From: Flavobacterium crocinum
GTDB taxonomy: Bacteria > Bacteroidota > Bacteroidia > Flavobacteriales > Flavobacteriaceae
Direction of reading: 5' to 3'
DNA length: 64,000 nucleotides
NCBI RefSeq assembly: GCF_003122385.1
Contig: NZ_CP029255.1
Location: forward strand, 1,798,001-1,862,000
The position numbers and the translations under genes are program-made. Numbering within the stretch: the first letter of the stretch is position 1; every line of letters begins with the position of its first letter. Below the pieces are notes generated by a model. The model saw only the letters and a list, made by a program, of their open reading frames with translations. It was not told where the DNA came from and ran no database searches. Of this stretch, positions 1-64,000 are shown piece after piece.

Positions 1-289
1 CGTCTAAAGTCTGCGCCCAATGATTGAGCCAGATTCCGAATTCGTTTGCTGTTATTTTTTCGTCAAAATGTGCGTCGACTTCATTGTGAACCGCATGAGG
101 ATTTCCTTTGTATTTGCGAACGGCAAATAAATTGGTTTCCCAAAAATCGGTTAGTTTTTCCAGATGCAAATCCCAATCGGTAATCATTTCATTAAAATAA
201 AAGCCGATTTCCTTATCGGCTCTTATTTTAGAATAGAACTGATTTACTAAGAATGAAATATCTTCTCTGTTTTCTATTTGCTTTTTCAA
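1..289 (-). CDS. Group III truncated hemoglobin (partial, runs off left edge)
   Basis: The reverse strand reads as an open frame without a stop to the window edge. It resembles group III truncated hemoglobins: an early FYSKIRADKEIGFYF segment, then DWDLHLEKLTDFWETNLF, KYKGNP.AVHNEVDAHF carrying the likely proximal histidine region, and a Trp-rich WLNHWAQTLD stretch. Such globins bind O2 or NO. No ATG lies at the start; the best candidate is a TTG at 289-287 that overlaps the stop of the upstream membrane-protein gene, suggesting translational coupling. The C-terminus is missing. The family call is firm; the start is inferred. Confidence 0.85.
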   Translation of the reverse strand, partial: MKKQIENREDISFLVNQFYSKIRADKEIGFYFNEMITDWDLHLEKLTDFWETNLFAVRKYKGNPHAVHNEVDAHFDEKITANEFGIWLNHWAQTLD

Positions 290-573
290 AATACAAAACA
301 ATTTAAAAGTATAAACAAAATACTTATGAATGTGCTTAGTGCAATAAGGTTGAAGACTACTTTGTGTTTCATTTGCGCTAAAATTGAAGTGTTTGCGAAA
401 ACACAAGCTAAAACAATAATGCCTAATTGAATCATTTGAGGAATTGAAGTTCCGTTAGCCAAAACATACATTGCTGCAGCGCCTCCTAAACAGCTTTGTC
501 CAATTACTGCCATTGCAGCAGAACCCATATAATTTCTATTGAAAATGTCGAATGTGGTTTGATATAGTGTCAT
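286..573 (-). CDS. Small membrane protein upstream of globin
   Basis: A 95-residue protein starting with MTLYQTTFDIF. It has three likely membrane segments: a glycine/alanine-rich first (GSAAMAVIGQSCLGGAAAMYV), a second around IQLGIIVLACVFA, and a C-terminal LIALSTFISILFILL. The ATG at 573 was chosen over a more distal one because the putative -7 element lies at 595-602, between the two. Its stop overlaps the presumed TTG start of the truncated hemoglobin, so the two form an operon. Function is unknown; a role in gas or redox physiology is only suggested by the globin and the Crp/Fnr neighbour. Confidence 0.7.
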   Translation of the reverse strand: MTLYQTTFDIFNRNYMGSAAMAVIGQSCLGGAAAMYVLANGTSIPQMIQLGIIVLACVFANTSILAQMKHKVVFNLIALSTFISILFILLNCFVF

Positions 574-594
574 GATATTCAGATTTTTATAGGA

Positions 595-602
595 CAAAGA
601 TA
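595..602 (-). promoter_or_regulatory. Bacteroidota -7 element (TATCTTTG)
   Basis: Reads TATCTTTG on the minus strand, matching the TAnnTTTG consensus. It lies 22 nt upstream of the ATG of the small membrane protein, so transcription should start near 591. Confidence 0.65.
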
Positions 603-621
603 CGGTCACAATACAACTGCA

Positions 622-643
622 TTTTATGATTAAAATCATAAAA
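622..643. promoter_or_regulatory. Crp/Fnr-type palindromic operator
   Basis: A perfect inverted repeat with arms TTTTATGATT and AATCATAAAA around two central bases. The inner TGAT..ATCA core resembles FNR/CRP-family half-sites. Its centre (632.5) is about 41.5 bp upstream of the start predicted from the -7 element at 595-602, the classical class II activator position. It lies just downstream of the Crp/Fnr gene, which probably encodes its ligand-responsive regulator. Confidence 0.65.
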
Positions 644-654
644 CGAGAACTTTT

Positions 655-1251
655 TTATCTGTATACTTTTCGATTAATTATCTTTAATTCACCCTTTTTT
701 TCCAAAGCTTTAATGGCTCTGATAACTGTTTCTACCCGTAAACCGGTCAAATCTCCAATCTGCTGTCGGGTAAAATTGATTAAATAACCATCGGCTTCTT
801 TTTGGAAATTGAAATAAGCAATTCCGTGATCTATTAATTTTAAAACACGGTGTTCCGGTTCGTGTGTAGAAATTTCGGCCGCCATAACCGATTTGTAATA
901 CAATCTTTGTGCAAGATTTTCGATTATTTTGATGCTGATTATCGGATTTTCTTCCAGCAATTTTATAAAACTTGATTTTGGAACTAAAAGAATCTGACTG
1001 TCTTCAACGGCAATTGAATTGGCAGGATATTTTTGGTTTAAGAACAAAGGCGGTTCTCCAAAAGATTGTTCTTTGTAAAAGATTCCCTGTATGAATTCTC
1101 GTCCGTCATCATTGTAATTGCACATTTTAATTTCGCCTGAAATAATCTGGTAATAGTGTGTTGGCAGGGTTCCTTCTTCAAAAACAATATCATTTTTCTG
1201 GAAAGATTTTTTTACTACACCGTATTTCTCCAATAATTCAACTGCGATCAT
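655..1251 (-). CDS. Crp/Fnr family transcriptional regulator
   Basis: 198 residues. The N-terminal cyclic-nucleotide-binding-like beta roll spans about 10-110 (includes FGEPPLF) and the C-terminal winged helix about 130-198. The recognition helix reads LRVETVIRAIKAL, with the E..(V)IR arrangement typical of FNR-type proteins that read TGAT half-sites. There is only one cysteine (KMCNY), so it is not an Fe-S FNR; heme, NO or nucleotide sensing are possible. Its own promoter (TATATTTG, 1285-1292) faces away from GGGP synthase. The downstream globin operon with its palindrome is the likely target. Confidence 0.9.
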   Translation of the reverse strand: MIAVELLEKYGVVKKSFQKNDIVFEEGTLPTHYYQIISGEIKMCNYNDDGREFIQGIFYKEQSFGEPPLFLNQKYPANSIAVEDSQILLVPKSSFIKLLEENPIISIKIIENLAQRLYYKSVMAAEISTHEPEHRVLKLIDHGIAYFNFQKEADGYLINFTRQQIGDLTGLRVETVIRAIKALEKKGELKIINRKVYR

Positions 1252-1284
1252 AAAGTTTTTCTTTTATTGTTAACAGAGAGTTTA

Positions 1285-1292
1285 CAAATATA
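1285..1292 (-). promoter_or_regulatory. -7 element of the Crp/Fnr gene
   Basis: Reads TATATTTG on the minus strand, a full TAnnTTTG match 34 nt upstream of the ATG at 1251. Confidence 0.6.
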
Positions 1293-1345
1293 ATTCATTC
1301 ATAATAGTTCTTCTGCACTAAAAAACTTTTACTTTTACACCCACG

Positions 1346-2074
1346 ATGCAGGAAGAAATAACAACAATTCGCCAACAAATTTTAGAAGCAAAAAATAACG
1401 GGCAAAAGCTACTCGCAGTACTTTTGGACCCCGATAAAATTGTGCTTGAAAGTTTGGAGCATTTAATTGAAAAAATCAATCAGTCACCTGCTACCCATAT
1501 TTTTGTTGGCGGAAGTATTGTTCAAACCAATATTTTAGAAGAATTGATTTCTGTATTAAGGCAAAAAACAAATTTACCGGTGATTTTGTTTCCCGGTGAT
1601 CCTTCGCAGATTTCGCCACAGGCCGATGCTATTTTGTTTCTATCATTATTATCGGGACGAAATCCGGATTATTTAATAGAATATCAGGTTCAGGCTGCTC
1701 CAATATTAAAAAAGACGAATCTTGAAGTTATTTCGACAGGATATATTTTGATTGAAAGCGGAAATGAAACTGCTGTTGCGCGTGTAAGTAAAACAAAACC
1801 TTTAAGTCGCGATAATCTAGATTTGGTTCTCGCTACTGCGCAGGCAGGAGAAATGTTAGGAAATCAGTTGATTTATCTGGAAGCCGGAAGTGGTGCGAAA
1901 CAGCCAGTTCCATTAGAAATGATTGAACTCATTTCGCAAAATATTGCAATTCCTGTTATTGTTGGTGGTGGAATTATAGATTTACAGGGAATTCAAAAAG
2001 CATATAATGCCGGTGCAGATTTGGTTGTGATTGGTACAGCTTTTGAAAATAACAGTCATTTTTTTGATTTATAA
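1346..2074 (+). CDS. Geranylgeranylglyceryl phosphate synthase (bacterial GGGPS/PcrB-like)
   Basis: 242 residues forming a TIM-barrel prenyltransferase that joins sn-glycerol-1-phosphate to a polyprenyl diphosphate. Visible family motifs: LLDPDK near 27, GGSIVQTN near 55, FPGDPSQIS near 83, YLEAGSGAKQPVP near 178 and VGGGI near 205 (phosphate binding). Bacteroidota carry a distinct GGGPS branch of unclear physiological role. The ATG at 1346 gives a family-length protein. pnuC follows after 30 bp, suggesting co-transcription. Confidence 0.92.
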   Translation: MQEEITTIRQQILEAKNNGQKLLAVLLDPDKIVLESLEHLIEKINQSPATHIFVGGSIVQTNILEELISVLRQKTNLPVILFPGDPSQISPQADAILFLSLLSGRNPDYLIEYQVQAAPILKKTNLEVISTGYILIESGNETAVARVSKTKPLSRDNLDLVLATAQAGEMLGNQLIYLEAGSGAKQPVPLEMIELISQNIAIPVIVGGGIIDLQGIQKAYNAGADLVVIGTAFENNSHFFDL

Positions 2075-2104
2075 ATAAAACTAAACGCCTTTAAATACCA
2101 CAAG

Positions 2105-2728
2105 ATGATCGATTTTTTTCTGGATAGTTATAAAAATGCTACTTTATGGCATATTGCTTTGGAGTTTTTAGTATTTGTTTTTGGAATTTTAAGCGTTTGG
2201 TTTGCTAAAAAAGAAAATATCTGGGTTTACCCAACAGGTTTAATAGCTACGGTCATCTCGGTTTATCTGCTTTACATAGCAGGGTACATTGGAGATATGA
2301 TTATCAATGCTTATTTTTCGATTATGAGTATCTACGGATGGTATGTTTGGGCAAAAGGAGGAACCGTTGAAGACAACCTTCCAATTACTCGTACAACTTT
2401 TAATGAAAAAATAATTGGAATCTTACTGTTTATTGTAACCGTTTTTGTAGTTTTCGGGATTTATAAATATTTTGACTACGAAATCCATCCGGACAATTAT
2501 GTTGATATGATTTCGTCGGGAATATTTTTCGCAGGAATGTGGTATATGGCCAGAAAGAAAATAGAAAACTGGACACTTTGGATTATTGGTGATATTATTG
2601 TTGTACCGCTCTATGCCTATCGTGGTTTAGGGATGCTGTCACTTCAGTATATAATTTTTACAATTTTGGCTATTTCAGCTTATTTAGAATGGAGAAAGAT
2701 CTTAGACAGCAAAAAACAGCTATCATAA
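2105..2728 (+). CDS. pnuC: PnuC-family vitamin transporter (nicotinamide riboside or thiamine)
   Basis: 207 residues with about seven membrane segments and PnuC-family motifs: YPTGLIATVISVYLLY, INAYFSIMSIYGWYVW, and the C-terminal W.IGDIIVVPLYAYRGL followed by SLQY. PnuC proteins facilitate diffusion of nicotinamide riboside; the close paralog PnuT moves thiamine in Bacteroidota. Its 3' end overlaps the next gene by 40 bp, and that gene begins with a NadR-like riboside kinase domain, which favours nicotinamide riboside trapping by phosphorylation. A TPP-regulated TonB receptor lies two genes downstream, so thiamine (PnuT) remains possible. Confidence 0.88.
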   Translation: MIDFFLDSYKNATLWHIALEFLVFVFGILSVWFAKKENIWVYPTGLIATVISVYLLYIAGYIGDMIINAYFSIMSIYGWYVWAKGGTVEDNLPITRTTFNEKIIGILLFIVTVFVVFGIYKYFDYEIHPDNYVDMISSGIFFAGMWYMARKKIENWTLWIIGDIIVVPLYAYRGLGMLSLQYIIFTILAISAYLEWRKILDSKKQLS

Positions 2729-4803
2729 AAATTGCTTTGTTTGGACCTGAAAGTACGGGGAAAACCACACTGGCAAAACAACTTGCAGATTACTATAAAA
2801 CCGAATGGGTTCCTGAGTTTGCACGTGATTATTTACAAGAAAAATGGGAAGAAAATAAGCATATCTGTGTAGCAGATGATATGATGCCTATTGCTTACGG
2901 GCAAACTGCATTAGAAAACAAAAAATTGGAAACAGCAAATAAATACTTGTTTTGTGACACCAATTTGATGGTAACCAAAGTTTTTTCTGAGATGTATTAT
3001 GGTTTTTGCGATCCGCTTTTAGATGAAGCGGCAAAAAAGCATGAGTATGATTTATTTTTTCTAACAGATATTGATGTTCCTTGGGAAAAAGATGATATTA
3101 GGGATTCTCCGGAAGGAAGAGAAACTGTCTTCTCTGTTTTTAAACAAACTTTGATTGATACCCAAAAGCCCTATATAACGCTTTCAGGAGATAAGGAATG
3201 TCGATTGAAGAAAGCGGTTTCGATTATAAATGATTTAGCTCTGGCAAAAGAAAATGATTTTTCATCAGATGATTTTGTTCAGATATATAATAGAGGAATT
3301 TCTTTTGATACTATTTTAAAACAATTAAAGAATTTTGAAAAAGGAATTGCAAAAAGCAGTCTGATAAGACCGGCAACCATTAATGACGGAATTTTGAGTC
3401 TGTCTCAAAATGAGTTTCAGGAAAAGGCATTATTTTTTGATACTCAAAAAGAGCAGTTTAAGATTAAGAAGTTTGTTCCTGCGTCTGGAGCAGCTACGAG
3501 AATGTATAAGTTTTTGACTGCATTTTTAAATGATTTTGACATCTCAAAAGAAACAATAAACGCTTATATCAATAGAAAAAATGATAAAGAACTTGCCATT
3601 TTTATTGTAGGAATGGAGAAGTTTCCTTTTTTTGAAACAGTAGATAAAAAACTAAGAGAAATTTATCCTGATTTTGAAAATTTAGAAAGAGATTATAAAA
3701 ACTACTATTTTATAAAACTGTTGCTTTCTCCGGATCATTTTAATTCGGCAAACAAACCAAAAGCAGTTTTGCCTTTTCATTTATATAAAACACATATTGC
3801 CAATCCGATTGAGGAACATTTAAATGAATGTGTGCATTATGCATCTTCAAAAAATGTATCTCATCTGCATTTTACGGTTTCCGAAATACATCAGGATTTG
3901 TTTGAAAAAGCGGTTCTTGAGGTTAAAGATAAGATTGAGAAGCCTTCAGGAATCGATATTAATATTGGATATTCATACCAAAATAAAAGCACAGATTCGA
4001 TTACTATTGATGCGAACAATAAATTGGTAAAAGACCAAAGTGGAAATTTAATTTTCAGACCCGGCGGACATGGCGCTTTAATCGAAAATTTAAATGAACT
4101 CGATGCTGATATTATTTTCATTAAAAATATCGATAACGTAATCCAGAATCATATCGAGGAAATTACATTGTATAAAAAAGCATTGGCAGGAATATTAATC
4201 GAGATGCAGCAAAAGGTTTTTTCATGTCTGCATACTATTGATCGTAATGAAATTAATGACAATTATTTAGAAGATATTCTTCTTTTTCTAAAGGAAAAGC
4301 TAAGTATTGAAATGAATGATGATTTCAATAAGTTTACTTTTGAAAACAAAATCACTAAAATAAAAGAATTGTTGGATAAGCCAATTCGTGTTTGCGGAAT
4401 GGTTAAAAATGAAGGAGAACCAGGAGGAGGGCCTTTTTGGGTAATCAATGATAAGGGAGTTTCTTCTCAGCAAATTGTTGAAACTTCTCAGGTCGATTTG
4501 ACTAATAAAAAACAGCTTGCCGTTTTGGAAGCAGCAACACATTTTAATCCGGTTGATTTAGTTTGTGCAACTAAAAATTATAAAAACGAGAAATTTAATT
4601 TGTTACGTTTTGTAGATCAAAATGCGGGATTTATAGTAGAGAAAAGTGTTGATGGTAAAACCGTAAGAAGTTACGAATTACCAGGCTTATGGAACGGATC
4701 TATGGCAAATTGGTTGACTGTTTTCGTTGCGGTTCCTTTGATCACTTTTAATCCGGTAAAAACAGTAAATGATTTACTGAAAGCGGCACATCAGCCACAA
4801 TAA
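2689..4803 (+). CDS. NadR-like riboside kinase fused to DUF4301 domain
   Basis: 704 residues. Residues 1-190 are a P-loop kinase of the NadR ribosylnicotinamide-kinase type: Walker A GPESTGKTTL, then EFARDYL and DTNLMVTKV. Residues 195-704 match DUF4301, starting at IYNRGISFDTILKQLKNFEKG. Within DUF4301, VPASGAATRM resembles the nucleotide-binding GG-x-G-TRM signature and RPGGHGALIENLNELDADI resembles the glycine-rich loop of UDP-sugar pyrophosphorylases, hinting at a nucleotidyltransferase-like fold (inference). In relatives I know the two parts as separate genes. No in-frame start codon lies at the junction, so this reads as a true fusion or a sequencing artefact. It overlaps pnuC by 40 bp. 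Confidence 0.85.
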   Translation: MEKDLRQQKTAIIKIALFGPESTGKTTLAKQLADYYKTEWVPEFARDYLQEKWEENKHICVADDMMPIAYGQTALENKKLETANKYLFCDTNLMVTKVFSEMYYGFCDPLLDEAAKKHEYDLFFLTDIDVPWEKDDIRDSPEGRETVFSVFKQTLIDTQKPYITLSGDKECRLKKAVSIINDLALAKENDFSSDDFVQIYNRGISFDTILKQLKNFEKGIAKSSLIRPATINDGILSLSQNEFQEKALFFDTQKEQFKIKKFVPASGAATRMYKFLTAFLNDFDISKETINAYINRKNDKELAIFIVGMEKFPFFETVDKKLREIYPDFENLERDYKNYYFIKLLLSPDHFNSANKPKAVLPFHLYKTHIANPIEEHLNECVHYASSKNVSHLHFTVSEIHQDLFEKAVLEVKDKIEKPSGIDINIGYSYQNKSTDSITIDANNKLVKDQSGNLIFRPGGHGALIENLNELDADIIFIKNIDNVIQNHIEEITLYKKALAGILIEMQQKVFSCLHTIDRNEINDNYLEDILLFLKEKLSIEMNDDFNKFTFENKITKIKELLDKPIRVCGMVKNEGEPGGGPFWVINDKGVSSQQIVETSQVDLTNKKQLAVLEAATHFNPVDLVCATKNYKNEKFNLLRFVDQNAGFIVEKSVDGKTVRSYELPGLWNGSMANWLTVFVAVPLITFNPVKTVNDLLKAAHQPQ

Positions 4804-4804
4804 T

Positions 4805-5206
4805 ATGGATGCAGAAAAAATCATATCAGAATTAAGTTTTAAAGCTGTTCGAAGCAGCGGGTCTGGCGGGCAAAACGTAAACAAAGTTTCGTCTAAAGTC
4901 GTTTTGAGCTTTGATATTAGTGCTTCGCAAGCTTTAGCTGAAGAAGAGAAATTACTTTTGCAAACCAATATTGGTGCTCGTCTAACAACTGAAAACATCC
5001 TGATTTTAAACTGCGATGAAGACCGAAGCCAGCTTAAAAATAAAGAAATTGTTACCAAAAGATTTTTAGAACTAATCAAAAAAGGATTGTATGTTCCAAA
5101 AATTAGAAAAGCTACAAAAGTTCCAAAATCAGTAATTAAGAAAAGAATAAAGGATAAAAAAAATATCTCTGATCTAAAACAATCGCGTAGAAAACCAGAT
5201 TTTTAG
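4805..5206 (+). CDS. arfB: Alternative ribosome-rescue factor ArfB (peptidyl-tRNA hydrolase)
   Basis: 133 residues with the class I release-factor signature SGSGGQNVNKVSSKV near 18-32, whose GGQ loop hydrolyses peptidyl-tRNA. The lysine/arginine-rich tail (IRKATKVPKSVIKKRIKDKK onward) is the part that enters the empty mRNA channel of stalled ribosomes. It lacks the stop-codon recognition domain of RF1/RF2, as expected for ArfB/ICT1. It begins one base after the DUF4301 stop and is probably the last gene of that operon. Confidence 0.92.
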   Translation: MDAEKIISELSFKAVRSSGSGGQNVNKVSSKVVLSFDISASQALAEEEKLLLQTNIGARLTTENILILNCDEDRSQLKNKEIVTKRFLELIKKGLYVPKIRKATKVPKSVIKKRIKDKKNISDLKQSRRKPDF

Positions 5207-5220
5207 TATTAAGACCATAG

Positions 5221-5268
5221 AATTAAGTATTAAGAAAACTCAAAGACTAAAAATCTTAATACTTAATA
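5221..5268. repeat. 14-bp inverted repeat of TTAAGTATTAAG words
   Basis: Perfect arms ATTAAGTATTAAGA (5222-5235) and TCTTAATACTTAAT (5254-5267), with further partial copies of the word on both sides (5205-5285). It lies between arfB and the TPP riboswitch and may end the arfB transcript, although the stem is entirely A/T-rich. Confidence 0.6.
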
Positions 5269-5288
5269 CATTTATCTTAATACTTTTT

Positions 5289-5296
5289 TATATTTG
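5289..5296 (+). promoter_or_regulatory. -7 element upstream of the TPP riboswitch
   Basis: TATATTTG, a full TAnnTTTG match. Transcription would begin near 5300, at the 5' edge of the riboswitch. Confidence 0.65.
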
Positions 5297-5304
5297 CACT
5301 GTCT

Positions 5305-5378
5305 CAAAGGGGTGCTCTAAATAACGAGCTGAGATCATACCCAAAGAACCTGAGCGAGTAATGTTGCTAAGGGAAAAA
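5305..5378 (+). promoter_or_regulatory. TPP riboswitch (THI element)
   Basis: Contains the conserved THI-box blocks in order: GGGGTGCTC (5309-5317), GAGCTGAGATCATACCC (5326-5342), GAACCTGAGCGAGTAATG (5346-5363) and AAGGGAAAA (5369-5377). GCTC/GAGC forms P3, and GGGGT/ACCC forms P2. It precedes a TonB receptor, so thiamine pyrophosphate should repress that receptor. A downstream CCCCTTT (5449-5455) could pair with AAAGGGG (5306-5312) when the ligand is absent. Confidence 0.95.
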
Positions 5379-5456
5379 CGACACTATCGAGCGTGCACAC
5401 TTTATTTTGTCGTGAAACACATTTATTAATTTAACAAAAGAATAATTCCCCCTTTT

Positions 5457-5476
5457 ATTCGTAATTCTTTACGAAT
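5457..5476 (+). promoter_or_regulatory. Hairpin that overlaps the start codon of the TonB receptor
   Basis: ATTCGTAA (5457-5464) pairs with TTACGAAT (5469-5476) across a 4-nt loop. The first two bases of the ATG (5475) sit in the stem. It may be part of the riboswitch expression platform that limits translation initiation (inference). Confidence 0.45.
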
Positions 5477-7652
5477 GAAAACACTTTTTAAAGTTACAAA
5501 GTTACAAAGTTGCAAAGTTGCAAAGCTAAGCAACAAATCTATTTTCTTTACTCTATTCTCTATTTTCTTTACTCTAATTTCTTTTGCACAGCAGCAAGAT
5601 TCAACAAAAGTAAATTCTCTGGATGAGGTTTTAGTTTCTGCAGTTCGTGTTACGACAAAAACTCCGGTTACGTTTAGTAATATGGATAAAAAAGAAATCA
5701 AATTCCGAAATTTGGGTCAGGATATTCCTGTTCTGATGAATTATCTACCATCTGTAGTAACAACTTCTGATGCGGGAGGCGGAATTGGTTATACCGGAAT
5801 TAGAGTCCGTGGTAGTGATGCTACAAGGGTAAATGTGACCATAAACGGAATTCCGTACAATGATGCGGAAAGTCAGGGAACTTTTTGGGTTAATATGCCC
5901 GATTTTGCTTCTTCTGTGGAGAGTCTGCAATTGCAGCGCGGAGTTGGAACTTCTACAAATGGTTCCGGAGCTTTTGGCGCAAGTTTAAACATGCTTACAG
6001 ATAGTTATGCAACTAAAGCTACAGGAGAAATTTCGAGTTCTTTTGGAAGTTTCAATTCCAATAAAAATACTGTAAAATTCAGTACGGGCTTAATGAATGA
6101 TCATTTTGAACTTGCCGGACGTTTGTCTACAATTAAATCGGATGGTTATGTAGATCGTGCGAGTTCTGACTTGAAATCGTATTTTCTGCAGGGAACTTAT
6201 GTTGGAAAAACAACTTTGATTAAAGCATTGGTTTTTGGAGGAACTCAAAAAACTTATCAGGCCTGGAACGGAATAGACGGAGAAACATTAAACACAAACC
6301 GTACTTATAATTCTGCGGGAGAATATAAGGATGAACTTGGAAACATTCGTTATTATGATAACGAAACAGATAATTACAATCAGGATCATTACCAATTACA
6401 CTGGAGCGAATCTATTTCTGATAAATGGAGTACTAACCTGGCATTCCATTATACCAAAGGAAAAGGTTATTTTGAGAATTATAAATATGATGAGCCAATT
6501 GCAGGATATGGCCCAATTGAATCTACAAAAATGGTTGAGAATGATTTAGGCGAATTAGTTCCGGGAACTGATTTAATTCGTCAAAAATGGTTGGATAACG
6601 ATTTTTACGGAACCACTTTTTCTGCAAAATATAAAGACGAAAAACTGGATGTTATTGTGGGCGGAGCCTGGAATAAATACGAAGGCGATCATTATGGAAA
6701 AGTAATCTGGGCTCGAAATTCTGCAAATTCAGAATTGGGAGATCATTACTATGATGATTTCTCCACAAAAACAGACGGTAATATTTTCGCGAAAGCAAAT
6801 TATCAGTTTACAGATCAATTAAGTTTCTACGGAGATTTGCAATACAGAAGAGTTCGTTATCAGGCCAATAGTGCAGAAACCGGTTTGGTTGATGATACTT
6901 TCAATTTCTTTAATCCAAAAGCTGGTTTAAACTATGCTTTTAATGAAAAAAACACGCTTTATTTCTCTTATGCTCGTGCGAACCGCGAACCAAACAGAAC
7001 AGATTACGAAGGCGGAAATGTAAAACCAGAAAAACTAAATGATTTTGAATTAGGATGGAGATTCAATTCAGAGAAATTTCAATTGAATTCGAATGTTTAT
7101 TATATGGGATACAAAGACCAGTTAATCTTGACAGGAAGATTGGATGATGTTGGAAACCCAATTCGTTCCAATACCGACAAGAGCTATCGTTTAGGTCTTG
7201 AAGTTGATGCTACAATTGCACTTTCAGAAAAATTCACATTAAGACCTAATTTTACTTTGAGCAGTAACAAAAATGTTGACTTAGCTGTTGACGGTGAATT
7301 TTACGGAACAACTAAAATTGCTTATTCTCCGGAAGTAATTGCTGGAAACGTTATTGTATATAAACCAATCGAAAGATTATATATATCATTGTTACAGAAA
7401 TATGTTGGAGAACAATATATGAATAACATCGAATTGCCTTCGGCTAAACTGGCAGATTACTTTGTAAACGATTTGAATGTTTCTTACGAAATAAGACCAA
7501 ATGCTATTTTCAAATCAATTACCATTACCGGAATGGTGAATAATATTTTAGATAAAAAATATGTTTCAAACGGAGCCATGTGGGATATTTATCCATACTA
7601 TTATCCACAGGCAGGAATTAATTTCTTAGCTGGTTTGACGTTGAAGTTTTAA
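5475..7652 (+). CDS. TonB-dependent outer-membrane receptor under TPP control (thiamine uptake)
   Basis: 725 residues. A long basic N-terminus leads into a signal peptide (SIFFTLFSIFFTLISFAQ). The plug domain at about 50-165 contains VTTSDAGGGIGYTGIRVRG and INGIPYNDAESQG, followed by a beta barrel ending in NFLAGLTLKF. The TPP riboswitch directly upstream argues for thiamine or a thiamine precursor as substrate, as for the Omr1-type receptors of Bacteroidota. The first 18 codons consist of an 8-bp tandem repeat, and the signal-peptide core is itself encoded by a tandem repeat. No alternative start exists downstream of the repeat. Confidence 0.92.
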   Translation: MKTLFKVTKLQSCKVAKLSNKSIFFTLFSIFFTLISFAQQQDSTKVNSLDEVLVSAVRVTTKTPVTFSNMDKKEIKFRNLGQDIPVLMNYLPSVVTTSDAGGGIGYTGIRVRGSDATRVNVTINGIPYNDAESQGTFWVNMPDFASSVESLQLQRGVGTSTNGSGAFGASLNMLTDSYATKATGEISSSFGSFNSNKNTVKFSTGLMNDHFELAGRLSTIKSDGYVDRASSDLKSYFLQGTYVGKTTLIKALVFGGTQKTYQAWNGIDGETLNTNRTYNSAGEYKDELGNIRYYDNETDNYNQDHYQLHWSESISDKWSTNLAFHYTKGKGYFENYKYDEPIAGYGPIESTKMVENDLGELVPGTDLIRQKWLDNDFYGTTFSAKYKDEKLDVIVGGAWNKYEGDHYGKVIWARNSANSELGDHYYDDFSTKTDGNIFAKANYQFTDQLSFYGDLQYRRVRYQANSAETGLVDDTFNFFNPKAGLNYAFNEKNTLYFSYARANREPNRTDYEGGNVKPEKLNDFELGWRFNSEKFQLNSNVYYMGYKDQLILTGRLDDVGNPIRSNTDKSYRLGLEVDATIALSEKFTLRPNFTLSSNKNVDLAVDGEFYGTTKIAYSPEVIAGNVIVYKPIERLYISLLQKYVGEQYMNNIELPSAKLADYFVNDLNVSYEIRPNAIFKSITITGMVNNILDKKYVSNGAMWDIYPYYYPQAGINFLAGLTLKF
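5490..5529 (+). repeat. 8-bp tandem repeat (AAAGTTAC/AAAGTTGC) inside the coding start
   Basis: Two units AAAGTTAC, two units AAAGTTGC and a decayed AAAGCTAA unit, in direct tandem from codon 6 of the TonB receptor. The unit length is not a multiple of three, so loss or gain of a unit would shift the frame. Confidence 0.85.
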
Positions 7653-7671
7653 AACTTTTTTAAATAATGAG

Positions 7672-7710
7672 AAAAGCCCGAAGGTGTTATTTACACTTTC
7701 GGGCTTTTTT
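7672..7710 (+). terminator. Intrinsic terminator of the TonB receptor
   Basis: AAAAGCCCGAAGGTGT pairs with ACACTTTCGGGCTTTT across a TATTT loop, followed by a T run. Confidence 0.9.
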
Positions 7711-7910
7711 GTTTAATACTTGTCATAATTAGTTTAGATTTTTTAAATCTAAAAAGTACTAGTGATGATTAAAAGTATTTATCTTATTTAACATAAAATC
7801 TTGTTAATTAAATGTTAAAAATAGGTTTTTTCTTATTTTGTTTAAATTAATTTTAGATGTTTGAATTGGTTAACCAATAACAGAATTATAAATTTTAAAC
7901 CATTTTAATT

Positions 7911-8192
7911 ATGAAAAAATTAATTTTTACTGCTTTTGCAGTAGTGATGTTTAGTTCAATTTCAACAGCAAAAACAGCTGAAGTTTTAAAAGATTGCTCA
8001 GGATATGCTGCAACAAAAACAAATGCTGATGAAAGCAAGAGAGAAACTGATGGTAGGGGATGCTACAGCTCTGGTCAATATAATAAAATCTACCAGATTT
8101 ATAAAATGGAGTGCGAAATGTCATCTATGATGATGGTGCCATTAGAGGAAGAAGAATTTTTCTTTGAAGAGCTGATAGTTTTTCAAGAATAA
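7911..8192 (+). CDS. Small exported protein of unknown function
   Basis: 93 residues: a Sec signal peptide (MKKLIFTAFAVVMFSSISTA), then about 73 mature residues with three cysteines (KDCSG, RGCYSS, MECEM) and a very acidic, phenylalanine-rich tail (EEEEFFFEE). No family is recognised. It has a long AT-rich leader (7711-7910), and an inverted repeat at 8222-8254 separates it from the GLPGLI genes. The ATG at 7911 is the natural start because the signal peptide begins there. It may be a small surface or secreted factor (inference). Confidence 0.65.
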   Translation: MKKLIFTAFAVVMFSSISTAKTAEVLKDCSGYAATKTNADESKRETDGRGCYSSGQYNKIYQIYKMECEMSSMMMVPLEEEEFFFEELIVFQE

Positions 8193-8221
8193 ATTATTTT
8201 AAGAATTTATAAACCCTTCAG

Positions 8222-8254
8222 GCAAATTTATCTTTGTTAGATAAATTTGCTTGA
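8222..8254 (+). terminator. Terminator-like hairpin
   Basis: GCAAATTTATCT (8222-8233) pairs perfectly with AGATAAATTTGC (8239-8250), followed by TTGATTTT. The stem is AT-rich, so termination may be partial. Confidence 0.6.
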
Positions 8255-8272
8255 TTTTAAATAAAAATATTA

Positions 8273-9013
8273 ATGAAAGTAATTTTAAAAAAGAACATTT
8301 TTTTTCTCTTTATTTTGTTTAATAACATCATATATTCTCAGTCAGAATCAATAACTAAAGTTCTTTACAAACTAGTGCCATACGCAATTCCTTCTGATAG
8401 AGGACTGACAAAAGAGCAAAAGGAAGGCATCGTTAAAGAAAATTTTGCAAGAGATAAAGTAGAGTGCGAACTTACTTTCACAAAAAACAAAAGTGTGTTT
8501 AGTTTGATAGAAAAGCCACTACTAAATAGGGATTTTGATTATTTAAAAGAAGCCGTATTAGTGAGTGATAAATATTATAATGATGTGGTAAACCAAAAGA
8601 AAACACGTTTTGAAGAATTAGGAGGGGAAAATTTGAATATAATTCTTCCTTATCATCAATACAATTGGGAAATTACCTCTGAAACAAAAAAAATAAATGA
8701 TTATACCTGCTATAAAGCAATCTGTAGATGGAATGATTTTAATATGAGAAGAAACTCAACAGATGTGTTTAGTGCTGAAGCTTGGTTTACTCCACAAATA
8801 CCGTCATCTTTTGGGCCATTAGGATTAGACGGTTTGCCTGGATTGGTTTTAGAGGCAAATTATGGAGCATCAGGAATCCATTTTTATATTGTTAAGATTG
8901 AATTTAATGTTGAGAATCCTAAAGTAAAATTTGATCCGCCAACGGTTCAGTATATTACTGAGGAAGAACATCAAAAAAGATTAGCAAAAGAATATGAAAA
9001 TATGGGGAGATAG
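8273..9013 (+). CDS. GLPGLI family protein (copy 1)
   Basis: 246 residues with an N-terminal signal peptide ending near IIYSQ. The family signature is near the C-terminus (FGPLGLDGLPGLVLEA), preceded by NWEITSETKKINDYTCYKA with the conserved cysteine of this family, and AWFTPQIP. GLPGLI proteins are restricted to Bacteroidota, are exported, and have no established biochemical function. This is the most divergent of the four tandem copies and the only one with a long charged C-terminal extension. Confidence 0.88.
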   Translation: MKVILKKNIFFLFILFNNIIYSQSESITKVLYKLVPYAIPSDRGLTKEQKEGIVKENFARDKVECELTFTKNKSVFSLIEKPLLNRDFDYLKEAVLVSDKYYNDVVNQKKTRFEELGGENLNIILPYHQYNWEITSETKKINDYTCYKAICRWNDFNMRRNSTDVFSAEAWFTPQIPSSFGPLGLDGLPGLVLEANYGASGIHFYIVKIEFNVENPKVKFDPPTVQYITEEEHQKRLAKEYENMGR

Positions 9014-9077
9014 TAGCAAATTTAGTAAGCTCTTTTTTATATCTAAATTTTCATTCTTTCCTTACAAAAAAAGAAGC

Positions 9078-9803
9078 ATGAAAAAATTAACATTATTATT
9101 TTTTTGCCTTTTTTTTAATGTATCGTTTTCTCAAATAAAAAATGGGTCTGTTGTTTATAGTGTTACACCGGTAGAAACTGAAAGTAATCTAGATAAAATG
9201 TCTCAAGGTATAGCTCCCGGATTAATGGACAGAGTAAAAGAACTCGATTTTAATCTAATTTTTGATTCCTATAATGCGTACTTTGATATTAATAAAAAGT
9301 ACAAATATGATAAATCTAATGAAACAGTATTTGCTAAACTAAAAATAGAGTTTAGTGGAGAAATTTGGCAGACAAAGGATAGTGTTTACAGTGATGTAAA
9401 CTTAGGATACCTAGGAAATAATCTAATTCTAAAAAAAGAAACAGAGAAGAATTGGATTTTGCATAATGAAACAAAAAAAATAGACAGATTTGTTTGCTAT
9501 AAAGCTACTACAGAAATAGTAAGAGTTGCACCGCAAAAAACATTTAGATTTCCAATTACAGCATGGTATTGTCCTGAAATAAATGTTCCTTTTGGACCTG
9601 CAGGATTTGGTAATCTGCCAGGGCTTATTTTGGAGCTTCAAACAAAAGACGCAGTATTTGGAGTAAAAACAATCTCAATAAATCCAGAAGAAAAGATTGA
9701 AGTACCCAAATTGAAAAAAGGTAAAATACTTTCCGAAAAAGAGCTGGATGGAATTATTACAAGGTATAATGATGAGAAGAATTCTAATAATTCAAAAAGA
9801 TGA
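9078..9803 (+). CDS. GLPGLI family protein (copy 2)
   Basis: 241 residues from the ATG at 9078, chosen because it begins a clean signal peptide (MKKLTLLFFCLFFNVSFSQ); an upstream in-frame ATG at 8994 lies inside copy 1. Conserved blocks: NWILHNETKKIDRFVCYKA, AWYCPEINVPFGPAGF and GNLPGLILEL. The stop overlaps the start of copy 3 (ATGA), so the copies are translationally linked. Closest in motif spelling to copy 3, suggesting a recent duplication. Confidence 0.88.
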   Translation: MKKLTLLFFCLFFNVSFSQIKNGSVVYSVTPVETESNLDKMSQGIAPGLMDRVKELDFNLIFDSYNAYFDINKKYKYDKSNETVFAKLKIEFSGEIWQTKDSVYSDVNLGYLGNNLILKKETEKNWILHNETKKIDRFVCYKATTEIVRVAPQKTFRFPITAWYCPEINVPFGPAGFGNLPGLILELQTKDAVFGVKTISINPEEKIEVPKLKKGKILSEKELDGIITRYNDEKNSNNSKR

Positions 9804-10510
9804 AATATTGCAGAAAATTATTTTTTTTAGTTCTGTTTTTGTCATTCACAGCTAATGCGCAAAGTAAAAAGATTACTGTTGACTATAGTGCAAGGATTGA
9901 GAAAGAAGAGGGATTATTTGGGAATAATGTATTATACAAAAATCTTCTTGATAAAGCTATGGCTGATTGTTATAAAATAACATTTCAATTGATTATAACA
10001 GAGAATGGAGCTAAATTTTTTAATAAAGAAAATTTAGAGAGTGATATTAATAGAGGCGTAAATGGATTTGCTCTTGGGATGTTACATTATGGAGGAATTG
10101 TTTATAGCTTAAAGGATAAGGTTTTAGAACAGCATTCACAGTTAGGAGAAAATGTTTATACATCGCAAGATTTAAAAACAGACTGGGCTTTAACTAACGA
10201 AACCAAACTAATAGATAATTATTTGTGCTATAAAGCAACCAATATTTACAAGGTTGAATATGGTGCAAAAGTTTTTAATCATCCTGTTACGGCTTGGTAT
10301 TGTCCTGCATTGCCCTATTCTTATGGGCCAATAGGCTATGGGAATTTGCCAGGATTAATTTTGGAGCTTCAGGTAAGAAATGCCGTTTTTGGTGTAAAAA
10401 ATATCAACCTTCAAAGTGAACAGGATTTTGATATTAAAGTATTAAACAAAATAAAAATTTTAAGTAGAAAAGAAATGGAAGAAGCTTTTGATAAGTTAAA
10501 TGGTCTTTGA
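9800..10510 (+). CDS. GLPGLI family protein (copy 3)
   Basis: 236 residues with signal peptide MKYCRKLFFLVLFLSFTANAQ. Conserved blocks: DWALTNETKLIDNYLCYKA, AWYCPALPYSYGPIGY and GNLPGLILEL. It starts within the stop codon of copy 2. Function is unknown; the exported location and the downstream beta-barrel protein suggest that the group works at the outer membrane (inference). Confidence 0.88.
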   Translation: MKYCRKLFFLVLFLSFTANAQSKKITVDYSARIEKEEGLFGNNVLYKNLLDKAMADCYKITFQLIITENGAKFFNKENLESDINRGVNGFALGMLHYGGIVYSLKDKVLEQHSQLGENVYTSQDLKTDWALTNETKLIDNYLCYKATNIYKVEYGAKVFNHPVTAWYCPALPYSYGPIGYGNLPGLILELQVRNAVFGVKNINLQSEQDFDIKVLNKIKILSRKEMEEAFDKLNGL

Positions 10511-10537
10511 TTAAGACTTGTTTTTTATAATTATGTT

Positions 10538-11239
10538 ATGAAAAAGAATATCCTAATTATCATTTGTCTTTGCTGTTTAAATTTGCATAGCCAGATTTCT
10601 TCAGGAAAGATTATATACAATGTACTGACACAAGATATTGAGTCAAATTTGAAGGACCCTAAATCTCTTTTATTGAATAAGTTGATAGTAGAAAATGCCA
10701 GAAAACAATCTTTTATTTTAGAATTCAATAAAAACAAATCAAGTTTTACAAAAATAGAAAAATTAGCACAACCTTCTTATAAAGAAAAACTTGTTGAAAG
10801 TATAGCTTCAGGTTTTCTGACAACTCCTAATAGCTACTTTTTAGATCAAGATGCAGAAAATTATTTGTTACAAACGGAAGAAGGAATTCTAATTCGAAAA
10901 CCTTTCAAATCTTTAAATTGGGAAATTCTAAAAGAAAGCAAGATGGTCGATGATTATCTATGTTATAAAGCAATTTGCAATAAAGTAATTATAAATATGA
11001 AAGGAGAAGAAAAAAACATTTCGGTAATAGCTTGGTTTGCACCAAGTTTGCCTTATCATTTTGGGCCTAAGGAGTTTTATGGTTTGCCAGGGTTAATTTT
11101 AGAATTGGAAGAAGGCAAAACTACATTTTATGCTACTGAAGTATCTTTTCTTGATTTAAAAAAAGAAATAGAATTTCCGCGTGGGAAAACCATTACTGAA
11201 GAAGAATATCGTAAAAGTGTAATGGCGCAACAATATTGA
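10538..11239 (+). CDS. GLPGLI family protein (copy 4)
   Basis: 233 residues with a signal peptide (MKKNILIIICLCCLNLHSQ). Conserved blocks: NWEILKESKMVDDYLCYKA, AWFAPSLPYHFGPKEF and YGLPGLILEL. The stop is one base before the start of the large beta-barrel protein, so the two are almost certainly co-translated. Confidence 0.88.
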   Translation: MKKNILIIICLCCLNLHSQISSGKIIYNVLTQDIESNLKDPKSLLLNKLIVENARKQSFILEFNKNKSSFTKIEKLAQPSYKEKLVESIASGFLTTPNSYFLDQDAENYLLQTEEGILIRKPFKSLNWEILKESKMVDDYLCYKAICNKVIINMKGEEKNISVIAWFAPSLPYHFGPKEFYGLPGLILELEEGKTTFYATEVSFLDLKKEIEFPRGKTITEEEYRKSVMAQQY

Positions 11240-11240
11240 T

Positions 11241-13910
11241 ATGAAATATTTTATCTTCCTTTTTTTGCTTATTTTTTCATTCTCATATTCTCAATCAAAA
11301 AACTTTATCGGAGTAGTTTCCGATGAAACATCAAAACCTTTAGAATCTGCAAATGTAATTGCTAAACCTTTACAGGAAAAAGCAAGTTTAAAATTTGCTA
11401 TTGCTGATAACAAAGGACGTTACAGATTAGAGCTTGAAAAGGAAGTGAAATATGAAATCACAGTTTCGTATATTGGTTATGTTGAAGAAACTTTTATTCT
11501 GGAATCATCTTCAGATATAAATGTACACGATTTTCATCTCAAAGCAACCGGAGAAAACCTCAAAGAAATCGTCATCAAACACGAGTTCAAACCTATTGTA
11601 GTTAAAAAAGATACTCTGGTTTTTGATGTTAATAGTTTTGCGAATGGAAACGAACGCAAGATGAAAGAAGTTCTTGAAAAACTGCCTGGTGTTGAGGTCG
11701 ATAAAAACGGAGGGGTAACGGTACAAGGTAAAAAAGTAACCAAAATGCTAATAGAAGGAAAATCATTTTTTGGTGGCGGTTCTAAACTGGCTGTAGAAAA
11801 TATTCCTGCAGATGCTTTGGATAAAATTGAAGTCATAGATCATTTTAATGAAGTAGGTTTTATGAAGCAGGTTTCAGACAGTGATGATTTGGCTATGAAT
11901 GTTAAACTTAAAGAAGAAAAAAAGAAATTTGTTTTTGGAGATGTAGAAGCTGGAGCAGAGGTAGGAGCAGGCGACAACGGTTTTTATTTGGCACATACAG
12001 CTTTGTTTTATTACAGTCCAAAAACAAATGTAAGTTTTATAGGCGATGCCAATTCTATTGGTAAAAGTACATTTACATTTGATGATTTAATGCGGTTTGG
12101 AGGCGGAGTAAGTAGTTTCCTATCAGGCAGGAAATCACTGTCTAATTTGTCTTCTTTTTCTAATGACAATACCGATGTTTTGAAAAACAAATCACAATTT
12201 GGTGCCTTTAATATAAGTCATGATATTTCTGATAAGCTTTCTGTTTCGGGTTTTGGAATATTTTCTAAAGTTTTAATGGCTTCAAGAATTGAAAATAATA
12301 TTGAATATTTAAACAACACTGCTGTAGCATTTGAGAATAAAGGCAGAAATGCAAAAAATAATGCTATACTTGGTATTGGAAATGTAAAGCTTGATTATTC
12401 GCCATCTAATAAAGAAAAATGGTATTACAACGGACAATATCAATCAAGTACAAATGATCTGATGAGTACTTTAAATTCTGTAACAAATTTAGGATCTTCT
12501 GTTTTTGAAACCATAAACCAAGCCGATAATGTTTCTGTAAAACAGTATATTGAATGGCATAAAAGGTATAATAAAAATCATACTACCACTTTTGTTGTTA
12601 ATCAGGCTTATAATAAAACTACACCACTCAACAATTGGTTTACAGATCAGCCTTTTCTGCAGGGATTAATTCCTTTAGAAAAAGATGACAGTTATACAAT
12701 CAGCCAAATAAAAAAATCAGAAGGAAACAGTATAGATGCACTTTTCAAACATTACTGGATTATAAATAACAACAATCATCTATATACCAACATTGGTAAT
12801 AATTATGAATCATCAACTTTTCAAACAGCAGAAAAACAAATTCTAACAGATGGTTCTGTAAATGACTTTGCATTAGCAGGTTTTGGTAATGACATTAAAT
12901 ACCAATTGAATGATGTTTATGTAGGTTTGGAATATAAATTCAGAATAGGAAAATGGGTTAACAAGCCAGGTTTGTATTTACACAGGTATGATCTAAATAC
13001 GATTCAAAATAATAGTGATTATATTGTTACAAAAACACTTTTTCAGCCACAATGGAATAGTGACTATGAATTTAATAATTCTGAATCCATAAATTTTACG
13101 TATAAATTAGAGAATAAATTTCCAGTTGCCAATCAATTGGCAGACAGGTATACATTACAATATTATAATTCAGTTTTTAAAGGAAATGCATTACTGGAAA
13201 ATGAAAAATACCATTCAGCTAGTTTGTTTTATTCAAAAATGAATTCATATCGTGGAATTACTTGGAATGGAATGCTGAATTATTCTAAAAAAACAAAAGT
13301 TATTCGCAATGAAGTAGATTTGGATGGGATAAACCAGTTTAATACTCCAATTTTGACTGATAATCCTGAAACTGATATTGGTTTTAGTGGTTCTTTTTCT
13401 AAACGTATTTACCGATTCAATCTTAAATTGAATGCAAGATTATCTTGGTTTGAATATTCACAAACGATAAATGAAATTGTAACAATAAACAACAGAGACA
13501 GCCAGAATATTGGTTTAGTTTTTAAAACAGCCTATAAAAAATGGCCGGTTTTTAGTGTTGGTTACAATAAAGGGTTCAGTAGTTTTTCTGGAATAACAAA
13601 ATCTCATTTTCAGTCAGATGTATTAACAGGAGCATTTGAAGCTGTATTTTTTAAATTCTGGAAATACAAAATCGATTATGATTATCTCAAAAATACGGAT
13701 AATCAAAAACAATCCAACTCTTATGACATGATAAATACATCCTTATTTTATCAGAAAAAAAATAATCCTTTTGGTTTTCAGTTAAGTGTCGCAAATTTGC
13801 TAGATATAAAGAAAAAATATAGCAACAAGTTCTCAGATTATATGATAAGTGAACAGTCGACATATATTTTACCAAGAGCTATTATGTTTTCTATATCTTA
13901 TAAATTGTAG
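11241..13910 (+). CDS. Outer-membrane beta-barrel protein with carboxypeptidase-regulatory-like domain
   Basis: 889 residues. Signal peptide (MKYFIFLFLLIFSFSYSQ), then a CarboxypepD_reg-like beta sandwich at about 20-105 (FIGVVSDETSKPLESANVIA), then a plug-like segment (LEKLPGVEVDKNGGVTVQGK, MLIEGKSFFGG), then a long barrel ending in ISYKL. This is the TonB-receptor-like OMP family often found beside GLPGLI genes. No obvious TonB box is seen. Substrate unknown. It closes the GLPGLI operon and is convergent with the next gene (2 bp between stops). Confidence 0.88.
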   Translation: MKYFIFLFLLIFSFSYSQSKNFIGVVSDETSKPLESANVIAKPLQEKASLKFAIADNKGRYRLELEKEVKYEITVSYIGYVEETFILESSSDINVHDFHLKATGENLKEIVIKHEFKPIVVKKDTLVFDVNSFANGNERKMKEVLEKLPGVEVDKNGGVTVQGKKVTKMLIEGKSFFGGGSKLAVENIPADALDKIEVIDHFNEVGFMKQVSDSDDLAMNVKLKEEKKKFVFGDVEAGAEVGAGDNGFYLAHTALFYYSPKTNVSFIGDANSIGKSTFTFDDLMRFGGGVSSFLSGRKSLSNLSSFSNDNTDVLKNKSQFGAFNISHDISDKLSVSGFGIFSKVLMASRIENNIEYLNNTAVAFENKGRNAKNNAILGIGNVKLDYSPSNKEKWYYNGQYQSSTNDLMSTLNSVTNLGSSVFETINQADNVSVKQYIEWHKRYNKNHTTTFVVNQAYNKTTPLNNWFTDQPFLQGLIPLEKDDSYTISQIKKSEGNSIDALFKHYWIINNNNHLYTNIGNNYESSTFQTAEKQILTDGSVNDFALAGFGNDIKYQLNDVYVGLEYKFRIGKWVNKPGLYLHRYDLNTIQNNSDYIVTKTLFQPQWNSDYEFNNSESINFTYKLENKFPVANQLADRYTLQYYNSVFKGNALLENEKYHSASLFYSKMNSYRGITWNGMLNYSKKTKVIRNEVDLDGINQFNTPILTDNPETDIGFSGSFSKRIYRFNLKLNARLSWFEYSQTINEIVTINNRDSQNIGLVFKTAYKKWPVFSVGYNKGFSSFSGITKSHFQSDVLTGAFEAVFFKFWKYKIDYDYLKNTDNQKQSNSYDMINTSLFYQKKNNPFGFQLSVANLLDIKKKYSNKFSDYMISEQSTYILPRAIMFSISYKL

Positions 13911-13912
13911 AT

Positions 13913-14329
13913 TTAATTATATACGTGGACTACGCTTCCAGAAAATTCCACACGATATTGTTTCATTGGGTATTCTTTTTCTCCGAGTCCGGTAAATAAG
14001 TTATATCGAGCTTTATCGCAAGAGCATTCGGCATAAATTCCGTCAATTGTCATAGCAGTGCAGGAGGTAAGCGCCTGGTTTGGACATGCGGCGTCAAAAG
14101 CGGTATAAGTTCCTTCTCCGGTTTTCATTACTATAATTCCTTTCGCGCCATAATTGGCAACATAAACAGGATTACTTGGGTACAATAGTTTATTGTAAGT
14201 CGGCAGGTTGGTATCCAGATAAGCGTTTATAGAATAATTCGGAATATACGGATTGTTATTGCTTCTGTTATTGTCACTGCAAGAGAATAAAACAGCGGTA
14301 AATGCGATAAAGAACCAGATTTTTTTCAT
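13913..14329 (-). CDS. Rieske-like lipoprotein with degenerate cluster ligands
   Basis: 138 residues. Lipoprotein signal with lipobox VLFSC (Cys17). The C-terminal half has a Rieske-fold pattern (FDAACPNQAL..., YAECSCDKARYNLFTGLG, YPMKQYRVE), but the usual C-x-H...C-x-x-H ligands read CPN and CSCD, so both histidines are missing. It probably cannot hold a classical Rieske [2Fe-2S] cluster. Periplasmic, anchored to a membrane; function unknown. Confidence 0.75.
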   Translation of the reverse strand: MKKIWFFIAFTAVLFSCSDNNRSNNNPYIPNYSINAYLDTNLPTYNKLLYPSNPVYVANYGAKGIIVMKTGEGTYTAFDAACPNQALTSCTAMTIDGIYAECSCDKARYNLFTGLGEKEYPMKQYRVEFSGSVVHVYN

Positions 14330-14421
14330 TATTTGAATAAGAATTAGTGAAACAAAAATAATTTATTTAGATTTGAAATCTATATGATTAACATATAATT
14401 ATGTACTATTAAAAATTATAG

Positions 14422-14429
14422 TATATTTG
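14422..14429 (+). promoter_or_regulatory. -7 element of greA
   Basis: TATATTTG, a full TAnnTTTG match; transcription start near 14433, immediately before the leader hairpin. Confidence 0.65.
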
Positions 14430-14436
14430 TGGTAAG

Positions 14437-14462
14437 AAAATCCCGTCGCGATGGGATTTTTT
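14437..14462 (+). terminator. Leader terminator/attenuator of greA
   Basis: AAAATCCC and GGGATTTTTT form a stem around GTCGCGAT, ending in six T's. It lies between the promoter and the greA ATG (14486). The neighbouring upstream gene is on the other strand, so it cannot be that gene's terminator. It probably ends a fraction of greA transcripts. Confidence 0.7.
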
Positions 14463-14485
14463 GTATTTATATAAACGATGAAGTT

Positions 14486-14962
14486 ATGAGTAAAGTATCT
14501 TATTATACAGCAGAAGGACTAAAAAAGTTAAAAGATGAATTGGAGCACTTAAAAAGTGTAATGCGTCCAAAAGCATCTCAAGATATTGCAGACGCGAGAG
14601 ATAAAGGTGATTTGTCTGAAAATGCGGAATATGATGCAGCAAAAGAAGCACAAGGTTTATTAGAAATGAGAATTTCTAAACTGGAAGAAGTATATGCTAA
14701 TGCAAGATTAATTGATGAGTCTCAGTTAGACGTTTCTAAAGTTTTGGTTTTATCAAATGTAAAAATCAAAAACCAAAGTAACGGAATGGAGATGAAATAT
14801 ACTCTTGTAGCAGAAAGTGAAGCTGATTTAAAAACAGGTAAAATTTCTGTAACATCTCCTATTGGTAAAGGTTTACTAGGAAAATCTGTTGGAGAAGTAG
14901 CAGAGATTACAGTTCCAAATGGAGTTTTGAAATTTGAAATTCTTGAAATTACAAGAGACTAA
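14486..14962 (+). CDS. greA: Transcription elongation factor GreA
   Basis: 158 residues from the ATG at 14486 (MSKVSYYTAEGLKKL); an in-frame GTG-type extension upstream would lie inside the leader terminator. The N-terminal coiled coil (about 10-75) carries the acidic tip ARDKGDLSENAEYDAAKEA that inserts into the RNA polymerase secondary channel. The C-terminal FKBP-like domain contains TSPIGKGLLGKSVGE. It rescues backtracked RNA polymerase by stimulating transcript cleavage. Its leader terminator suggests self-control; a HIT gene follows after 29 bp. Confidence 0.97.
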   Translation: MSKVSYYTAEGLKKLKDELEHLKSVMRPKASQDIADARDKGDLSENAEYDAAKEAQGLLEMRISKLEEVYANARLIDESQLDVSKVLVLSNVKIKNQSNGMEMKYTLVAESEADLKTGKISVTSPIGKGLLGKSVGEVAEITVPNGVLKFEILEITRD

Positions 14963-14991
14963 CTTTAGTTGAAACAATTAAACAAAAAACA

Positions 14992-15381
14992 ATGAGTTCA
15001 ATATTCACTAAAATAGTAAACGGAGAAATTCCAGCTTATAAAATTGCTGAAGACGAAAATTATTTAGCTTTTTTAGATGTAAATCCCAATGCGAAAGGAC
15101 ATACACTTTGTATTCCAAAACAAGAAATCGACAAGATTTTTGATATGGATGAAGAGTTGTATTTAGGTTTAATGAAGTTTTCTAAAAAGATTGCTGCGGC
15201 TTTAGAAAAAACAGTTCCATGTAAAAGAGTAGGTGTAGCTGTAGTTGGACTTGAAGTGCCTCACGCACACGTACATTTGATTCCTTTAAATGAAATGGAT
15301 GAAATGCGTTTTATCAATAAAGTTTCGCTTACAAAAGAAGAGTTTGAAACTTTGGCAAAAGATATTCAATCAAATTTGTAA
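14992..15381 (+). CDS. HIT family nucleotide hydrolase (HinT-like)
   Basis: 129 residues with the histidine triad PHAHVHLIPL near 87-96 and the N-terminal SIFTKIVNGEIPAYKI typical of HinT. Such proteins hydrolyse nucleoside phosphoramidates and related AMP conjugates in the cytoplasm. It follows greA by 29 bp and is probably co-transcribed. Confidence 0.93.
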   Translation: MSSIFTKIVNGEIPAYKIAEDENYLAFLDVNPNAKGHTLCIPKQEIDKIFDMDEELYLGLMKFSKKIAAALEKTVPCKRVGVAVVGLEVPHAHVHLIPLNEMDEMRFINKVSLTKEEFETLAKDIQSNL

Positions 15382-15417
15382 AGACTTCGACTTCGCTCTG
15401 TTTGACAAAAAATAACT

Positions 15418-15450
15418 AAAAGTGCAGTAAAAATTTTACTGCACTTTTTT
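15418..15450. terminator. Bidirectional terminator between HIT gene and histidine kinase
   Basis: AAAAGTGCAGTAAAA pairs with TTTTACTGCACTTTT, with T runs on both strands. It includes the last codons and stop of the histidine kinase on the minus strand. Confidence 0.88.
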
Positions 15451-16593
15451 ATTGAAAGATACTTGAAAAGTCGTTCCTTTTCCAAGTTCAGAACTCAAAA
15501 CTTTAATCTTTCCGTTATGGTATTCTTCAACAATTCTTTTAGTTAAAGAAAGACCAAGTCCCCAGCCGCGTTTTTTGGTAGTAAAACCAGGTTCGAAAAT
15601 CGTTTTAAACTGTTTTTTCAAAATTCCTGTTCCGGAATCTTTTATATTGATTTTAATATTGAAAGCATCCTGTTCAATTTGAAGATCAAGAGTTCCTCTC
15701 CCTTTCATGGCATCAATGGCATTTTTAACCAGATTCTCGATAGTCCAACTGTGCAGTGTTGGGTTTATCATAACATAAATTGGTTCTGCTGGTGCTTTGA
15801 ATGAAAAAGCAACCTGTTTAGAAAAACGAGACTGAAGATATTCGTAAGCATTTTTGGTTTCTTCAATAATATTTCGAGGTTCGAGAACTGGTATTGAACC
15901 AATTTTAGAAAAACGATCTGTAATAGTTTGAAGACGTTCAATATCTTTTTCGATCTCAAGACTAATCGACGGATCGATATCTTCCGTTTTTAATATTTCA
16001 ACCCAGCCAATTAAAGACGATAAAGGCGTCCCGATTTGATGCGCCGTTTCTTTTGCCATTCCGGCCCAAAGTTTATTCTGAGTTGCCATTTTGGTGCTTT
16101 TATAAAAATTATAAATCAAAGCAACACACAAAACAATAATCAGAAATAAGGCAATGGGATAATATTTAAGTTTATTTAATAATCCTGAATTCCCGTAATA
16201 TAAGGTCTGATATTTTCCGGGCGCATATTCAAAAGTGATTGGCTCATTTTCATTTCTTAATCTATTCAGATAAGAGTTCCTTTTTTTCTTGTCCTTGAGA
16301 ACTTCGTCAGGAACATTAGTAGCACTTACTACCTTGTCAAATAATATTACTACAGCCGGAATAGAAGTGTTATTATTGATAATTTGAAGAGGCAATTCTA
16401 CATCGGTATTTTCGTTGGCATTCAAAATTGTAATCTGCGCATTTACGAAAAGCTTCATCTTCAAACGTTCCTCATTCTTAAAGATTTGGAAGAAAGTATA
16501 AGTATTCCAAAGAATTAGAGAAATGATTAAAAAGCAAATAGAAATTATAATCCAGCGCGTTGTATTTGTTCTTTCAGAAAAAGACATATTCAT
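15436..16593 (-). CDS. Membrane sensor histidine kinase (orphan)
   Basis: 385 residues. Two membrane helices (about 13-35 and 141-163) flank a small extracytoplasmic sensor region. The H box is MAKETAHQIGTPLSSLIGWVE (phospho-accepting His), followed by the N box ENLVKNAIDAM, G1 DSGTGI, F box FEPGFTT and G2 GWGLGLSL. No response regulator lies nearby. The AHQIGTPLS type of H box is common in Bacteroidota. Its last codons overlap the terminator shared with the HIT gene. Confidence 0.92.
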   Translation of the reverse strand: MNMSFSERTNTTRWIIISICFLIISLILWNTYTFFQIFKNEERLKMKLFVNAQITILNANENTDVELPLQIINNNTSIPAVVILFDKVVSATNVPDEVLKDKKKRNSYLNRLRNENEPITFEYAPGKYQTLYYGNSGLLNKLKYYPIALFLIIVLCVALIYNFYKSTKMATQNKLWAGMAKETAHQIGTPLSSLIGWVEILKTEDIDPSISLEIEKDIERLQTITDRFSKIGSIPVLEPRNIIEETKNAYEYLQSRFSKQVAFSFKAPAEPIYVMINPTLHSWTIENLVKNAIDAMKGRGTLDLQIEQDAFNIKINIKDSGTGILKKQFKTIFEPGFTTKKRGWGLGLSLTKRIVEEYHNGKIKVLSSELGKGTTFQVSFNKKVQ

Positions 16594-16701
16594 TTTTTTG
16601 TGGTATAAATATAACGAAATATACCTATTCTATATTTTGCCGAAGCCGAAAGTTTTTTAGTTTTATCTGCAAAACTATTTTTCATAATTAAACGATTTCA
16701 A

Positions 16702-16709
16702 TACTTTTG
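16702..16709 (+). promoter_or_regulatory. -7 element of the flavin reductase gene
   Basis: TACTTTTG, matching TAnnTTTG, 38 nt before the ATG at 16747. Confidence 0.6.
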
Positions 16710-16746
16710 CAGGTACCAAAATGAGATTTGGTTTAAATCAAAAAGT

Positions 16747-17622
16747 ATGATCAGCATTAACCCAAAAGAGATACCAACGGCCAAGTTGCAGGGCTATCTG
16801 CAGAGTTCGATAGGTCCAAGACCAATTGCTTTTGCCAGTACAATCAGCGAGAAAGGAATTCCGAATCTGTCACCGTTTAGTTTCTTTAATGTGTTTAGTG
16901 CCAATCCGCCAATTTTGGTTTTTTCGCCTTCGCGAAGAGTCCGAGATAATACCATAAAACATACTTTAATTAATGCCGAAGCAACTAGAGAAGTGGTAAT
17001 TAATGTGGTAAATTTTGATTTAGTACAGCAGACTTCTTTGGCGAGTACAGAATATGGTGACGGAGTAAATGAATTTATAAAAGCTGGATTAACACAGATT
17101 CCTTCAGATTTAGTAAAACCTTATCGTGTAAAAGAATCTCCAGTTCAGTTTGAATGCAAGGTAACGCAGATTATTCCGTTAGGAGAAGAAGGAGGAGCTG
17201 GAAATTTGATTTTATGTGAAGTAGTGAAGATTCACATTCACGAATCAATTTTGGATGAGAATGGAGCAATCGATCAGCATAAGATTGATTTGGTTTCGCG
17301 ATTAGGAAATAATTGGTATTCAAGATCAAATCAAGGACTTTTTGAAGTGGCAAAACCCTTGACAACACTGGGAGTAGGAGTAGATGCCATACCCAATTTT
17401 GTAAAAGAAAGCGCCGTTTTTGACGGGAACGATTTGGGCAAATTAGGAAATATTGAAGCCTTGCCTACGAAAGAAGAAGTTAGTATATTTGTGAAAGAAA
17501 ATTTTGCTGTCAAAGGAGTTTTAAGCTCAGACGATCAGCAAAAAGTGCACTTAGAAGCCAAAAAATATTTGGATAATGGAGATGTAGAAGCGGCATGGAA
17601 AGTGCTTTTAGCTAAGAAATAA
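16747..17622 (+). CDS. Flavin reductase-like FMN-binding protein
   Basis: 291 residues. The N-terminal FMN-binding split-barrel domain (about 1-190) contains IGPRPIAFASTIS and NLSPFSFFNVFSANPPILVFSPS, the flavoredoxin-type binding loop; an about 100-residue C-terminal extension is typical of Bacteroidota members. Predicted cytoplasmic flavin reduction or electron transfer; partner unknown. The DUF3127 gene follows after 34 bp. Confidence 0.88.
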   Translation: MISINPKEIPTAKLQGYLQSSIGPRPIAFASTISEKGIPNLSPFSFFNVFSANPPILVFSPSRRVRDNTIKHTLINAEATREVVINVVNFDLVQQTSLASTEYGDGVNEFIKAGLTQIPSDLVKPYRVKESPVQFECKVTQIIPLGEEGGAGNLILCEVVKIHIHESILDENGAIDQHKIDLVSRLGNNWYSRSNQGLFEVAKPLTTLGVGVDAIPNFVKESAVFDGNDLGKLGNIEALPTKEEVSIFVKENFAVKGVLSSDDQQKVHLEAKKYLDNGDVEAAWKVLLAKK

Positions 17623-17656
17623 AAAGAAATAGAAACAATAATTAATATAGACGAAG

Positions 17657-18028
17657 ATGGAAGTTACAGGAAAAGTAAAAGTGGTAAACCCAGAGCAGCA
17701 AGTTAGTGCCTCATTCAAAAAAAGAGAATTAGTTGTTACTACTGAGGAACAGTATCCACAACATATTTTAATCGAATTTACACAAGACAAATGCGATTTA
17801 TTGAGTAGCTATAAACAAGGAGAGGCAGTAAAAGTTTCTATCAATTTAAGAGGAAGAGAATGGGTTAATCCACAAGGAGAAACCAGATATTTCAATAGTA
17901 TTCAGGGTTGGAGAATCGAAAGATTAGCAGACGCCGCGCCTACACAAGCACCACCAATGCCAACAGCAGAAACTTTTGCTCCGGCAACAAATGTAAGTGA
18001 CGACGAACCAGACGATTTACCGTTCTAA
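17657..18028 (+). CDS. DUF3127 domain protein (OB-fold-like)
   Basis: 123 residues. The conserved DUF3127 core (about 1-88) includes GKVKVVNPEQQVSASFKKRE and KVSINLRGREWVNPQGETRYF. It ends in a proline-rich linker and the acidic tail DDEPDDLPF, which closely resembles the acidic C-terminal tip of single-stranded DNA-binding proteins. The tip suggests docking of partner proteins (inference). Function not established. Confidence 0.88.
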   Translation: MEVTGKVKVVNPEQQVSASFKKRELVVTTEEQYPQHILIEFTQDKCDLLSSYKQGEAVKVSINLRGREWVNPQGETRYFNSIQGWRIERLADAAPTQAPPMPTAETFAPATNVSDDEPDDLPF

Positions 18029-18052
18029 AAAAGGTTTAAATTCCAATATTAT

Positions 18053-18175
18053 AAATTCCAAATTCCAATTCATATAACTGAATTTGGAATTTGGAATTTT
18101 GTTTTTGAGCTTTTACAGCATCTCAAGATTGTGAAAAATTGGAATTTGGAATTTCGTTTTTGGAATTTTTCAAAA
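18053..18175. repeat. GGAATTT-word repeat with long hairpin
   Basis: A 20-bp arm (18053-18072, AAATTCC words) mirrors 18079-18099 (TTTGGAATTTGGAATTT words). Further direct copies of GGAATTTGGAATTT at 18140-18155 and GGAATTTTT at 18161-18170. The hairpin may terminate the DUF3127 transcript. Similar words occur at 33055-33078 between tsf and rpsB. Confidence 0.7.
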
Positions 18176-18191
18176 TTGAATATTTTAAAAG

Positions 18192-18830
18192 ATGTATTTT
18201 TTATTTGATAATTTATATTTCCCTCCAGTTACAGAAGCTGATGAAGAAGGTATTCTTGCAGTCGGTGGTGATTTAAGTCCCGAACGTTTAAAACTGGCTT
18301 ATAGTAGAGGTATATTTCCCTGGTTTAATGAAGGAGAATCTATTCTTTGGTGGGCTCCAGATCCGCGTATGGTCTTGTTTCTGGATGAACTGAATGTTTC
18401 CAAAAGCATGCGTAACATTTTGAACCGCAATGTTTTTACTGTTACCTTTAATACTCGTTTTAGGGAAGTAATTTTAAACTGTCAGCAGATATTAAGAGAT
18501 GGGCAGGATGGAACATGGATTTCAGATGAAATAGTTGAATCTTATTGTGAATTACATAATCAGGGAATCGCAAAATCGGTTGAGGTTTGGCAGGATGAGG
18601 TTTTGGTAGGAGGTTTGTACGGAATTGATCTGGGCCATATTTTTTGTGGAGAAAGTATGTTTTCTAAAGTGTCCAATGCTTCAAAAGTAGGTTTTATATC
18701 TTTAGTGAATCATCTGAGAAAAGAAAACTATAAATTACTGGATTGCCAGATTTATAATCCTCATTTAGACAGTTTAGGCTGTCGTGAAATTGATCGCGAA
18801 GAATTTATGACTATTTTAAACAGTAAATAA
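18192..18830 (+). CDS. aat: Leucyl/phenylalanyl-tRNA-protein transferase
   Basis: 212 residues with Aat motifs: FPPVTEADEEGILAVGGDL, YSRGIFPWFNEGESILWWAP, GQDGTWISDEIVESY, GGLYGIDLG and FCGESMFS. The enzyme adds Leu or Phe to N-terminal Arg/Lys of proteins, creating N-degrons. Its stop is one base before the start of the MOSC gene. Confidence 0.96.
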   Translation: MYFLFDNLYFPPVTEADEEGILAVGGDLSPERLKLAYSRGIFPWFNEGESILWWAPDPRMVLFLDELNVSKSMRNILNRNVFTVTFNTRFREVILNCQQILRDGQDGTWISDEIVESYCELHNQGIAKSVEVWQDEVLVGGLYGIDLGHIFCGESMFSKVSNASKVGFISLVNHLRKENYKLLDCQIYNPHLDSLGCREIDREEFMTILNSK

Positions 18831-18831
18831 G

Positions 18832-19626
18832 ATGAGTACAATTCATGTTGTAACAGAAATTTATATTTATCCGATTAAAAGCCTTGCCGGAATTAGTCTT
18901 CAGTCTGCAAAAACGGAAGAAATGGGATTTGAAAACGACCGAAGATGGATGCTGATTGATGCTGAAAATCAAATGCTCACTCAAAGAGAACATCGTATTA
19001 TGAGTCAGTTTTATCCGCAGATTGAAGGTGGAAAAATCAGTATTACTTTTGAGGATCAAAAACATGAATTTTCTATTGATGAATCTTTAGAAAATATACT
19101 TGAAGTAAATGTTTGGGATGATAAAAGCGAAGTAGTTGAGGTAAATAATGAAACTTCAAAATGGTTCAGTCAGCATTTGGGTTTTGAGTGTAAATTGGTC
19201 AAAATTCTTAAAAATGGATCTCGTAAACACGAAAGTTCCAGATTACAAGAAATATTCAACGTAAGTCTGGCAGATGGTTATCCTTATTTATTAATTGGAA
19301 CAGAAAGCCTTGATTTTTTAAATGATAAATTGGACGAAAAAATCACCATTAAAAGATTTCGTCCAAACATTGTTGTAAGAACAAAAAAGGCTCACGAAGA
19401 AGATGATTTTACAAATTTCAAAATTGGAGAAGTTCAGTTTAAAAACATAAAACCTTGCGGAAGATGTGTAATGGTTAACAATGACCCAGAAAATGGACGA
19501 TTAAAAAAAGAACCTTTAAAAACGTTGAGTAAATACAGAAATGTAGATAATTCAGTTTTATTTGGAACCAATATTGTGAGTTTGAACACGGGAAATATTT
19601 CAGTTGGAGACACAATCGTTTTTTAG
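18832..19626 (+). CDS. MOSC domain protein (YcbX/mARC-like)
   Basis: 264 residues. N-terminal MOSC beta-barrel domain (about 1-120: IYIYPIKSLAGISLQSA, GFENDRRWMLID) and C-terminal MOSC domain with PCGRCVMVNNDP, whose cysteine probably binds the molybdenum cofactor. YcbX/mARC relatives reduce N-hydroxylated compounds. It overlaps the convergent thiF gene by 4 bp. Confidence 0.9.
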   Translation: MSTIHVVTEIYIYPIKSLAGISLQSAKTEEMGFENDRRWMLIDAENQMLTQREHRIMSQFYPQIEGGKISITFEDQKHEFSIDESLENILEVNVWDDKSEVVEVNNETSKWFSQHLGFECKLVKILKNGSRKHESSRLQEIFNVSLADGYPYLLIGTESLDFLNDKLDEKITIKRFRPNIVVRTKKAHEEDDFTNFKIGEVQFKNIKPCGRCVMVNNDPENGRLKKEPLKTLSKYRNVDNSVLFGTNIVSLNTGNISVGDTIVF

Positions 19627-20333
19627 AAATTCAGTTTTGTAAAGTTCCAGTTTAACGTATTAAAAATTATCAATTCGTTCTTTAAAGTTGGTAGTTCTAA
19701 AATTAATTTTAAGGTTTCATGCGCCATCATATTACCGATAATTCCTGGTAAAGTTCCCAGAACGCCATTCAGATTACAATTTGGAACATCTTTTGGATCT
19801 GGCATTTCAGGGAATAAATCGCGAAGATTTTTACTTCCATTATGATTGAAAACAGCTATTTGACCTTCAAATTTTAAAATACTTCCATAAATCAAAGGTT
19901 TTCCAAGTTTTACACAAGTGTCATTGACCAAATAACGCGTCATAAAATTGTCCGAACCATCTACAATTATATCATATTGCTCAATAATTTGAGAAGTATT
20001 TTCTAAAGTCAGTTTCTCATTAATTGCAACAGCTTCTATTAACGGATTGAGTTTCGAAACTACTTCTCTGGCAACAATCGATTTTTGTTTTCCAATTTCA
20101 TTTTCGGTATATAAAATCTGTCTGTGGAGATTGTGAATTTCAATTGTATCAAAATCCATGATTCCGATAAAGCCAACTCCAGCGGTTGCAATATATTGTA
20201 AAATAGGACAGCCCAAACCACCGGCGCCAATTACTAAAACTCTTGCTTTTTTTAGTTTATCCTGGCCTTCATCACCAATTTCAGGTAGAATGGTTTGTCT
20301 GTTGTAACGAAGGAATTCTTGTATGATACTCAT
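19623..20333 (-). CDS. thiF: ThiF/MoeB-type adenylyltransferase (sulfur-carrier activation)
   Basis: 236 residues. Rossmann nucleotide-binding motif GAGGLGCPILQYIATAGVG near 32-50, followed by D-IHNLHRQ and the DGSDNFMTRYLVND catalytic region. It should adenylylate the C-terminal glycine of ThiS. No C-terminal rhodanese domain. The zinc-binding cysteines of longer MoeB relatives are not evident. Last gene of the thi operon, 48 bp after thiH. Confidence 0.9.
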   Translation of the reverse strand: MSIIQEFLRYNRQTILPEIGDEGQDKLKKARVLVIGAGGLGCPILQYIATAGVGFIGIMDFDTIEIHNLHRQILYTENEIGKQKSIVAREVVSKLNPLIEAVAINEKLTLENTSQIIEQYDIIVDGSDNFMTRYLVNDTCVKLGKPLIYGSILKFEGQIAVFNHNGSKNLRDLFPEMPDPKDVPNCNLNGVLGTLPGIIGNMMAHETLKLILELPTLKNELIIFNTLNWNFTKLNF

Positions 20334-20381
20334 TTTTTTAATTTCAGATTTCAGAGTTTAGATTTTAGATTGTTGGAATTT

Positions 20382-21494
20382 TTAAGCAAAACTCTTATCC
20401 CAATCTTTCCAAACTGGTTCGTAGCCTTTGTTTTTTATGATTTTTGAAATTTCTTCTGCCGAACGTTCATCACTGATTTCGAATTGTTCCAAAGACTGAG
20501 GATCTACCACATAACCACCCGGATTTGTCTTAGATCCAGCACTCATATTGGTCACGCCAATTGGAATAATATTGTTTCTGAATTTCTCGTTTTCTCTTGT
20601 TGAAATCGATATTTCCAGGTCCTCATTCCATAATCTGTAAGCACAGATTAATTGCGTCAAATCTTTATCGTCCATAATAAAATTAGGTTCGATAATTCCC
20701 TCGGCAGGTCGCAGACGAGGAAACGAAACCGAATATTTGGTCTGCCAATATTTCTTTTGAAGATAATCTAAATGCAAAGCGTTAAAAAAACTGTCCGTTC
20801 GCCAATCTTCCAAACCTAATAAAACGCCTAAACCAATTTTGTGAATTCCTGCAGTTCCAATTCTGTCTGGAGTTTCTAATCTATAATCAAAATTTGATTT
20901 TTTGCCTTTTGTGTGATATTTTTTGTAAACTTCCTGATGATACGTTTCCTGATAAACTAAAACAGAGTAAACTCCAGCATCATGCAAACGCTGATAATCT
21001 TCTGTAGAAAGGGGCTGGACTTCAACAGAAATAATCGAAAAATCATTTTTAATCTGTTTTATGGCATTCAGAAAATAATTGATATTTACAGTATAATTTG
21101 CTTCGCCAGTCACTAATAAAACATGATCAAAACCTGTATTTTTTAACGCTTCAACTTCGAGTTTTATTTCGCCATCAGTCAGTGTTTTGCGTTTGATTTT
21201 ATTGTCGAGACTGAATCCACAATAGGTGCAAATGTTTTGACATTCGTTGCTTAAATATAATGGAGCATACATTTGGATTGTTTTCCCAAAACGTTTCTTG
21301 GTAATTTCATGGCATTTCTGTGCCATTTCTTCCAGATAATTTTGTGCAATAGGAGAAATCAGAATCAAAAAATCATCGAGATTGAGTTTGGTTTTCGCCA
21401 AAGTTCGTTCGACATCTTTTGATGTGGTTTGGTATATTCGGGATTGAATATCATCCCAATTATATTGCTCAAAAATAGATTTGAATGTTTTCAT
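20382..21494 (-). CDS. thiH: 2-iminoacetate synthase ThiH (radical SAM)
   Basis: 370 residues. Radical-SAM cluster motif CQNICTYCGFS (CxxxCxxC) near 85, followed by the (beta/alpha) barrel and C-terminal NMSAGSKTNPGGY. It cleaves tyrosine to dehydroglycine, the glycine-imine donor for thiazole formation by ThiG. The oxygen-sensitive ThiH, rather than ThiO, is used. An inserted GxxExxY cassette separates it from thiG. Confidence 0.96.
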   Translation of the reverse strand: MKTFKSIFEQYNWDDIQSRIYQTTSKDVERTLAKTKLNLDDFLILISPIAQNYLEEMAQKCHEITKKRFGKTIQMYAPLYLSNECQNICTYCGFSLDNKIKRKTLTDGEIKLEVEALKNTGFDHVLLVTGEANYTVNINYFLNAIKQIKNDFSIISVEVQPLSTEDYQRLHDAGVYSVLVYQETYHQEVYKKYHTKGKKSNFDYRLETPDRIGTAGIHKIGLGVLLGLEDWRTDSFFNALHLDYLQKKYWQTKYSVSFPRLRPAEGIIEPNFIMDDKDLTQLICAYRLWNEDLEISISTRENEKFRNNIIPIGVTNMSAGSKTNPGGYVVDPQSLEQFEISDERSAEEISKIIKNKGYEPVWKDWDKSFA

Positions 21495-21508
21495 TTTTTA
21501 TTTTGTTT

Positions 21509-21537
21509 CCCGCAGATTTTGCAGATCGTGCAGATTA
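21509..21537. repeat. Left GCAGAT array of the GxxExxY cassette
   Basis: Three GCAGAT hexamers at 21512, 21521 and 21530, exactly 9 bp apart. The last overlaps the stop codon of the GxxExxY gene. Mirror image of the array at 22009-22032. Confidence 0.9.
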
Positions 21538-21912
21538 AATTTTATTAGCAACACGATGAATATTTTCAAGGATATTAGCACAGTTGAAATTGACTAATAA
21601 TCCAAGTTTTTTATTCGTCAATTTTAAATAAGTATTTAGCTGTTTAAAATGTATAGGTTTTATTTCGTCCACTGATTTTAATTCTATAATTACTTTATCC
21701 TCAACTAAAATATCTAGCCTAAAAGTTATGTCTAAATAGACATCATCATATTTAACTGGTAAATCAATTTGTTTAACTACTTGTAATCCATATTTTTCCA
21801 ATTGATAGTAAAGTGCACTCTCATATACCGATTCTAATAATCCTGGCCCAAGAGTGTTATATACTTTAAAAATTGCTCCTCTAACTTTATATGAAATCTC
21901 ATTTTCAGACAT
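21535..21912 (-). CDS. GxxExxY protein (putative PD-(D/E)XK-type nuclease fold)
   Basis: 125 residues. The name motif is GPGLLESVYE (G-x-x-E-x-x-Y) near 22-31. A nuclease-like D...E-x-K pattern follows: FRLDILVEDKVIIELKS near 64-80, matching the catalytic spacing of the PD-(D/E)XK superfamily. No function is established. It interrupts the thiG-thiH junction and is unrelated to thiamine synthesis. Three GCAGAT hexamers at its 3' end and three ATCTGC hexamers upstream of its 5' end, each with a 9-bp period, form inverted boundaries, suggesting a mobile or dispersed cassette. Confidence 0.9.
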   Translation of the reverse strand: MSENEISYKVRGAIFKVYNTLGPGLLESVYESALYYQLEKYGLQVVKQIDLPVKYDDVYLDITFRLDILVEDKVIIELKSVDEIKPIHFKQLNTYLKLTNKKLGLLVNFNCANILENIHRVANKI

Positions 21913-22008
21913 ATTTTTTTAATTTAAAAATAAGGAAAAATCCTTCTTTTTTTAAGACTTGGTTAAAAAATCATAATAATATAGATTTAGTAGTCTCAAC
22001 ATAAAATT

Positions 22009-22037
22009 ATCTGCCAAATCTGCGAGATCTGCGAGAG
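22009..22037. repeat. Right ATCTGC array of the GxxExxY cassette
   Basis: Three ATCTGC hexamers at 22009, 22018 and 22027, exactly 9 bp apart, 10 bp from the thiG stop. Inverted relative to the array at 21512-21535. Confidence 0.9.
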
Positions 22038-22046
22038 AAAATCAAT

Positions 22047-22823
22047 TTACTGATAAAGGAAAGACGTCAAAGGACTAGAAGCGACAGCAAAGTTTTGCTG
22101 ATTGGCAACTTTAGCTTCAAAAGCTTTTCTTCCTGCTATAACAGCTTCTTTGAATGCTTCAGCCATTAATTTTGGATTTCCGGCAACCGCAATTGCAGTA
22201 TTAACCAAAACAGCATCGGCACCAATTTCCATTGCTTTTGCAGCATCAGATGGCGCGCCAATTCCAGCGTCGACAATTACAGGGACATTGCTTTGTTCAA
22301 TTATTATTTCTAAGAAATCTATCGTTTTTAAACCTTTATTGCTTCCAATAGGCGAACCCAAAGGCATTACTGCTGAAGTTCCAACATTCTCTAGATGTTT
22401 GCATAAAACAGGATCAGCATGAATATAAGGCAAAACAATGAAACCTAATTTGGCCAATTCTTCAGTGGCTTTTAACGTTTCAAGAGGATCCGGCATTAAA
22501 TATTTTGGGTCGGGATGAATTTCTAATTTAACCCAGTTTGTTTCTAGAGCTTCACGAGCCAATTGCGCGGCAAAAACGGCTTCTTTCGCATTTCTTGCAC
22601 CAGAAGTATTCGGTAATAAATTAATATTTGGATGCTTTAAATGTGATAAAATAGCATCAGTATCGGTTTCTAAATCAATTCGTTTTAGTGCAACAGTAAC
22701 CAATTCGCTTTCTGAGGCTAAAATGGCGCTTTCCATTTCTTCATTCGATCCAAATTTTCCAGTTCCTAAAAACAATCTGGATTTGAAGCTCTTATCTTCA
22801 ATATTAAACAATGACTTTTGCAT
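22047..22823 (-). CDS. thiG: Thiazole synthase ThiG
   Basis: 258 residues, TIM barrel. Motifs: [11 protein letters not shown], the Schiff-base lysine region [48 protein letters not shown] and [14 protein letters not shown]. It condenses deoxyxylulose phosphate, dehydroglycine and ThiS thiocarboxylate to the thiazole phosphate. Its start overlaps the end of thiE by 20 bp. Confidence 0.97.
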
Positions 22824-23442
22824 ATAATTTTTCGTTTAATTGTTCAATTAATAGTTTTTTTTCAAGACTTTCTGTAATAATTCCGGAAACGGCAATTCCA
22901 TAAATTCCTGTTTCTATTAACGGATTAACATCTCTTAATGTAATGCCTCCGATGGCATAGACAGGAACCTCAATTTTGTTTTTTTTCATTTTCTGAAGAA
23001 TATCAAAATAGCCGGACAGCCCTAAAATTGGACTTAATTTCTCTTTCGTAGCAGTAAAACGAAAAGGCCCTAATCCGATATAATCACAGCCATTTTTTAC
23101 GTGATTTTGTATGTCTTCAAAAGTATTTGCTGTTCCGCCGATGATTTTAGTTGAACCTAAAAGTGCTCTTGCTTCGTCAATTTTAGTATCGGTTAATCCC
23201 AGATGAACTCCATCTGCAGCAATTTTTTCGGCAAGATGTAAATCATCATTGACAATAAAGTTGGCCAGATATTCTTCGCATAAAAGTTTTACCGCTTCTG
23301 CTAAAGTATAAGTGTCTTTGATAGTTTGATTTTTAAATCGCATTTGCACCCATTTACATCCGGCATCAAGAGCCTGATGAATGTTGCGCAATTGTTCGTC
23401 GATTGTTTCGCCTTGTGAAATATATTGCAGTTTGTTATACAT
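22804..23442 (-). CDS. thiE: Thiamine-phosphate synthase ThiE
   Basis: 212 residues from the ATG at 23442 ([11 protein letters not shown]); an in-frame ATG at 23454 would add four residues and overlap thiD more. Canonical ThiE motifs: [45 protein letters not shown] and VYAIGGI. It joins HMP-PP to thiazole phosphate. It overlaps both thiD and thiG, indicating tight translational coupling. This is the catalytically complete ThiE of the two in the operon. Confidence 0.95.
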
Positions 23443-24187
23443 AATGATATCCAATTAAGGTTGATGTTGAACTCAGGTATTTTTCGATGTAGGTTTTGGC
23501 ATTTTTACAAGCCATTTCTAAAGATTGATTTAGAGCTAAATTCGAAGCAATTGCAGAAGAAAGCACACAGCCGGAACCGTGTTTTTCAGCACAGTCTTTT
23601 TCTGATGGAAACAGATCGATAATTTTATTTTTCAGAAACAATTGATCTTTTCCAATTTCATTTAAATTGTGACCGCCTTTCAGTAAAATGGCTGTAGAGA
23701 TTTCGTTTTCAATCCAAAGATTATCCTTTATAAAACCGGGAACTAGTTGTTCGATTTCGATATAATTTGGCGTTATCAAATCGATTTTTGACAGAATTTT
23801 GTTTAAGTCTGACCGGTCTTCAATGTTCAGAAAATCAAATTCAGTAGTCGATTTTAAAACCGGATCCCAGACAATTTTTGTAGTTGGAGAAATTAATTTT
23901 ATAGTCGAAAGAATTCGGTTTAAATACGAAAGCGATGGCACAATTCCGATTTTAACCGCGCTGATTTTATAGTTTTGAAACAAGACTTCAATAGATCTGA
24001 TTACGAAACTGATATCGATCCATTCGATTTTATGAAACTCATTTTCTGTCTGGATGGTATTAGCCGTCACAATGGCAAAACCGCTCACTTTATGTTGTTC
24101 AAATGTTTTAATATCAGCCAAAATTCCGGCACCGCCAGACGGATCTAAACCTGCGATTGTAAGTACGAAAGGACGATTTGCTGACAT
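23435..24187 (-). CDS. thiD: Hydroxymethylpyrimidine/phosphomethylpyrimidine kinase ThiD
   Basis: 250 residues, ribokinase fold. Motifs: LTIAGLDPSGGAGILADIKTF near the N-terminus, KIGIVPS, VWDPVLKSTT, LLKGGHN and the catalytic C-terminal EKHGSGCVLSSAIASNLA. It phosphorylates HMP to HMP-PP. It overlaps the upstream ThiE-like gene by 43 bp and thiE by 8 bp. Confidence 0.96.
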   Translation of the reverse strand: MSANRPFVLTIAGLDPSGGAGILADIKTFEQHKVSGFAIVTANTIQTENEFHKIEWIDISFVIRSIEVLFQNYKISAVKIGIVPSLSYLNRILSTIKLISPTTKIVWDPVLKSTTEFDFLNIEDRSDLNKILSKIDLITPNYIEIEQLVPGFIKDNLWIENEISTAILLKGGHNLNEIGKDQLFLKNKIIDLFPSEKDCAEKHGSGCVLSSAIASNLALNQSLEMACKNAKTYIEKYLSSTSTLIGYHYV

Positions 24188-24765
24188 AGTTTAAATTCTT
24201 TTAATGGATTTTTGCTGTTCCAGATAGCGCCCAAAAGAGCGAAATCGTCAAAGTCATTTTCCAGTGTTTTTTGAATATTCTTTGAATCTATTCCACCCAA
24301 GGCGATTATTTTTGTTTTATGATTTGTTCTTGATTTTATTTCTTCGAAAAAATCAACTTTTGGCTTATAATTTTCTTTTGAAATACTTTTGAAAACAGGG
24401 CTTAGAAATGCATAATCAAAATTTTTAAGAGAATTGAATTCTTGGATTGAGTGCGTTGATGTCGATTTCGATACGTTTTTATACCTACAAGGTTTTGGAA
24501 ACCTTGCAGGAATGTTTGAATCATTTTTTCTTTCTTTTTCAGAAAAATGTAATCGGTTAATTCCAAAATCTTCTGCTAGTTTATGATGATTGTGTAAGAC
24601 AAGTTGATTACGAAATTCCAACTTAATCTGATGAATAAACTGCGCCATTTCCAACTCAGAAAAATTAGGTTTCCGAATATGAAGCAAAGGCAACCCTTCC
24701 TCAAACAAAGAATGAATTGTCTTGATTTCGTTTACAACAGCAAAAGGATTTGAAATTAAAATCAT
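24145..24765 (-). CDS. ThiE/TenI-like protein carrying an inserted palindromic repeat
   Basis: 206 residues. ThiE/TenI barrel features: LLHIRKPNFSE, LVLHNHHKLAEDFGINRLHFSE, STSTHSIQEF, YAFLSPVFKSISK and IIALGGID. The canonical ThiE substrate motifs (INDD, GxGPxxxTxTK) are replaced, so TenI-like thiazole tautomerase activity is more likely than full ThiE activity (inference). The segment SNIPARFPKPCRYKN after LHFSEKERKND is encoded by a dispersed palindromic repeat (24484-24510) inserted in frame, and probably forms a surface loop. Confidence 0.85.
   Translation of the reverse strand: MILISNPFAVVNEIKTIHSLFEEGLPLLHIRKPNFSELEMAQFIHQIKLEFRNQLVLHNHHKLAEDFGINRLHFSEKERKNDSNIPARFPKPCRYKNVSKSTSTHSIQEFNSLKNFDYAFLSPVFKSISKENYKPKVDFFEEIKSRTNHKTKIIALGGIDSKNIQKTLENDFDDFALLGAIWNSKNPLKEFKLCQQIVLSYLQSQV
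24484..24510. repeat. Palindromic dispersed repeat inside the ThiE/TenI-like gene
   Basis: CCTACAAGGTTT and AAACCTTGCAGG around three bases; 11 of 12 positions pair. Words of this type are common intergenic palindromes in Flavobacterium. Here it lies in coding sequence without breaking the frame. Confidence 0.8.
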
Positions 24766-24803
24766 ATCTTTTTCTATATTCTTTCCTCTATTCTCTAAAA
24801 AAA

Positions 24804-26645
<1,842 letters not shown>

Positions 26646-26663
26646 TTATAAGTTATGTGTTGT

Positions 26664-26690
26664 TGTAGAGACGGACTGCGGTGCGTCTAC
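26664..26690. repeat. GTAGAGACG palindromic repeat (between thiC and thiS)
   Basis: TGTAGAGACGGACTGCGGTG followed by CGTCTAC forms an imperfect hairpin. The same family occurs at 41046-41072 (GTAGAGACGCACCGCAATGC...). It forms an intra-operon stem loop in the thiS-thiC mRNA. Confidence 0.75.
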
Positions 26691-26739
26691 ATCCAGTATA
26701 CAAGTGGAATTTGGATTTTTTAAATTGGAATTTTGGCCC

Positions 26740-26946
26740 TTATCCTCCCTGTGTGGCAGAAATAATGAGGATTTCGTCAGTTTCTTGTACGAGGAATTCG
26801 TTCCAATTGGTTTTTGGAACAACAGTATTGTTGACAGCAACAGCAATTCCGTTTTGTTTTTGCGGAATTTCGAGATCGAGCAATGATTGAACGCTTAGCG
26901 ATTCAGCATTGAAAAATTTAGTTTGTTGATTGATTTTTAGTTCCAT
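26740..26946 (-). CDS. thiS: Sulfur carrier protein ThiS
   Basis: 68 residues from the ATG at 26946 (MELKINQQ); an upstream in-frame ATG at 26976 would add ten residues that do not fit the fold. Ubiquitin-like protein ending in ISATQGG, with the terminal Gly-Gly that is adenylylated by ThiF and thiocarboxylated. Also NNTVVPKTNWNEF, typical of ThiS. First gene behind the TPP riboswitch. Confidence 0.95.
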   Translation of the reverse strand: MELKINQQTKFFNAESLSVQSLLDLEIPQKQNGIAVAVNNTVVPKTNWNEFLVQETDEILIISATQGG

Positions 26947-27023
26947 TCCTTTCGAGTTTAGTGTATAGTTATACACAATAGGAATGGCTGCAATAACGCA
27001 CAGAAATGCGTTTAAGAAGTCAT

Positions 27024-27106
27024 CTTACTTTTCCCTACGCTAGTATGAACTAGATCAGGTTCAGAGGGTAAAATCTCAGCCTGCGTGATGCAGACACCCC
27101 TAAAGT
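27024..27106 (-). promoter_or_regulatory. TPP riboswitch of the thi operon
   Basis: On the minus strand: TAGGGGTGTCTGC (near 27102-27090), GCAGGCTGAGATTTTACCC (27085-27067), CTGAACCTGATCTAGTTCAT (27064-27045) and GCGTAGGGAAAAGTA (27040-27026). All THI-box blocks are present. It should repress thiS-C-E2-D-E-G-H-F when TPP is plentiful. Confidence 0.96.
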
Positions 27107-27112
27107 GTGAAG

Positions 27113-27120
27113 CAAATGTA
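27113..27120 (-). promoter_or_regulatory. -7 element of the thi operon
   Basis: Reads TACATTTG on the minus strand, a full TAnnTTTG match about 10 nt before the riboswitch. Confidence 0.65.
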
Positions 27121-27135
27121 ATAAAATTTGTTTGA

Positions 27136-27180
27136 AAGTTTCAGGTTTCAGGTTTCAAGTTTTTGAAAAACTGAAAACGG
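27136..27180. repeat. TTTCAGG direct repeats
   Basis: GTTTCAGGTTTCAGGTTTCA gives a 7-bp direct repeat, with a partial inverted copy (TGAAAAACTGAAAAC) downstream. It fills the gap between the thi promoter and the tag stop and may act as a weak terminator. Confidence 0.55.
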
Positions 27181-27196
27181 AGACTGAAAACTGCGA

Positions 27197-27760
27197 CTAT
27201 TTTCCCTCGCGGATAAAGCAATCTTCCGCGTGATCATTGACCATTCCGGTGGCTTGCATGTGAGCATAAATAACAGTTGAACCCACAAATTTAAATCCTC
27301 TTTTTTTTAAATCTTTGCTGATTTCATCTGAAAGTGGCGTAGTGGCCGGAACTTCTTTTGAAGTTTTAGGATTGTTTATGATAGGTTTTCCATTGGCATA
27401 TTTCCAAATATAATCTGAAAAACTGCCAAATTCTTCCTGAACCTTCATAAAAGCCTGAGCGTTGGAAACTGCAGCTTTTATTTTTAATTTGTTGCGGATA
27501 ATGCCAGTATTTTGCATTAACTCTTCAATTTTTTCTTCAGAATATTGAGCTACTTTTTTGTAATCGAAATAATCAAAAGCAGCTCTAAAATTGTCTCTTT
27601 TATTTAAAATCGTAATCCAGCTTAATCCGGCCTGAAAAGTTTCCAGAATTAAAAATTCAAATAGAGTAGGATCATCATAAACCGGAACTCCCCATTCTTC
27701 ATCATGGTATTTTTTGTATAAATCACTGGAGGTGCACCAGCCGCATCTTATCGGTTCCAT
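27197..27760 (-). CDS. tag: DNA-3-methyladenine glycosylase I
   Basis: 187 residues. Tag motifs: RCGWCTSSDLYKKYHDEEWG (zinc ligand Cys near the start), FEFLILETFQAGLSWITIL with the catalytic Glu, and the C-terminal zinc-binding GMVNDHAEDCF. It removes N3-methyladenine from alkylated DNA. Monocistronic by context. Confidence 0.96.
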   Translation of the reverse strand: MEPIRCGWCTSSDLYKKYHDEEWGVPVYDDPTLFEFLILETFQAGLSWITILNKRDNFRAAFDYFDYKKVAQYSEEKIEELMQNTGIIRNKLKIKAAVSNAQAFMKVQEEFGSFSDYIWKYANGKPIINNPKTSKEVPATTPLSDEISKDLKKRGFKFVGSTVIYAHMQATGMVNDHAEDCFIREGK

Positions 27761-27782
27761 TTTTTTGTTTTAAAGGTATAAA

Positions 27783-27812
27783 AAAACCTCAAATTGTTTA
27801 GTTTGAGGTTTT
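27783..27812 (-). terminator. Intrinsic terminator of the 128-residue membrane protein gene
   Basis: AAAACCTCAAA and TTTGAGGTTTT arms, followed by a T run on the minus strand; 8 bp after the stop of the gene at 27821. Confidence 0.8.
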
Positions 27813-27820
27813 ATGATATA

Positions 27821-28207
27821 TTATTTTGTTAATTTTATAAATTGCGATTTAAAACTTTCTAGTTTGATTAAGTAAAAAGTTGTAAAAATTAATACCCAGG
27901 CTATATATGTTAAAAATAGATTGGTAAAGTTAAAGCTATAATCCAAAATATCTAAAGACTGACAAAGAAATCCTAAAAATATAATTGCTATAAAATTAAA
28001 TAAAATACTGTTTTTTAGGCTCATTTTGAAACTGCCTGATAAAAAGTTCCAATTTACAAGTTCGTCTCTTATTATAGTTTTATTATGATTCGATAGGTCT
28101 ATTATGACATTTTGTGAAAAATCAAGCTTTACCTTTATAATGTTATTATTCAGTATGCATTTATAATTGTAGCTTTCCAAAACTTTAATAATTTCATCAG
28201 ACTTCAT
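27821..28207 (-). CDS. Hypothetical membrane protein
   Basis: 128 residues. A soluble N-terminal domain of about 60 residues with beta-strand character (CILNNNIIKVKLDFSQNVIIDL) is followed by two likely membrane helices (about 64-86 and 92-114) and a basic tail. No family recognised. The ATG at 28207 follows 190 bp of AT-rich non-coding DNA (28208-28399) in which I see no strong signal. Own terminator at 27783-27812, so probably monocistronic. Confidence 0.65.
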   Translation of the reverse strand: MKSDEIIKVLESYNYKCILNNNIIKVKLDFSQNVIIDLSNHNKTIIRDELVNWNFLSGSFKMSLKNSILFNFIAIIFLGFLCQSLDILDYSFNFTNLFLTYIAWVLIFTTFYLIKLESFKSQFIKLTK

Positions 28208-28399
28208 TTTATTTCAAAGATATTAGACTTAAATTTAATAATGTCAATAAATAACGTGTTATATTTTTTTTATGTTTTATTAAAATTAAGAGGTTAGTAT
28301 TTTATAAATGTAGTCCTTTTGTTTGATAATAAACTTTTTTTGAAGGTAAATTCTTTTAAAAAAAATATACTTGGAAAAGTATATGTCATCTAATTAGTT

Positions 28400-29026
28400 T
28401 CATTTCCCAATTTTCCAGTGATAACCTTTTACGCTCGGTATATAAGCTTTTGTTCCAATTATGATTAAGTCGGTATAAACTTTCTTTTTGTATTTAATTC
28501 CGATTGCTTGTCCGGAAGTATATATTTTATTCGCCTCAAACTTGAATTTAATTTTCGCATCATTAAATTTTGCATCCGAAATCTTTTCAATAAACCAAGT
28601 CGATTTCCATTTTACTTCAATTTCATCTTCTGCGGTTTTGGTAATGCTTTTTATTAATTTAATTCCATCAGCAGGAATATTGTGGTTTTCAATAAGTTCT
28701 TTTTGCGTTATAGTCTCTCCTGTTTTACAGTCGGCTATAAACTTCCTAAAAGCGGTAATTCCTAAAAACTTTTCATTTTCAGTTTCTGCATTTACTGCAA
28801 TGCTATCAGTTAAAGGTTTTACATTCTCAGAAGTTGCTTCCGTTGTTGTGATTTTGTCTACAATGGATTGTTTATATTCATTTACGGTTTCAACAGTACT
28901 TTCCGAAATAGTTTCTATTTTATTCGTAATCTTATCAGTAACTTCTAGTAGTTGTTTCTTAACGTCTTTAGAACAACTTACAAAACTTAACAGCATGATT
29001 GATAGTAATATTTTGCAATGCTTCAT
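28400..29026 (-). CDS. Lipoprotein of unknown function
   Basis: 208 residues. Lipobox LLSFVSC (Cys19), then a Thr/Glu/Lys-rich coiled-coil-like linker (about 25-95, ITNKIETISESTVETVNEYK) and a C-terminal beta-rich domain (about 95-208) with EVKWKSTWFIEKISDAKF and GIKYKKKVYTDLIIIGTKAY. No family recognised. It starts one base after the stop of the queuosine-precursor transporter, so the two are co-transcribed. Confidence 0.75.
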   Translation of the reverse strand: MKHCKILLSIMLLSFVSCSKDVKKQLLEVTDKITNKIETISESTVETVNEYKQSIVDKITTTEATSENVKPLTDSIAVNAETENEKFLGITAFRKFIADCKTGETITQKELIENHNIPADGIKLIKSITKTAEDEIEVKWKSTWFIEKISDAKFNDAKIKFKFEANKIYTSGQAIGIKYKKKVYTDLIIIGTKAYIPSVKGYHWKIGK

Positions 29027-29027
29027 T

Positions 29028-29699
29028 CTATTGTTCCTGATTTTTATGGTGCTTATCGTTTTCCAAATACTTTTTAATTAAGTGATGTCCTAAATAAATG
29101 GCAGGAGTTAATAAAATGGCAATGGCTAATTTGAAAGTATAGCCAATTAATCCTGAAGAAATAAAAGTGTCAAAATCAATTTTTCCGGGTAACCAAAAAG
29201 CAATTCCAAGAACAATAAACGAATCAAATAATTGTGAAATTACTGTAGAACCTGTAGCTCTCAGCCATATTTTCTTTTCTCCTGTTCTGTTTTTGAAAAA
29301 CCAGAAAATCCAGACGTCAATTAGCTGCGAGGCCATAAAGGCAATTAAACTTCCGACAATGATCCACATACTCTGCCCAAAAACAGCTTGAAATTGATCG
29401 TCGTTGACGGGACTAATTCCTTTAGCAGCCGGAATAGTAATGGCCATAAATAAGATCAGAAAAGCATAAGCAATTAAACAGGCTGTGATAAAAGAAAGTT
29501 TTTTTACTCCTTTTTCGCCAAAATATTCATTAATTAAATCGGTTGTCAGAAAAACGATCGGCCAGGGCAAAATTCCTATACTCATTACAAAAGGGCCAAC
29601 CTGAATTAATTTTCCTCCAATAAGCTCTGCTACAACAGCATTCGTGATAAATATTCCTGCAAGAATTACAAAAACAATCTCTTTTCTGGTTTTAAACAT
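29028..29699 (-). CDS. Queuosine precursor transporter (YhhQ/VUT family)
   Basis: 223 residues from the ATG at 29699 (MFKTRKEIVFVILAG); an in-frame ATG at 29723 would add eight polar residues. About six membrane helices. Family motifs: NAVVAELIGGKL, WPIVFLTTDLINEYFGEKGV, ASQLIDVWIFWFFK and RATGSTVISQLFDSFIV. It imports preQ0/preQ1 for tRNA queuosine. A lipoprotein gene follows. Confidence 0.92.
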   Translation of the reverse strand: MFKTRKEIVFVILAGIFITNAVVAELIGGKLIQVGPFVMSIGILPWPIVFLTTDLINEYFGEKGVKKLSFITACLIAYAFLILFMAITIPAAKGISPVNDDQFQAVFGQSMWIIVGSLIAFMASQLIDVWIFWFFKNRTGEKKIWLRATGSTVISQLFDSFIVLGIAFWLPGKIDFDTFISSGLIGYTFKLAIAILLTPAIYLGHHLIKKYLENDKHHKNQEQ

Positions 29700-29870
29700 G
29701 TTGTTTTGGTTATGAAGTTTCAAATTTAAGCTATTTTTTAAAACCTGATATTAGTAAATTTTTAAAATAACATCCATTTGAAGTTTGATTCTGATTGGTT
29801 ACTTTTGAGATTCTGACGCTTCTTAATTTTAAGAAAAGTGCAAGGAAGAACTTTATAAAATGATTTGATT

Positions 29871-31925
29871 ATGGAAAAAGAAACTAATCCGTTACTTCAG
29901 GAATGGTCAGGGCCTTATGGAGGCGTGCCGGATTTTACAAAATATAAAATATCTGATTTTAAACCCGCAATTGAATTTGCAATTCAGGAAAAATTGGAAG
30001 AAATTGATTCCATTGCGAACAATTTAGAAAAACCGACTTTTGATAATACTATTAAAGCTTTAGAGCTTTCAGGAGAAAAACTGGATCGCATTCATGCGGT
30101 TTATGGAATTTATAGATCTAATTTAAGCAGTCCGGAATTTAATGTTGTAGATACAGAAATGTCGCCAAAATTAGCTGAGATTAGCGATAAACTCTATCAA
30201 AACGAGAAACTGTTTTTAAGGATAGAAGAATTGTATAAATCAGAAGAAAGTAAAAACCTGGATTCTGAACAACAGCGTTTGCTTTGGTTGTATTACACTG
30301 ATTTTGTTAGAGAAGGAGCAGAGCTGAATAAAGAAGATAAATCAGAAGTAGCAAAAATTAATCAGGAACTTGCCGGACTTTTTACGCTTTTCAGTCAAAA
30401 ACTACTGGCAGAAGAAAATGATCAGTATTTGGAATTAAATTCAGAGAATGATTTGGACGGTCTTCCGGAAGAATTTAAAAACGCAGCTATTGCTGAAGCA
30501 AAAGAAAGAAAGCTGAATGTTTTGGCTTGTATCGGAAACACCAGATCTTCAATTGAGCCTTTTTTGACTTTTTCTAATCAAAGAAATTTAAGAGAAAAAG
30601 CATTTGATATTTTTGTACAAAGAGGCGATAATGATAATTCAAATAATACAAATGAAACGCTTGTTTCAATTTTAGAGTTAAGAGCCAAGAAAGCAAAAAT
30701 ATTAGGATTTAAGAATTTTGCAGAATGGAGTTTGTCTAATAAAATGGCAAAAGATCCTCAGAAAACATTGGATTTAATGCATTCGGTATGGAAACCAGCT
30801 GTTGAAAAAGTAAAAAACGATGTTTCAGCTATGCAGGAAATGGTGAATGAAGAAGGCGGGAATTTTAAAATTCAGCCTTGGGATTATCGTTTTTATGCAG
30901 AGAAGGTCCGCAAAGCAAAATATGATTTAGATCAGAACGAAATTAAGCAATATCTTCAGTTAGAGAATTTGCGTGAAGGAATGTTCTGGACTGCAGGAGA
31001 GTTGTTTGATCTTGGTTTTAAACAATTGTTTGATGTTCCTGTTTATCATCCAGATGTTCGGGTTTGGGAGGTCAATCATAAAAATACTGGTGAAGTTGTA
31101 GGTTTGTGGTATTTTGATCCTTATGCGCGAGTAGGCAAGCGATCAGGAGCCTGGATGAACTCTCATAGAGATCAGCAGAAAATAAACGGAAAAGTGCTTC
31201 CGATTGTTTCTAATAATTGCAATTTCATAAAAGGAAATGCCAGCGATCCTGTTTTGATTTCCTGGGATGATGCTACGACATTATTTCATGAATTTGGCCA
31301 CGCTTTGCATGGTTTATGTTCGAATGTGACCTATCCGAGTTTATCTGGAACTTCAGTTGCGAGAGATTATGTGGAGTTTCCTTCGCAGTTGTTGGAACAT
31401 TGGCTGGCCACTCCGGAAGTGTTGAATAAGTTTGCGCTTCATTATAAAACCAATGAACCTTTGTCTCAATCATTAGTAGATAGAATAGGTCAGGCCGCTA
31501 ATTTTAATGAAGGTTTTGCAACGGTAGAAACGATTTCGAGTTCATTCGTAGATATGAAGTTGCATTTAACTACCGAAAAAGTAAATCCGCATCAATTTGA
31601 GAAGCAAATTTTGGAGGAAATTAATATGCCATCAGAAATTGTAATGCGACATAGAATTCCACAATTTGCCCATATTTTTTCAAGTGACGGATATGCGGCA
31701 GGCTATTATAGTTATTTATGGGCTGATGTTATCAATGCCGATGCTTACGAAGCTTTTTTAGAAGGAAACGGACCTTTTGATAAAGAGGTTTCCAAACGCC
31801 TTTACGATATTGTTTTAAGTGCAGGAAATACGGTTGATAATGAAACTATGTATGAAAATTTTAGAGGGCATGCGCCAAAATCGGATGCATTGATGCGTGC
31901 AAGAAATTTTCCGGTTGAAAGTTAA
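29871..31925 (+). CDS. M3 family metallopeptidase (oligopeptidase A / Dcp-like)
   Basis: 684 residues from the ATG at 29871 (MEKETNPLLQEWSGPYGGVP); a TTG six bases upstream is less likely. Zinc site TLFHEFGHALHG (HExxH) near 474, with the downstream EGFATVET glutamate region. No signal peptide, so a cytoplasmic peptidase that degrades oligopeptides. Terminator at 31934-31967. Confidence 0.94.
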   Translation: MEKETNPLLQEWSGPYGGVPDFTKYKISDFKPAIEFAIQEKLEEIDSIANNLEKPTFDNTIKALELSGEKLDRIHAVYGIYRSNLSSPEFNVVDTEMSPKLAEISDKLYQNEKLFLRIEELYKSEESKNLDSEQQRLLWLYYTDFVREGAELNKEDKSEVAKINQELAGLFTLFSQKLLAEENDQYLELNSENDLDGLPEEFKNAAIAEAKERKLNVLACIGNTRSSIEPFLTFSNQRNLREKAFDIFVQRGDNDNSNNTNETLVSILELRAKKAKILGFKNFAEWSLSNKMAKDPQKTLDLMHSVWKPAVEKVKNDVSAMQEMVNEEGGNFKIQPWDYRFYAEKVRKAKYDLDQNEIKQYLQLENLREGMFWTAGELFDLGFKQLFDVPVYHPDVRVWEVNHKNTGEVVGLWYFDPYARVGKRSGAWMNSHRDQQKINGKVLPIVSNNCNFIKGNASDPVLISWDDATTLFHEFGHALHGLCSNVTYPSLSGTSVARDYVEFPSQLLEHWLATPEVLNKFALHYKTNEPLSQSLVDRIGQAANFNEGFATVETISSSFVDMKLHLTTEKVNPHQFEKQILEEINMPSEIVMRHRIPQFAHIFSSDGYAAGYYSYLWADVINADAYEAFLEGNGPFDKEVSKRLYDIVLSAGNTVDNETMYENFRGHAPKSDALMRARNFPVES

Positions 31926-31933
31926 TCTATATA

Positions 31934-31967
31934 AAAAAGCCCGAATAAGTAAATATTCGGGCTTTTT
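31934..31967. terminator. Bidirectional terminator between M3 peptidase and tsf
   Basis: AAAAAGCCCGAATA and TATTCGGGCTTTTT arms with T runs on both strands. Confidence 0.9.
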
Positions 31968-31985
31968 AAATATTGAAATAATATA

Positions 31986-32948
31986 TTAACCTAAAGTAAC
32001 TCTTTTGAAACCTGTGATTTCAACGTTGAATCCTTTAACATAATCACCAACTTTTTTACTGTCATCTTTGATGAAGTTTTGATCTAAAAGAGCTTTCTCT
32101 TGATCTAAAGTAGTGTTGTCAGAAATGAAACGTTGAACTTTTCCTGGAAGGATTTTGTCCCAGATTTGCTCTGGTTTTCCTTCAGCTTTTAATTCAGCTT
32201 TAGCATCTTCTTCTGCTTGTTTGATAACTTCAGGAGTTAATTGAGAGAAAGAGATGTATTTAGGAACATTTTTTAAAGTTTTTCCTAAACGTGCAGCTTC
32301 TTCATTGTCTTTTTCGATTACAGCAATACGTGCAGCAAGTTCAGATTCAACGAAAGCAGGATCAAAATCTTTGTAAGATAATGTGTCAGCTCCCATAGAA
32401 GCAACTTGCATAGAAACATCTTTAGTTAAAGTCTCAGCATTAGCAATTGGAGCAGAAATAGCTGTTAAAGCAGCAATTTTGTTAACGTGAACATAAGATC
32501 CAACGAAAGCACCTTCTAAAATTTCGAAACCACCGATTTCGATTTTCTCACCGATAACACCAGTTTGCTCGATTAATTTCTCAGCAACTGTAATTCCGTT
32601 GAAATCAGAAGCTAAGAATTCTTCTTTAGAAGAGAAATTGATAGCTCTTTCAACTAGATCTTTGGCTAAAGTTACGAAAGCTTCGTTTTTACCTACGAAG
32701 TCAGTTTCGCAGTTTAAAGTAAGGATAGCTCCTTTAGTGTTGTCAGCATTGATGAAAGAAACAGCAGCTCCTTCAGAAGACTCACGGTCAGAACGGTTAG
32801 CAGCAACTTTTTGTCCTTTTTCTCTAAGGATTTGAATCGCTTTGTCGAAATCTCCTTCAGCTTCAACTAGGGCTTTTTTACAGTCCATCATTCCGGCACC
32901 TGTAGATTGTCTTAATTTATTTACGTCTGCAGCAGTAATTGTTGCCAT
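31986..32948 (-). CDS. tsf: Translation elongation factor Ts
   Basis: 320 residues. N-terminal UBA-like domain (VNKLRQSTGAGMMDCKKALVEA) and the TDFV motif in LNCETDFVGKNEAFV, which contacts EF-Tu. Recharges EF-Tu with GTP. Longer than the about 280-residue proteobacterial form because of an extended dimerisation region, as is usual in Bacteroidota. It lies 140 bp downstream of rpsB in the conserved rpsB-tsf order. Confidence 0.97.
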   Translation of the reverse strand: MATITAADVNKLRQSTGAGMMDCKKALVEAEGDFDKAIQILREKGQKVAANRSDRESSEGAAVSFINADNTKGAILTLNCETDFVGKNEAFVTLAKDLVERAINFSSKEEFLASDFNGITVAEKLIEQTGVIGEKIEIGGFEILEGAFVGSYVHVNKIAALTAISAPIANAETLTKDVSMQVASMGADTLSYKDFDPAFVESELAARIAVIEKDNEEAARLGKTLKNVPKYISFSQLTPEVIKQAEEDAKAELKAEGKPEQIWDKILPGKVQRFISDNTTLDQEKALLDQNFIKDDSKKVGDYVKGFNVEITGFKRVTLG

Positions 32949-33088
32949 AATATTTTAAGTTTTAATGTGTTTAAAAGTAAAAAATTCCAGCTTTTAAATC
33001 CCAAACTCCAATTTTAATAAATTATCAACATAACGTTTTTAATTCTGACTGGATTTTGGAATTTAAAATTTGGAATTTAAATTTTGAT

Positions 33089-33850
33089 TTATTCTTCAGT
33101 TGCAGGAGCTTCAGCTTCAACAGCAGGAGCTTCTTCAGCAGCTTCAACTTCTTTTTCTGCACCTCTGTCAGAAAGACCTTCGATTACAGCAGTAGTTACT
33201 AAAGATAAAATTTTGTCAATTGATTTAGAAGCGTCATCATTTGCAGGAATCACGTAATCAACCTCTCTTGGGTCAGAATTCGTATCAACCATTGCGAAAA
33301 CTGGAATGTTTAATTTTTGAGCTTCTTTTATTGCGATGTGTTCAGCTTTGATATCTACTACGAACAATGCTGCAGGTAGTCTAGACATATCAGCAATTGA
33401 ACCTAAGTTTTTCTCTAATTTAGCACGTAGACGATCAACTTGTAAACGCTCTTTTTTAGATAAAGTGTTGAAAGTACCATCTTTCTTCATTTTATCGATA
33501 GAAGACATTTTTTTAACTGCCTTTCTGATAGTTACGAAGTTAGTCAACATACCACCTGGCCATCTTTCAGTGATGTAAGGCATGTTTGCAGCTTTTGCTT
33601 TATCAGCAACGATGTCTTTTGCTTGTTTTTTGGTAGCTACGAATAAGATTTTTCTACCTGATGCAGCGATTTTTTTCAAAGCTTCATTAGCCTCTTCAAT
33701 TTTAGCTGCAGTTTTATATAGATTGATAATGTGAATACCATTACGCTCCATATAAATGTAAGGAGCCATGTTTGGATCCCATTTTCTAGTCATGTGTCCG
33801 AAGTGAACACCTGCTTCTAGTAATTCTTTTACTTCTATTTTGTTTGCCAT
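33089..33850 (-). CDS. rpsB: 30S ribosomal protein S2
   Basis: 253 residues. Motifs: ELLEAGVHFGHMTRKWDPNM, RNGIHIINLYKT, ITERWPGGMLTNF and PVFAMVDTNSDP. The C-terminal tail is Glu/Ala-rich (EVEAAEEAPAVEAEAP), typical of Bacteroidota. A stable hairpin lies in its leader (33934-33949), about 85 nt upstream of the start. Confidence 0.97.
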   Translation of the reverse strand: MANKIEVKELLEAGVHFGHMTRKWDPNMAPYIYMERNGIHIINLYKTAAKIEEANEALKKIAASGRKILFVATKKQAKDIVADKAKAANMPYITERWPGGMLTNFVTIRKAVKKMSSIDKMKKDGTFNTLSKKERLQVDRLRAKLEKNLGSIADMSRLPAALFVVDIKAEHIAIKEAQKLNIPVFAMVDTNSDPREVDYVIPANDDASKSIDKILSLVTTAVIEGLSDRGAEKEVEAAEEAPAVEAEAPATEE

Positions 33851-33933
33851 TTTTGTACTAGTTTACGTTCTGTTGATTAGCAATGTGTGAATGGCGATTT
33901 CTCTGGCTTCATACATTTAGATGCTAAACTATA

Positions 33934-33949
33934 TCCTACCTCGGTAGGA
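33934..33949 (-). promoter_or_regulatory. Hairpin in the rpsB leader
   Basis: TCCTACC and GGTAGGA arms around two bases on the minus strand, the only G/C-rich element in the leader. It may be a ribosomal-protein leader or S2 binding site (inference). Confidence 0.45.
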
Positions 33950-33994
33950 GAGCAACAATAACTGTGTTTTTTAATTTCAATAAATAATTGATAA

Positions 33995-34019
33995 TGTCTT
34001 GTCTCATCTGAACAAGACA
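33995..34019 (-). terminator. Hairpin after rpsI
   Basis: TGTCTTGT and ACAAGACA arms 8 bp after the rpsI stop. The T run is weak, so it is terminator-like rather than certain. Confidence 0.5.
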
Positions 34020-34026
34020 GGTAATA

Positions 34027-34413
34027 TTAACGTTTAGAGAACTGGAATCTCTTACGAGCTTTCTTCTGACCGAATTTCTTACGTTCAACCATTCTTGGGT
34101 CTCTTGTTAATAAACCTTCTGGTTTAAGGATAGCTCTGTTTTCAGCGTTAACTTCACACATTACGCGTGCTAATGCCATTCTTACAGCTTCTGCCTGACC
34201 AGTTGTACCACCTCCGTAAACGTTTACTTTTACGTCAAAGTTACTAGCGTTTTCTGTCATAGAAAGCGGTTGTAAAACTTTGTACTGTAAAGTTGCAGTT
34301 GGAAAGTAAGTTGCGAATTCTTTTTTGTTTACAGTGATGTTTCCAGTTCCCTCAGAAACGTATACACGTGCAACAGCGGTTTTTCTTCTACCGATTTTGT
34401 GAATAACTCCCAT
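34027..34413 (-). CDS. rpsI: 30S ribosomal protein S9
   Basis: 128 residues. Motifs: GRRKTAVARVYV, VYGGGTTGQAEAVRMALAR and LLTRDPRMVERKKFGQKKARKRFQFSKR, with the basic C-terminal tail that reaches the ribosomal P site. It overlaps the rplM stop by one base. Confidence 0.98.
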   Translation of the reverse strand: MGVIHKIGRRKTAVARVYVSEGTGNITVNKKEFATYFPTATLQYKVLQPLSMTENASNFDVKVNVYGGGTTGQAEAVRMALARVMCEVNAENRAILKPEGLLTRDPRMVERKKFGQKKARKRFQFSKR

Positions 34414-34868
34414 TACTTAAGATCATTTAGGTTAACAGTTCTAGGTTTTTGAGCTCCGTGTTTGTGCTCAGCTCCTACAACAACATTTAGATTTCTAAAA
34501 AGTTCTGCTCCTAATTTATTTTTAGGTAACATACCTTTTACAGCTTTTTCTACTAATAATGCAGGGTTTTTAGCTTGCAATACTTTAGCAGTTAAAGTTC
34601 TTTGTCCTCCTGGGTAACCTGTATGACGCATGTAAATTTTGTCATTCAATTTTGTACCTGTAAGGTTAATTTTTTCTGAGTTGATAACAATTACGTTATC
34701 TCCACAGTCAACGTGCGGTGTGTAACTTGGCTTGTACTTACCTCTTAAGATCATTGCAACTTTAGAAGCAAGACGTCCTAAGTTATGACCTTCAGCGTCA
34801 ACAACAATCCACTCTTTAGTTACAGTGGCTTTGTTAGCTGAAACCGTTTTGTAGCTTAATGCGTCCAT
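34413..34868 (-). CDS. rplM: 50S ribosomal protein L13
   Basis: 151 residues. Motifs: WIVVDAEGHNLGRLASKVA, DCGDNVIVINSEKI and MLPKNKLG. First gene of the conserved rplM-rpsI operon. A palindrome directly next to its -7 element (34892-34911) may control it. Confidence 0.98.
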   Translation of the reverse strand: MDALSYKTVSANKATVTKEWIVVDAEGHNLGRLASKVAMILRGKYKPSYTPHVDCGDNVIVINSEKINLTGTKLNDKIYMRHTGYPGGQRTLTAKVLQAKNPALLVEKAVKGMLPKNKLGAELFRNLNVVVGAEHKHGAQKPRTVNLNDLK

Positions 34869-34891
34869 AATATTATTTTAATTAAACATTC

Positions 34892-34911
34892 CATCCCCAA
34901 TAAAGGGGATG
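34892..34911 (-). promoter_or_regulatory. Palindrome at the rplM transcription start
   Basis: CATCCCC and GGGGATG arms around six bases. It abuts the -7 element TACTTTTG (34919-34912 on the minus strand), so it lies at about +1 to +20. It could be an mRNA 5' hairpin that L13 binds or a DNA operator (inference). Confidence 0.5.
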
Positions 34912-34919
34912 CAAAAGTA
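34912..34919 (-). promoter_or_regulatory. -7 element of rplM-rpsI
   Basis: Reads TACTTTTG on the minus strand, matching TAnnTTTG. Confidence 0.6.
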
Positions 34920-35004
34920 CAATTAATTATTTTAAAACCAAATACCTGAAAGAATATTTTATCTGCTGAAAATCAGGGGTTCAGTTTTTTAATTAATTGA
35001 GGAA

Positions 35005-35040
35005 TAAAAAAACCGTCTCTACAATAAAGTAAAGACGGTT
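35005..35040 (-). terminator. Terminator of the ferritin-like pair
   Basis: AACCGTCT and AGACGGTT arms around an AT-rich loop, followed by seven T's on the minus strand, 22 bp after the stop of the gene at 35062. Confidence 0.85.
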
Positions 35041-35061
35041 AAATATTTAGAAAAATTAGTA

Positions 35062-35874
35062 TTATACAATAAATATATTGGCAATGTCAACCACTTGTTG
35101 AGTCGTAAGTGGTTCATCATAAGCTTCTGAGCCGGCTTCTGCTCCAAATGCTGTTGCAGTATTGAATCCCGCCTGCATTGTTACACCTTCACCATCATAT
35201 ACGGCTTGTGTTGCGGCAGGCATACCGGCGCCTCTATCGGCATTAGAAATCCATCCTTTTAAACCTCGAAGTCTTCTTACTTCAGAAGCATGACGGGCTT
35301 CGACAGAATGAATCTGAAGTGCTGCAGTTAATAAATCCGGAGCAGTAATTAGATTGGCAGCTTGTCCTTTATAAGCTCTCACACCAGTATCCTCAAAGGC
35401 TTGAGCTAGAGCTAAAAAGGTTGGGTAATCACCAAAAGGATTAAATGCTCCCCCAACCGTAAAATCAAAAGTTGGTTTTGGAACAAAATTAGCACTTGCA
35501 GTTCCGCCTAATCCCGCTATTAAAAATTTTACGTGATCAGATTCGTGTGCGGCAATTTGTTGAAATACTTTTAAATCACGCCCTCCATTTTCAGAAGCAG
35601 GAATGACGCCTGAATCTAGTGCCATTGCATAAAATTCATTTTCAAGATATTCTAATGTTAGTGCAAATTGCAAAGCTCCAATTGGAGTTGCAGGTGTTGC
35701 TGTAATGTCTTTTGCGAATGCTTTATTGGCCAGAGCCGATAATCCAAAAGGGATTGATGCTAAGGCTAAATTTTTTCCGATATTTCCAAACTGAGCAAAA
35801 CTGTCTCTTCGTGAACCAGTACTATTCATTAAATTGTCATCAGTAAAGGATTCTATAAATTTTAAAATGTTCAT
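35062..35874 (-). CDS. Ferritin-like domain protein (exported, copy B)
   Basis: 270 residues. A four-helix ferritin-like domain (about 60-215) with E-x-x-H signatures: LEYLENEFYAMAL, AAHESDHVKFL, ALAQAFEDTGVRAYKGQA and IHSVEARHASEVRRL. The N-terminus holds GSRRDSFAQFGNIGKNLALA, a weak twin-arginine-like export signal without a lipobox. Related to desiccation-related PCC13-62-type proteins. Lies 25 bp after its paralog; role in metal or stress handling is inferred. Confidence 0.85.
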   Translation of the reverse strand: MNILKFIESFTDDNLMNSTGSRRDSFAQFGNIGKNLALASIPFGLSALANKAFAKDITATPATPIGALQFALTLEYLENEFYAMALDSGVIPASENGGRDLKVFQQIAAHESDHVKFLIAGLGGTASANFVPKPTFDFTVGGAFNPFGDYPTFLALAQAFEDTGVRAYKGQAANLITAPDLLTAALQIHSVEARHASEVRRLRGLKGWISNADRGAGMPAATQAVYDGEGVTMQAGFNTATAFGAEAGSEAYDEPLTTQQVVDIANIFIV

Positions 35875-35899
35875 AATTTCTAAGTTTTAGCGGTTAGGA

Positions 35900-36646
35900 T
35901 TAAGGCAGATATTTAGCTGTAAATTTTGTGGTAATAAAATTCGCGGCAATTGGAAGAATTTTAGAAGGATCTTTGGCATCATCTAAACCTGTTGACATAT
36001 TAACAATATCATCTCCGGCAAAATCCTTAGAATTAGGATTAATTAAACTTCTTATCGCTGATGCATGTCTTGCTTCGACAGAAACGATTTTTCCTGCTAG
36101 TAACAAGTAGTCTGCAGTTTTGATCAGTCTGCCGGCTCCATTATAAGCAGCAACACCAGTGTCTTCAAGTGCTTTTGCGGTAGCTAAAACTTCTGTACGA
36201 CTGTTGAAATTTAAAGAACCGTAATTAAAAGCTAAAGTTGGTAGTAATTGAGAGCTGGGATCTGGAAGTGCTCCAGTTAAAGCTGCTTTGAAGAAGTCTC
36301 TGTGAACCACTTCATGATGATACAAGTCTGTTAATACCTGACGTTCAACTGAGCTGAATACGGTATTGAAACTGCTTGCATTGACAACTTTTGTATAAAA
36401 ATCGGCCTCTAATTGTTCTAAAGCGTAGGCATAAGTAAGAACGCCAAAATCTCCGGAACCTAAATCGAAGACGCCATTTCTAATTCCTGGAAGAGAGGTG
36501 TCTTCCATATGATCATCATTATCATTGTCGCTGCAACCCGCCATAACCAAACCTGCGGTTACTAATGTTAGTCCACTGAGCTTAAGAAAGCTTCTTCTGC
36601 TATCCAGGGAAGGATTAACTTCCTGAATTTTAACTTCGTTTTTCAT
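35900..36646 (-). CDS. Ferritin-like domain lipoprotein (Tat-type, copy A)
   Basis: 248 residues. Twin-arginine signal SRRSFLKLSG followed by lipobox LVMAGC (Cys38), then an Asp-rich linker (SDNDNDDH) and a ferritin-like domain with EQLEADFY, YHHEVVHRDFF, ALEDTGVAAYNGAG and IVSVEARHASAIRSL. The histidine and glutamate spacing fits a di-iron site. Tat export would imply folding with metal before export (inference). Co-transcribed with copy B. Confidence 0.87.
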   Translation of the reverse strand: MKNEVKIQEVNPSLDSRRSFLKLSGLTLVTAGLVMAGCSDNDNDDHMEDTSLPGIRNGVFDLGSGDFGVLTYAYALEQLEADFYTKVVNASSFNTVFSSVERQVLTDLYHHEVVHRDFFKAALTGALPDPSSQLLPTLAFNYGSLNFNSRTEVLATAKALEDTGVAAYNGAGRLIKTADYLLLAGKIVSVEARHASAIRSLINPNSKDFAGDDIVNMSTGLDDAKDPSKILPIAANFITTKFTAKYLP

Positions 36647-36823
36647 AATTACGTTTTTTAATAGTTAACAACATTGGTCTTTTAGTTATTAGGTATTTAA
36701 GTATTAACGAAATTTTAGGATATACGGTTTCAGAAAAATCATTCTTTTTTGGTTTTATTTCGAATAGAGGGCATAATTTGAAATACTGCTGGTTGTTTTT
36801 TGTTTTATTTTCGGTAATTCTAC

Positions 36824-36831
36824 TATATTTG
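36824..36831 (+). promoter_or_regulatory. -7 element of the LacI-type regulator
   Basis: TATATTTG, a full TAnnTTTG match 25 nt before the ATG at 36857. Confidence 0.6.
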
Positions 36832-36856
36832 TATTAATTACTTAAACTTTTAATGG

Positions 36857-37882
36857 ATGAAAGCTAAAGCAACTCTAAAACAAATTGCAAAAGAACTGGG
36901 GGTTTCCGTGTCAACTGTGTCTAAGGCGCTGAATGACAGTCCGGAAATCAGTGAGCAGACGAAGGTCAAGATTAAAGAGTATGCCAAACTCAAAAATTAT
37001 AAACCGAATGTTATTGGTTTGAATTTAAAAAATCGTAAAACCAAAACGATTGGAGTAATTATACCTAATATATTAAACTCTTTCTTTGCAAAAGTTTTTA
37101 GTGGTATCGAAAAGGTTGCCGATAAAAAAGGATATAATGTAATTACTTGTATTTCTAATGAATCTCTTGAAAAAGAAGTTCACACATTGGAAATGCTGAG
37201 CAACGGAACTATCGACGGATTTATTTTGTCAGTTTCTCAAGAGGCTCAAAAACTTCAGGATTACAATCATTTCTCTGAAATCATAAACGATGGAACACCA
37301 ATCGTTATGTTTGACCGTATTGCAGATGAAGTGGATTGTGATAAAGTAGTGGTAGACGATTATGATTCGGCTATCAATTCGACACAGCATTTAATTAATT
37401 TAGGTTGTAAAAATATCGCTCTGATTTCTTCTGTAGATAATATTAGTGTTGGAAAACTAAGAACAGAAGGATATTTAAAAGCTTTAAAGGACAATAATAT
37501 CCCTATAAACGAAAAAATTATTCTTCGTACCGATTCTGAAGAAGATATGAAAGCTAAAATTGAAGGGATTTTTGATCACAAAATCGATGGAATCTTTGCT
37601 TTAGATGAAAATGATTCTGTTGCTGCTTTAAGAGTAAGTTTGAAAAAAGGATACAGAGTACCGGAAGATATTTCGATTATTGGTTTTGCCGATGGAATCT
37701 TAGCTTCCAGACGTTTATCACCAAGTTTGACAACTGTAAGTCAGCATGGAGTTGAAATTGGAGAAGTGGCAGCCAAAAGGTTAATCGAAAGATTGGAAGA
37801 ACCGGAGGGAACGGTTTCTGAATATGAAACGATTGTAATTAAGACGAAGTTGAAAGAACGAGAATCTACTAGAAAAGTATAA
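36857..37882 (+). CDS. LacI family transcriptional regulator
   Basis: 341 residues. The N-terminal helix-turn-helix (ATLKQIAKELGVSVSTVSKA) and hinge precede a periplasmic-binding-protein-like effector domain (about 60-341: KTIGVIIPNILNSFFAKVFSG, IDGFILSVS, DGIFALDENDSVAALR). It probably controls a sugar-related locus elsewhere, since no transport or catabolic genes are adjacent. Another ATG at 36853 is out of frame. Terminator at 37906-37939. Confidence 0.95.
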   Translation: MKAKATLKQIAKELGVSVSTVSKALNDSPEISEQTKVKIKEYAKLKNYKPNVIGLNLKNRKTKTIGVIIPNILNSFFAKVFSGIEKVADKKGYNVITCISNESLEKEVHTLEMLSNGTIDGFILSVSQEAQKLQDYNHFSEIINDGTPIVMFDRIADEVDCDKVVVDDYDSAINSTQHLINLGCKNIALISSVDNISVGKLRTEGYLKALKDNNIPINEKIILRTDSEEDMKAKIEGIFDHKIDGIFALDENDSVAALRVSLKKGYRVPEDISIIGFADGILASRRLSPSLTTVSQHGVEIGEVAAKRLIERLEEPEGTVSEYETIVIKTKLKERESTRKV

Positions 37883-37905
37883 TAGATACAAGATTAAAAA
37901 TTAAC

Positions 37906-37939
37906 AAAAAAGGACTGTTCTCTGAACAGTCCTTTTTTT
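37906..37939 (+). terminator. Terminator of the LacI-type gene
   Basis: AAAAGGACTGTTC and GAACAGTCCTTTT arms, three-base loop, long T run. Confidence 0.9.
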
Positions 37940-37951
37940 ATGCATAATTTA

Positions 37952-38051
37952 TGTCATTTCGACGAAGGAGAAATCTCCGCGAGAAGCTCTACAAAGATTG
38001 GCTTATTAGAACGGAGTTACTTGCGGAGATTTCTCCTTCGTCGAAATGACA
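37952..38051. mobile_element. MITE-like 100-bp element with perfect 29-bp terminal inverted repeats
   Basis: The left arm (37952-37980) begins TGTCATTTCGACGAAGGAG and the right arm (38023-38051) is its exact reverse complement. The 42-bp centre includes GAGAAGCTCTACAAAG. It has no coding capacity. It sits between two convergent genes (lacI-type and polA) and is more G/C-rich than its surroundings. Family resemblance to repeats I associate with Flavobacterium genomes; the mobilising enzyme is unknown. Confidence 0.85.
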
Positions 38052-38075
38052 AGATTGAGTTGTCTCTTGATAAAA

Positions 38076-38121
38076 AAATCTAAAATCTAAAATCTAAAAT
38101 CAACAATCTGAAATCTAAAAT
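38076..38121. repeat. ATCTAAA heptamer tandem repeat
   Basis: Three exact ATCTAAA units plus degenerate ones, ending beside the polA stop. A similar word (TTTAGATTTTAGATT) occurs at 20357-20372 between thiF and thiH. Confidence 0.7.
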
Positions 38122-38124
38122 AAA

Positions 38125-40962
38125 TTAATGCGCTTCTAACCAATCTTTCCCCATTCCTAATTCAACTTCCAACGGAACCGACATTTTAAAAGCATTTTCC
38201 ATTTCGTGTTTAATCATTGGTTGGATTTTTTCGAGTTCATCGTTGTGAACATCGAACACAAGCTCATCATGTACCTGAAGTAACATTTTAGATTTCCAGT
38301 TTTCGTCACGAAGTTTTTTATGAATATTGATCATGGCGATTTTAATCACATCTGCTGCACTTCCCTGAATTGGTGCGTTTACAGCATTTCTTTCAGCGGC
38401 ACTTCTTACCACGGCATTTGCAGAATTAATATCTTTTAAATAACGACGACGACCTAAAATAGTTTGTACATAACCTTTTTCGCGTGCAAATTCAACTTGT
38501 TCAGAGATATAAGATTTAAGACGTGGATAAGTCTTGTAATAAGCATCAATCAAAGCGGCACTTTCGCTTCTTGATAATGAAGTTTGATTGCTCAATCCAA
38601 AAGCAGAAACACCATAGATAATTCCGAAGTTTACCGTTTTAGCGTTGCTTCTTTGTTCGCGTGATACTTCATCCAAGGCAACATTGAATACCTTTGCAGC
38701 AGTTGCTTTATGAATGTCTTCACCATCTTGGAAAGCTTTAATCATATTTTCTTCTCCACTCAAAGCTGCAATAATTCGCAATTCGATTTGAGAGTAATCG
38801 GCAGAGATTAAAGTGTAATTTTCATCGCGTGCTACAAAAGCTTTACGAATCTGACGACCTCTTTCGGTACGGATTGGAATGTTCTGTAAGTTTGGATTAT
38901 TCGAGCTCAAACGTCCCGTTGCGGCAACCGTCTGCATATAATCGGTATGAACGCGTTGCGTCTTTATGTCAACTTGTTCTGGTAAAGCTAAAATATAAGT
39001 GCTTTGCAGTTTTACCATTTGACGCCAATCCAGGATTTGTTTTACGATCGGATTGTCATTTGCTAAATAAGTTAAAACTTCTTCTCCGGTTGCGTATTGA
39101 CCTGTCTTGGTTTTCTTTTGTTTTGCTCCGCCAATTTTAAGCTTTTCAAATAAAATATCTCCTAACTGTTTTGGAGAAGCCAGATTGAATTTCTCGCCTG
39201 CAGTTTCATAGATTTGTTCTTCAAGAGATTTGATTTCAACATCCATCTCTTTAGACATTTCTTTTAAAAACTCAACATCCAGACGAATTCCCTCGGTTTC
39301 CATATCAGCTAAAACACTTACTAATGGAATTTCGATTTCGTCAAATAACTTTTTAGTTTCGGTTTTGTCTAATTCAGTAGTGAAGATTTCTTTAAGTTGT
39401 AAAGTAACATCAGCATCTTCGGCAGCATATTCTTTAATATCTTCTAAAGGAACATCACGCATTGAAAGCTGATTTTTTCCTTTTTTGCCAATCAAAGTCT
39501 CGATTGATTTTGGAGAATATTTTAAATAGGTTTCTGCTAAAATATCCATATTATGACGCATATCCGGGTTGATCAGATAATGTGCAATCATCGTGTCGAA
39601 AAGTTTTCCTTTTACAGTTACGTCGTAATTAGAAAGTATTTTTAAATCGTATTTTAAATTCTGACCGATTTTCTCAATGTTTTCATTTTCAAAAAACGGA
39701 ACAAATTTCTCAATCAAAGCTTTTGCTTCTTCCTGACTTTCCGGAAACGGAACATAAAAAGCTTTTCCTTTTTCATAAGAAAACGACATTCCAACCAATT
39801 CAGCATGTAAAGCATCAATTCCGGTTGTTTCGGTATCAAAACAAACAGAAGTCTGTTTTTCTAAATTCTGCAAAAGTAATTTTACACCTAAATCACCCTG
39901 AACGGTTTGATAAGAATGTGGAGTGTCTTCTAAAGTATTATAAAATGAAGTTCTTGGAGCGTCTGCATTATCTTCTGTCAAAGTGCTTCCAAAAAGATCA
40001 AATTGGTCTTCGTTTTTAGGCTGTGGTTTTTTATACAATTTAGCATCAGAAGCTGGAGCTGTAGTTTGAGTTCCATCTGTTTTAAATAAATTGTCAAACT
40101 GTTCAGCCATTCTTCTGAATTCTAATTCCTGAAAAATAGCATCCGTTTTTTCAATATCCGGACGCGAAAGTTCGTAGTCATCTTCATTAAAAGTAACATC
40201 ACAATCTGTAATGATTGCAGCCAGTTTTTTAGAAAGAATTCCTTTTTCTTTATTGGCTTCAATATTTTCTTTCATTTTACCTTTTAGTTTATCCGTATTT
40301 GCTAAAAGGTTTTCCATTGTGCCAAATTCTTTCAGGAATTTTTTAGCAGTCACTTCACCAACTCCCGGAAGTCCAGGAATATTATCGACAGCATCACCCA
40401 TCATTCCAAGAAAATCAATTACCTGTTCCGGTCTTTCGATTTCAAATTTTGCCAAAACTTCAGGAACTCCCCAAATTTCGATTCCGTTACCCATACGGGC
40501 AGGTTTGTACATAAAAATATTTTCAGAAACCAATTGAGCAAAATCCTTATCAGGAGTTACCATGAAAACTTTGTAATTCTGTTTTTCGGCTTGTTTAGCG
40601 ATTGTTCCAATTAAGTCATCAGCTTCACAGCCTTCCACTTCAATAATTGGAATGTGCATAGCTCTCAATAATTCCTGAATATATGGAACAGCAATTTTAA
40701 TCGCTTCTGGAGTTTCATCACGATTGGCTTTGTATTCAACGAACATTTCGGATCTTACATGACTTCCGCCTTTATCAAAAGCAACAGCCAAATGATCTGG
40801 TTTTTCTCTTTTAATAACATCTAAAAGTGAGTTCATAAAACCCATAATTGCAGATGTATCCATCCCTTTTGAGTTGATTCTCGGGTTTTTAATAAAGGCA
40901 TAATAACCACGAAAAATTAGTGCATAAGCATCTAGAAGAAAAAGGCGTTTTTGAGTCGACAT
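38125..40962 (-). CDS. polA: DNA polymerase I
   Basis: 945 residues with all three domains. 5' nuclease (about 1-300: FLLDAYALIFRGYYAF, VEGCEADDLIGT, NIPGLPGVGEVTAKKFL). 3'-5' exonuclease (about 350-540) with intact acidic residues (CFDTETTGID, NLKYDLKIL, AAEDADVTLQL), so proofreading should be active. Polymerase (about 560-945): motif A ISADYSQIELRI, motif B RSNAKTVNFGIIYG, motif C LQVHDELVFDV. Repair and Okazaki-fragment processing. Confidence 0.98.
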   Translation of the reverse strand: MSTQKRLFLLDAYALIFRGYYAFIKNPRINSKGMDTSAIMGFMNSLLDVIKREKPDHLAVAFDKGGSHVRSEMFVEYKANRDETPEAIKIAVPYIQELLRAMHIPIIEVEGCEADDLIGTIAKQAEKQNYKVFMVTPDKDFAQLVSENIFMYKPARMGNGIEIWGVPEVLAKFEIERPEQVIDFLGMMGDAVDNIPGLPGVGEVTAKKFLKEFGTMENLLANTDKLKGKMKENIEANKEKGILSKKLAAIITDCDVTFNEDDYELSRPDIEKTDAIFQELEFRRMAEQFDNLFKTDGTQTTAPASDAKLYKKPQPKNEDQFDLFGSTLTEDNADAPRTSFYNTLEDTPHSYQTVQGDLGVKLLLQNLEKQTSVCFDTETTGIDALHAELVGMSFSYEKGKAFYVPFPESQEEAKALIEKFVPFFENENIEKIGQNLKYDLKILSNYDVTVKGKLFDTMIAHYLINPDMRHNMDILAETYLKYSPKSIETLIGKKGKNQLSMRDVPLEDIKEYAAEDADVTLQLKEIFTTELDKTETKKLFDEIEIPLVSVLADMETEGIRLDVEFLKEMSKEMDVEIKSLEEQIYETAGEKFNLASPKQLGDILFEKLKIGGAKQKKTKTGQYATGEEVLTYLANDNPIVKQILDWRQMVKLQSTYILALPEQVDIKTQRVHTDYMQTVAATGRLSSNNPNLQNIPIRTERGRQIRKAFVARDENYTLISADYSQIELRIIAALSGEENMIKAFQDGEDIHKATAAKVFNVALDEVSREQRSNAKTVNFGIIYGVSAFGLSNQTSLSRSESAALIDAYYKTYPRLKSYISEQVEFAREKGYVQTILGRRRYLKDINSANAVVRSAAERNAVNAPIQGSAADVIKIAMINIHKKLRDENWKSKMLLQVHDELVFDVHNDELEKIQPMIKHEMENAFKMSVPLEVELGMGKDWLEAH

Positions 40963-41045
40963 ATTAAAAATATTAGTCTGTAAAAATAAACAATTGGGTT
41001 TTAAAAACAGATTTGTTCATGAAAATTAATTTGGTTTCATGATTC

Positions 41046-41072
41046 TGTAGAGACGCACCGCAATGCGTCTAA
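41046..41072. repeat. GTAGAGACG palindromic repeat (copy 2)
   Basis: TGTAGAGACGCACCGCAATG followed by CGTCTAAC; same family as 26664-26690. Lies in the 283-bp gap between polA and the small lysine-rich gene; the rest of the gap holds the direct repeats at 41167-41188 and no other gene that I can support. Confidence 0.75.
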
Positions 41073-41166
41073 CTTGTCATCATTAAATTAAATGAACTTA
41101 TATAACGTATATGGTAGAAAAAGAGCAAAGAGTTAATATCAAGTTAAAATGTTTAGAAGTAGTCTT

Positions 41167-41188
41167 TTCTTCATGCTTTCTTCATTTT
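41167..41188 (+). promoter_or_regulatory. Pho-box-like 11-bp direct repeats upstream of lysine-rich peptide 1
   Basis: TTCTTCATGCT and TTCTTCATTTT in tandem (11-bp period). The second TCTTCAT starts 17 bp before a -7-like TAATTTCG (41196-41203). Identical geometry is seen at 43660-43696. Likely binding site of the OmpR-type regulator encoded at 41622. Confidence 0.65.
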
Positions 41189-41245
41189 CGGAGGGTAATT
41201 TCGAACTGTAAAATAAAAGGTTATTAATTTAAATATTTAGAAATC

Positions 41246-41443
41246 ATGAGAAATTTATTAATGTTACTAGTGGCAGTTTTAGGAACAAGTGTTATGGTTC
41301 ATGCTTTCCCGGCAAAAACAGGAAAAGAAGCTCCGGCTAAAGAAGTAAAAGCTACCAAACATCGCAAACACAAATCTGACAAAAAAGAAAAATCAGAAAA
41401 AAGTGAAGCTCCAAAGACAGAAACTGCAAAAGTGAAAAAATAA
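41246..41443 (+). CDS. Lysine-rich exported peptide 1 (acid-shock-protein-like)
   Basis: 65 residues: signal peptide MRNLLMLLVAVLGTSVMVHA, then a low-complexity basic mature part, one third lysine, with KEVKATKHRKHKS and SEAPKTETAK. Paralog of the protein at 43740 (shared KEVKxxKH and EAPK). The composition and genetic setting recall enterobacterial Asr, but homology is not established. Direct repeats upstream suggest control by the adjacent two-component system. Hairpin terminator at 41517-41547. Confidence 0.8.
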   Translation: MRNLLMLLVAVLGTSVMVHAFPAKTGKEAPAKEVKATKHRKHKSDKKEKSEKSEAPKTETAKVKK

Positions 41444-41516
41444 TATGTTTTTTGTTTTGTTTTCGAATGATTGTAAGGAAACAAAACAGGAAGGATAATT
41501 ATGAGAATGCTGATGG

Positions 41517-41547
41517 AAAAGCTGATGAAGAAATTTATCAGCTTTTT
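41517..41547 (+). terminator. Terminator of lysine-rich peptide 1
   Basis: AAAAGCTGAT and ATCAGCTTTTT arms around a 10-base loop. Confidence 0.75.
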
Positions 41548-41621
41548 GCGTTAATGTTTTTACAACTCAGCTATTTCTTCTTTTTAAATGATTAATTTTA
41601 ATTACGCTTAAGTATATTGTT

Positions 41622-42296
41622 ATGAATATTTTGATTGTTGAAGATAATCGGGAACTTGCGGTAGAAGTTTATGATTTTTTGTGTAATGCGGGTTATATCT
41701 GCAAGATTACACATACATGCGCAGATGCTTTGGAGGAATTTGGGAGCAATGATTATGACGCGATGCTTTTGGATTTAGGACTTCCGGACGGAGATGGTTT
41801 TGAGGTGTTACAGACGGTTAGAAAAACGAAATCAAAAATGGCAGTTATTGTTTTGACGGCAAGAGGAGAACTGGACGACAGAATTAACGGTTTACATCTT
41901 GGAGCCGATGATTATTTGACAAAACCTTTTGCTTTGACAGAACTCAGTGCAAGATTGTTCGCTGTGATTAGAAGAATTCATGGATTTACTTTAAACAATC
42001 TTACAATTCATGGTTTTGTTCTACAGCTTCAGGATTATAAAGTCAGTTTTAATGATAATCCAATCAACCTGACGAAAAAGGAGTTTGATATTTTTCAGTA
42101 TTTGGTTTTGAATAAAAATCGGGTCATAACGCGTTTACAGCTTACAGAACATATTTGGGGAGATATTCTGGAAGTCAATTCTGATTCTAATTTTATTGAT
42201 GTTCACGTTCGAAATCTTCGAAAAAAATTAGATAAACATGCGCCGATTGATTGGTTCGAAACAGTTAGAAATGTAGGGTATCGTATAAACGAATAA
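41622..42296 (+). CDS. OmpR/PhoB-type response regulator
   Basis: 224 residues. Receiver domain (1-115) with acidic pocket E7/D8, phospho-acceptor D51 (MLLDLGLPDGDGF), T-A-R at 78-80 and conserved lysine in YLTKPFA. C-terminal winged helix (about 130-224) with LTKKEFDIFQYL, IWGD and SNFIDVHVRNLRKKL. It starts 178 bp after lysine-rich peptide 1 and pairs with the kinase that follows after 9 bp. Confidence 0.95.
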   Translation: MNILIVEDNRELAVEVYDFLCNAGYICKITHTCADALEEFGSNDYDAMLLDLGLPDGDGFEVLQTVRKTKSKMAVIVLTARGELDDRINGLHLGADDYLTKPFALTELSARLFAVIRRIHGFTLNNLTIHGFVLQLQDYKVSFNDNPINLTKKEFDIFQYLVLNKNRVITRLQLTEHIWGDILEVNSDSNFIDVHVRNLRKKLDKHAPIDWFETVRNVGYRINE

Positions 42297-42305
42297 AGTA
42301 TTCCT

Positions 42306-43634
42306 GTGAAAATAAAACATCAATTAGCCATCTTTAACGCACTAACAAGATTGTTGGTTATTGTAATTTTATGGCTAATGCTTCCTATATTGGTGGAAAA
42401 TGTCGTTTACCATCATATTAATAATAGTCTTCTTGAGAAAAAAAAGAAGTTTATTGAACATTTAAATCCCGAAGAAATTAAGGATTTCTTAGAGAATCCG
42501 GATGATTCTACAGAAACGTTTTCTGAGTTTTCCACACTTCATAGCGAGTTTTTGGTTCTTTCACGCGTTCCAATTAAACCACATCAGAAAAAAACATCTT
42601 TCAGTAATGATTATCGGGTAATTGAAGGGGAAGAGAATGAATATCGAATTCTGCAACATCATTTTAATTATCAGGGTGAAGATTATCAGCTGGAAATCGG
42701 AAGCAGTTTAAGTGAAGTAAACGACTTAACATTTGTGATTCGATTTTTTATATTGATTGTTTTTGTAGTGATTCTTTTTGTTACTTTTTTAGCAGATACC
42801 TTTTATATAGAATATCTTCTTAAACCTTTTTATAAAATTATTGATACCAAAATCAGGCGTGTCAATGAACCGGAAACTTTTGATCACACTCCTATAAAAG
42901 CAGCTTCGAGAGATTTTAGAGAACTCGATTTTGTTTTAAATCAAATGATGGATCGTATTGCAGAAGTTTTTAAAAAAGAAAAACAGTTTATTTCTAATGT
43001 TTCACACGAATTGCTAACGCCAATTGCACTTCTAAAAAATAAATTGGAAAATTTATTACAGAATGAATCTTTGGATGATATTGCTATTGATAAAATTGCA
43101 GGTTCGCTGAAGACTTTAGATATGCTGAAAAAAATTATCAATAACTTATTGCTGATTTCCAGAATTGACAATAATCAGTACGAAGCAAATGAAGAAATCA
43201 ATCTAACCGAAATAGTTTCAGATTTGCAGGAAGATCTCCAGGATCGTATCGAGGATAGGGAAATTCAGTTTGAAAATAAGATGCAGGAGCACTTTGTTTT
43301 TACAGGGAATAAAACTTTAATTCATATTCTGATTTATAATTTGGTGACTAATGCCATAAAGTACAATAAACCAAAAGGAAGCATTACTGTTGTAGATGGT
43401 TTTGCAGAAGAATATTATTTTATTTCTGTAAAAGATTCAGGAATTGGAATGGATGAATCACAGCTGGAAAAAATATTCAGCCGATTTGCCCGTATAAGTT
43501 CAGATCAGGAAGGGCAGGGGTTAGGACTTGCAATTGCGCAGAGTATTGCCTCATTTCATCATATCCAGATTAAGGTAGAATCGGTTTTAAACCAAGGGAC
43601 TGCATTTACTTTAATATTCGAAAAAGCCAATTAA
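42306..43634 (+). CDS. Sensor histidine kinase (partner of the OmpR-type regulator)
   Basis: 442 residues from a GTG at 42306; no suitable ATG lies nearby. Two membrane helices (about 13-33 and 142-165) flank a sensor domain of about 105 residues. HAMP-like linker, H box FISNVSHELLTPIALLKNKLE, N box LIYNLVTNAIKYN, G1 DSGIGM, F box IFSRFARI and G2 GQGLGLAIAQ. The neighbouring lysine-rich peptides are the probable regulon (inference). Confidence 0.93.
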   Translation: MKIKHQLAIFNALTRLLVIVILWLMLPILVENVVYHHINNSLLEKKKKFIEHLNPEEIKDFLENPDDSTETFSEFSTLHSEFLVLSRVPIKPHQKKTSFSNDYRVIEGEENEYRILQHHFNYQGEDYQLEIGSSLSEVNDLTFVIRFFILIVFVVILFVTFLADTFYIEYLLKPFYKIIDTKIRRVNEPETFDHTPIKAASRDFRELDFVLNQMMDRIAEVFKKEKQFISNVSHELLTPIALLKNKLENLLQNESLDDIAIDKIAGSLKTLDMLKKIINNLLLISRIDNNQYEANEEINLTEIVSDLQEDLQDRIEDREIQFENKMQEHFVFTGNKTLIHILIYNLVTNAIKYNKPKGSITVVDGFAEEYYFISVKDSGIGMDESQLEKIFSRFARISSDQEGQGLGLAIAQSIASFHHIQIKVESVLNQGTAFTLIFEKAN

Positions 43635-43659
43635 AAGTTAAATTTATTTGTAAGGCTTT

Positions 43660-43681
43660 ATCTTCATTTTGTCTTCATTTT
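43660..43681 (+). promoter_or_regulatory. Pho-box-like 11-bp direct repeats upstream of lysine-rich peptide 2
   Basis: TCTTCATTTT at 43661 and 43672, period 11 bp. It ends 7 bp before the -7 element TACCTTTG (43689-43696), covering the -33 region. Same spacing as at 41167-41203, as for PhoB-type activated promoters. Confidence 0.7.
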
Positions 43682-43739
43682 ACGATTATACCTTTGACTT
43701 ATAAATAATGAAACAATAATAATCATAAAATTTAAAGTC

Positions 43740-43934
43740 ATGAAAAAATTAGCAATTTTAGCAGTAGCAGTTCTAGGAACATTTTCAATGGTAAACGCTC
43801 AAACAACTCCAGCAGCACCAGCTCAATCAAAAGAAGTAAAAGTCGCTAAACACGACAAAAAAGGAAACAAAAAAGCCAAAGGCGATAAAAAAGCAGAAGC
43901 TGCTATAAAACCAGAAGCTCCAAAAGCAAAATAA
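43740..43934 (+). CDS. Lysine-rich exported peptide 2 (acid-shock-protein-like)
   Basis: 64 residues: signal peptide MKKLAILAVAVLGTFSMVNA ending before Gln, then a basic A/K/P-rich mature part with about 30% lysine (SKEVKVAKHDKKGNKKAKGD, PEAPKAK). Paralog of the peptide at 41246, flanking the two-component system on the other side. It has no cysteine. It may buffer charge or acidity in the periplasm (inference). Terminator at 43983-44013. Confidence 0.8.
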   Translation: MKKLAILAVAVLGTFSMVNAQTTPAAPAQSKEVKVAKHDKKGNKKAKGDKKAEAAIKPEAPKAK

Positions 43935-43982
43935 AACAACATTAAGTTGTAAAATTAAATAGTTTTAAAAGGTTGGTAGGTT

Positions 43983-44013
43983 AAAGCTGAAAGAGGACTC
44001 TTTCAGCTTTTTT
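43983..44013 (+). terminator. Terminator of lysine-rich peptide 2
   Basis: AAAGCTGAAAGAG and CTCTTTCAGCTTT arms followed by a T run. Confidence 0.85.
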
Positions 44014-44093
44014 ACTTTTAACAGCGTTAAATTTTTTATAATAAAAAGAAATAAAATTTTCATTCTTTGTTACTTTGCTTAAAACTATAACAA

Positions 44094-45329
44094 ATGATCC
44101 TTCGTTTTGTAATTCTATGCGCTCTTTTTTTATTTATTGAGTTCTATTCTTATCAGGCTTTTCGAACTTTAATCAAAGTAAGATGGGTTTTAATAAGTTA
44201 TCAGATTATAAGTGCACTACTTTTAATTTTTATCATATATTCTTTCTCTCAAATAGACCGTTCAGTTGGTCAGACCAGACAATTTATGTTTACGACTGGT
44301 TTGATGTTGACAATTTATGTTCCTAAAATTGTACTTACACTAATAATGTTTGGTGAAGATATTTTTAGGATTGGAGCCAGTATTGTGAACTATTTTGTTT
44401 ATAATGCTCCAAGAAAAGAAATGATGCCGGATCGACGAAAATTTGTAAGTCAGATTGCATTGGGACTCGCGGCAATTCCTTTTCTGTCTATAATTTATGG
44501 AATATTCGAAGGGAAATATAATTTCAAAGTAATCAAGCAAACGGTATTTTTTCCTGATCTTCCTGATGCTTTTGATGGTTTTAAAATCACTCAGATTTCG
44601 GATGTTCACAGTGGAAGTTTTGATAATCCTGAGAAAATCAATTATGCGATTGACTTAATAAATCAGCAGGAATCAGATCTGATTTTGTTTACCGGTGATA
44701 TTGTAAATACTCATGCAAAAGAAATGCATCCGTGGCTGGAAACTTTCAATCGTATTAAAGAGTATAAATACGGAAAGTTTGCTGTTTTAGGAAACCATGA
44801 TTACGGTGAATATGTGACTTGGCCTTCGGAAAAAGAAAAAGATGAAAACTTTCAGGCTATTAAAAAACTGTACGGTCAGATTGGTTTTAAGCTGATGCTT
44901 AATGAACATACTTATATTCAGAAAGGCGATGATAAAATTGCTCTTATCGGAGTAGAAAACTGGGGCGTTAATTTTAAGAAAGCCGGAGATTTAAATAAAG
45001 CTTCAGAAAATGTACATAAGGACGATTTTAAAGTTTTAATGAGTCACGATCCAAGTCATTGGGATGCCGAAATTAAAGATCACCCAAAGAATTTTCATTT
45101 GACTTTTGCAGGTCACACACACGGAATGCAATTCGGAATCGAAATTCCGGGATATTTCAAATGGAGTTTAGCACAATACATTTATAAACAATGGGCGGGG
45201 TTATACGAAAACGTCGGAAGATACGTTTATGTTAACCGCGGATTTGGTTTTCATGCCTATCCGGGACGAGTTGGTATTATGCCCGAAATAACGGTCATTG
45301 AACTAAAAAAAGGCCGTAATGTCGCTTAA
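44094..45329 (+). CDS. Membrane-anchored metallophosphoesterase
   Basis: 411 residues. Three or four N-terminal membrane helices (about 1-105), then a calcineurin-like phosphoesterase domain (about 155-400) with all metal motifs: QISDVHSGSFD, LFTGDIVN, LGNHDY, MSHDPSHW and FAGHTHGMQFG. Related to YkuE-like enzymes. Substrate unknown. It follows the lysine-rich gene after a terminator and has its own start region. Confidence 0.9.
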   Translation: MILRFVILCALFLFIEFYSYQAFRTLIKVRWVLISYQIISALLLIFIIYSFSQIDRSVGQTRQFMFTTGLMLTIYVPKIVLTLIMFGEDIFRIGASIVNYFVYNAPRKEMMPDRRKFVSQIALGLAAIPFLSIIYGIFEGKYNFKVIKQTVFFPDLPDAFDGFKITQISDVHSGSFDNPEKINYAIDLINQQESDLILFTGDIVNTHAKEMHPWLETFNRIKEYKYGKFAVLGNHDYGEYVTWPSEKEKDENFQAIKKLYGQIGFKLMLNEHTYIQKGDDKIALIGVENWGVNFKKAGDLNKASENVHKDDFKVLMSHDPSHWDAEIKDHPKNFHLTFAGHTHGMQFGIEIPGYFKWSLAQYIYKQWAGLYENVGRYVYVNRGFGFHAYPGRVGIMPEITVIELKKGRNVA

Positions 45330-45403
45330 TTCGTTAAAAATGCTAAATTTGTATTATATTTATTTCTTTTAATAGATTTAAAAAACTTAAAATTTTTGGT
45401 TTT

Positions 45404-45706
45404 ATGTCAAAATTTGGAGAACTAATAAATGCTCAGGTTCCAGTGTTAATTGATTTTTACACAGATTGGAATGAATCTTCAGTTTCTATGCATCCTGTTA
45501 TTAAGGATGTTGCTGCTGCGCTTGGTGATAAAGCTAAAGTAATTAAAATTGATGTCGATAAAAATCAGGAACTGGCAGAAGCTCTTCGTATAAAAGGACT
45601 TCCAACGTTAATGATTTATAAAGATGGACAAATGATCTGGAGGCAATCCGGAGAACTTGATGCGAATACTATTATAGGAATTGTTCAAGAGCAATTTAAC
45701 GTTTAA
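45404..45706 (+). CDS. Thioredoxin-fold protein lacking active-site cysteines
   Basis: 100 residues with a thioredoxin fold: PVLIDFYTDWNESSVSMHPV, KVIKIDVDKNQELAEAL and the cis-proline loop KGLPTLMIYKDG. The WCGPC active site reads WNESS and the protein has no cysteine at all, so it cannot do thiol-disulfide exchange. The intact fold suggests a binding or chaperone-like role (inference). No signal peptide, so cytoplasmic. Confidence 0.88.
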   Translation: MSKFGELINAQVPVLIDFYTDWNESSVSMHPVIKDVAAALGDKAKVIKIDVDKNQELAEALRIKGLPTLMIYKDGQMIWRQSGELDANTIIGIVQEQFNV

Positions 45707-45736
45707 ATTACTTCCTTTTTTGTTGATATTGTCTCT

Positions 45737-46378
45737 CTAGTGAATAATATCAAACTTATATCCGTTTTCTTTTAAAAAATGCAATGTTCTTGGCAAAGCG
45801 AATCTCAAATTAGGTGAAGCTTTTATACTGTCATGAAAAACAATCACACTGCCGGATTTTACATTCTTCGTCACATTTTCAAGACATTTTTCAGGAGTTA
45901 TGCTTTGGTCAAAATCTGCGCTTAAAACATCCCACATCACAATTTTATAACCTAAATTTCGTAAGATTTTAGATTGTGCCTTTTTGATTTTTCCATAAGG
46001 AGGACGAAACAATAAACGGCGAGGTGTTTTTTCTTGTTCGTCTAAAACTTCAGCACAGTTTTTTACATTTTCGATGTATTCGTTAGTGTGAATTTTCCAC
46101 CCGTTAACATGATTCATGGTATGGTTTCCAATAGAATGTCCATCGGTAATTAGCTTTTCAAATAAAGCTAAGTTGGCTTTGATATTTTTTCCGATGCAGA
46201 AAAAAGTAGCTTTTGCATCAAACTTTTTCAATTCAGATAAAACCCAGTCTGTAATTTCAGGGGTAGGGCCGTCATCGAATGTTAAGTATATTTTCTTTTC
46301 ATTGTTAGGAATGTCCCAGCAATATTTAGAAAATACCTTTTTAATAAATGAATTAGTTTTTACCCAATAAAAGCTCAT
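45737..46378 (-). CDS. Polysaccharide deacetylase (NodB-like)
   Basis: 213 residues. NodB homology motifs: YLTFDDGPTPEITDWVL (catalytic Asp and metal Asp), GHSIGNHTMNH (metal His pair), RLLFRPPYGK, and VIVFHDS near the C-terminus. It removes acetyl groups from amino sugars, probably on cell-wall or surface glycans. No clear signal peptide is visible, which is common for the Bacteroidota members. Terminator at 46410-46451 lies in the gap to DUF2723. Confidence 0.92.
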   Translation of the reverse strand: MSFYWVKTNSFIKKVFSKYCWDIPNNEKKIYLTFDDGPTPEITDWVLSELKKFDAKATFFCIGKNIKANLALFEKLITDGHSIGNHTMNHVNGWKIHTNEYIENVKNCAEVLDEQEKTPRRLLFRPPYGKIKKAQSKILRNLGYKIVMWDVLSADFDQSITPEKCLENVTKNVKSGSVIVFHDSIKASPNLRFALPRTLHFLKENGYKFDIIH

Positions 46379-46409
46379 CTTGAATTGAATTTACATCGTA
46401 TGTAAAATT

Positions 46410-46451
46410 AAAAAATGCAGCGCTATTTATCAAACAGCGCTGCATTTTTTT
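46410..46451. terminator. Hairpin between polysaccharide deacetylase and DUF2723 genes
   Basis: AAAATGCAGCGCT and AGCGCTGCATTTT arms with T runs on both strands. It follows the DUF2723 stop on the minus strand (46477). Confidence 0.88.
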
Positions 46452-46476
46452 AATTGTTAAGATTTTCGTATATTAT

Positions 46477-49400
46477 TTATTCTTTTTCACGTCCAAAACG
46501 TTCAAAAACATTTACATAAGTGTTAAATGTTGTTTTGTGCTGGTTGTAAAAAACAGTGTCTTTATTGTCCTGCATTACGTGTAATAAACTTCTGTAACGC
46601 TCAATATCTGTAATAATATCCATTGCTAAATCAGTTTGGTCAGAAGGAGGTAGTGTACCGTAATAATTTAAATTCTCCTTGTATTTCTGAACCAGTTTGT
46701 TTAGAAGGTCTTGTGCTTTTGCTTTTTCACCTACTTTGTAATAACCATCAGCAAAAGGTTCAACTAAAGAATAATATCCAAATTTATCTAAAGGCATTTG
46801 AGTTATAGCTAAATTAATCACATTTTTAGCTTTATCAATTTTACCTTCTTTAATAAGCTGGTTCATTAATCTTGAAAGGTTAGTACGATATGTAATGCTA
46901 TTTCTTCTTGTTTCAGGATCGTGATAGATGTTTCCGTTGCTATTGCCCCAGTCCCATTTCATTACAATATCATACATTTTATCAGCATCAATTTGTCCCA
47001 TATCCAATGGTCCTCCGTCTTTAGAAGGAGTATTTTTTATTGGAACCAATTTATAAACCATTCCGTCCAGTTGCAGATAATCTTTTAACCATAAGTAATC
47101 TTCATCATCAAAAGCACCTCCGCTGAAATAAATAGGCCTTTTCCAATTGTTATTCGCTAAGATATCAAGCATCATTAAACGGTTTTTGTATAACGCGCTT
47201 CCTTTGATGTTAATGTCTAAATAAGGAACAATAGAGTCGTTGTATTTAGGATTAACTACTTTGTTTTTAATGATTGCATCTTTATCGACATTTACTCTGA
47301 TTTTATTAGTTGGGTAAAAGTGAATAGTTTGTCCATTTTGTAACCCAACAGTTGATTTAGGATTTTTGATGAAATCAATAAAATCGGTAATGTTCCAGCG
47401 AGTATCAATTTTCTGGATGTATACAGTATAATCCAGTCTGTCTCCAACATATTGATCGTGTGTAAAAGAAATAGGAAGCGGATTAGACTCGTATGCTTTG
47501 GCTTTCATTTGATCAATGTACCAATCAGTCATAAATAAACTTGTATTTACAATTTTAACATCCGTTCTAAAATGCTCAATTTCCTGTGCATACCAAAGCG
47601 GAAACGTATCATTGTCACCAATCGTAAATAAAATGGCGTCTTTATCGCAAGAACTCAGATAAGCTTTTGCCATAGCTACAGCTGTATATCTTCCTGATCT
47701 GTCATGATCGTCCCAGTTTTGAGCAGCCATTAAAACCGGTGCAGCTAATAAACTTCCTGCAATAATAATCGGTCCTGCGATTTTTGGAGCAAGATATTTC
47801 TGGATGCTTTCATAGAGCGAATAAACACCAAAACCAATCCAAATAGCAAACACATAGAATGAACCAACAAGTGCGTAATCTCTTTCACGAGGCTCAAAAG
47901 GTCTTTCGTTCAAATATATTTTTAGTGCAATTCCTGTAAATAAGAAAAGTGCTAAAAGGACATAAAAACTTTTCAAATCTTTATTGGCATGGTACATCAA
48001 ACCAATTAAACCTAAAATAAATGGAAGGAAATAATAAGCATTACGTCCTTTGTTGTTTAATACGTCAGTAGGAAGGTTATCCTGAGACCCTAAATGAACA
48101 GAATCTAAAGCTTTGATACCGCTGATCCAGTTTCCGTCCAAATTATCATATTTACCCTGAACATCATTTTGGCGTCCAACAAAGTTCCACATTAAATATC
48201 TCCAGTACATGTATCCAAATTGATATTCAAACATAAAAGCAAAATTGTCTGCTGTTGTTGGTTTTTCAACTAAAAGATATTTGCCGTAGCTTCTTAAAAA
48301 TTTAACATAACCTTCATTGTCAATTTGTTTTTGAGCAAAGGCATGTCTGAATTCAGAAACCGTTTTTTCAACTTCATTACGCAATTGAGCTGTAGCTTTG
48401 TTGTATTCGTCTTCGGTCAATTGGCTGGCGTCAATTCCATATTCAGCTAAATCTTCATCATAACTGTGATTTGGGTCAATTCTGAATTTAGGAGGATTGG
48501 TAAAGTTGATATAGTTTTGAATATGAGCAGTTTCCGTACTCCACATTCTAGGCAGAATTGCTTTCTGATTGTCATCAGAATTTTGTTCTGCATTTTTATA
48601 ATTATTGGTAATAATGTATTTACCTGTTTTATAATCTCTTTCGTAGTTTGGCTTTTTGTCTAAATACGGAGTTTTAGCATCAAGACCGGCAAAAAGTTCA
48701 GTGTATTGAGGTCCGTAAAACAAAGGATTTACACCGTATTGCTCACGATTGTAATAAGCCAAAACCTCAGTAGCATCTGAAGGTTTATTTTCGTTAATAA
48801 CTGTATTGGCATTGGCACGAACCGGAAGCATTAACCAGGTTGAGAAACCAATCAGAATGAATAAAATACACAATATAATAGTGTTGTAAAATATTAATCC
48901 TTTTTGTTTGGTAAATTTTAATCCAAAATAGAAGAAAGCTACAAATAATAAGGCAACAAATATAGTTCCTGAGTTAAAAGGAAGTCCCATGCTGTTTACC
49001 ATGAAAATTTCAGTTTTTCCGAAAAATGCCATAGTTAATGGAAGCAATAATTTGAAGATAAACAACAAGATTCCGATAACTACTACATTGGCAATAAGGA
49101 AGTTTTTGATAGTAACTTTTTCGTAATGCTTGAAATAATACAAAAACCCAATTGAAGGAATAGTTAAAAGGGCCATGAAGTGAACTCCAAAAGATAGTCC
49201 GACAACCAAAGAGATGATTAAAAGCCATTTGTTTCCTTTTGGTTTGTCCATGTCTTGTTCCCAACGTAAACCAAGCCAGAAAAGCAATGCAATTAATAAA
49301 GAGGCCATAGCGTAAACTTCGGCTTCAACTGCATTAAACCAGAAACTATCAGAAAAAGTGTAGGCCAAAGCTCCAACAAAAGAGCTTCCTAAAATAACAA

Positions 49401-49755
49401 TGGAGTTGTTTTGGTCAATCTCGGCAAAACGAGCCACAATCTTTTTTAAGATCATAGAAGAAGACCAGAACATAAATAATATGGTAAATGCGCTAGAGAA
49501 AACAGACATCATATTAACCATTACAGCTACATGCTGTGCATCTATTGCAAACATTGCAAAAAATGCGCCCATCATTTGAAAAAGAGGAGCCCCTGGTGGG
49601 TGACCTACTTCAAGTTTGGCTGCGGTTGCAATATATTCTCCGCAATCCCAAAAGCTCATTGTAGGTTCAACTGTTAATGTGTAGGTAATTAAAGCGATTG
49701 CAAATGCAAACCAACCAATAATTGTATTCCATTTATTGAAATTGAATTGTGCCAT
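46477..49755 (-). CDS. DUF2723 membrane protein (GT117-type)
   Basis: 1092 residues. About 12-13 membrane helices fill two N-terminal blocks (about 13-345 and 590-690). The start contains YTLTVEPTMSFWDCGEYIAT and GHPPGAPLFQMMGAFF, the DUF2723 signature with acidic residues like those of protein O-mannosyltransferase-type enzymes. The periplasmic C-terminal half (about 700-1092) includes LFTIGDNDTFPLWYAQE and ends in a TPR-like stretch. Predicted lipid-linked-sugar glycosyltransferase on the inner membrane. Confidence 0.9.
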   Translation of the reverse strand: MAQFNFNKWNTIIGWFAFAIALITYTLTVEPTMSFWDCGEYIATAAKLEVGHPPGAPLFQMMGAFFAMFAIDAQHVAVMVNMMSVFSSAFTILFMFWSSSMILKKIVARFAEIDQNNSIVILGSSFVGALAYTFSDSFWFNAVEAEVYAMASLLIALLFWLGLRWEQDMDKPKGNKWLLIISLVVGLSFGVHFMALLTIPSIGFLYYFKHYEKVTIKNFLIANVVVIGILLFIFKLLLPLTMAFFGKTEIFMVNSMGLPFNSGTIFVALLFVAFFYFGLKFTKQKGLIFYNTIILCILFILIGFSTWLMLPVRANANTVINENKPSDATEVLAYYNREQYGVNPLFYGPQYTELFAGLDAKTPYLDKKPNYERDYKTGKYIITNNYKNAEQNSDDNQKAILPRMWSTETAHIQNYINFTNPPKFRIDPNHSYDEDLAEYGIDASQLTEDEYNKATAQLRNEVEKTVSEFRHAFAQKQIDNEGYVKFLRSYGKYLLVEKPTTADNFAFMFEYQFGYMYWRYLMWNFVGRQNDVQGKYDNLDGNWISGIKALDSVHLGSQDNLPTDVLNNKGRNAYYFLPFILGLIGLMYHANKDLKSFYVLLALFLFTGIALKIYLNERPFEPRERDYALVGSFYVFAIWIGFGVYSLYESIQKYLAPKIAGPIIIAGSLLAAPVLMAAQNWDDHDRSGRYTAVAMAKAYLSSCDKDAILFTIGDNDTFPLWYAQEIEHFRTDVKIVNTSLFMTDWYIDQMKAKAYESNPLPISFTHDQYVGDRLDYTVYIQKIDTRWNITDFIDFIKNPKSTVGLQNGQTIHFYPTNKIRVNVDKDAIIKNKVVNPKYNDSIVPYLDINIKGSALYKNRLMMLDILANNNWKRPIYFSGGAFDDEDYLWLKDYLQLDGMVYKLVPIKNTPSKDGGPLDMGQIDADKMYDIVMKWDWGNSNGNIYHDPETRRNSITYRTNLSRLMNQLIKEGKIDKAKNVINLAITQMPLDKFGYYSLVEPFADGYYKVGEKAKAQDLLNKLVQKYKENLNYYGTLPPSDQTDLAMDIITDIERYRSLLHVMQDNKDTVFYNQHKTTFNTYVNVFERFGREKE

Positions 49756-49972
49756 ATTTAGGTGTTAAAAATTTGAAAGTTTTCTATCCTACAAAGAAAA
49801 TGTTTTTTTATGTAAAGAATGGAGCATTAACAAAAAATTCTATAAAACTATCAGAAGGAACTAATTTATTGTGTTTGAAGCGCTTCTGAAGTTAAGAGAA
49901 ATTTCAAAGTGAAAAAAAACTTAAAAAATGATTTTTTTTGGTTAAAAAGTTTGCACAAACTAAATAAAGCCT

Positions 49973-49980
49973 TAAATTTG
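49973..49980 (+). promoter_or_regulatory. Promoter of tRNA-Gln copy 1
   Basis: -7 TAAATTTG with a -33 TTG at 49951-49953, spacing 19 bp. Confidence 0.7.
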
Positions 49981-50000
49981 CACTCGCTTTACAGCACTGC

Positions 50001-50071
50001 TGGTCTATGGTGTAATGGTAACACTACGGTTTTTGGTGCCGTCTTTCTAGGTTCGAGTCCTAGTAGACCAA
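50001..50071 (+). tRNA. tRNA-Gln (anticodon TTG), copy 1
   Basis: 71 nt. Acceptor stem TGGTCTA/TAGACCA with discriminator A. Anticodon stem ACGGT/GCCGT encloses loop TTTTGGT, giving anticodon TTG at positions 34-36. T loop GTTCGAGTC. CCA is not encoded. It has its own promoter and terminator. Confidence 0.97.
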
Positions 50072-50074
50072 CAT

Positions 50075-50107
50075 AAAAAGCCTCTCAGAAATGAGAGGCT
50101 TTTTTTT
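50075..50107 (+). terminator. Terminator of tRNA-Gln copy 1
   Basis: AAAAAGCCTCTCA and TGAGAGGCTTTTT arms around GAAA; T run. Confidence 0.92.
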
Positions 50108-50153
50108 ATGCAAAAAAAGTTGTTTGAAAATTTGCATAAACTAAATAAAGTTT

Positions 50154-50161
50154 TAATTTTG
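50154..50161 (+). promoter_or_regulatory. Promoter of tRNA-Gln copy 2
   Basis: -7 TAATTTTG with a -33 TTG at 50132-50134, spacing 19 bp; a diverged copy of the first promoter. Confidence 0.7.
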
Positions 50162-50181
50162 CACCCGCTTAACCGCACTGC

Positions 50182-50252
50182 TGGTCTATGGTGTAATGGT
50201 AACACTACGGTTTTTGGTGCCGTCTTTCTAGGTTCGAGTCCTAGTAGACCAA
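50182..50252 (+). tRNA. tRNA-Gln (anticodon TTG), copy 2
   Basis: 71 nt, identical to copy 1 over its whole length. The whole unit (promoter, tRNA, terminator) is repeated with a period of 181 bp. The promoter region has diverged, whereas tRNA and terminator are conserved. Confidence 0.97.
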
Positions 50253-50255
50253 CAT

Positions 50256-50287
50256 AAAAAGCCTCTCAGAAATGAGAGGCTTTTTTT
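50256..50287 (+). terminator. Terminator of tRNA-Gln copy 2
   Basis: Same hairpin as at 50075-50107, one T shorter. Confidence 0.92.
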
Positions 50288-50322
50288 ATGCTATAAACTC
50301 AGGCTTTTTTTAGATATTTTTT

Positions 50323-50400
50323 TAACGCAATGGGCGCTGAGGTATACGCAAAAAGTGCGCTAAGTTTTTTTAGGATGCAAAGCTCGCAAAGCTTTGTCTG
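50323..50400. repeat. Degenerate ACGCAA/GCGCTAAG repeat
   Basis: AACGCAATGGGCGCTGAGGT is followed by ACGCAAAAAGTGCGCTAAG, two degenerate copies, then GCAAAGCTCGCAAAGC. It lies in the gap between the tRNA pair and the AraC gene. No gene is seen here. Confidence 0.6.
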
Positions 50401-50428
50401 TGATATTTTTCAAGTTTTTTTAACATAG

Positions 50429-50448
50429 CCCGTGGTTTCAACCACGGG
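50429..50448. repeat. Perfect palindrome overlapping the araC-type stop codon
   Basis: CCCGTGGTTT and its arm AACCACGGG (20 bp in total). The middle provides the TGA of the AraC gene (50440-50438) and the left half its last three codons (Ser-Arg-Gly). Confidence 0.85.
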
Positions 50449-51259
50449 AAACGTATTTTTGATTTAAAGAAGAAGGAACAATTCCGAATTTCTTTTTAAA
50501 AGAAAATGAAAAATGCGATAAATCTTCAAAGCCAACTCCTATATAAACTTCGGATGGTAATTTTCCCTGACTGATGAGATAATAGGCTTCTTGTAGTCTT
50601 TTGTTTAAAAGCCATTTTCCGGGTGTTTCCTGAAATACTTTCTGAAAATCTCTTTTAAAAGTGGCTAAACTTCTTCCGGTCAGATAAGCGAATCGTTGCA
50701 TTTGTACATTGAAATGGAAATTTTTGTTCATAAAGGCTTCCAGGTCAATTTTGCCGGGTTCGTTAAAATCGAATAAAATGTCTTTTAGTTCGGGATTGAC
50801 TTTTAGTAAAAGGTGAACAGCTTCTTTTATTTTTAGGTTAAACAAAGTTTCGTTGCTCTCTTGTTCAACTGCGAGATACGATAATAGCGATTCCATGAAA
50901 GATTGGTAAAGTGGATTTGGAGCTAATGAAAACATAGCTTCAGAATCTGCTTTCTTTTCGGATTTGTAATTGTATTCTTTACTGATTTCACGTAAAATTT
51001 CCTGATCCAGAAAAATAGAAATGGTTTTGAATTCTCCTCCTTCCGGCGGGATTTTAGTAAACTTCGCTAAATGATTTCTTCTGCTAAAGCGAAAATCTCC
51101 TGGTTTAGAATGAAAAGTGTTTTTGTTGTCAGAAGCAATCATTTCGCCGGAAATCTGATAGCTGAAAACATGTTCGGGTATAAAATGTTCTCCTTCACGA
51201 CTTCGTGAATAGTAGCAAGAATATAAAATCTTGGGTTTTGTATTAGTCTTTGGGCTCAT
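50438..51259 (-). CDS. AraC family transcriptional regulator
   Basis: 273 residues. N-terminal cupin-like sensing region (about 20-140) and C-terminal double helix-turn-helix (about 175-265): FNVQMQRFAYLTGRSLATFK, FQKVFQETPGKWLLNKRLQE and VGFEDLSHFSFSFKKKFG. The final three residues (SRG) and the stop come from a dispersed palindrome. It is co-directional with and upstream-adjacent to nothing else on its 3' side; the aldehyde dehydrogenase gene lies upstream on the same strand with its stop 64 bp before the start, so it may be the target (inference). Confidence 0.9.
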   Translation of the reverse strand: MSPKTNTKPKILYSCYYSRSREGEHFIPEHVFSYQISGEMIASDNKNTFHSKPGDFRFSRRNHLAKFTKIPPEGGEFKTISIFLDQEILREISKEYNYKSEKKADSEAMFSLAPNPLYQSFMESLLSYLAVEQESNETLFNLKIKEAVHLLLKVNPELKDILFDFNEPGKIDLEAFMNKNFHFNVQMQRFAYLTGRSLATFKRDFQKVFQETPGKWLLNKRLQEAYYLISQGKLPSEVYIGVGFEDLSHFSFSFKKKFGIVPSSLNQKYVSRG

Positions 51260-51322
51260 ATTGTAAAGTTACTAAAAGATCCGGAAAATCTTTTTCAGAA
51301 AAGACTTCCGGATCGGTGAAAA

Positions 51323-52744
51323 TTATTTTTGCTGAATTAAGGCTTTAGGTTCTAAATAAGCTTCAAGTCCTAATACTCCAAATTCGCGTCCAATTCCGGA
51401 TTGTTTAAATCCTCCAAAAGGAGCCATGGTGTCGTGTCCAATTCCGTTTATTTGGACTCTTCCGGCGTTAATTTGCGAAGCGATTCGATGAGCTCTTTCT
51501 TGATTAGCGGAACTTACATAGGCTTGTAGTCCGTAATTGGTGTCGTTGGCAATCTCAATTGCTTCTTCTTCTGTTTTATAAGTGATAATAGATAAAACAG
51601 GGCCAAAGATTTCTTCTTGTGCGATTCTCATTTTGTTGTTTACATTGACGAAAACAGTTGGTTTTACAAAATTTCCTTTTTCAAGACCTTCTGGTTTTCC
51701 TAATCCGCCAGTTAAAACTTCGGCGCCTTCGTTAATTCCGATTTGAATGTAATCCTGAACGCGGTTAAATTGTTTTGCGCTTACCATCGGTCCAACTGCT
51801 GTATTTGGGTTTTTTGGGTCGCCCACGATTGTGTTTGAAATTACTTCTTTGATGATTGTTTTAGTTTCTTCTAATTTGCTTTCAGGAATTAATAATCTGG
51901 TTCCGGCAATGCAAGCCTGTCCGCTGTTCATAAATGCAGCGATTACGGCTAATGGAATTGCTTTTGGTAAATCCGCATCATCTAAAATAATGTTTGGAGA
52001 TTTTCCTCCTAGTTCCAGTGTAACACGTTTCATGGTATTAACGGCTTCTTTTGCTATAATTTTCCCAACAGTTGTGGATCCTGTGAAAGAGATTTTTGCG
52101 ACATCCGGATTACGACTTATTTCGGATCCAACTACTTCGCCTAAACCGTTTACGATGTTAAAAACGCCTTTTGGGAGTTTGGCTTCATGTAAGCATTCTG
52201 TAATTAATTGTGTTTGTTGCGCGCTCATTTCGCTTGGTTTGATGACTACAGTGCATCCTGCTGCGATTGCTGTGGAAAGTTTGCTGCAGATAAAGCCATT
52301 GCTTGAATTCCATGGAATAATGATTCCGACAACTCCAATTGGTGTCATTTGTACTTCGGATTCTCCCATTGTTTTGGTAAAATCATAAGTGTTTAATAAT
52401 TCGATTGCTGAGTCAAAACTCTTTTGCATATAAATGAAGCTGTTAGATGCGAATTGAAATGTTCCGCCGTATTCTTCTGTAACAACATTTATAAATTCGT
52501 CTTTTCTTTTTTCAATTGCGGCTTTGATGTTTTTAAGAAATTGAATTCTTTCGTTTATACTGGTTTTTGAAAAAGTTTTAAAAGCAGTTTTGGCAGCGTT
52601 AATTGCGTTTTGCGTGTCTTCGGTATTTCCTAAAAGTACTTTTCCGAGTTTTTCATTTGTTGTTGGGCTGATAAGATTGAAATATTCAGTTCCTTTTGGA
52701 GTAACAAATTCTCCGTTAATGTAAATTTTGTCTATCGTTTTCAT
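51323..52744 (-). CDS. NAD(P)-dependent aldehyde dehydrogenase
   Basis: 473 residues. Motifs: GVVGIIIPWNSS, SFTGSTTVGK, catalytic Glu in TLELGGKSPNI, catalytic Cys in NSGQACIAGTRL and QEEIFGPVLSI. It oxidises aldehydes to acids; the substrate cannot be predicted. The AraC gene lies directly downstream on the same strand. Confidence 0.93.
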   Translation of the reverse strand: MKTIDKIYINGEFVTPKGTEYFNLISPTTNEKLGKVLLGNTEDTQNAINAAKTAFKTFSKTSINERIQFLKNIKAAIEKRKDEFINVVTEEYGGTFQFASNSFIYMQKSFDSAIELLNTYDFTKTMGESEVQMTPIGVVGIIIPWNSSNGFICSKLSTAIAAGCTVVIKPSEMSAQQTQLITECLHEAKLPKGVFNIVNGLGEVVGSEISRNPDVAKISFTGSTTVGKIIAKEAVNTMKRVTLELGGKSPNIILDDADLPKAIPLAVIAAFMNSGQACIAGTRLLIPESKLEETKTIIKEVISNTIVGDPKNPNTAVGPMVSAKQFNRVQDYIQIGINEGAEVLTGGLGKPEGLEKGNFVKPTVFVNVNNKMRIAQEEIFGPVLSIITYKTEEEAIEIANDTNYGLQAYVSSANQERAHRIASQINAGRVQINGIGHDTMAPFGGFKQSGIGREFGVLGLEAYLEPKALIQQK

Positions 52745-52881
52745 GTTGTAATTTTTAATAAATTTTTATTTGACAAATTTCTTTATTAATTAAGTGTTTA
52801 GCTTTGTTGAAAAGCTCAAAGGTGCTGTGTTGAAAAGCTCATTTTTGATTGGTGAAATTTGGGTGAAAATGAGTGTATAAA

Positions 52882-52909
52882 AAAAAGCTTCTCAATTGAG
52901 AAGCTTTTT
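52882..52909 (-). terminator. Terminator of the universal stress protein gene
   Basis: AAAAAGCTTCTCA and TGAGAAGCTTTTT arms; long T run on the minus strand. Confidence 0.88.
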
Positions 52910-52931
52910 GGTTATTTGAGTTTTGTATTCT

Positions 52932-53756
52932 TTATATTTTTAAAGTGATTACAGGCCTAACGGCGTGGTTAACTAATCCTTCGCTAATGCTTCCGTTGAA
53001 GAAGTGTGCAAAACCGGTTCTGCCATGAGTGCACATTCCAATTATGTCGGCATTAATTCTGTTGGCGAAATTGATAATCCCTTTTTCAATATTAGTGTCA
53101 TTATAAATTTGAGTAGTGTAATTATTGATGTTGAATTGATCTACAAACTCATTAATAGCTTTTTCTGCGGAATGAGTTGGTTTAAAGCTGTTTGGTGTAC
53201 AAATATTGACAAGGTGTATTTTTGAGTTAAATAATTTGGTGAAATTCAAAAGTTTCTCAAAAGGCTTTTTGGCTTCCTCGGAAAAATCAGATGCAAACAC
53301 AACATTAGCGGCATTGAAATTAGAGATGTCCTTTTTAATTACTAGAACAGGGATTTCTGAATTGCGAACTACTTTTTCGGTGTTGGAGCCAATTAGTAAT
53401 TCTTCAACACCTGAAGATCCATGCGATCCCATTACAATTAAATCAACATCGTGTTCTTTGCTGATTTGTGTAATTCCATGAATAGGTTTGTCCATTTTTA
53501 CGATTTCGGTTACCTCAATTCCGTCCAGATAATGCTTTTCAGAGACTTGGTCCAGCATTTCATTTGCCTTTTTCATAAAAAGCATGCTTTCGGGAATGCT
53601 GATTCCGCCCAATATAGCATCATTGGTTTGATGCGGTAATTCCAGCATGTGCAGAATAATGATTTCGGAATTGCTCTTTTTTGCTATTTGTGCAGCAACT
53701 TTTAGAGCGTCTTCTGCGTGTTCTGAAAAATCGGTAGGTACTAAAATTCGTTTCAT
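52932..53756 (-). CDS. Tandem universal stress protein
   Basis: 274 residues with two UspA domains. The first (about 1-140) starts RILVPTDFSEHAEDALKVA and carries the ATP-binding motif GSHGSSGVEELLIGSNTEKV (G-2x-G-9x-G-S/T). The second (about 148-274) has VVFASDFSEEA and CTHGRTGFAHFFNGSISEGL. Cytoplasmic stress factor; binding partner unknown. Monocistronic with its own terminator. Confidence 0.93.
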   Translation of the reverse strand: MKRILVPTDFSEHAEDALKVAAQIAKKSNSEIIILHMLELPHQTNDAILGGISIPESMLFMKKANEMLDQVSEKHYLDGIEVTEIVKMDKPIHGITQISKEHDVDLIVMGSHGSSGVEELLIGSNTEKVVRNSEIPVLVIKKDISNFNAANVVFASDFSEEAKKPFEKLLNFTKLFNSKIHLVNICTPNSFKPTHSAEKAINEFVDQFNINNYTTQIYNDTNIEKGIINFANRINADIIGMCTHGRTGFAHFFNGSISEGLVNHAVRPVITLKI

Positions 53757-53860
53757 GATTTTGAGGGTTAATAATATGAATAATTCATTTTTTGAATGCT
53801 ATTATAAAGGTAAGAAATATTTTTAGAGCAATCTATTTATTTGATTTATAAAAAAAACAC

Positions 53861-53868
53861 TATATTTG
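53861..53868 (+). promoter_or_regulatory. -7 element of rimP-nusA-infB
   Basis: TATATTTG, a full TAnnTTTG match; transcription start near 53872. Confidence 0.65.
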
Positions 53869-53896
53869 CACTGTTATTTATTAAAATCTAAATAAT

Positions 53897-53922
53897 GAGG
53901 GGACTAAGTGTCCCCTCTTTTT
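53897..53922 (+). terminator. Leader terminator/attenuator of rimP-nusA-infB
   Basis: GAGGGGAC (53897-53904) pairs perfectly with GTCCCCTC (53910-53917), loop TAAGT, followed by five T's. It lies between the promoter and the rimP ATG (53931). The upstream gene is on the other strand, so it can only act on this operon. Readthrough is required for rimP expression. Confidence 0.8.
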
Positions 53923-53930
53923 ATAAAATT

Positions 53931-54395
53931 ATGACATTTAAAGAAAAAGTAAACGGATTAATTACAGAAGCTCTTCTGGAAAAACCATCAATCTTTTTGG
54001 TTGATTTGGCAGTTTCGGATTCTTTTAAAATTAGTGTCGGTTTAGACGGAGATAATGGGGTGGCGCTACAGGACTGTATTGACGTAAGTCGTGCAATCGA
54101 GAATAATCTGGATCGTGAAGAGCAGGATTTTTCGCTTGAAGTAGCATCAGTTGGAGTAGGGACACCTCTTAAAATGATAAGACAATACAAGAAAAATATA
54201 GGTAGAACGCTGATTGTTACTACAAATACAGAAAAAATCGAAGCAGAATTGGTTGAAGCTAACGATGTTTTCATAATTTTGTCTTGGAAAGCAAGAGAAC
54301 CGAAAAAAGTAGGAAAAGGAAAAGAAACAGTTCAAAAAGAGCAACAAATACCTTATACAGAAATTAAAGAGGCAGTTGTTACGGTAACATTTTAA
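53931..54395 (+). CDS. rimP: Ribosome maturation factor RimP
   Basis: 154 residues from the ATG at 53931 ([15 protein letters not shown]); an in-frame ATG at 53895 would lie in the leader terminator. Motifs: [15 protein letters not shown] and [15 protein letters not shown]. Required for 30S subunit maturation. First gene of the conserved rimP-nusA-infB operon. Confidence 0.94.
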
Positions 54396-54414
54396 TTTTA
54401 ATTAAAAAATTCGC

Positions 54415-55668
54415 ATGGAAAATTTAGCATTAATCGATTCATTCTCAGAGTTTAAAGACAATAAACTTATTGATCGTGTAACGCTTATGGCAATTTTAGA
54501 GGACGTATTTAGAAATGCATTGAAGAAAAAATACGGTTCAGATGAAAATTTCGATATCATTATTAATCCTGACAAAGGGGATATGGAAATTTGGAGAAGA
54601 AGAGTAATTGTTGCCGATGAGGATCTTGATTTTGAAAATGAGGAAATTACATTGACTGAAGCGAGAAAGATTGAAGCGGATTTTGAAATTGGAGAAGAAG
54701 TTTCTGAAGAAGTAAAATTGATTGATTTAGGAAGAAGAGCTATCTTAGCGCTTCGTCAGAATTTGATATCTAAAATTCACGAACACGATAATACAAACTT
54801 GTACAAACAATTTAAAGATATTATCGGTGATATTTATACGGCAGAAGTGCACCACGTACGTCCAAGAGTTGTAATCTTGGTTGATGATGAAGGAAATGAA
54901 ATTGTGCTTCCAAAAGAAAAACAAATTCCATCTGACTTTTTCCGTAAGGGAGATAATGTTCGTGGAATTATTGAAAGCGTCGAATTAAAAGGAAATAAAC
55001 CTCAGATTATTATGTCCAGAACTTCAGAAAAGTTCTTAGAAAAATTATTTGAGCAGGAAATTCCAGAGGTTTTCGACGGATTAATTACAGTGAAGAATGT
55101 AGTTCGTATTCCGGGTGAAAAAGCAAAAGTAGCGGTAGATTCTTATGATGACAGAATTGATCCGGTTGGAGCTTGTGTGGGAATGAAAGGTTCTCGTATT
55201 CACGGAATTGTTCGCGAATTAGGAAATGAAAATATTGACGTAATCAATTATACAAACAATATTCAATTATTTATTACAAGAGCTTTAAGTCCTGCTAAGG
55301 TTTCTTCTATCAAAATTGATGAAGATAACAAACGTGCTGAAGTATTCTTGAAATTAGAAGAGGTTTCTAAAGCAATTGGTAGAGGTGGTCACAATATTAA
55401 ATTAGCTGGTCAGTTGACAGGTTATGAGCTAGATGTTATTCGTGAAGGAGATGTTGCTGGTACTGTTGCAGATGAAGACGATGTTGAATTAACAGAGTTC
55501 TCAGATGAGATCGAAGAATGGGTAATTGAAGAGTTTGCAAAAATCGGTTTGGATACTGCGAAAAGTATCTTAAAACACGATGTAGAAGATTTAGTAAGAA
55601 GAACAGACTTAGAAGAGGAAACAATTCTGGATGTTATGAAAATACTAAAAGAAGAGTTCGATAGTTAA
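54415..55668 (+). CDS. nusA: Transcription termination/antitermination factor NusA
   Basis: 417 residues. N-terminal RNA-polymerase-binding domain (1-125), S1 domain (about 130-200: GDIYTAEVHHVRPRVVILVD), KH1 and KH2 (about 205-345: IDPVGACVGMKGSRIHGIV, EVSKAIGRGGHNIKLAGQL) and a short acidic C-terminus. It modulates pausing and termination, so the leader terminator upstream of rimP is a natural target for autoregulation (inference). Confidence 0.97.
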   Translation: MENLALIDSFSEFKDNKLIDRVTLMAILEDVFRNALKKKYGSDENFDIIINPDKGDMEIWRRRVIVADEDLDFENEEITLTEARKIEADFEIGEEVSEEVKLIDLGRRAILALRQNLISKIHEHDNTNLYKQFKDIIGDIYTAEVHHVRPRVVILVDDEGNEIVLPKEKQIPSDFFRKGDNVRGIIESVELKGNKPQIIMSRTSEKFLEKLFEQEIPEVFDGLITVKNVVRIPGEKAKVAVDSYDDRIDPVGACVGMKGSRIHGIVRELGNENIDVINYTNNIQLFITRALSPAKVSSIKIDEDNKRAEVFLKLEEVSKAIGRGGHNIKLAGQLTGYELDVIREGDVAGTVADEDDVELTEFSDEIEEWVIEEFAKIGLDTAKSILKHDVEDLVRRTDLEEETILDVMKILKEEFDS

Positions 55669-55727
55669 GCGATAGCTGAATGTCTGCTCTAACAACACAA
55701 CGAAAAAGGTAATAATAAAAAGGTTAT

Positions 55728-58610
55728 ATGTCTGAAGAGAGAGTAATAAGAATAAACAAGGTTTTAAGGGAATTAAATATTTCGTTAGAGAGAGCTGTAG
55801 ATTATCTAAAAGATAAGGGAATTGCTATTGACGCAAATCCAAATGCAAAAATTTCTGATAGCGAGTTTAATATCCTTCAAAGCCAATTTGCGGGCGATAA
55901 GGGGAATAAGGAGGCTTCTAAAGAAGTTGGAGAAGAGAAAAGAAAAGAAAAAGAAGCATTACGCGTAGAGCGTGAGAAAGAAATTGAAGACAAACGCAGA
56001 CAAGAAGAGGAGCGTCAAAAACAGCAGGAAATAATCAAAGCAAGAGCGGTTGTTTCCGGACCTGTACAAGTTGGTAAAATTGACCTAAATCCTAAAAAAC
56101 CTGCAGTTGCTCCTTCTGAGGAAACAGCTAAAGTTGAAGAACCAAAAGCTGTTGTTGCACCAGTGCAAACAGAAAAACCTGTTCAGAATGAAACTGCAAA
56201 AGCGGAGCCAGTTGTGGCGCAGCCGGTTTCAGAAACTAAAAAGGACGAACCTATTATTACTGAGAAAAAAGAAGTTAAAGCAGAATCTTCAAGAGTTGCT
56301 CAGGAGCCAATTGTGTCTACTGACCCAACAACTTCAGAAGAGACAATTACGACTCAATATCAAAAACTTTCAGGAACAACTCTTACTGGTCAGACAATTG
56401 ATTTATCTCAATTTAATAAACCAAAGAAAAAGAAAGAGGATCCAAAAGCGGCTCAGAATAAACCTGGAACTCCAGGAGTTGGGAATAATAATAACGCAAA
56501 TAAAAATAAGCGTAAAAGAATTGCTCCTAAACCAGGTACGCCAGGTGCTCCAAAGCCTGTAACAGGAAATAATCCTCAAGGTGGAAATCAAAATCCTAAT
56601 AAGCCAAATCAAAATAATAATGGTGGTGGTTTTAATGCTAACAGAAGTCAGAGACCAGGTTTTGTAAAAGGAAATCGTCCGGCAATTGTGGCGAAAGTTG
56701 AGCCGACAGAAGAAGAAGTAAAAAACCAAATTAGAGAAACTCTTGAAAAACTTCAAGGTAAAGGAGGGAAATCTAAAGCGGCTAAATATAGAAGAGATAA
56801 AAGAGAGACACACCGTCAAAAATCTGATGATGAACAAAGAGCTCTTGACGAAGGAAGTAAAACTATCAAAGTTACAGAATTCGTTACAGTAGGTGAAATT
56901 GCGATCATGATGGATGTGCCGATTACTAAGGTAATTGGGACTTGTATGTCTCTTGGTATCATGGTTACCATGAATCAGCGTTTAGATGCTGAAACTTTAA
57001 CTATCGTTGCTGATGAGTTTGGTTATGATGTTGAATTCATTACGGTTGATATCGAAGAAGCAATTGAAGTTGTAGAAGATAAAGAAGAAGATTTAGTAAC
57101 CAGAGCGCCAATTGTGACAGTAATGGGTCACGTTGACCACGGTAAAACATCTTTACTGGATTATATCCGTAAAGAAAATGTTATTGCTGGTGAGTCTGGA
57201 GGTATTACTCAGCACATTGGAGCATATGGAGTTACTTTAGATAACGGACAGAAAATTGCGTTTTTAGATACTCCGGGTCATGAGGCGTTTACTGCGATGC
57301 GTGCACGTGGAGCTCAGGTTACCGATATCGCTATTATTGTGGTAGCGGCGGATGATGATATCATGCCACAGACAAAAGAAGCAATTTCTCACGCACAGGC
57401 TGCGGGAGTGCCAATTATATTTGCGATCAATAAAATTGATAAACCAAATGCTAATGTTGATAAAATTAAAGAGCGTTTGGCCGGTATGAATTTACTTGTT
57501 GAAGACTGGGGTGGAAAGATTCAGTCACATGATATTTCTGCAAAAGTTGGAACAGGGGTTAAAGAATTATTAGAGAAAGTTTTATTAGAAGCGGAGATTT
57601 TAGATTTAAAAGCAAATCCAAATAAAGCTGCACAAGGAACTGTTGTTGAAGCTTATTTAGATAAAGGAAAAGGATATGTATCTACAATTTTGGTACAGCA
57701 AGGTACTTTAAAAATTGGAGACTACATGTTGGCAGGTAAGCATCATGGAAAAGTTAAAGCGATGCATGATGAAAGAGGTCATACTGTTTTAGAAGCAGGT
57801 CCTTCAACTCCTGTATCAGTTTTAGGTTTAGATGGTGCAGCTACAGCGGGTGATAAGTTCAATGTGTTTGAAGATGAAAAAGAAGCAAAACAAATTGCAT
57901 CTAAGCGTTCTCAATTAATGCGTGAACAATCAGTTCGTACACAAAGACATATTACACTTGATGAGATTGGACGTCGTATTGCTCTTGGTCAGTTTAAAGA
58001 ATTGAATGTGATTCTTAAAGGAGACGTGGATGGATCTGTGGAAGCACTTTCTGATTCGTTCTCTAAACTTTCAACAGAAGAAGTTCAGATCAATATTATT
58101 CATAAAGGAGTTGGAGCTATTACAGAAACTGATGTTAACTTGGCTTCTGCATCTGATGCGATTATTATTGGATTTAATGTTCGTCCTGCAGGAAATGCAA
58201 GACAGCTTGCTGATAAGGAAGAAATTGATATCCGTTACTATTCTATTATCTATGCTGCTATCGATGACTTGAAAGATGCGATGGAAGGAATGTTAGCACC
58301 AGAGATGAAAGAAGAAGTTCTAGGAAATGCTGAAATCCGTGAGATTTTCAAAATTTCTAAAGTGGGTTCAATTGCTGGTTGTATGGTGACGGATGGTAAG
58401 ATCTTGAGGACTTCTAAGATTAGAGTTATCAGAGATGGAGTTGTTGTTCATACAGGTGAGTTAGTTGCCTTAAAACGTTTTAAAGATGATGTTAAAGAGG
58501 TAACTAAGGGTTATGATTGTGGTATCCAGATTAAAGGATTTAATGATATTGAAATTAACGATGTTATTGAAGCTTACCATGAAGTAGCAATCAAAAAGAA
58601 ATTGAAATAA
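55728..58610 (+). CDS. infB: Translation initiation factor IF-2
   Basis: 960 residues. N-terminal IF2-N domain ([20 protein letters not shown]), a charged and proline/asparagine-rich linker (about 65-350), then the GTPase domain with G1 [10 protein letters not shown] near 468, G3 DTPGHEAF and G4 NKID, followed by domains II-IV (ending [21 protein letters not shown]). It brings initiator tRNA to the 30S subunit. Terminator at 58629-58660. Confidence 0.98.
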
Positions 58611-58628
58611 TATTTCAAAATATATTTG

Positions 58629-58660
58629 AAAAGTCCTGACGAAAGTCAGGACTTTTTTTT
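58629..58660 (+). terminator. Terminator of rimP-nusA-infB
   Basis: AAAAGTCCTGAC and GTCAGGACTTTT arms around GAAA; eight T's. Confidence 0.92.
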
Positions 58661-58744
58661 AGAATCGATTTATAAAGTAGTCTTAGATGATAATTCAATT
58701 TCGAATTTTAGTCTTATTTTTGATTTAAATTAAAATAATACGAT

Positions 58745-59254
58745 ATGAAATTTAAGATGTATACTGCTGTTTTGTTTTTGAGTTTTTCTTCTTTTTGTTT
58801 TGCTCAGGAAGATGTAGAGAAACCGGCACCGCCACCAGGAAATGCATTAATTGGAGATTATTATGGCGCAGATGTTTCGGCTGTGTCTGTGAAGAATGCG
58901 ATTTCTGTGACTAAATTAGAAGATAAATTAAAGGCGGATAGTAAAATTGAAAATGTTACTGTAAAAGGGGAGGTTATCGGGGTTTGTCCAAAAAGTGGAT
59001 GTTGGATTAGTCTTAAAACAGAAGATGGAGCTTCTTTCTTTGTAAAAATGAAAGATTATGCTTTTTTCGTGCCAACTGCTGCAACAGGAAAAAATGTTGT
59101 TTTAGAGGGAGTGGCTGAAAAGAAGATTACTTCTGTTGAGGAGTTAAAACATTATGCAAAAGATGCTAAAAAATCCAAGGTCGAAATAGATGCAATCAAG
59201 ATGCCTAAAGAAGAAATAAGATTTATGGCTAGTGGAATAAAGGTTGTGAATTAG
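58745..59254 (+). CDS. DUF4920 exported protein
   Basis: 169 residues. Signal peptide MKFKMYTAVLFLSFSSFCFA, then a proline-rich stretch (EKPAPPPGN) and the DUF4920 domain (about 60-165) with VKGEVIGVCPKSGCWISLKT, whose two cysteines resemble a metal- or disulfide-forming pair, and VVLEGVAEKKITSVEELKHY. Predicted periplasmic with an OB-like fold; function unknown. Terminator at 59281-59312. Confidence 0.88.
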   Translation: MKFKMYTAVLFLSFSSFCFAQEDVEKPAPPPGNALIGDYYGADVSAVSVKNAISVTKLEDKLKADSKIENVTVKGEVIGVCPKSGCWISLKTEDGASFFVKMKDYAFFVPTAATGKNVVLEGVAEKKITSVEELKHYAKDAKKSKVEIDAIKMPKEEIRFMASGIKVVN

Positions 59255-59280
59255 GTTTTTTTAAAGCCTTTTTAAATGAT

Positions 59281-59312
59281 AAAAAAAGCGAGATTATTAT
59301 CTCGCTTTTTTT
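59281..59312. terminator. Bidirectional terminator between DUF4920 and SPOR genes
   Basis: AAAAAGCGAGAT and ATCTCGCTTTTT arms; T runs on both strands. Confidence 0.9.
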
Positions 59313-59326
59313 GTGGGTTGAAAAAA

Positions 59327-59716
59327 TTATTTTCCGGGCTTAAGCAGGAAAACGCTTTTGTATCTGTTTTTAATTTCGGCCAGATTTCTTTCTGCCTCGA
59401 TTCTGGTTTTAAAATTACCAACTATTACTTTATAGTTCGGTGTGCTAAAAATGATGGTTCCGTCAATACTTGGATTTTCTCTTTTAAAATCCGAAAGTGT
59501 TTTTTTTGCTTCATCGCTTTTGCCGCTAAAGATTTGGATTCTGTAAGTATCGTTTGTATTTATTGACGTGTTAATTTTACGCTTCTCGTTTAACAATTGC
59601 TCAAATTTAGGATCCTGATTCAATGTTAAATTTTGGTCTTGTGCATTAATATTGTGCGCAAAAGCAATCGTTGTAATTGTTAATAAAAGGTTTTTAGAGG
59701 GACTTAAAATTCTCAT
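59327..59716 (-). CDS. SPOR domain exported protein
   Basis: 129 residues from the ATG at 59716 (MRILSPSKNLLLTITTIAFA); an ATG seven codons upstream would spoil the signal peptide. The C-terminal SPOR domain (about 55-129: TYRIQIFSGKSDEAKKTLSDF, VGNFKTRIEAERNLAEIK) binds denuded peptidoglycan. Periplasmic. Convergent with DUF4920, divergent from actA. Confidence 0.9.
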   Translation of the reverse strand: MRILSPSKNLLLTITTIAFAHNINAQDQNLTLNQDPKFEQLLNEKRKINTSINTNDTYRIQIFSGKSDEAKKTLSDFKRENPSIDGTIIFSTPNYKVIVGNFKTRIEAERNLAEIKNRYKSVFLLKPGK

Positions 59717-59840
59717 AATGTGATGGTTTTTATGCAAAAATACTATTTAAAGTTTGAGTGTAAAATTTTAATATTATTTAGAATTGATATAAATTGATAT
59801 TTAAGGGTATTTTAAGGTTTTGAGAATAGTTCATAAGTCG

Positions 59841-59848
59841 TATTTTTG
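59841..59848 (+). promoter_or_regulatory. -7 element of the act operon
   Basis: TATTTTTG, matching TAnnTTTG. It lies downstream of an in-frame ATG-type start at 59820, which supports the ATG at 59937. Confidence 0.6.
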
Positions 59849-59936
59849 TGCAAGTTTTAAAAGAGGGTATAGATTTTTCCTGAGTTTAGTACAGAAAAAA
59901 TCATACCAAAAATTAGTAGACAATTATTTATACTAT

Positions 59937-61274
59937 ATGAAAAAGGTGGGTAACCATAATTCGATCTCAAGAAAATTGCTGTTTGGCTTATCGCTGACGT
60001 TAATTTTCTCCCTAACTTCATTCGCTCAAGATCCAGCTGCTGCTCCGGCGGCGCCTGAAGCTGCTGCGGCTGCTCCAGCTGCGGGAGGCGGTGATCCAGT
60101 AAAAGGGAAGGAACTTTTTAATGCAAATTGCGCTGCATGTCACAAATTAGATGCTAAATCAACTGGTCCCGCTTTAAGGGGGGTAGCTGCTAAGCATGAT
60201 ATGGCTTGGATTTACAAGTGGGTGCATAACAGTTCTGACATGATTAAGTCAGGTGATCCTGTTGCTGTTAAACTTTTTGAGGAAAATAACAAAGCTGTTA
60301 TGACTTCTTTTCCTCAATTGTCTGAAGGAGATATTGATAACATTATAGCTTATACTTCTGAGCCTAAGGCTGAGCCTGTAGCGGCTGCTGGTGGGGCTGC
60401 AACGCCTCCAGGTACTAATGTTGATGGTGGCGGAATTTCAAATAATATTATTTTAGGCGCTCTTGCTCTTGTAATGGCTATTTTAGTTGTGATGTTGTTC
60501 ATGGTGAACAAAGTATTGACTAAAGTTGCAAATAAAAACGGTATTGAGATTGCTCCAAAAGAAGCTAGGCTTCCAATTTGGAAAGCATTTGTTAAAAATC
60601 AATTTTTGGTTTTAGTGTCTGCAATCTTTTTGCTTTTGGCTAGTGGTTATTTTGTGTACGGCTACTTAATGCAGGTAGGTGTTGATCAGAATTATGAGCC
60701 GATTCAGCCAATTCACTATTCTCACAAAATTCACGCTGGTGATAACGAAATCAATTGTAAATATTGCCACTCTGCTGCTCGCGTAAGTAAAACAGCTGGT
60801 ATTCCTTCATTAAATGTTTGTATGAACTGTCATAAAAATATTTCTGAGGTTGCTGAAACTACTGCTACTCCTGAGTACAGCAAAGCTTTTTACGATGCTC
60901 AGATCCAAAAATTATATGATGCTGTTGGATGGGATAAAACTAAACAGGCTTATACTGGAAAAACAATGCCTGTAAAATGGGTTCGTATTCATAATCTTCC
61001 TGACTTTGTTTACTTCAATCACTCACAACACGTTTCTGTTGCCGGAATTGAGTGTCAAACTTGTCACGGTCCGGTACAGGAATTCGAAATCATGAAGCAA
61101 TACTCTAAATTAACAATGGGATGGTGTGTTGATTGCCATAGAAAAACTGATGTTAAAATGGAAGGTAACGCTTACTATGATAAGATTCATGCTGAACTTT
61201 CTAAAAAATACGGTGTAGAGAAATTAACTGCAGCGCAAATGGGAGGTTTAGAATGCGGTAAATGCCACTATTAA
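59937..61274 (+). CDS. actA: Alternative complex III subunit ActA-like multiheme cytochrome c
   Basis: 445 residues. Signal peptide (LLFGLSLTLIFSLTSFAQ), an Ala/Pro linker, a class I monoheme domain (NCAACHK near 72), two membrane helices (about 168-190 and 215-240) and a C-terminal multiheme domain with five CxxCH sites (CKYCH, CMNCH, CQTCH, CVDCH, CGKCH). That makes six heme sites, one more than the pentaheme ActA described for this complex. It transfers electrons from menaquinol oxidation toward oxidases. actB follows after 32 bp. Confidence 0.9.
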   Translation: MKKVGNHNSISRKLLFGLSLTLIFSLTSFAQDPAAAPAAPEAAAAAPAAGGGDPVKGKELFNANCAACHKLDAKSTGPALRGVAAKHDMAWIYKWVHNSSDMIKSGDPVAVKLFEENNKAVMTSFPQLSEGDIDNIIAYTSEPKAEPVAAAGGAATPPGTNVDGGGISNNIILGALALVMAILVVMLFMVNKVLTKVANKNGIEIAPKEARLPIWKAFVKNQFLVLVSAIFLLLASGYFVYGYLMQVGVDQNYEPIQPIHYSHKIHAGDNEINCKYCHSAARVSKTAGIPSLNVCMNCHKNISEVAETTATPEYSKAFYDAQIQKLYDAVGWDKTKQAYTGKTMPVKWVRIHNLPDFVYFNHSQHVSVAGIECQTCHGPVQEFEIMKQYSKLTMGWCVDCHRKTDVKMEGNAYYDKIHAELSKKYGVEKLTAAQMGGLECGKCHY

Positions 61275-61306
61275 TCGATTTATTAAGATTTTAATATATA
61301 TATACA

Positions 61307-64000
61307 ATGTCATCAAACAAAAAATACTGGAAAAGTGTTGAGGAGCTAGAAAACAGCTCTATTGTTGAGGCGCTTAGAAATAACGAATTTGTTGAAGAAA
61401 TTCCTACTGATGAGTTTTTAGGTAACGCTGAGGCTTTATCTACATCTGGGACTTCACGTCGTGACTTTTTAAAGTACGTAGGGTTTAGTACTGCAGCTGT
61501 TACTTTAGCTGCTTGCGAAGGTCCGGTTCGCAAGTCTATCCCTTATGTATTACAACCAGAGCAAATCATTCCTGGTGTTGCAGATTATTATGCAACTACC
61601 GTTTTTGATGGTTTTGATTTTGCTAACCTTTTGGTTAAAACTCGTGAGGGTCGTCCAATTAAAATTGAAAACAATACAATTGCAGGAGCTAAATTTGCTG
61701 CGAACGCTAGAATTCATGCATCTATCCTAGGATTGTATGATAGTGGTCGTTTGAAAGAGCCAAAAGTAGATGGTAAAAATTCTTCTTGGTCTGCTGTTGA
61801 TTTAAGAATCAAATCAAGTTTAGCTGATGCAAAAGCTAAAGGTGGTCAGGTTGTATTGTTAACTAATACGTTAGCAAGTCCATCCACAGAGAAATTAATT
61901 GCTGAGTTTATTGCTAAAAATCCAAACGCTAAACATGTTGTTTATGATGCAGTTTCTTCATCTGAAGCTTTAGATGCTTTTGAAGCTGTATACGGGCAAA
62001 GAGCTTTAGTTGATTACGATTTTTCAAAAGCTTCTTTAATTGTATCTGTTGGTGCTGATTTCTTAGGAGACTGGCAAGGTGGAGGATATGATTCTGGATA
62101 TGCAAAAGGACGTATTCCTCAAAATGGACAAATGTCTCGTCACTTCCAGTTTGAATCAAATATGACATTATCTGGAGCTGCTGCTGATAAGCGTGTTCCA
62201 ATGACTACAGCTGCTCAAAAACAAGCTTTAGTTCAAATTTATAATATTATTGCAGGTGCTTCTGTTCCTGTGGCTTTAGAAGGAAATGCTAAAGCTGAAG
62301 TAGTTAAAGCTGCACAACAGCTTAAAGCTGCCGGGTCAAAAGGAGTTTTAGTATCTGGAATTGAAGATAAAAATGCTCAATTATTAGTTTTAGCTATCAA
62401 TCAAATATTGGCTAGTGAAGCTTTTAGTACTGCCGGAGCAAGACAAATTAGAAAAGGTTCTAATGCTGTTGTTTCACAGTTAATTAAAGATTTGAATGCA
62501 GGAAGTGTTCATACTTTAATTATGAGTGGTGTAAATCCGGTTTATACATTAGCTGATTCAGAAGCTTTTGTTTCAGGATTGAAAAAAGTTAAAACTTCTG
62601 TTGCTTTTGCATTAAAAGAAGATGAGACTGCATCAGTTGTAACAATTGCAGCTCCTGCTCCTCACTATTTAGAAGCATGGGGTGACGTTGAAATTACAAG
62701 CGGTACTTATAGTTTAACACAGCCAACTATACGTCCTATCTTTAATACAAAACAATTTCAGGATGTTTTATTGTCGTTGAATGGTACTGCGGGTACTTTC
62801 TATGATTATTTAAAAGTTAATTCTGCCGCTTACACTGCTGGATCTTCTTGGAATAAAGTATTACATGACGGTGTTGCTGTTGTTGGATTTGCTGCATTGT
62901 CCGGAGGAGCTATTGATGCTGCTTCTGCTGCAAATGCGGTTGCAAAATCTAAATCTGCTGGAGAGTATGAATTAGTATTATACACTAAAACAGGTTTAGG
63001 AGACGGACAACATGCGAACAATCCTTGGTTACAAGAATTTCCTGATCCAATTACAAGAGTTTCTTGGGATAACTATGTTACTGTTTCAAATGCTGATGCT
63101 AAGAAAATCGGTTTATCTAATGAAATCGTTGCTAATGGTGGTTTAAATGGTAGTTATGCTACTATTACTACTGCTGATGGTGTTAAATTAGAAAATGTTC
63201 CGGTTATTGTTCAGCCAGGTCAGGCAGTAGGCACTATTGGTTTAGCTGTTGGTTATGGACGTAAAGCTTCTCTAAAAGAAGAAATGCAAGTAGGTTTAAA
63301 TGCTTACGCTTTATATAAAGGATTTAATGGAGTTCAGTCTGTATCTATCGTTAAAGCTGCTGGAGAACATGAGTTTGCTTGTGTTCAGGGGCAAAAAACG
63401 TTGATGGGTAGAGGAGATATCATTAAGGAAACTACTTTAAAAATATTTAATACTGAAGATGCAGAGCATTGGAATGAAAAACCAATGGTATCTTTAGATC
63501 ACCAGGAAGTGGAAGCGACTACAGTTGACCTTTGGGAATCATTTGATCGTACAACTGGTCACCACTTTAATCTTTCAATTGACTTAAATGCTTGTACCGG
63601 TTGTGGTGCTTGTGTTATTGCTTGTCATGCTGAAAACAACGTTCCTGTTGTTGGTAAAGCTGAAGTAAGAAGAAGCCGTGATATGCACTGGTTACGTATC
63701 GATAGATATTATTCTTCTGAAAGCACTTTTGAAGGTGATAATGAAAGAAAAGAAGGAATTGCTGGTTTATCTAGTTCATTGTCTACATTCAATGAAATGG
63801 AAAAACCTGGAGATAATCCACAAGTTGCATTCCAGCCAGTAATGTGTCAGCACTGTAATCACGCACCTTGTGAAACAGTTTGTCCGGTAGCTGCTACATC
63901 TCACGGTCGTCAGGGGCAAAACCACATGGCTTACAACAGATGTGTTGGTACTCGTTACTGTGCAAACAACTGTCCTTATAAAGTACGTCGTTTCAACTGG
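61307..64000 (+). CDS. actB: Alternative complex III iron-sulfur subunit ActB (partial, runs off right edge)
   Basis: 898 codons from ATG 61307 (MSSNKKYWKSVEELENSSIV) without a stop in the window. A twin-arginine motif TSRRDFLKYVGF and lipobox-like LAAC at about 65-87 indicate Tat export and lipid attachment. The middle resembles the molybdopterin-oxidoreductase fold without cofactor-binding cysteines; the C-terminal ferredoxin-like part has CTGCGACVIAC, CQHCNHAPCETVCP and CVGTRYCANNCP clusters for [4Fe-4S] and [3Fe-4S] centres. The remainder of the gene and the act operon lie beyond the edge. Confidence 0.93.
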   Translation, partial: MSSNKKYWKSVEELENSSIVEALRNNEFVEEIPTDEFLGNAEALSTSGTSRRDFLKYVGFSTAAVTLAACEGPVRKSIPYVLQPEQIIPGVADYYATTVFDGFDFANLLVKTREGRPIKIENNTIAGAKFAANARIHASILGLYDSGRLKEPKVDGKNSSWSAVDLRIKSSLADAKAKGGQVVLLTNTLASPSTEKLIAEFIAKNPNAKHVVYDAVSSSEALDAFEAVYGQRALVDYDFSKASLIVSVGADFLGDWQGGGYDSGYAKGRIPQNGQMSRHFQFESNMTLSGAAADKRVPMTTAAQKQALVQIYNIIAGASVPVALEGNAKAEVVKAAQQLKAAGSKGVLVSGIEDKNAQLLVLAINQILASEAFSTAGARQIRKGSNAVVSQLIKDLNAGSVHTLIMSGVNPVYTLADSEAFVSGLKKVKTSVAFALKEDETASVVTIAAPAPHYLEAWGDVEITSGTYSLTQPTIRPIFNTKQFQDVLLSLNGTAGTFYDYLKVNSAAYTAGSSWNKVLHDGVAVVGFAALSGGAIDAASAANAVAKSKSAGEYELVLYTKTGLGDGQHANNPWLQEFPDPITRVSWDNYVTVSNADAKKIGLSNEIVANGGLNGSYATITTADGVKLENVPVIVQPGQAVGTIGLAVGYGRKASLKEEMQVGLNAYALYKGFNGVQSVSIVKAAGEHEFACVQGQKTLMGRGDIIKETTLKIFNTEDAEHWNEKPMVSLDHQEVEATTVDLWESFDRTTGHHFNLSIDLNACTGCGACVIACHAENNVPVVGKAEVRRSRDMHWLRIDRYYSSESTFEGDNERKEGIAGLSSSLSTFNEMEKPGDNPQVAFQPVMCQHCNHAPCETVCPVAATSHGRQGQNHMAYNRCVGTRYCANNCPYKVRRFNW

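Follow-up and report, generated by a model that had tools for sequence, protein, structure and literature searches.

The window, the whole 64,000-nucleotide stretch of Flavobacterium crocinum DNA analyzed here, comes from a genome that is a single contig of 5.88 Mb. Between thiG and thiH of a thiamine (vitamin B1) operon it holds a short gene of the GxxExxY family, enclosed by two tandem arrays of hexamers that are inverted relative to each other. In window coordinates, the features of this unit and its neighbors are the following.

20382..21494, minus strand: thiH (TIGR02351), downstream neighbor on the same strand as the GxxExxY gene
21500..22040, minus strand: whole thi unit as folded in the prediction, arrays paired and gene inside (z -4.76)
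21512..21535, plus strand: 3' array relative to the gene, GCAGAT three times at a 9-bp period (ATCTGC in the gene's direction)
21535..21912, minus strand: GxxExxY gene, 125 aa, PD-(D/E)XK nuclease-like (PF13366 / TIGR04256)
22009..22032, minus strand: 5' array relative to the gene, ATCTGC three times on the plus strand at a 9-bp period (GCAGAT when read along the gene)
22047..22823, minus strand: thiG (PF05690), upstream neighbor on the same strand as the GxxExxY gene

A preliminary description of this DNA had placed a GxxExxY gene between thiG and thiH, and profile matches to the gene (PF13366, TIGR04256) and to its neighbors (ThiG, PF05690; ThiH, TIGR02351) agree. It had also described three GCAGAT and three ATCTGC hexamers, inverted and with an exact 9-bp period; their positions were verified (GCAGAT starting at 21512, 21521, and 21530; ATCTGC at 22009, 22018, and 22027), and the arms of the unit are the arrays GCAGATNNN. 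The pattern GCAGATN3GCAGATN3GCAGAT, searched through the 64 kb with up to three mismatches, occurs at only two places, which are the two thi arrays, each with 0 mismatches. The mean expectation is 0.05 places and 0/100 shuffles reached two, so chance occurrence of the hexamers was rejected. A TPP riboswitch (RF00059, 74 bits) lies at 27015-27111 on the minus strand, 5' of thiC, and may control the bracketed gene if the operon is one transcript.

The encoded protein scores 138 bits against the PF13366 profile (cut-off 22) and 140.1 bits against the TIGR04256 “GxxExxY” profile (cut-off 35), making it a member of the GxxExxY family (PF13366 PDDEXK_3). In Pfam up to E 1 it matches PF13366 alone, without the HUH Y1 domain of Pfam01797 (Transposase_17). 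The nuclease-like D...ExK pattern proposed earlier is borne out by an alignment of 35 relatives, in which D67, E77-x-K79, and Q91 are invariant, and by fold together with these residues the protein belongs among the PD-(D/E)XK proteins. Foldseek gave no match at E 0.001 (best 1.4e-3) and a sequence search of the PDB nothing up to E 1; PD-(D/E)XK nucleases such as Hjc (1gef) and the Cas4-like SSO0001 (4ic1) are among its closest known counterparts. As to a role in defense, PADLOC returned only weak matches, over part of the protein, to the PDC-S02, PDC-M36A, Cas4, and JetA models (best 1.2e-5), and the best PHROGs match was phrog_1706, annotated “CRISPR/Cas system associated” (1e-5). A phage origin of the gene was rejected, there being no match at 1e-6 among 50,697 phage records. 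The family is large, with at least 7998 relatives in a protein search. Some reading frames contain in-frame stops (locus L086 and places in genomes G172 and G224) and are probably decaying copies.

The preliminary description predicted that GCAGAT-type arrays with a 9-bp period would also be enriched around other GxxExxY genes. A scan of species genomes gave 251 relatives, of which the best 80 of 251 were retained as loci; when flanks were inspected at 29 of 89 loci, arrays were seen at many, and the eight other paralogs of this genome seemed to have different arrays of their own. For a quantitative measure, 200 bp before each gene were aligned to the reverse complement of 200 bp after it, and a locus passed when at most two of 200 dinucleotide shuffles aligned as well. 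The phylum sample consisted of 30 returned loci and 60 places taken down the match table, from which L130 (at a contig end) and L219 (one flank of insufficient length) were dropped; the 60 excluded places in the window's own genome, two close to the end of a contig, and one adjoining a place that the sample already contained. Because loci were taken in order down the table, this sample is weighted toward high-scoring members of the family, matches to which occurred in 60/118 genomes of the phylum scan. The flank test was passed by 7/9 GxxExxY loci of the window's own genome and by 57/88 of the phylum sample (45 at 0/200), against 2/61 control genes, 3/334 in a larger control from the own-genome sample and the window (two at 0/200), and 1/122 control genes that had 60 bp or more of free DNA to either side. 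The prediction thus held for arrays as such (57/88 versus 3/334), and failed for the GCAGAT unit, which is mostly replaced by others: a search for GCAGAT would miss 8/9 paralogs of this genome. Likewise, the 9-bp period is exact at the thi unit but is not a family rule, periods elsewhere being mostly 8-12 with a peak at 9-10. The window's own unit is among the 2/9 own loci that failed the test (31/88 failed in the phylum sample), with 15/200 shuffles reaching it, because pairing is confined to its hexamers and does not extend to its spacers; its bracket rests on the hexamers and not on the flank test.

Plasmid searches gave eight distinct records with a GxxExxY match, five of which were inspected. 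Arrays lie on both sides of the gene in a Sphingomonas plasmid (between fabD and fabG), a Bernardetia plasmid (between ade and a mannose-1-phosphate guanylyltransferase gene), and a Bacteroides plasmid (between radA and a gene for an FAD protein), and a Gemmatirosa copy, for which the match came in two pieces, lies between two complete hairpins. At L335, in a Fusobacteria plasmid, the gene at 1501-1875 has a direct, not inverted, repeat, CAGATTTAATCCGTGTACC, shared by its two flanks.

The arrays are not arranged in the same way everywhere. We scored a locus as a single inverted pair when pairing across the gene passed the test and beat both the direct match of the flanks and any pairing within a flank. 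This layout describes 6/9 own loci and 36/88 phylum loci; a second group has other arrangements, such as a gene with a complete hairpin next to it or one on either side. Direct matching of the two flanks passes at 1/9 own and 31/88 phylum loci, and of the 57 phylum loci that pass the flank test it equals or exceeds the inverted match in 20; among related loci outside thi it is the better match in 24/29, and at several of those inspected the gene is accompanied by complete hairpins, on one side or on both. Since the direct match so often beats the inverted one, a gene in the loop of one inverted pair holds only for this genome and part of the phylum sample. These arrangements lend some weight to the idea that the arrays are regulatory hairpins maintained by the host at gene junctions, with the GxxExxY gene a passenger among them, as does the presence of gene-less hairpins beside ordinary genes and at thiG-thiH itself (20/109 rows, below). 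We consider this improbable: pairing across the gene is recurrent in both samples, the flank test singles out very few ordinary genes, the strongest of which lies between two complete hairpins, and the unit class tracks the protein tree. A PepSY-like gene at L338 was seen between complete hairpins at 9580-9665 (CCACAGATTAAAAGGATT...) and 10213-10293 (CCACAGATTAAAGGATT...).

The correspondence between unit and protein can be seen at several levels. Within this genome the cognate arm ranks first for 7/9 paralogs; for the phylum sample the figures are 29/88 in first place and 55/88 within the top 5% (median rank 2.5 versus 44.5 expected). When loci were sorted by nine hand-chosen unit classes, thi loci carried GCAGAT/ACAGAT in 52/53 cases. 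The 35 non-thi loci with at least 55% identity to the window protein included 23 with GCAGAT/ACAGAT, 4 with CTGAT, and 3 with none, and at 45-55% identity (43 loci) CAAAG was leading with 19, followed by CAGAG with 9 and GCAGAT with 5. On a tree of 129 proteins, with 20 lacking a class and not counted, unit class requires 37 changes versus 63.0 after shuffling (0/200 shuffles as low), a clustering that near copies make easier; the CTGAT and CGAAT labels showed none on this tree. Overall, unit class follows the protein tree.

An accessory gene between thiG and thiH was earlier considered unexpected, which proved wrong: the gene is present in 71 of 109 junction rows, with a gene-less hairpin in 20 and neither in 18. 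These rows comprise 95 distinct thiG sequences, include some species twice, and were in part found through the GxxExxY protein itself. When only thiG was used to find junctions (58 rows), the gene occurs in 20, the hairpin in 20, and neither in 18; relatives with no GxxExxY gene at the junction do exist. The “neither” class is rule-based, and L183 and L193, counted as bare, bear array-like sequence. The gene-less hairpin belongs to another unit family (such as TTAACCGCAAAG...CTTTGCGGTTAA) and by eye resembles the arms of paralog L001. The junction therefore alternates between species among the gene unit, a gene-less hairpin of another family, and a bare state. On the thiG tree the gene label requires 17 changes, 9 of them forced by well-supported branches, and the hairpin label shows little clustering (16 changes versus 18.6 shuffled). 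In L075, an inverted array of another type (AAAGTCGAAAGTTATAAGTC...) lies downstream of thiH at 4604-4690, where L077 has different DNA.

Such alternation could reflect a recombination cassette, in which the arms are exchange points that swap the junction content (two gene alleles, a gene-less hairpin, or nothing). The exchange, homologous or guided by the arrays, would take place between strains, and the nuclease would do the cutting. The number of changes on the thiG tree fits this, as does the fact that this one junction, with unchanged hexamers, holds alleles about 69% and at least 80% identical to the window protein; the outer right end looks alike in one pair across the two allele classes (L054 versus L091). 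We nonetheless judge such a cassette very improbable, because flanking thiG and thiH would be enough for ordinary homologous exchange and the gene-less hairpin at the junction is of another unit family. Strains under one species name can differ here, with GxxExxY proteins 93 versus 68% (L045 versus L085) and 86 versus 68% (L056 versus L086) identical to the window protein.

The preliminary description further proposed a compact mobile or dispersed unit. Movement of the gene was not supported: the L001-type paralog is syntenic in all seven loci with at least 74% identity to L001, of 11 compared. In 122 close pairs of thi loci, five candidate insertion boundaries were found, none of them clean, and no target-site duplication, mobility event, or unit boundary emerged from these pairs. 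Dispersal of gene-less copies, on the other hand, is evident. The pair GCAGATN3GCAGAT occurs at 121 places genome-wide, against 0 for the reversed pattern. Most of the 15 places inspected are intergenic, many with inverted partners, and one (L031) is inside an open reading frame. In gene-less pairs, drawn from 100 of the 121 places, spacers match between arms in 10/21 versus 4.7 shuffled (p 0.005).

For the window's family and the others, hand-cut array cores were compared with shuffled cores in a 464-kb sample made of 20 evenly placed 20-kb stretches and the window, with the own unit masked; by an open-reading-frame rule 87% of the sample is coding. The window family was found at 9 places versus 0.17 shuffled, 8 of them intergenic, the L009 family at 12 versus 0.67 (shuffles up to 4), the L008 family at 6 versus 0.08, and the L001 family at 4 versus 0.17. 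The signal for L003-L007 is weak, at 2-5 places versus 0-0.75 shuffled: L003, L005, and L006 have 2-3 places each, and L004 has 3 and L007 5, with a shuffled core reaching up to 4 for both. With loosely cut arms a clear excess was seen for the window's family only (14 versus 0); most other families had next to none, the probable cause being the AT-rich tails that such arms contain. One L001-type gene-less array lies at about 50326-50353 of the window, and by eye a tRNA-like stretch and a hairpin resembling a terminator come just before it.

Across the 58 genomes, the median number of GCAGAT pairs is 95.5 where the thiG-thiH junction holds the gene (n=20), 26 where it holds the hairpin (n=20), and 0 where it is bare (n=18), and among genomes of at least 5 Mb the median is 112.5 with the gene versus 52 (p 0.0024, kinship uncorrected). 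A test that takes the tree into account found no significant link between gene presence and array number (3.6 pairs for and 0.1 against, median p 0.125). A greater abundance of gene-less arrays in large genomes that keep the gene is thus suggestive only. Sister genomes lacking the gene still hold up to 114 pairs, which fits decay after loss of the gene or some other means of upkeep.

Conservation of the arms was clearest in one allele class. In the 20 rows of the roughly 69% class, mean column identity is 0.94 and 0.96 for the arms, compared with 0.75 and 0.67 for the DNA between arm and gene and 0.75 for third codon positions, and on these alignments the arms appear to be under constraint. 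The window's own class (26 rows) shows a weaker contrast (left arm 0.90 and right arm 0.80, versus 0.77). RNA structure by itself could be the reason why the arms are kept. A predicted RNA fold is closed by the arms in the window (z -4.76) and in L084 (z -5.46). Covariation in the roughly 69% class is slight (term 0.08, with two-sided change in 8/60 predicted pairs), and we therefore make no claim of it.

These folds bear on a different reading, namely that the unit is an RNA-level element like the intervening sequence (IVS) of 23S rRNA: it would be transcribed with the operon, its arms would form a stem in the mRNA, and this stem, possibly joined by the protein, would be processed or would protect the transcript, spread being rare and incidental. 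Gene orientation is consistent with this. Both neighbors are co-directional with the GxxExxY gene at 8/9 own loci and 60/81 phylum loci (7 incomplete left out), and in the control at 27/51 window genes and 208/334 genes of the own-genome sample and window; the apparent excess is modest (74% in the phylum versus 62% in the own-genome control, a comparison of different genomes). The matching spacers of gene-less pairs are also what such an element would lead one to expect. S23 proteins, moreover, are described in the part of PMC4990558 available to us as encoded within rRNA IVS stem-loops, and S23 genes in this genome are bracketed as well. We consider the RNA-level reading unlikely, although the least easily dismissed of the alternatives, because it leaves unexplained why the units are in tandem, why they differ between paralogs, and why the favored period differs between GxxExxY (9-10) and S23 (7). 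Gene-less copies away from the gene and the slight covariation also speak against it.

The S23 genes (PF05635, the 23S rRNA IVS protein) provide a second protein with bracketing arrays. We compared six genes of this genome (L120-L125) and 29 phylum loci (L274-L302); the phylum scan had found a match in 61/80 genomes. The flank test at no more than 2/200 was passed by 6/6 own and 14/29 phylum loci, and 6/6 and 12/29, respectively, have the single-inverted-pair layout. Both neighbors are co-directional at 6/6 own and 21/26 phylum loci (3 incomplete left out). The best period of S23 arms is 7 in 14/20 passing loci (mean z 3.8), and GxxExxY arms have a broad period with a peak at 9 and 10 in 27/62 (mean z 0.98 and 0.92). 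The dependence of the array period on the protein family suggests that the array is read by the protein, or by a structure that it needs. Dispersed copies in the 464 kb were found for the families of L124 (5 versus 0 shuffled), L125 (7 versus 0.33), L121 (5 versus 0.33), and L123 (4 versus 0.33), and in this sample none were found for L120 and L122. It is possible, and we offer it tentatively, that two unrelated families, GxxExxY PD-(D/E)XK proteins and S23 four-helix bundles, read and propagate their own array hairpins while sitting inside or between them, with the period set by the protein family (9-10 versus 7 bp) and the unit evolving with the protein, and that they are a source of many intergenic tandem-array hairpins in Bacteroidota.

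For GxxExxY itself, we regard it as marginally probable that the protein acts on its own arrays and helps them spread. Each gene would have the unit of its own lineage arrayed on either side, and in this genome the arrays mostly form an inverted pair of arms that holds the gene in its loop. The preliminary description had raised recognition by the protein of its own ends; in the present reading the protein most likely binds the units, either as duplex or as folded single strand, and would nick or cut at them, and this cleavage may occasionally allow gene-less hairpins built from these units to be copied to other intergenic places. The GxxExxY genes themselves would mostly be inherited at fixed places, often in operons and along the direction of transcription. 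The result would be the division of labor known from RAYTs and REPINs, here achieved by a protein of the unrelated PD-(D/E)XK fold. If this is correct, it would suggest a role for a common family for which we found none described, name a source for array hairpins between genes, and offer natural pairs of protein and site, a short DNA unit changing in step with a nuclease-like protein of 125 residues. Should REPIN-like dispersal have arisen with an unrelated enzyme fold, its logic would be a general evolutionary outcome, testable in a second system.

Open-licence papers, as far as their text was available and PMC8934634 included, contain no mention of flanking repeats of GxxExxY/PF13366 genes, and in similarly partial open-licence text on repeats with PDDEXK proteins, IVSs, Flavobacterium repeats, and PF05635 no such pairing of gene and array is among the matches listed. 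The GxxExxY gene and its arrays suggest a little-described system that resembles REP elements and their transposases. In the portions of PMC2817692 and PMC8049555 available, RAYTs are described as flanked by two inverted REPs, their orthologs as keeping their place while the REPs change yet stay palindromic, and genomes with a RAYT as having more REPINs. The RAYT repeat is, in the partial sources at hand, a palindrome of 20-40 bp that often carries a GTAG or CGTC tag, though not universally; a GTAG tag was looked for in the thi arms and is absent.

A logic akin to that of REP-associated transposases, but with a different protein, was anticipated by the preliminary description, and the flanking and dispersed arrays and the PD-(D/E)XK fold agree with it. 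As in REPIN-RAYT systems, the gene is flanked by repeat copies, often inverted, the repeat is also dispersed as extragenic hairpins (clearly for the window's family, weakly for L003-L007), the unit tracks the protein lineage, one ortholog group (L001) stays at one place, and copies are more numerous where the gene is kept, the last being suggestive only. Unlike the HUH/Y1 RAYTs, the GxxExxY protein has a PD-(D/E)XK fold, so it is no RAYT despite the shared logic; its ends are tandem arrays of roughly 9-10-bp units rather than one short palindrome, and one genome holds several paralogs, each with different arrays. The 23S rRNA IVS with S23 is the other close parallel, a small open reading frame in the loop of inverted terminal repeats and along the host transcript. 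It differs in that the thi protein is unrelated to S23 (PF05635), that the arms are tandem arrays, and that the unit lies between the protein genes thiG and thiH rather than in an rRNA helix; excision by RNase III is a trait of the IVS, and the thi unit is known here as a predicted stem.
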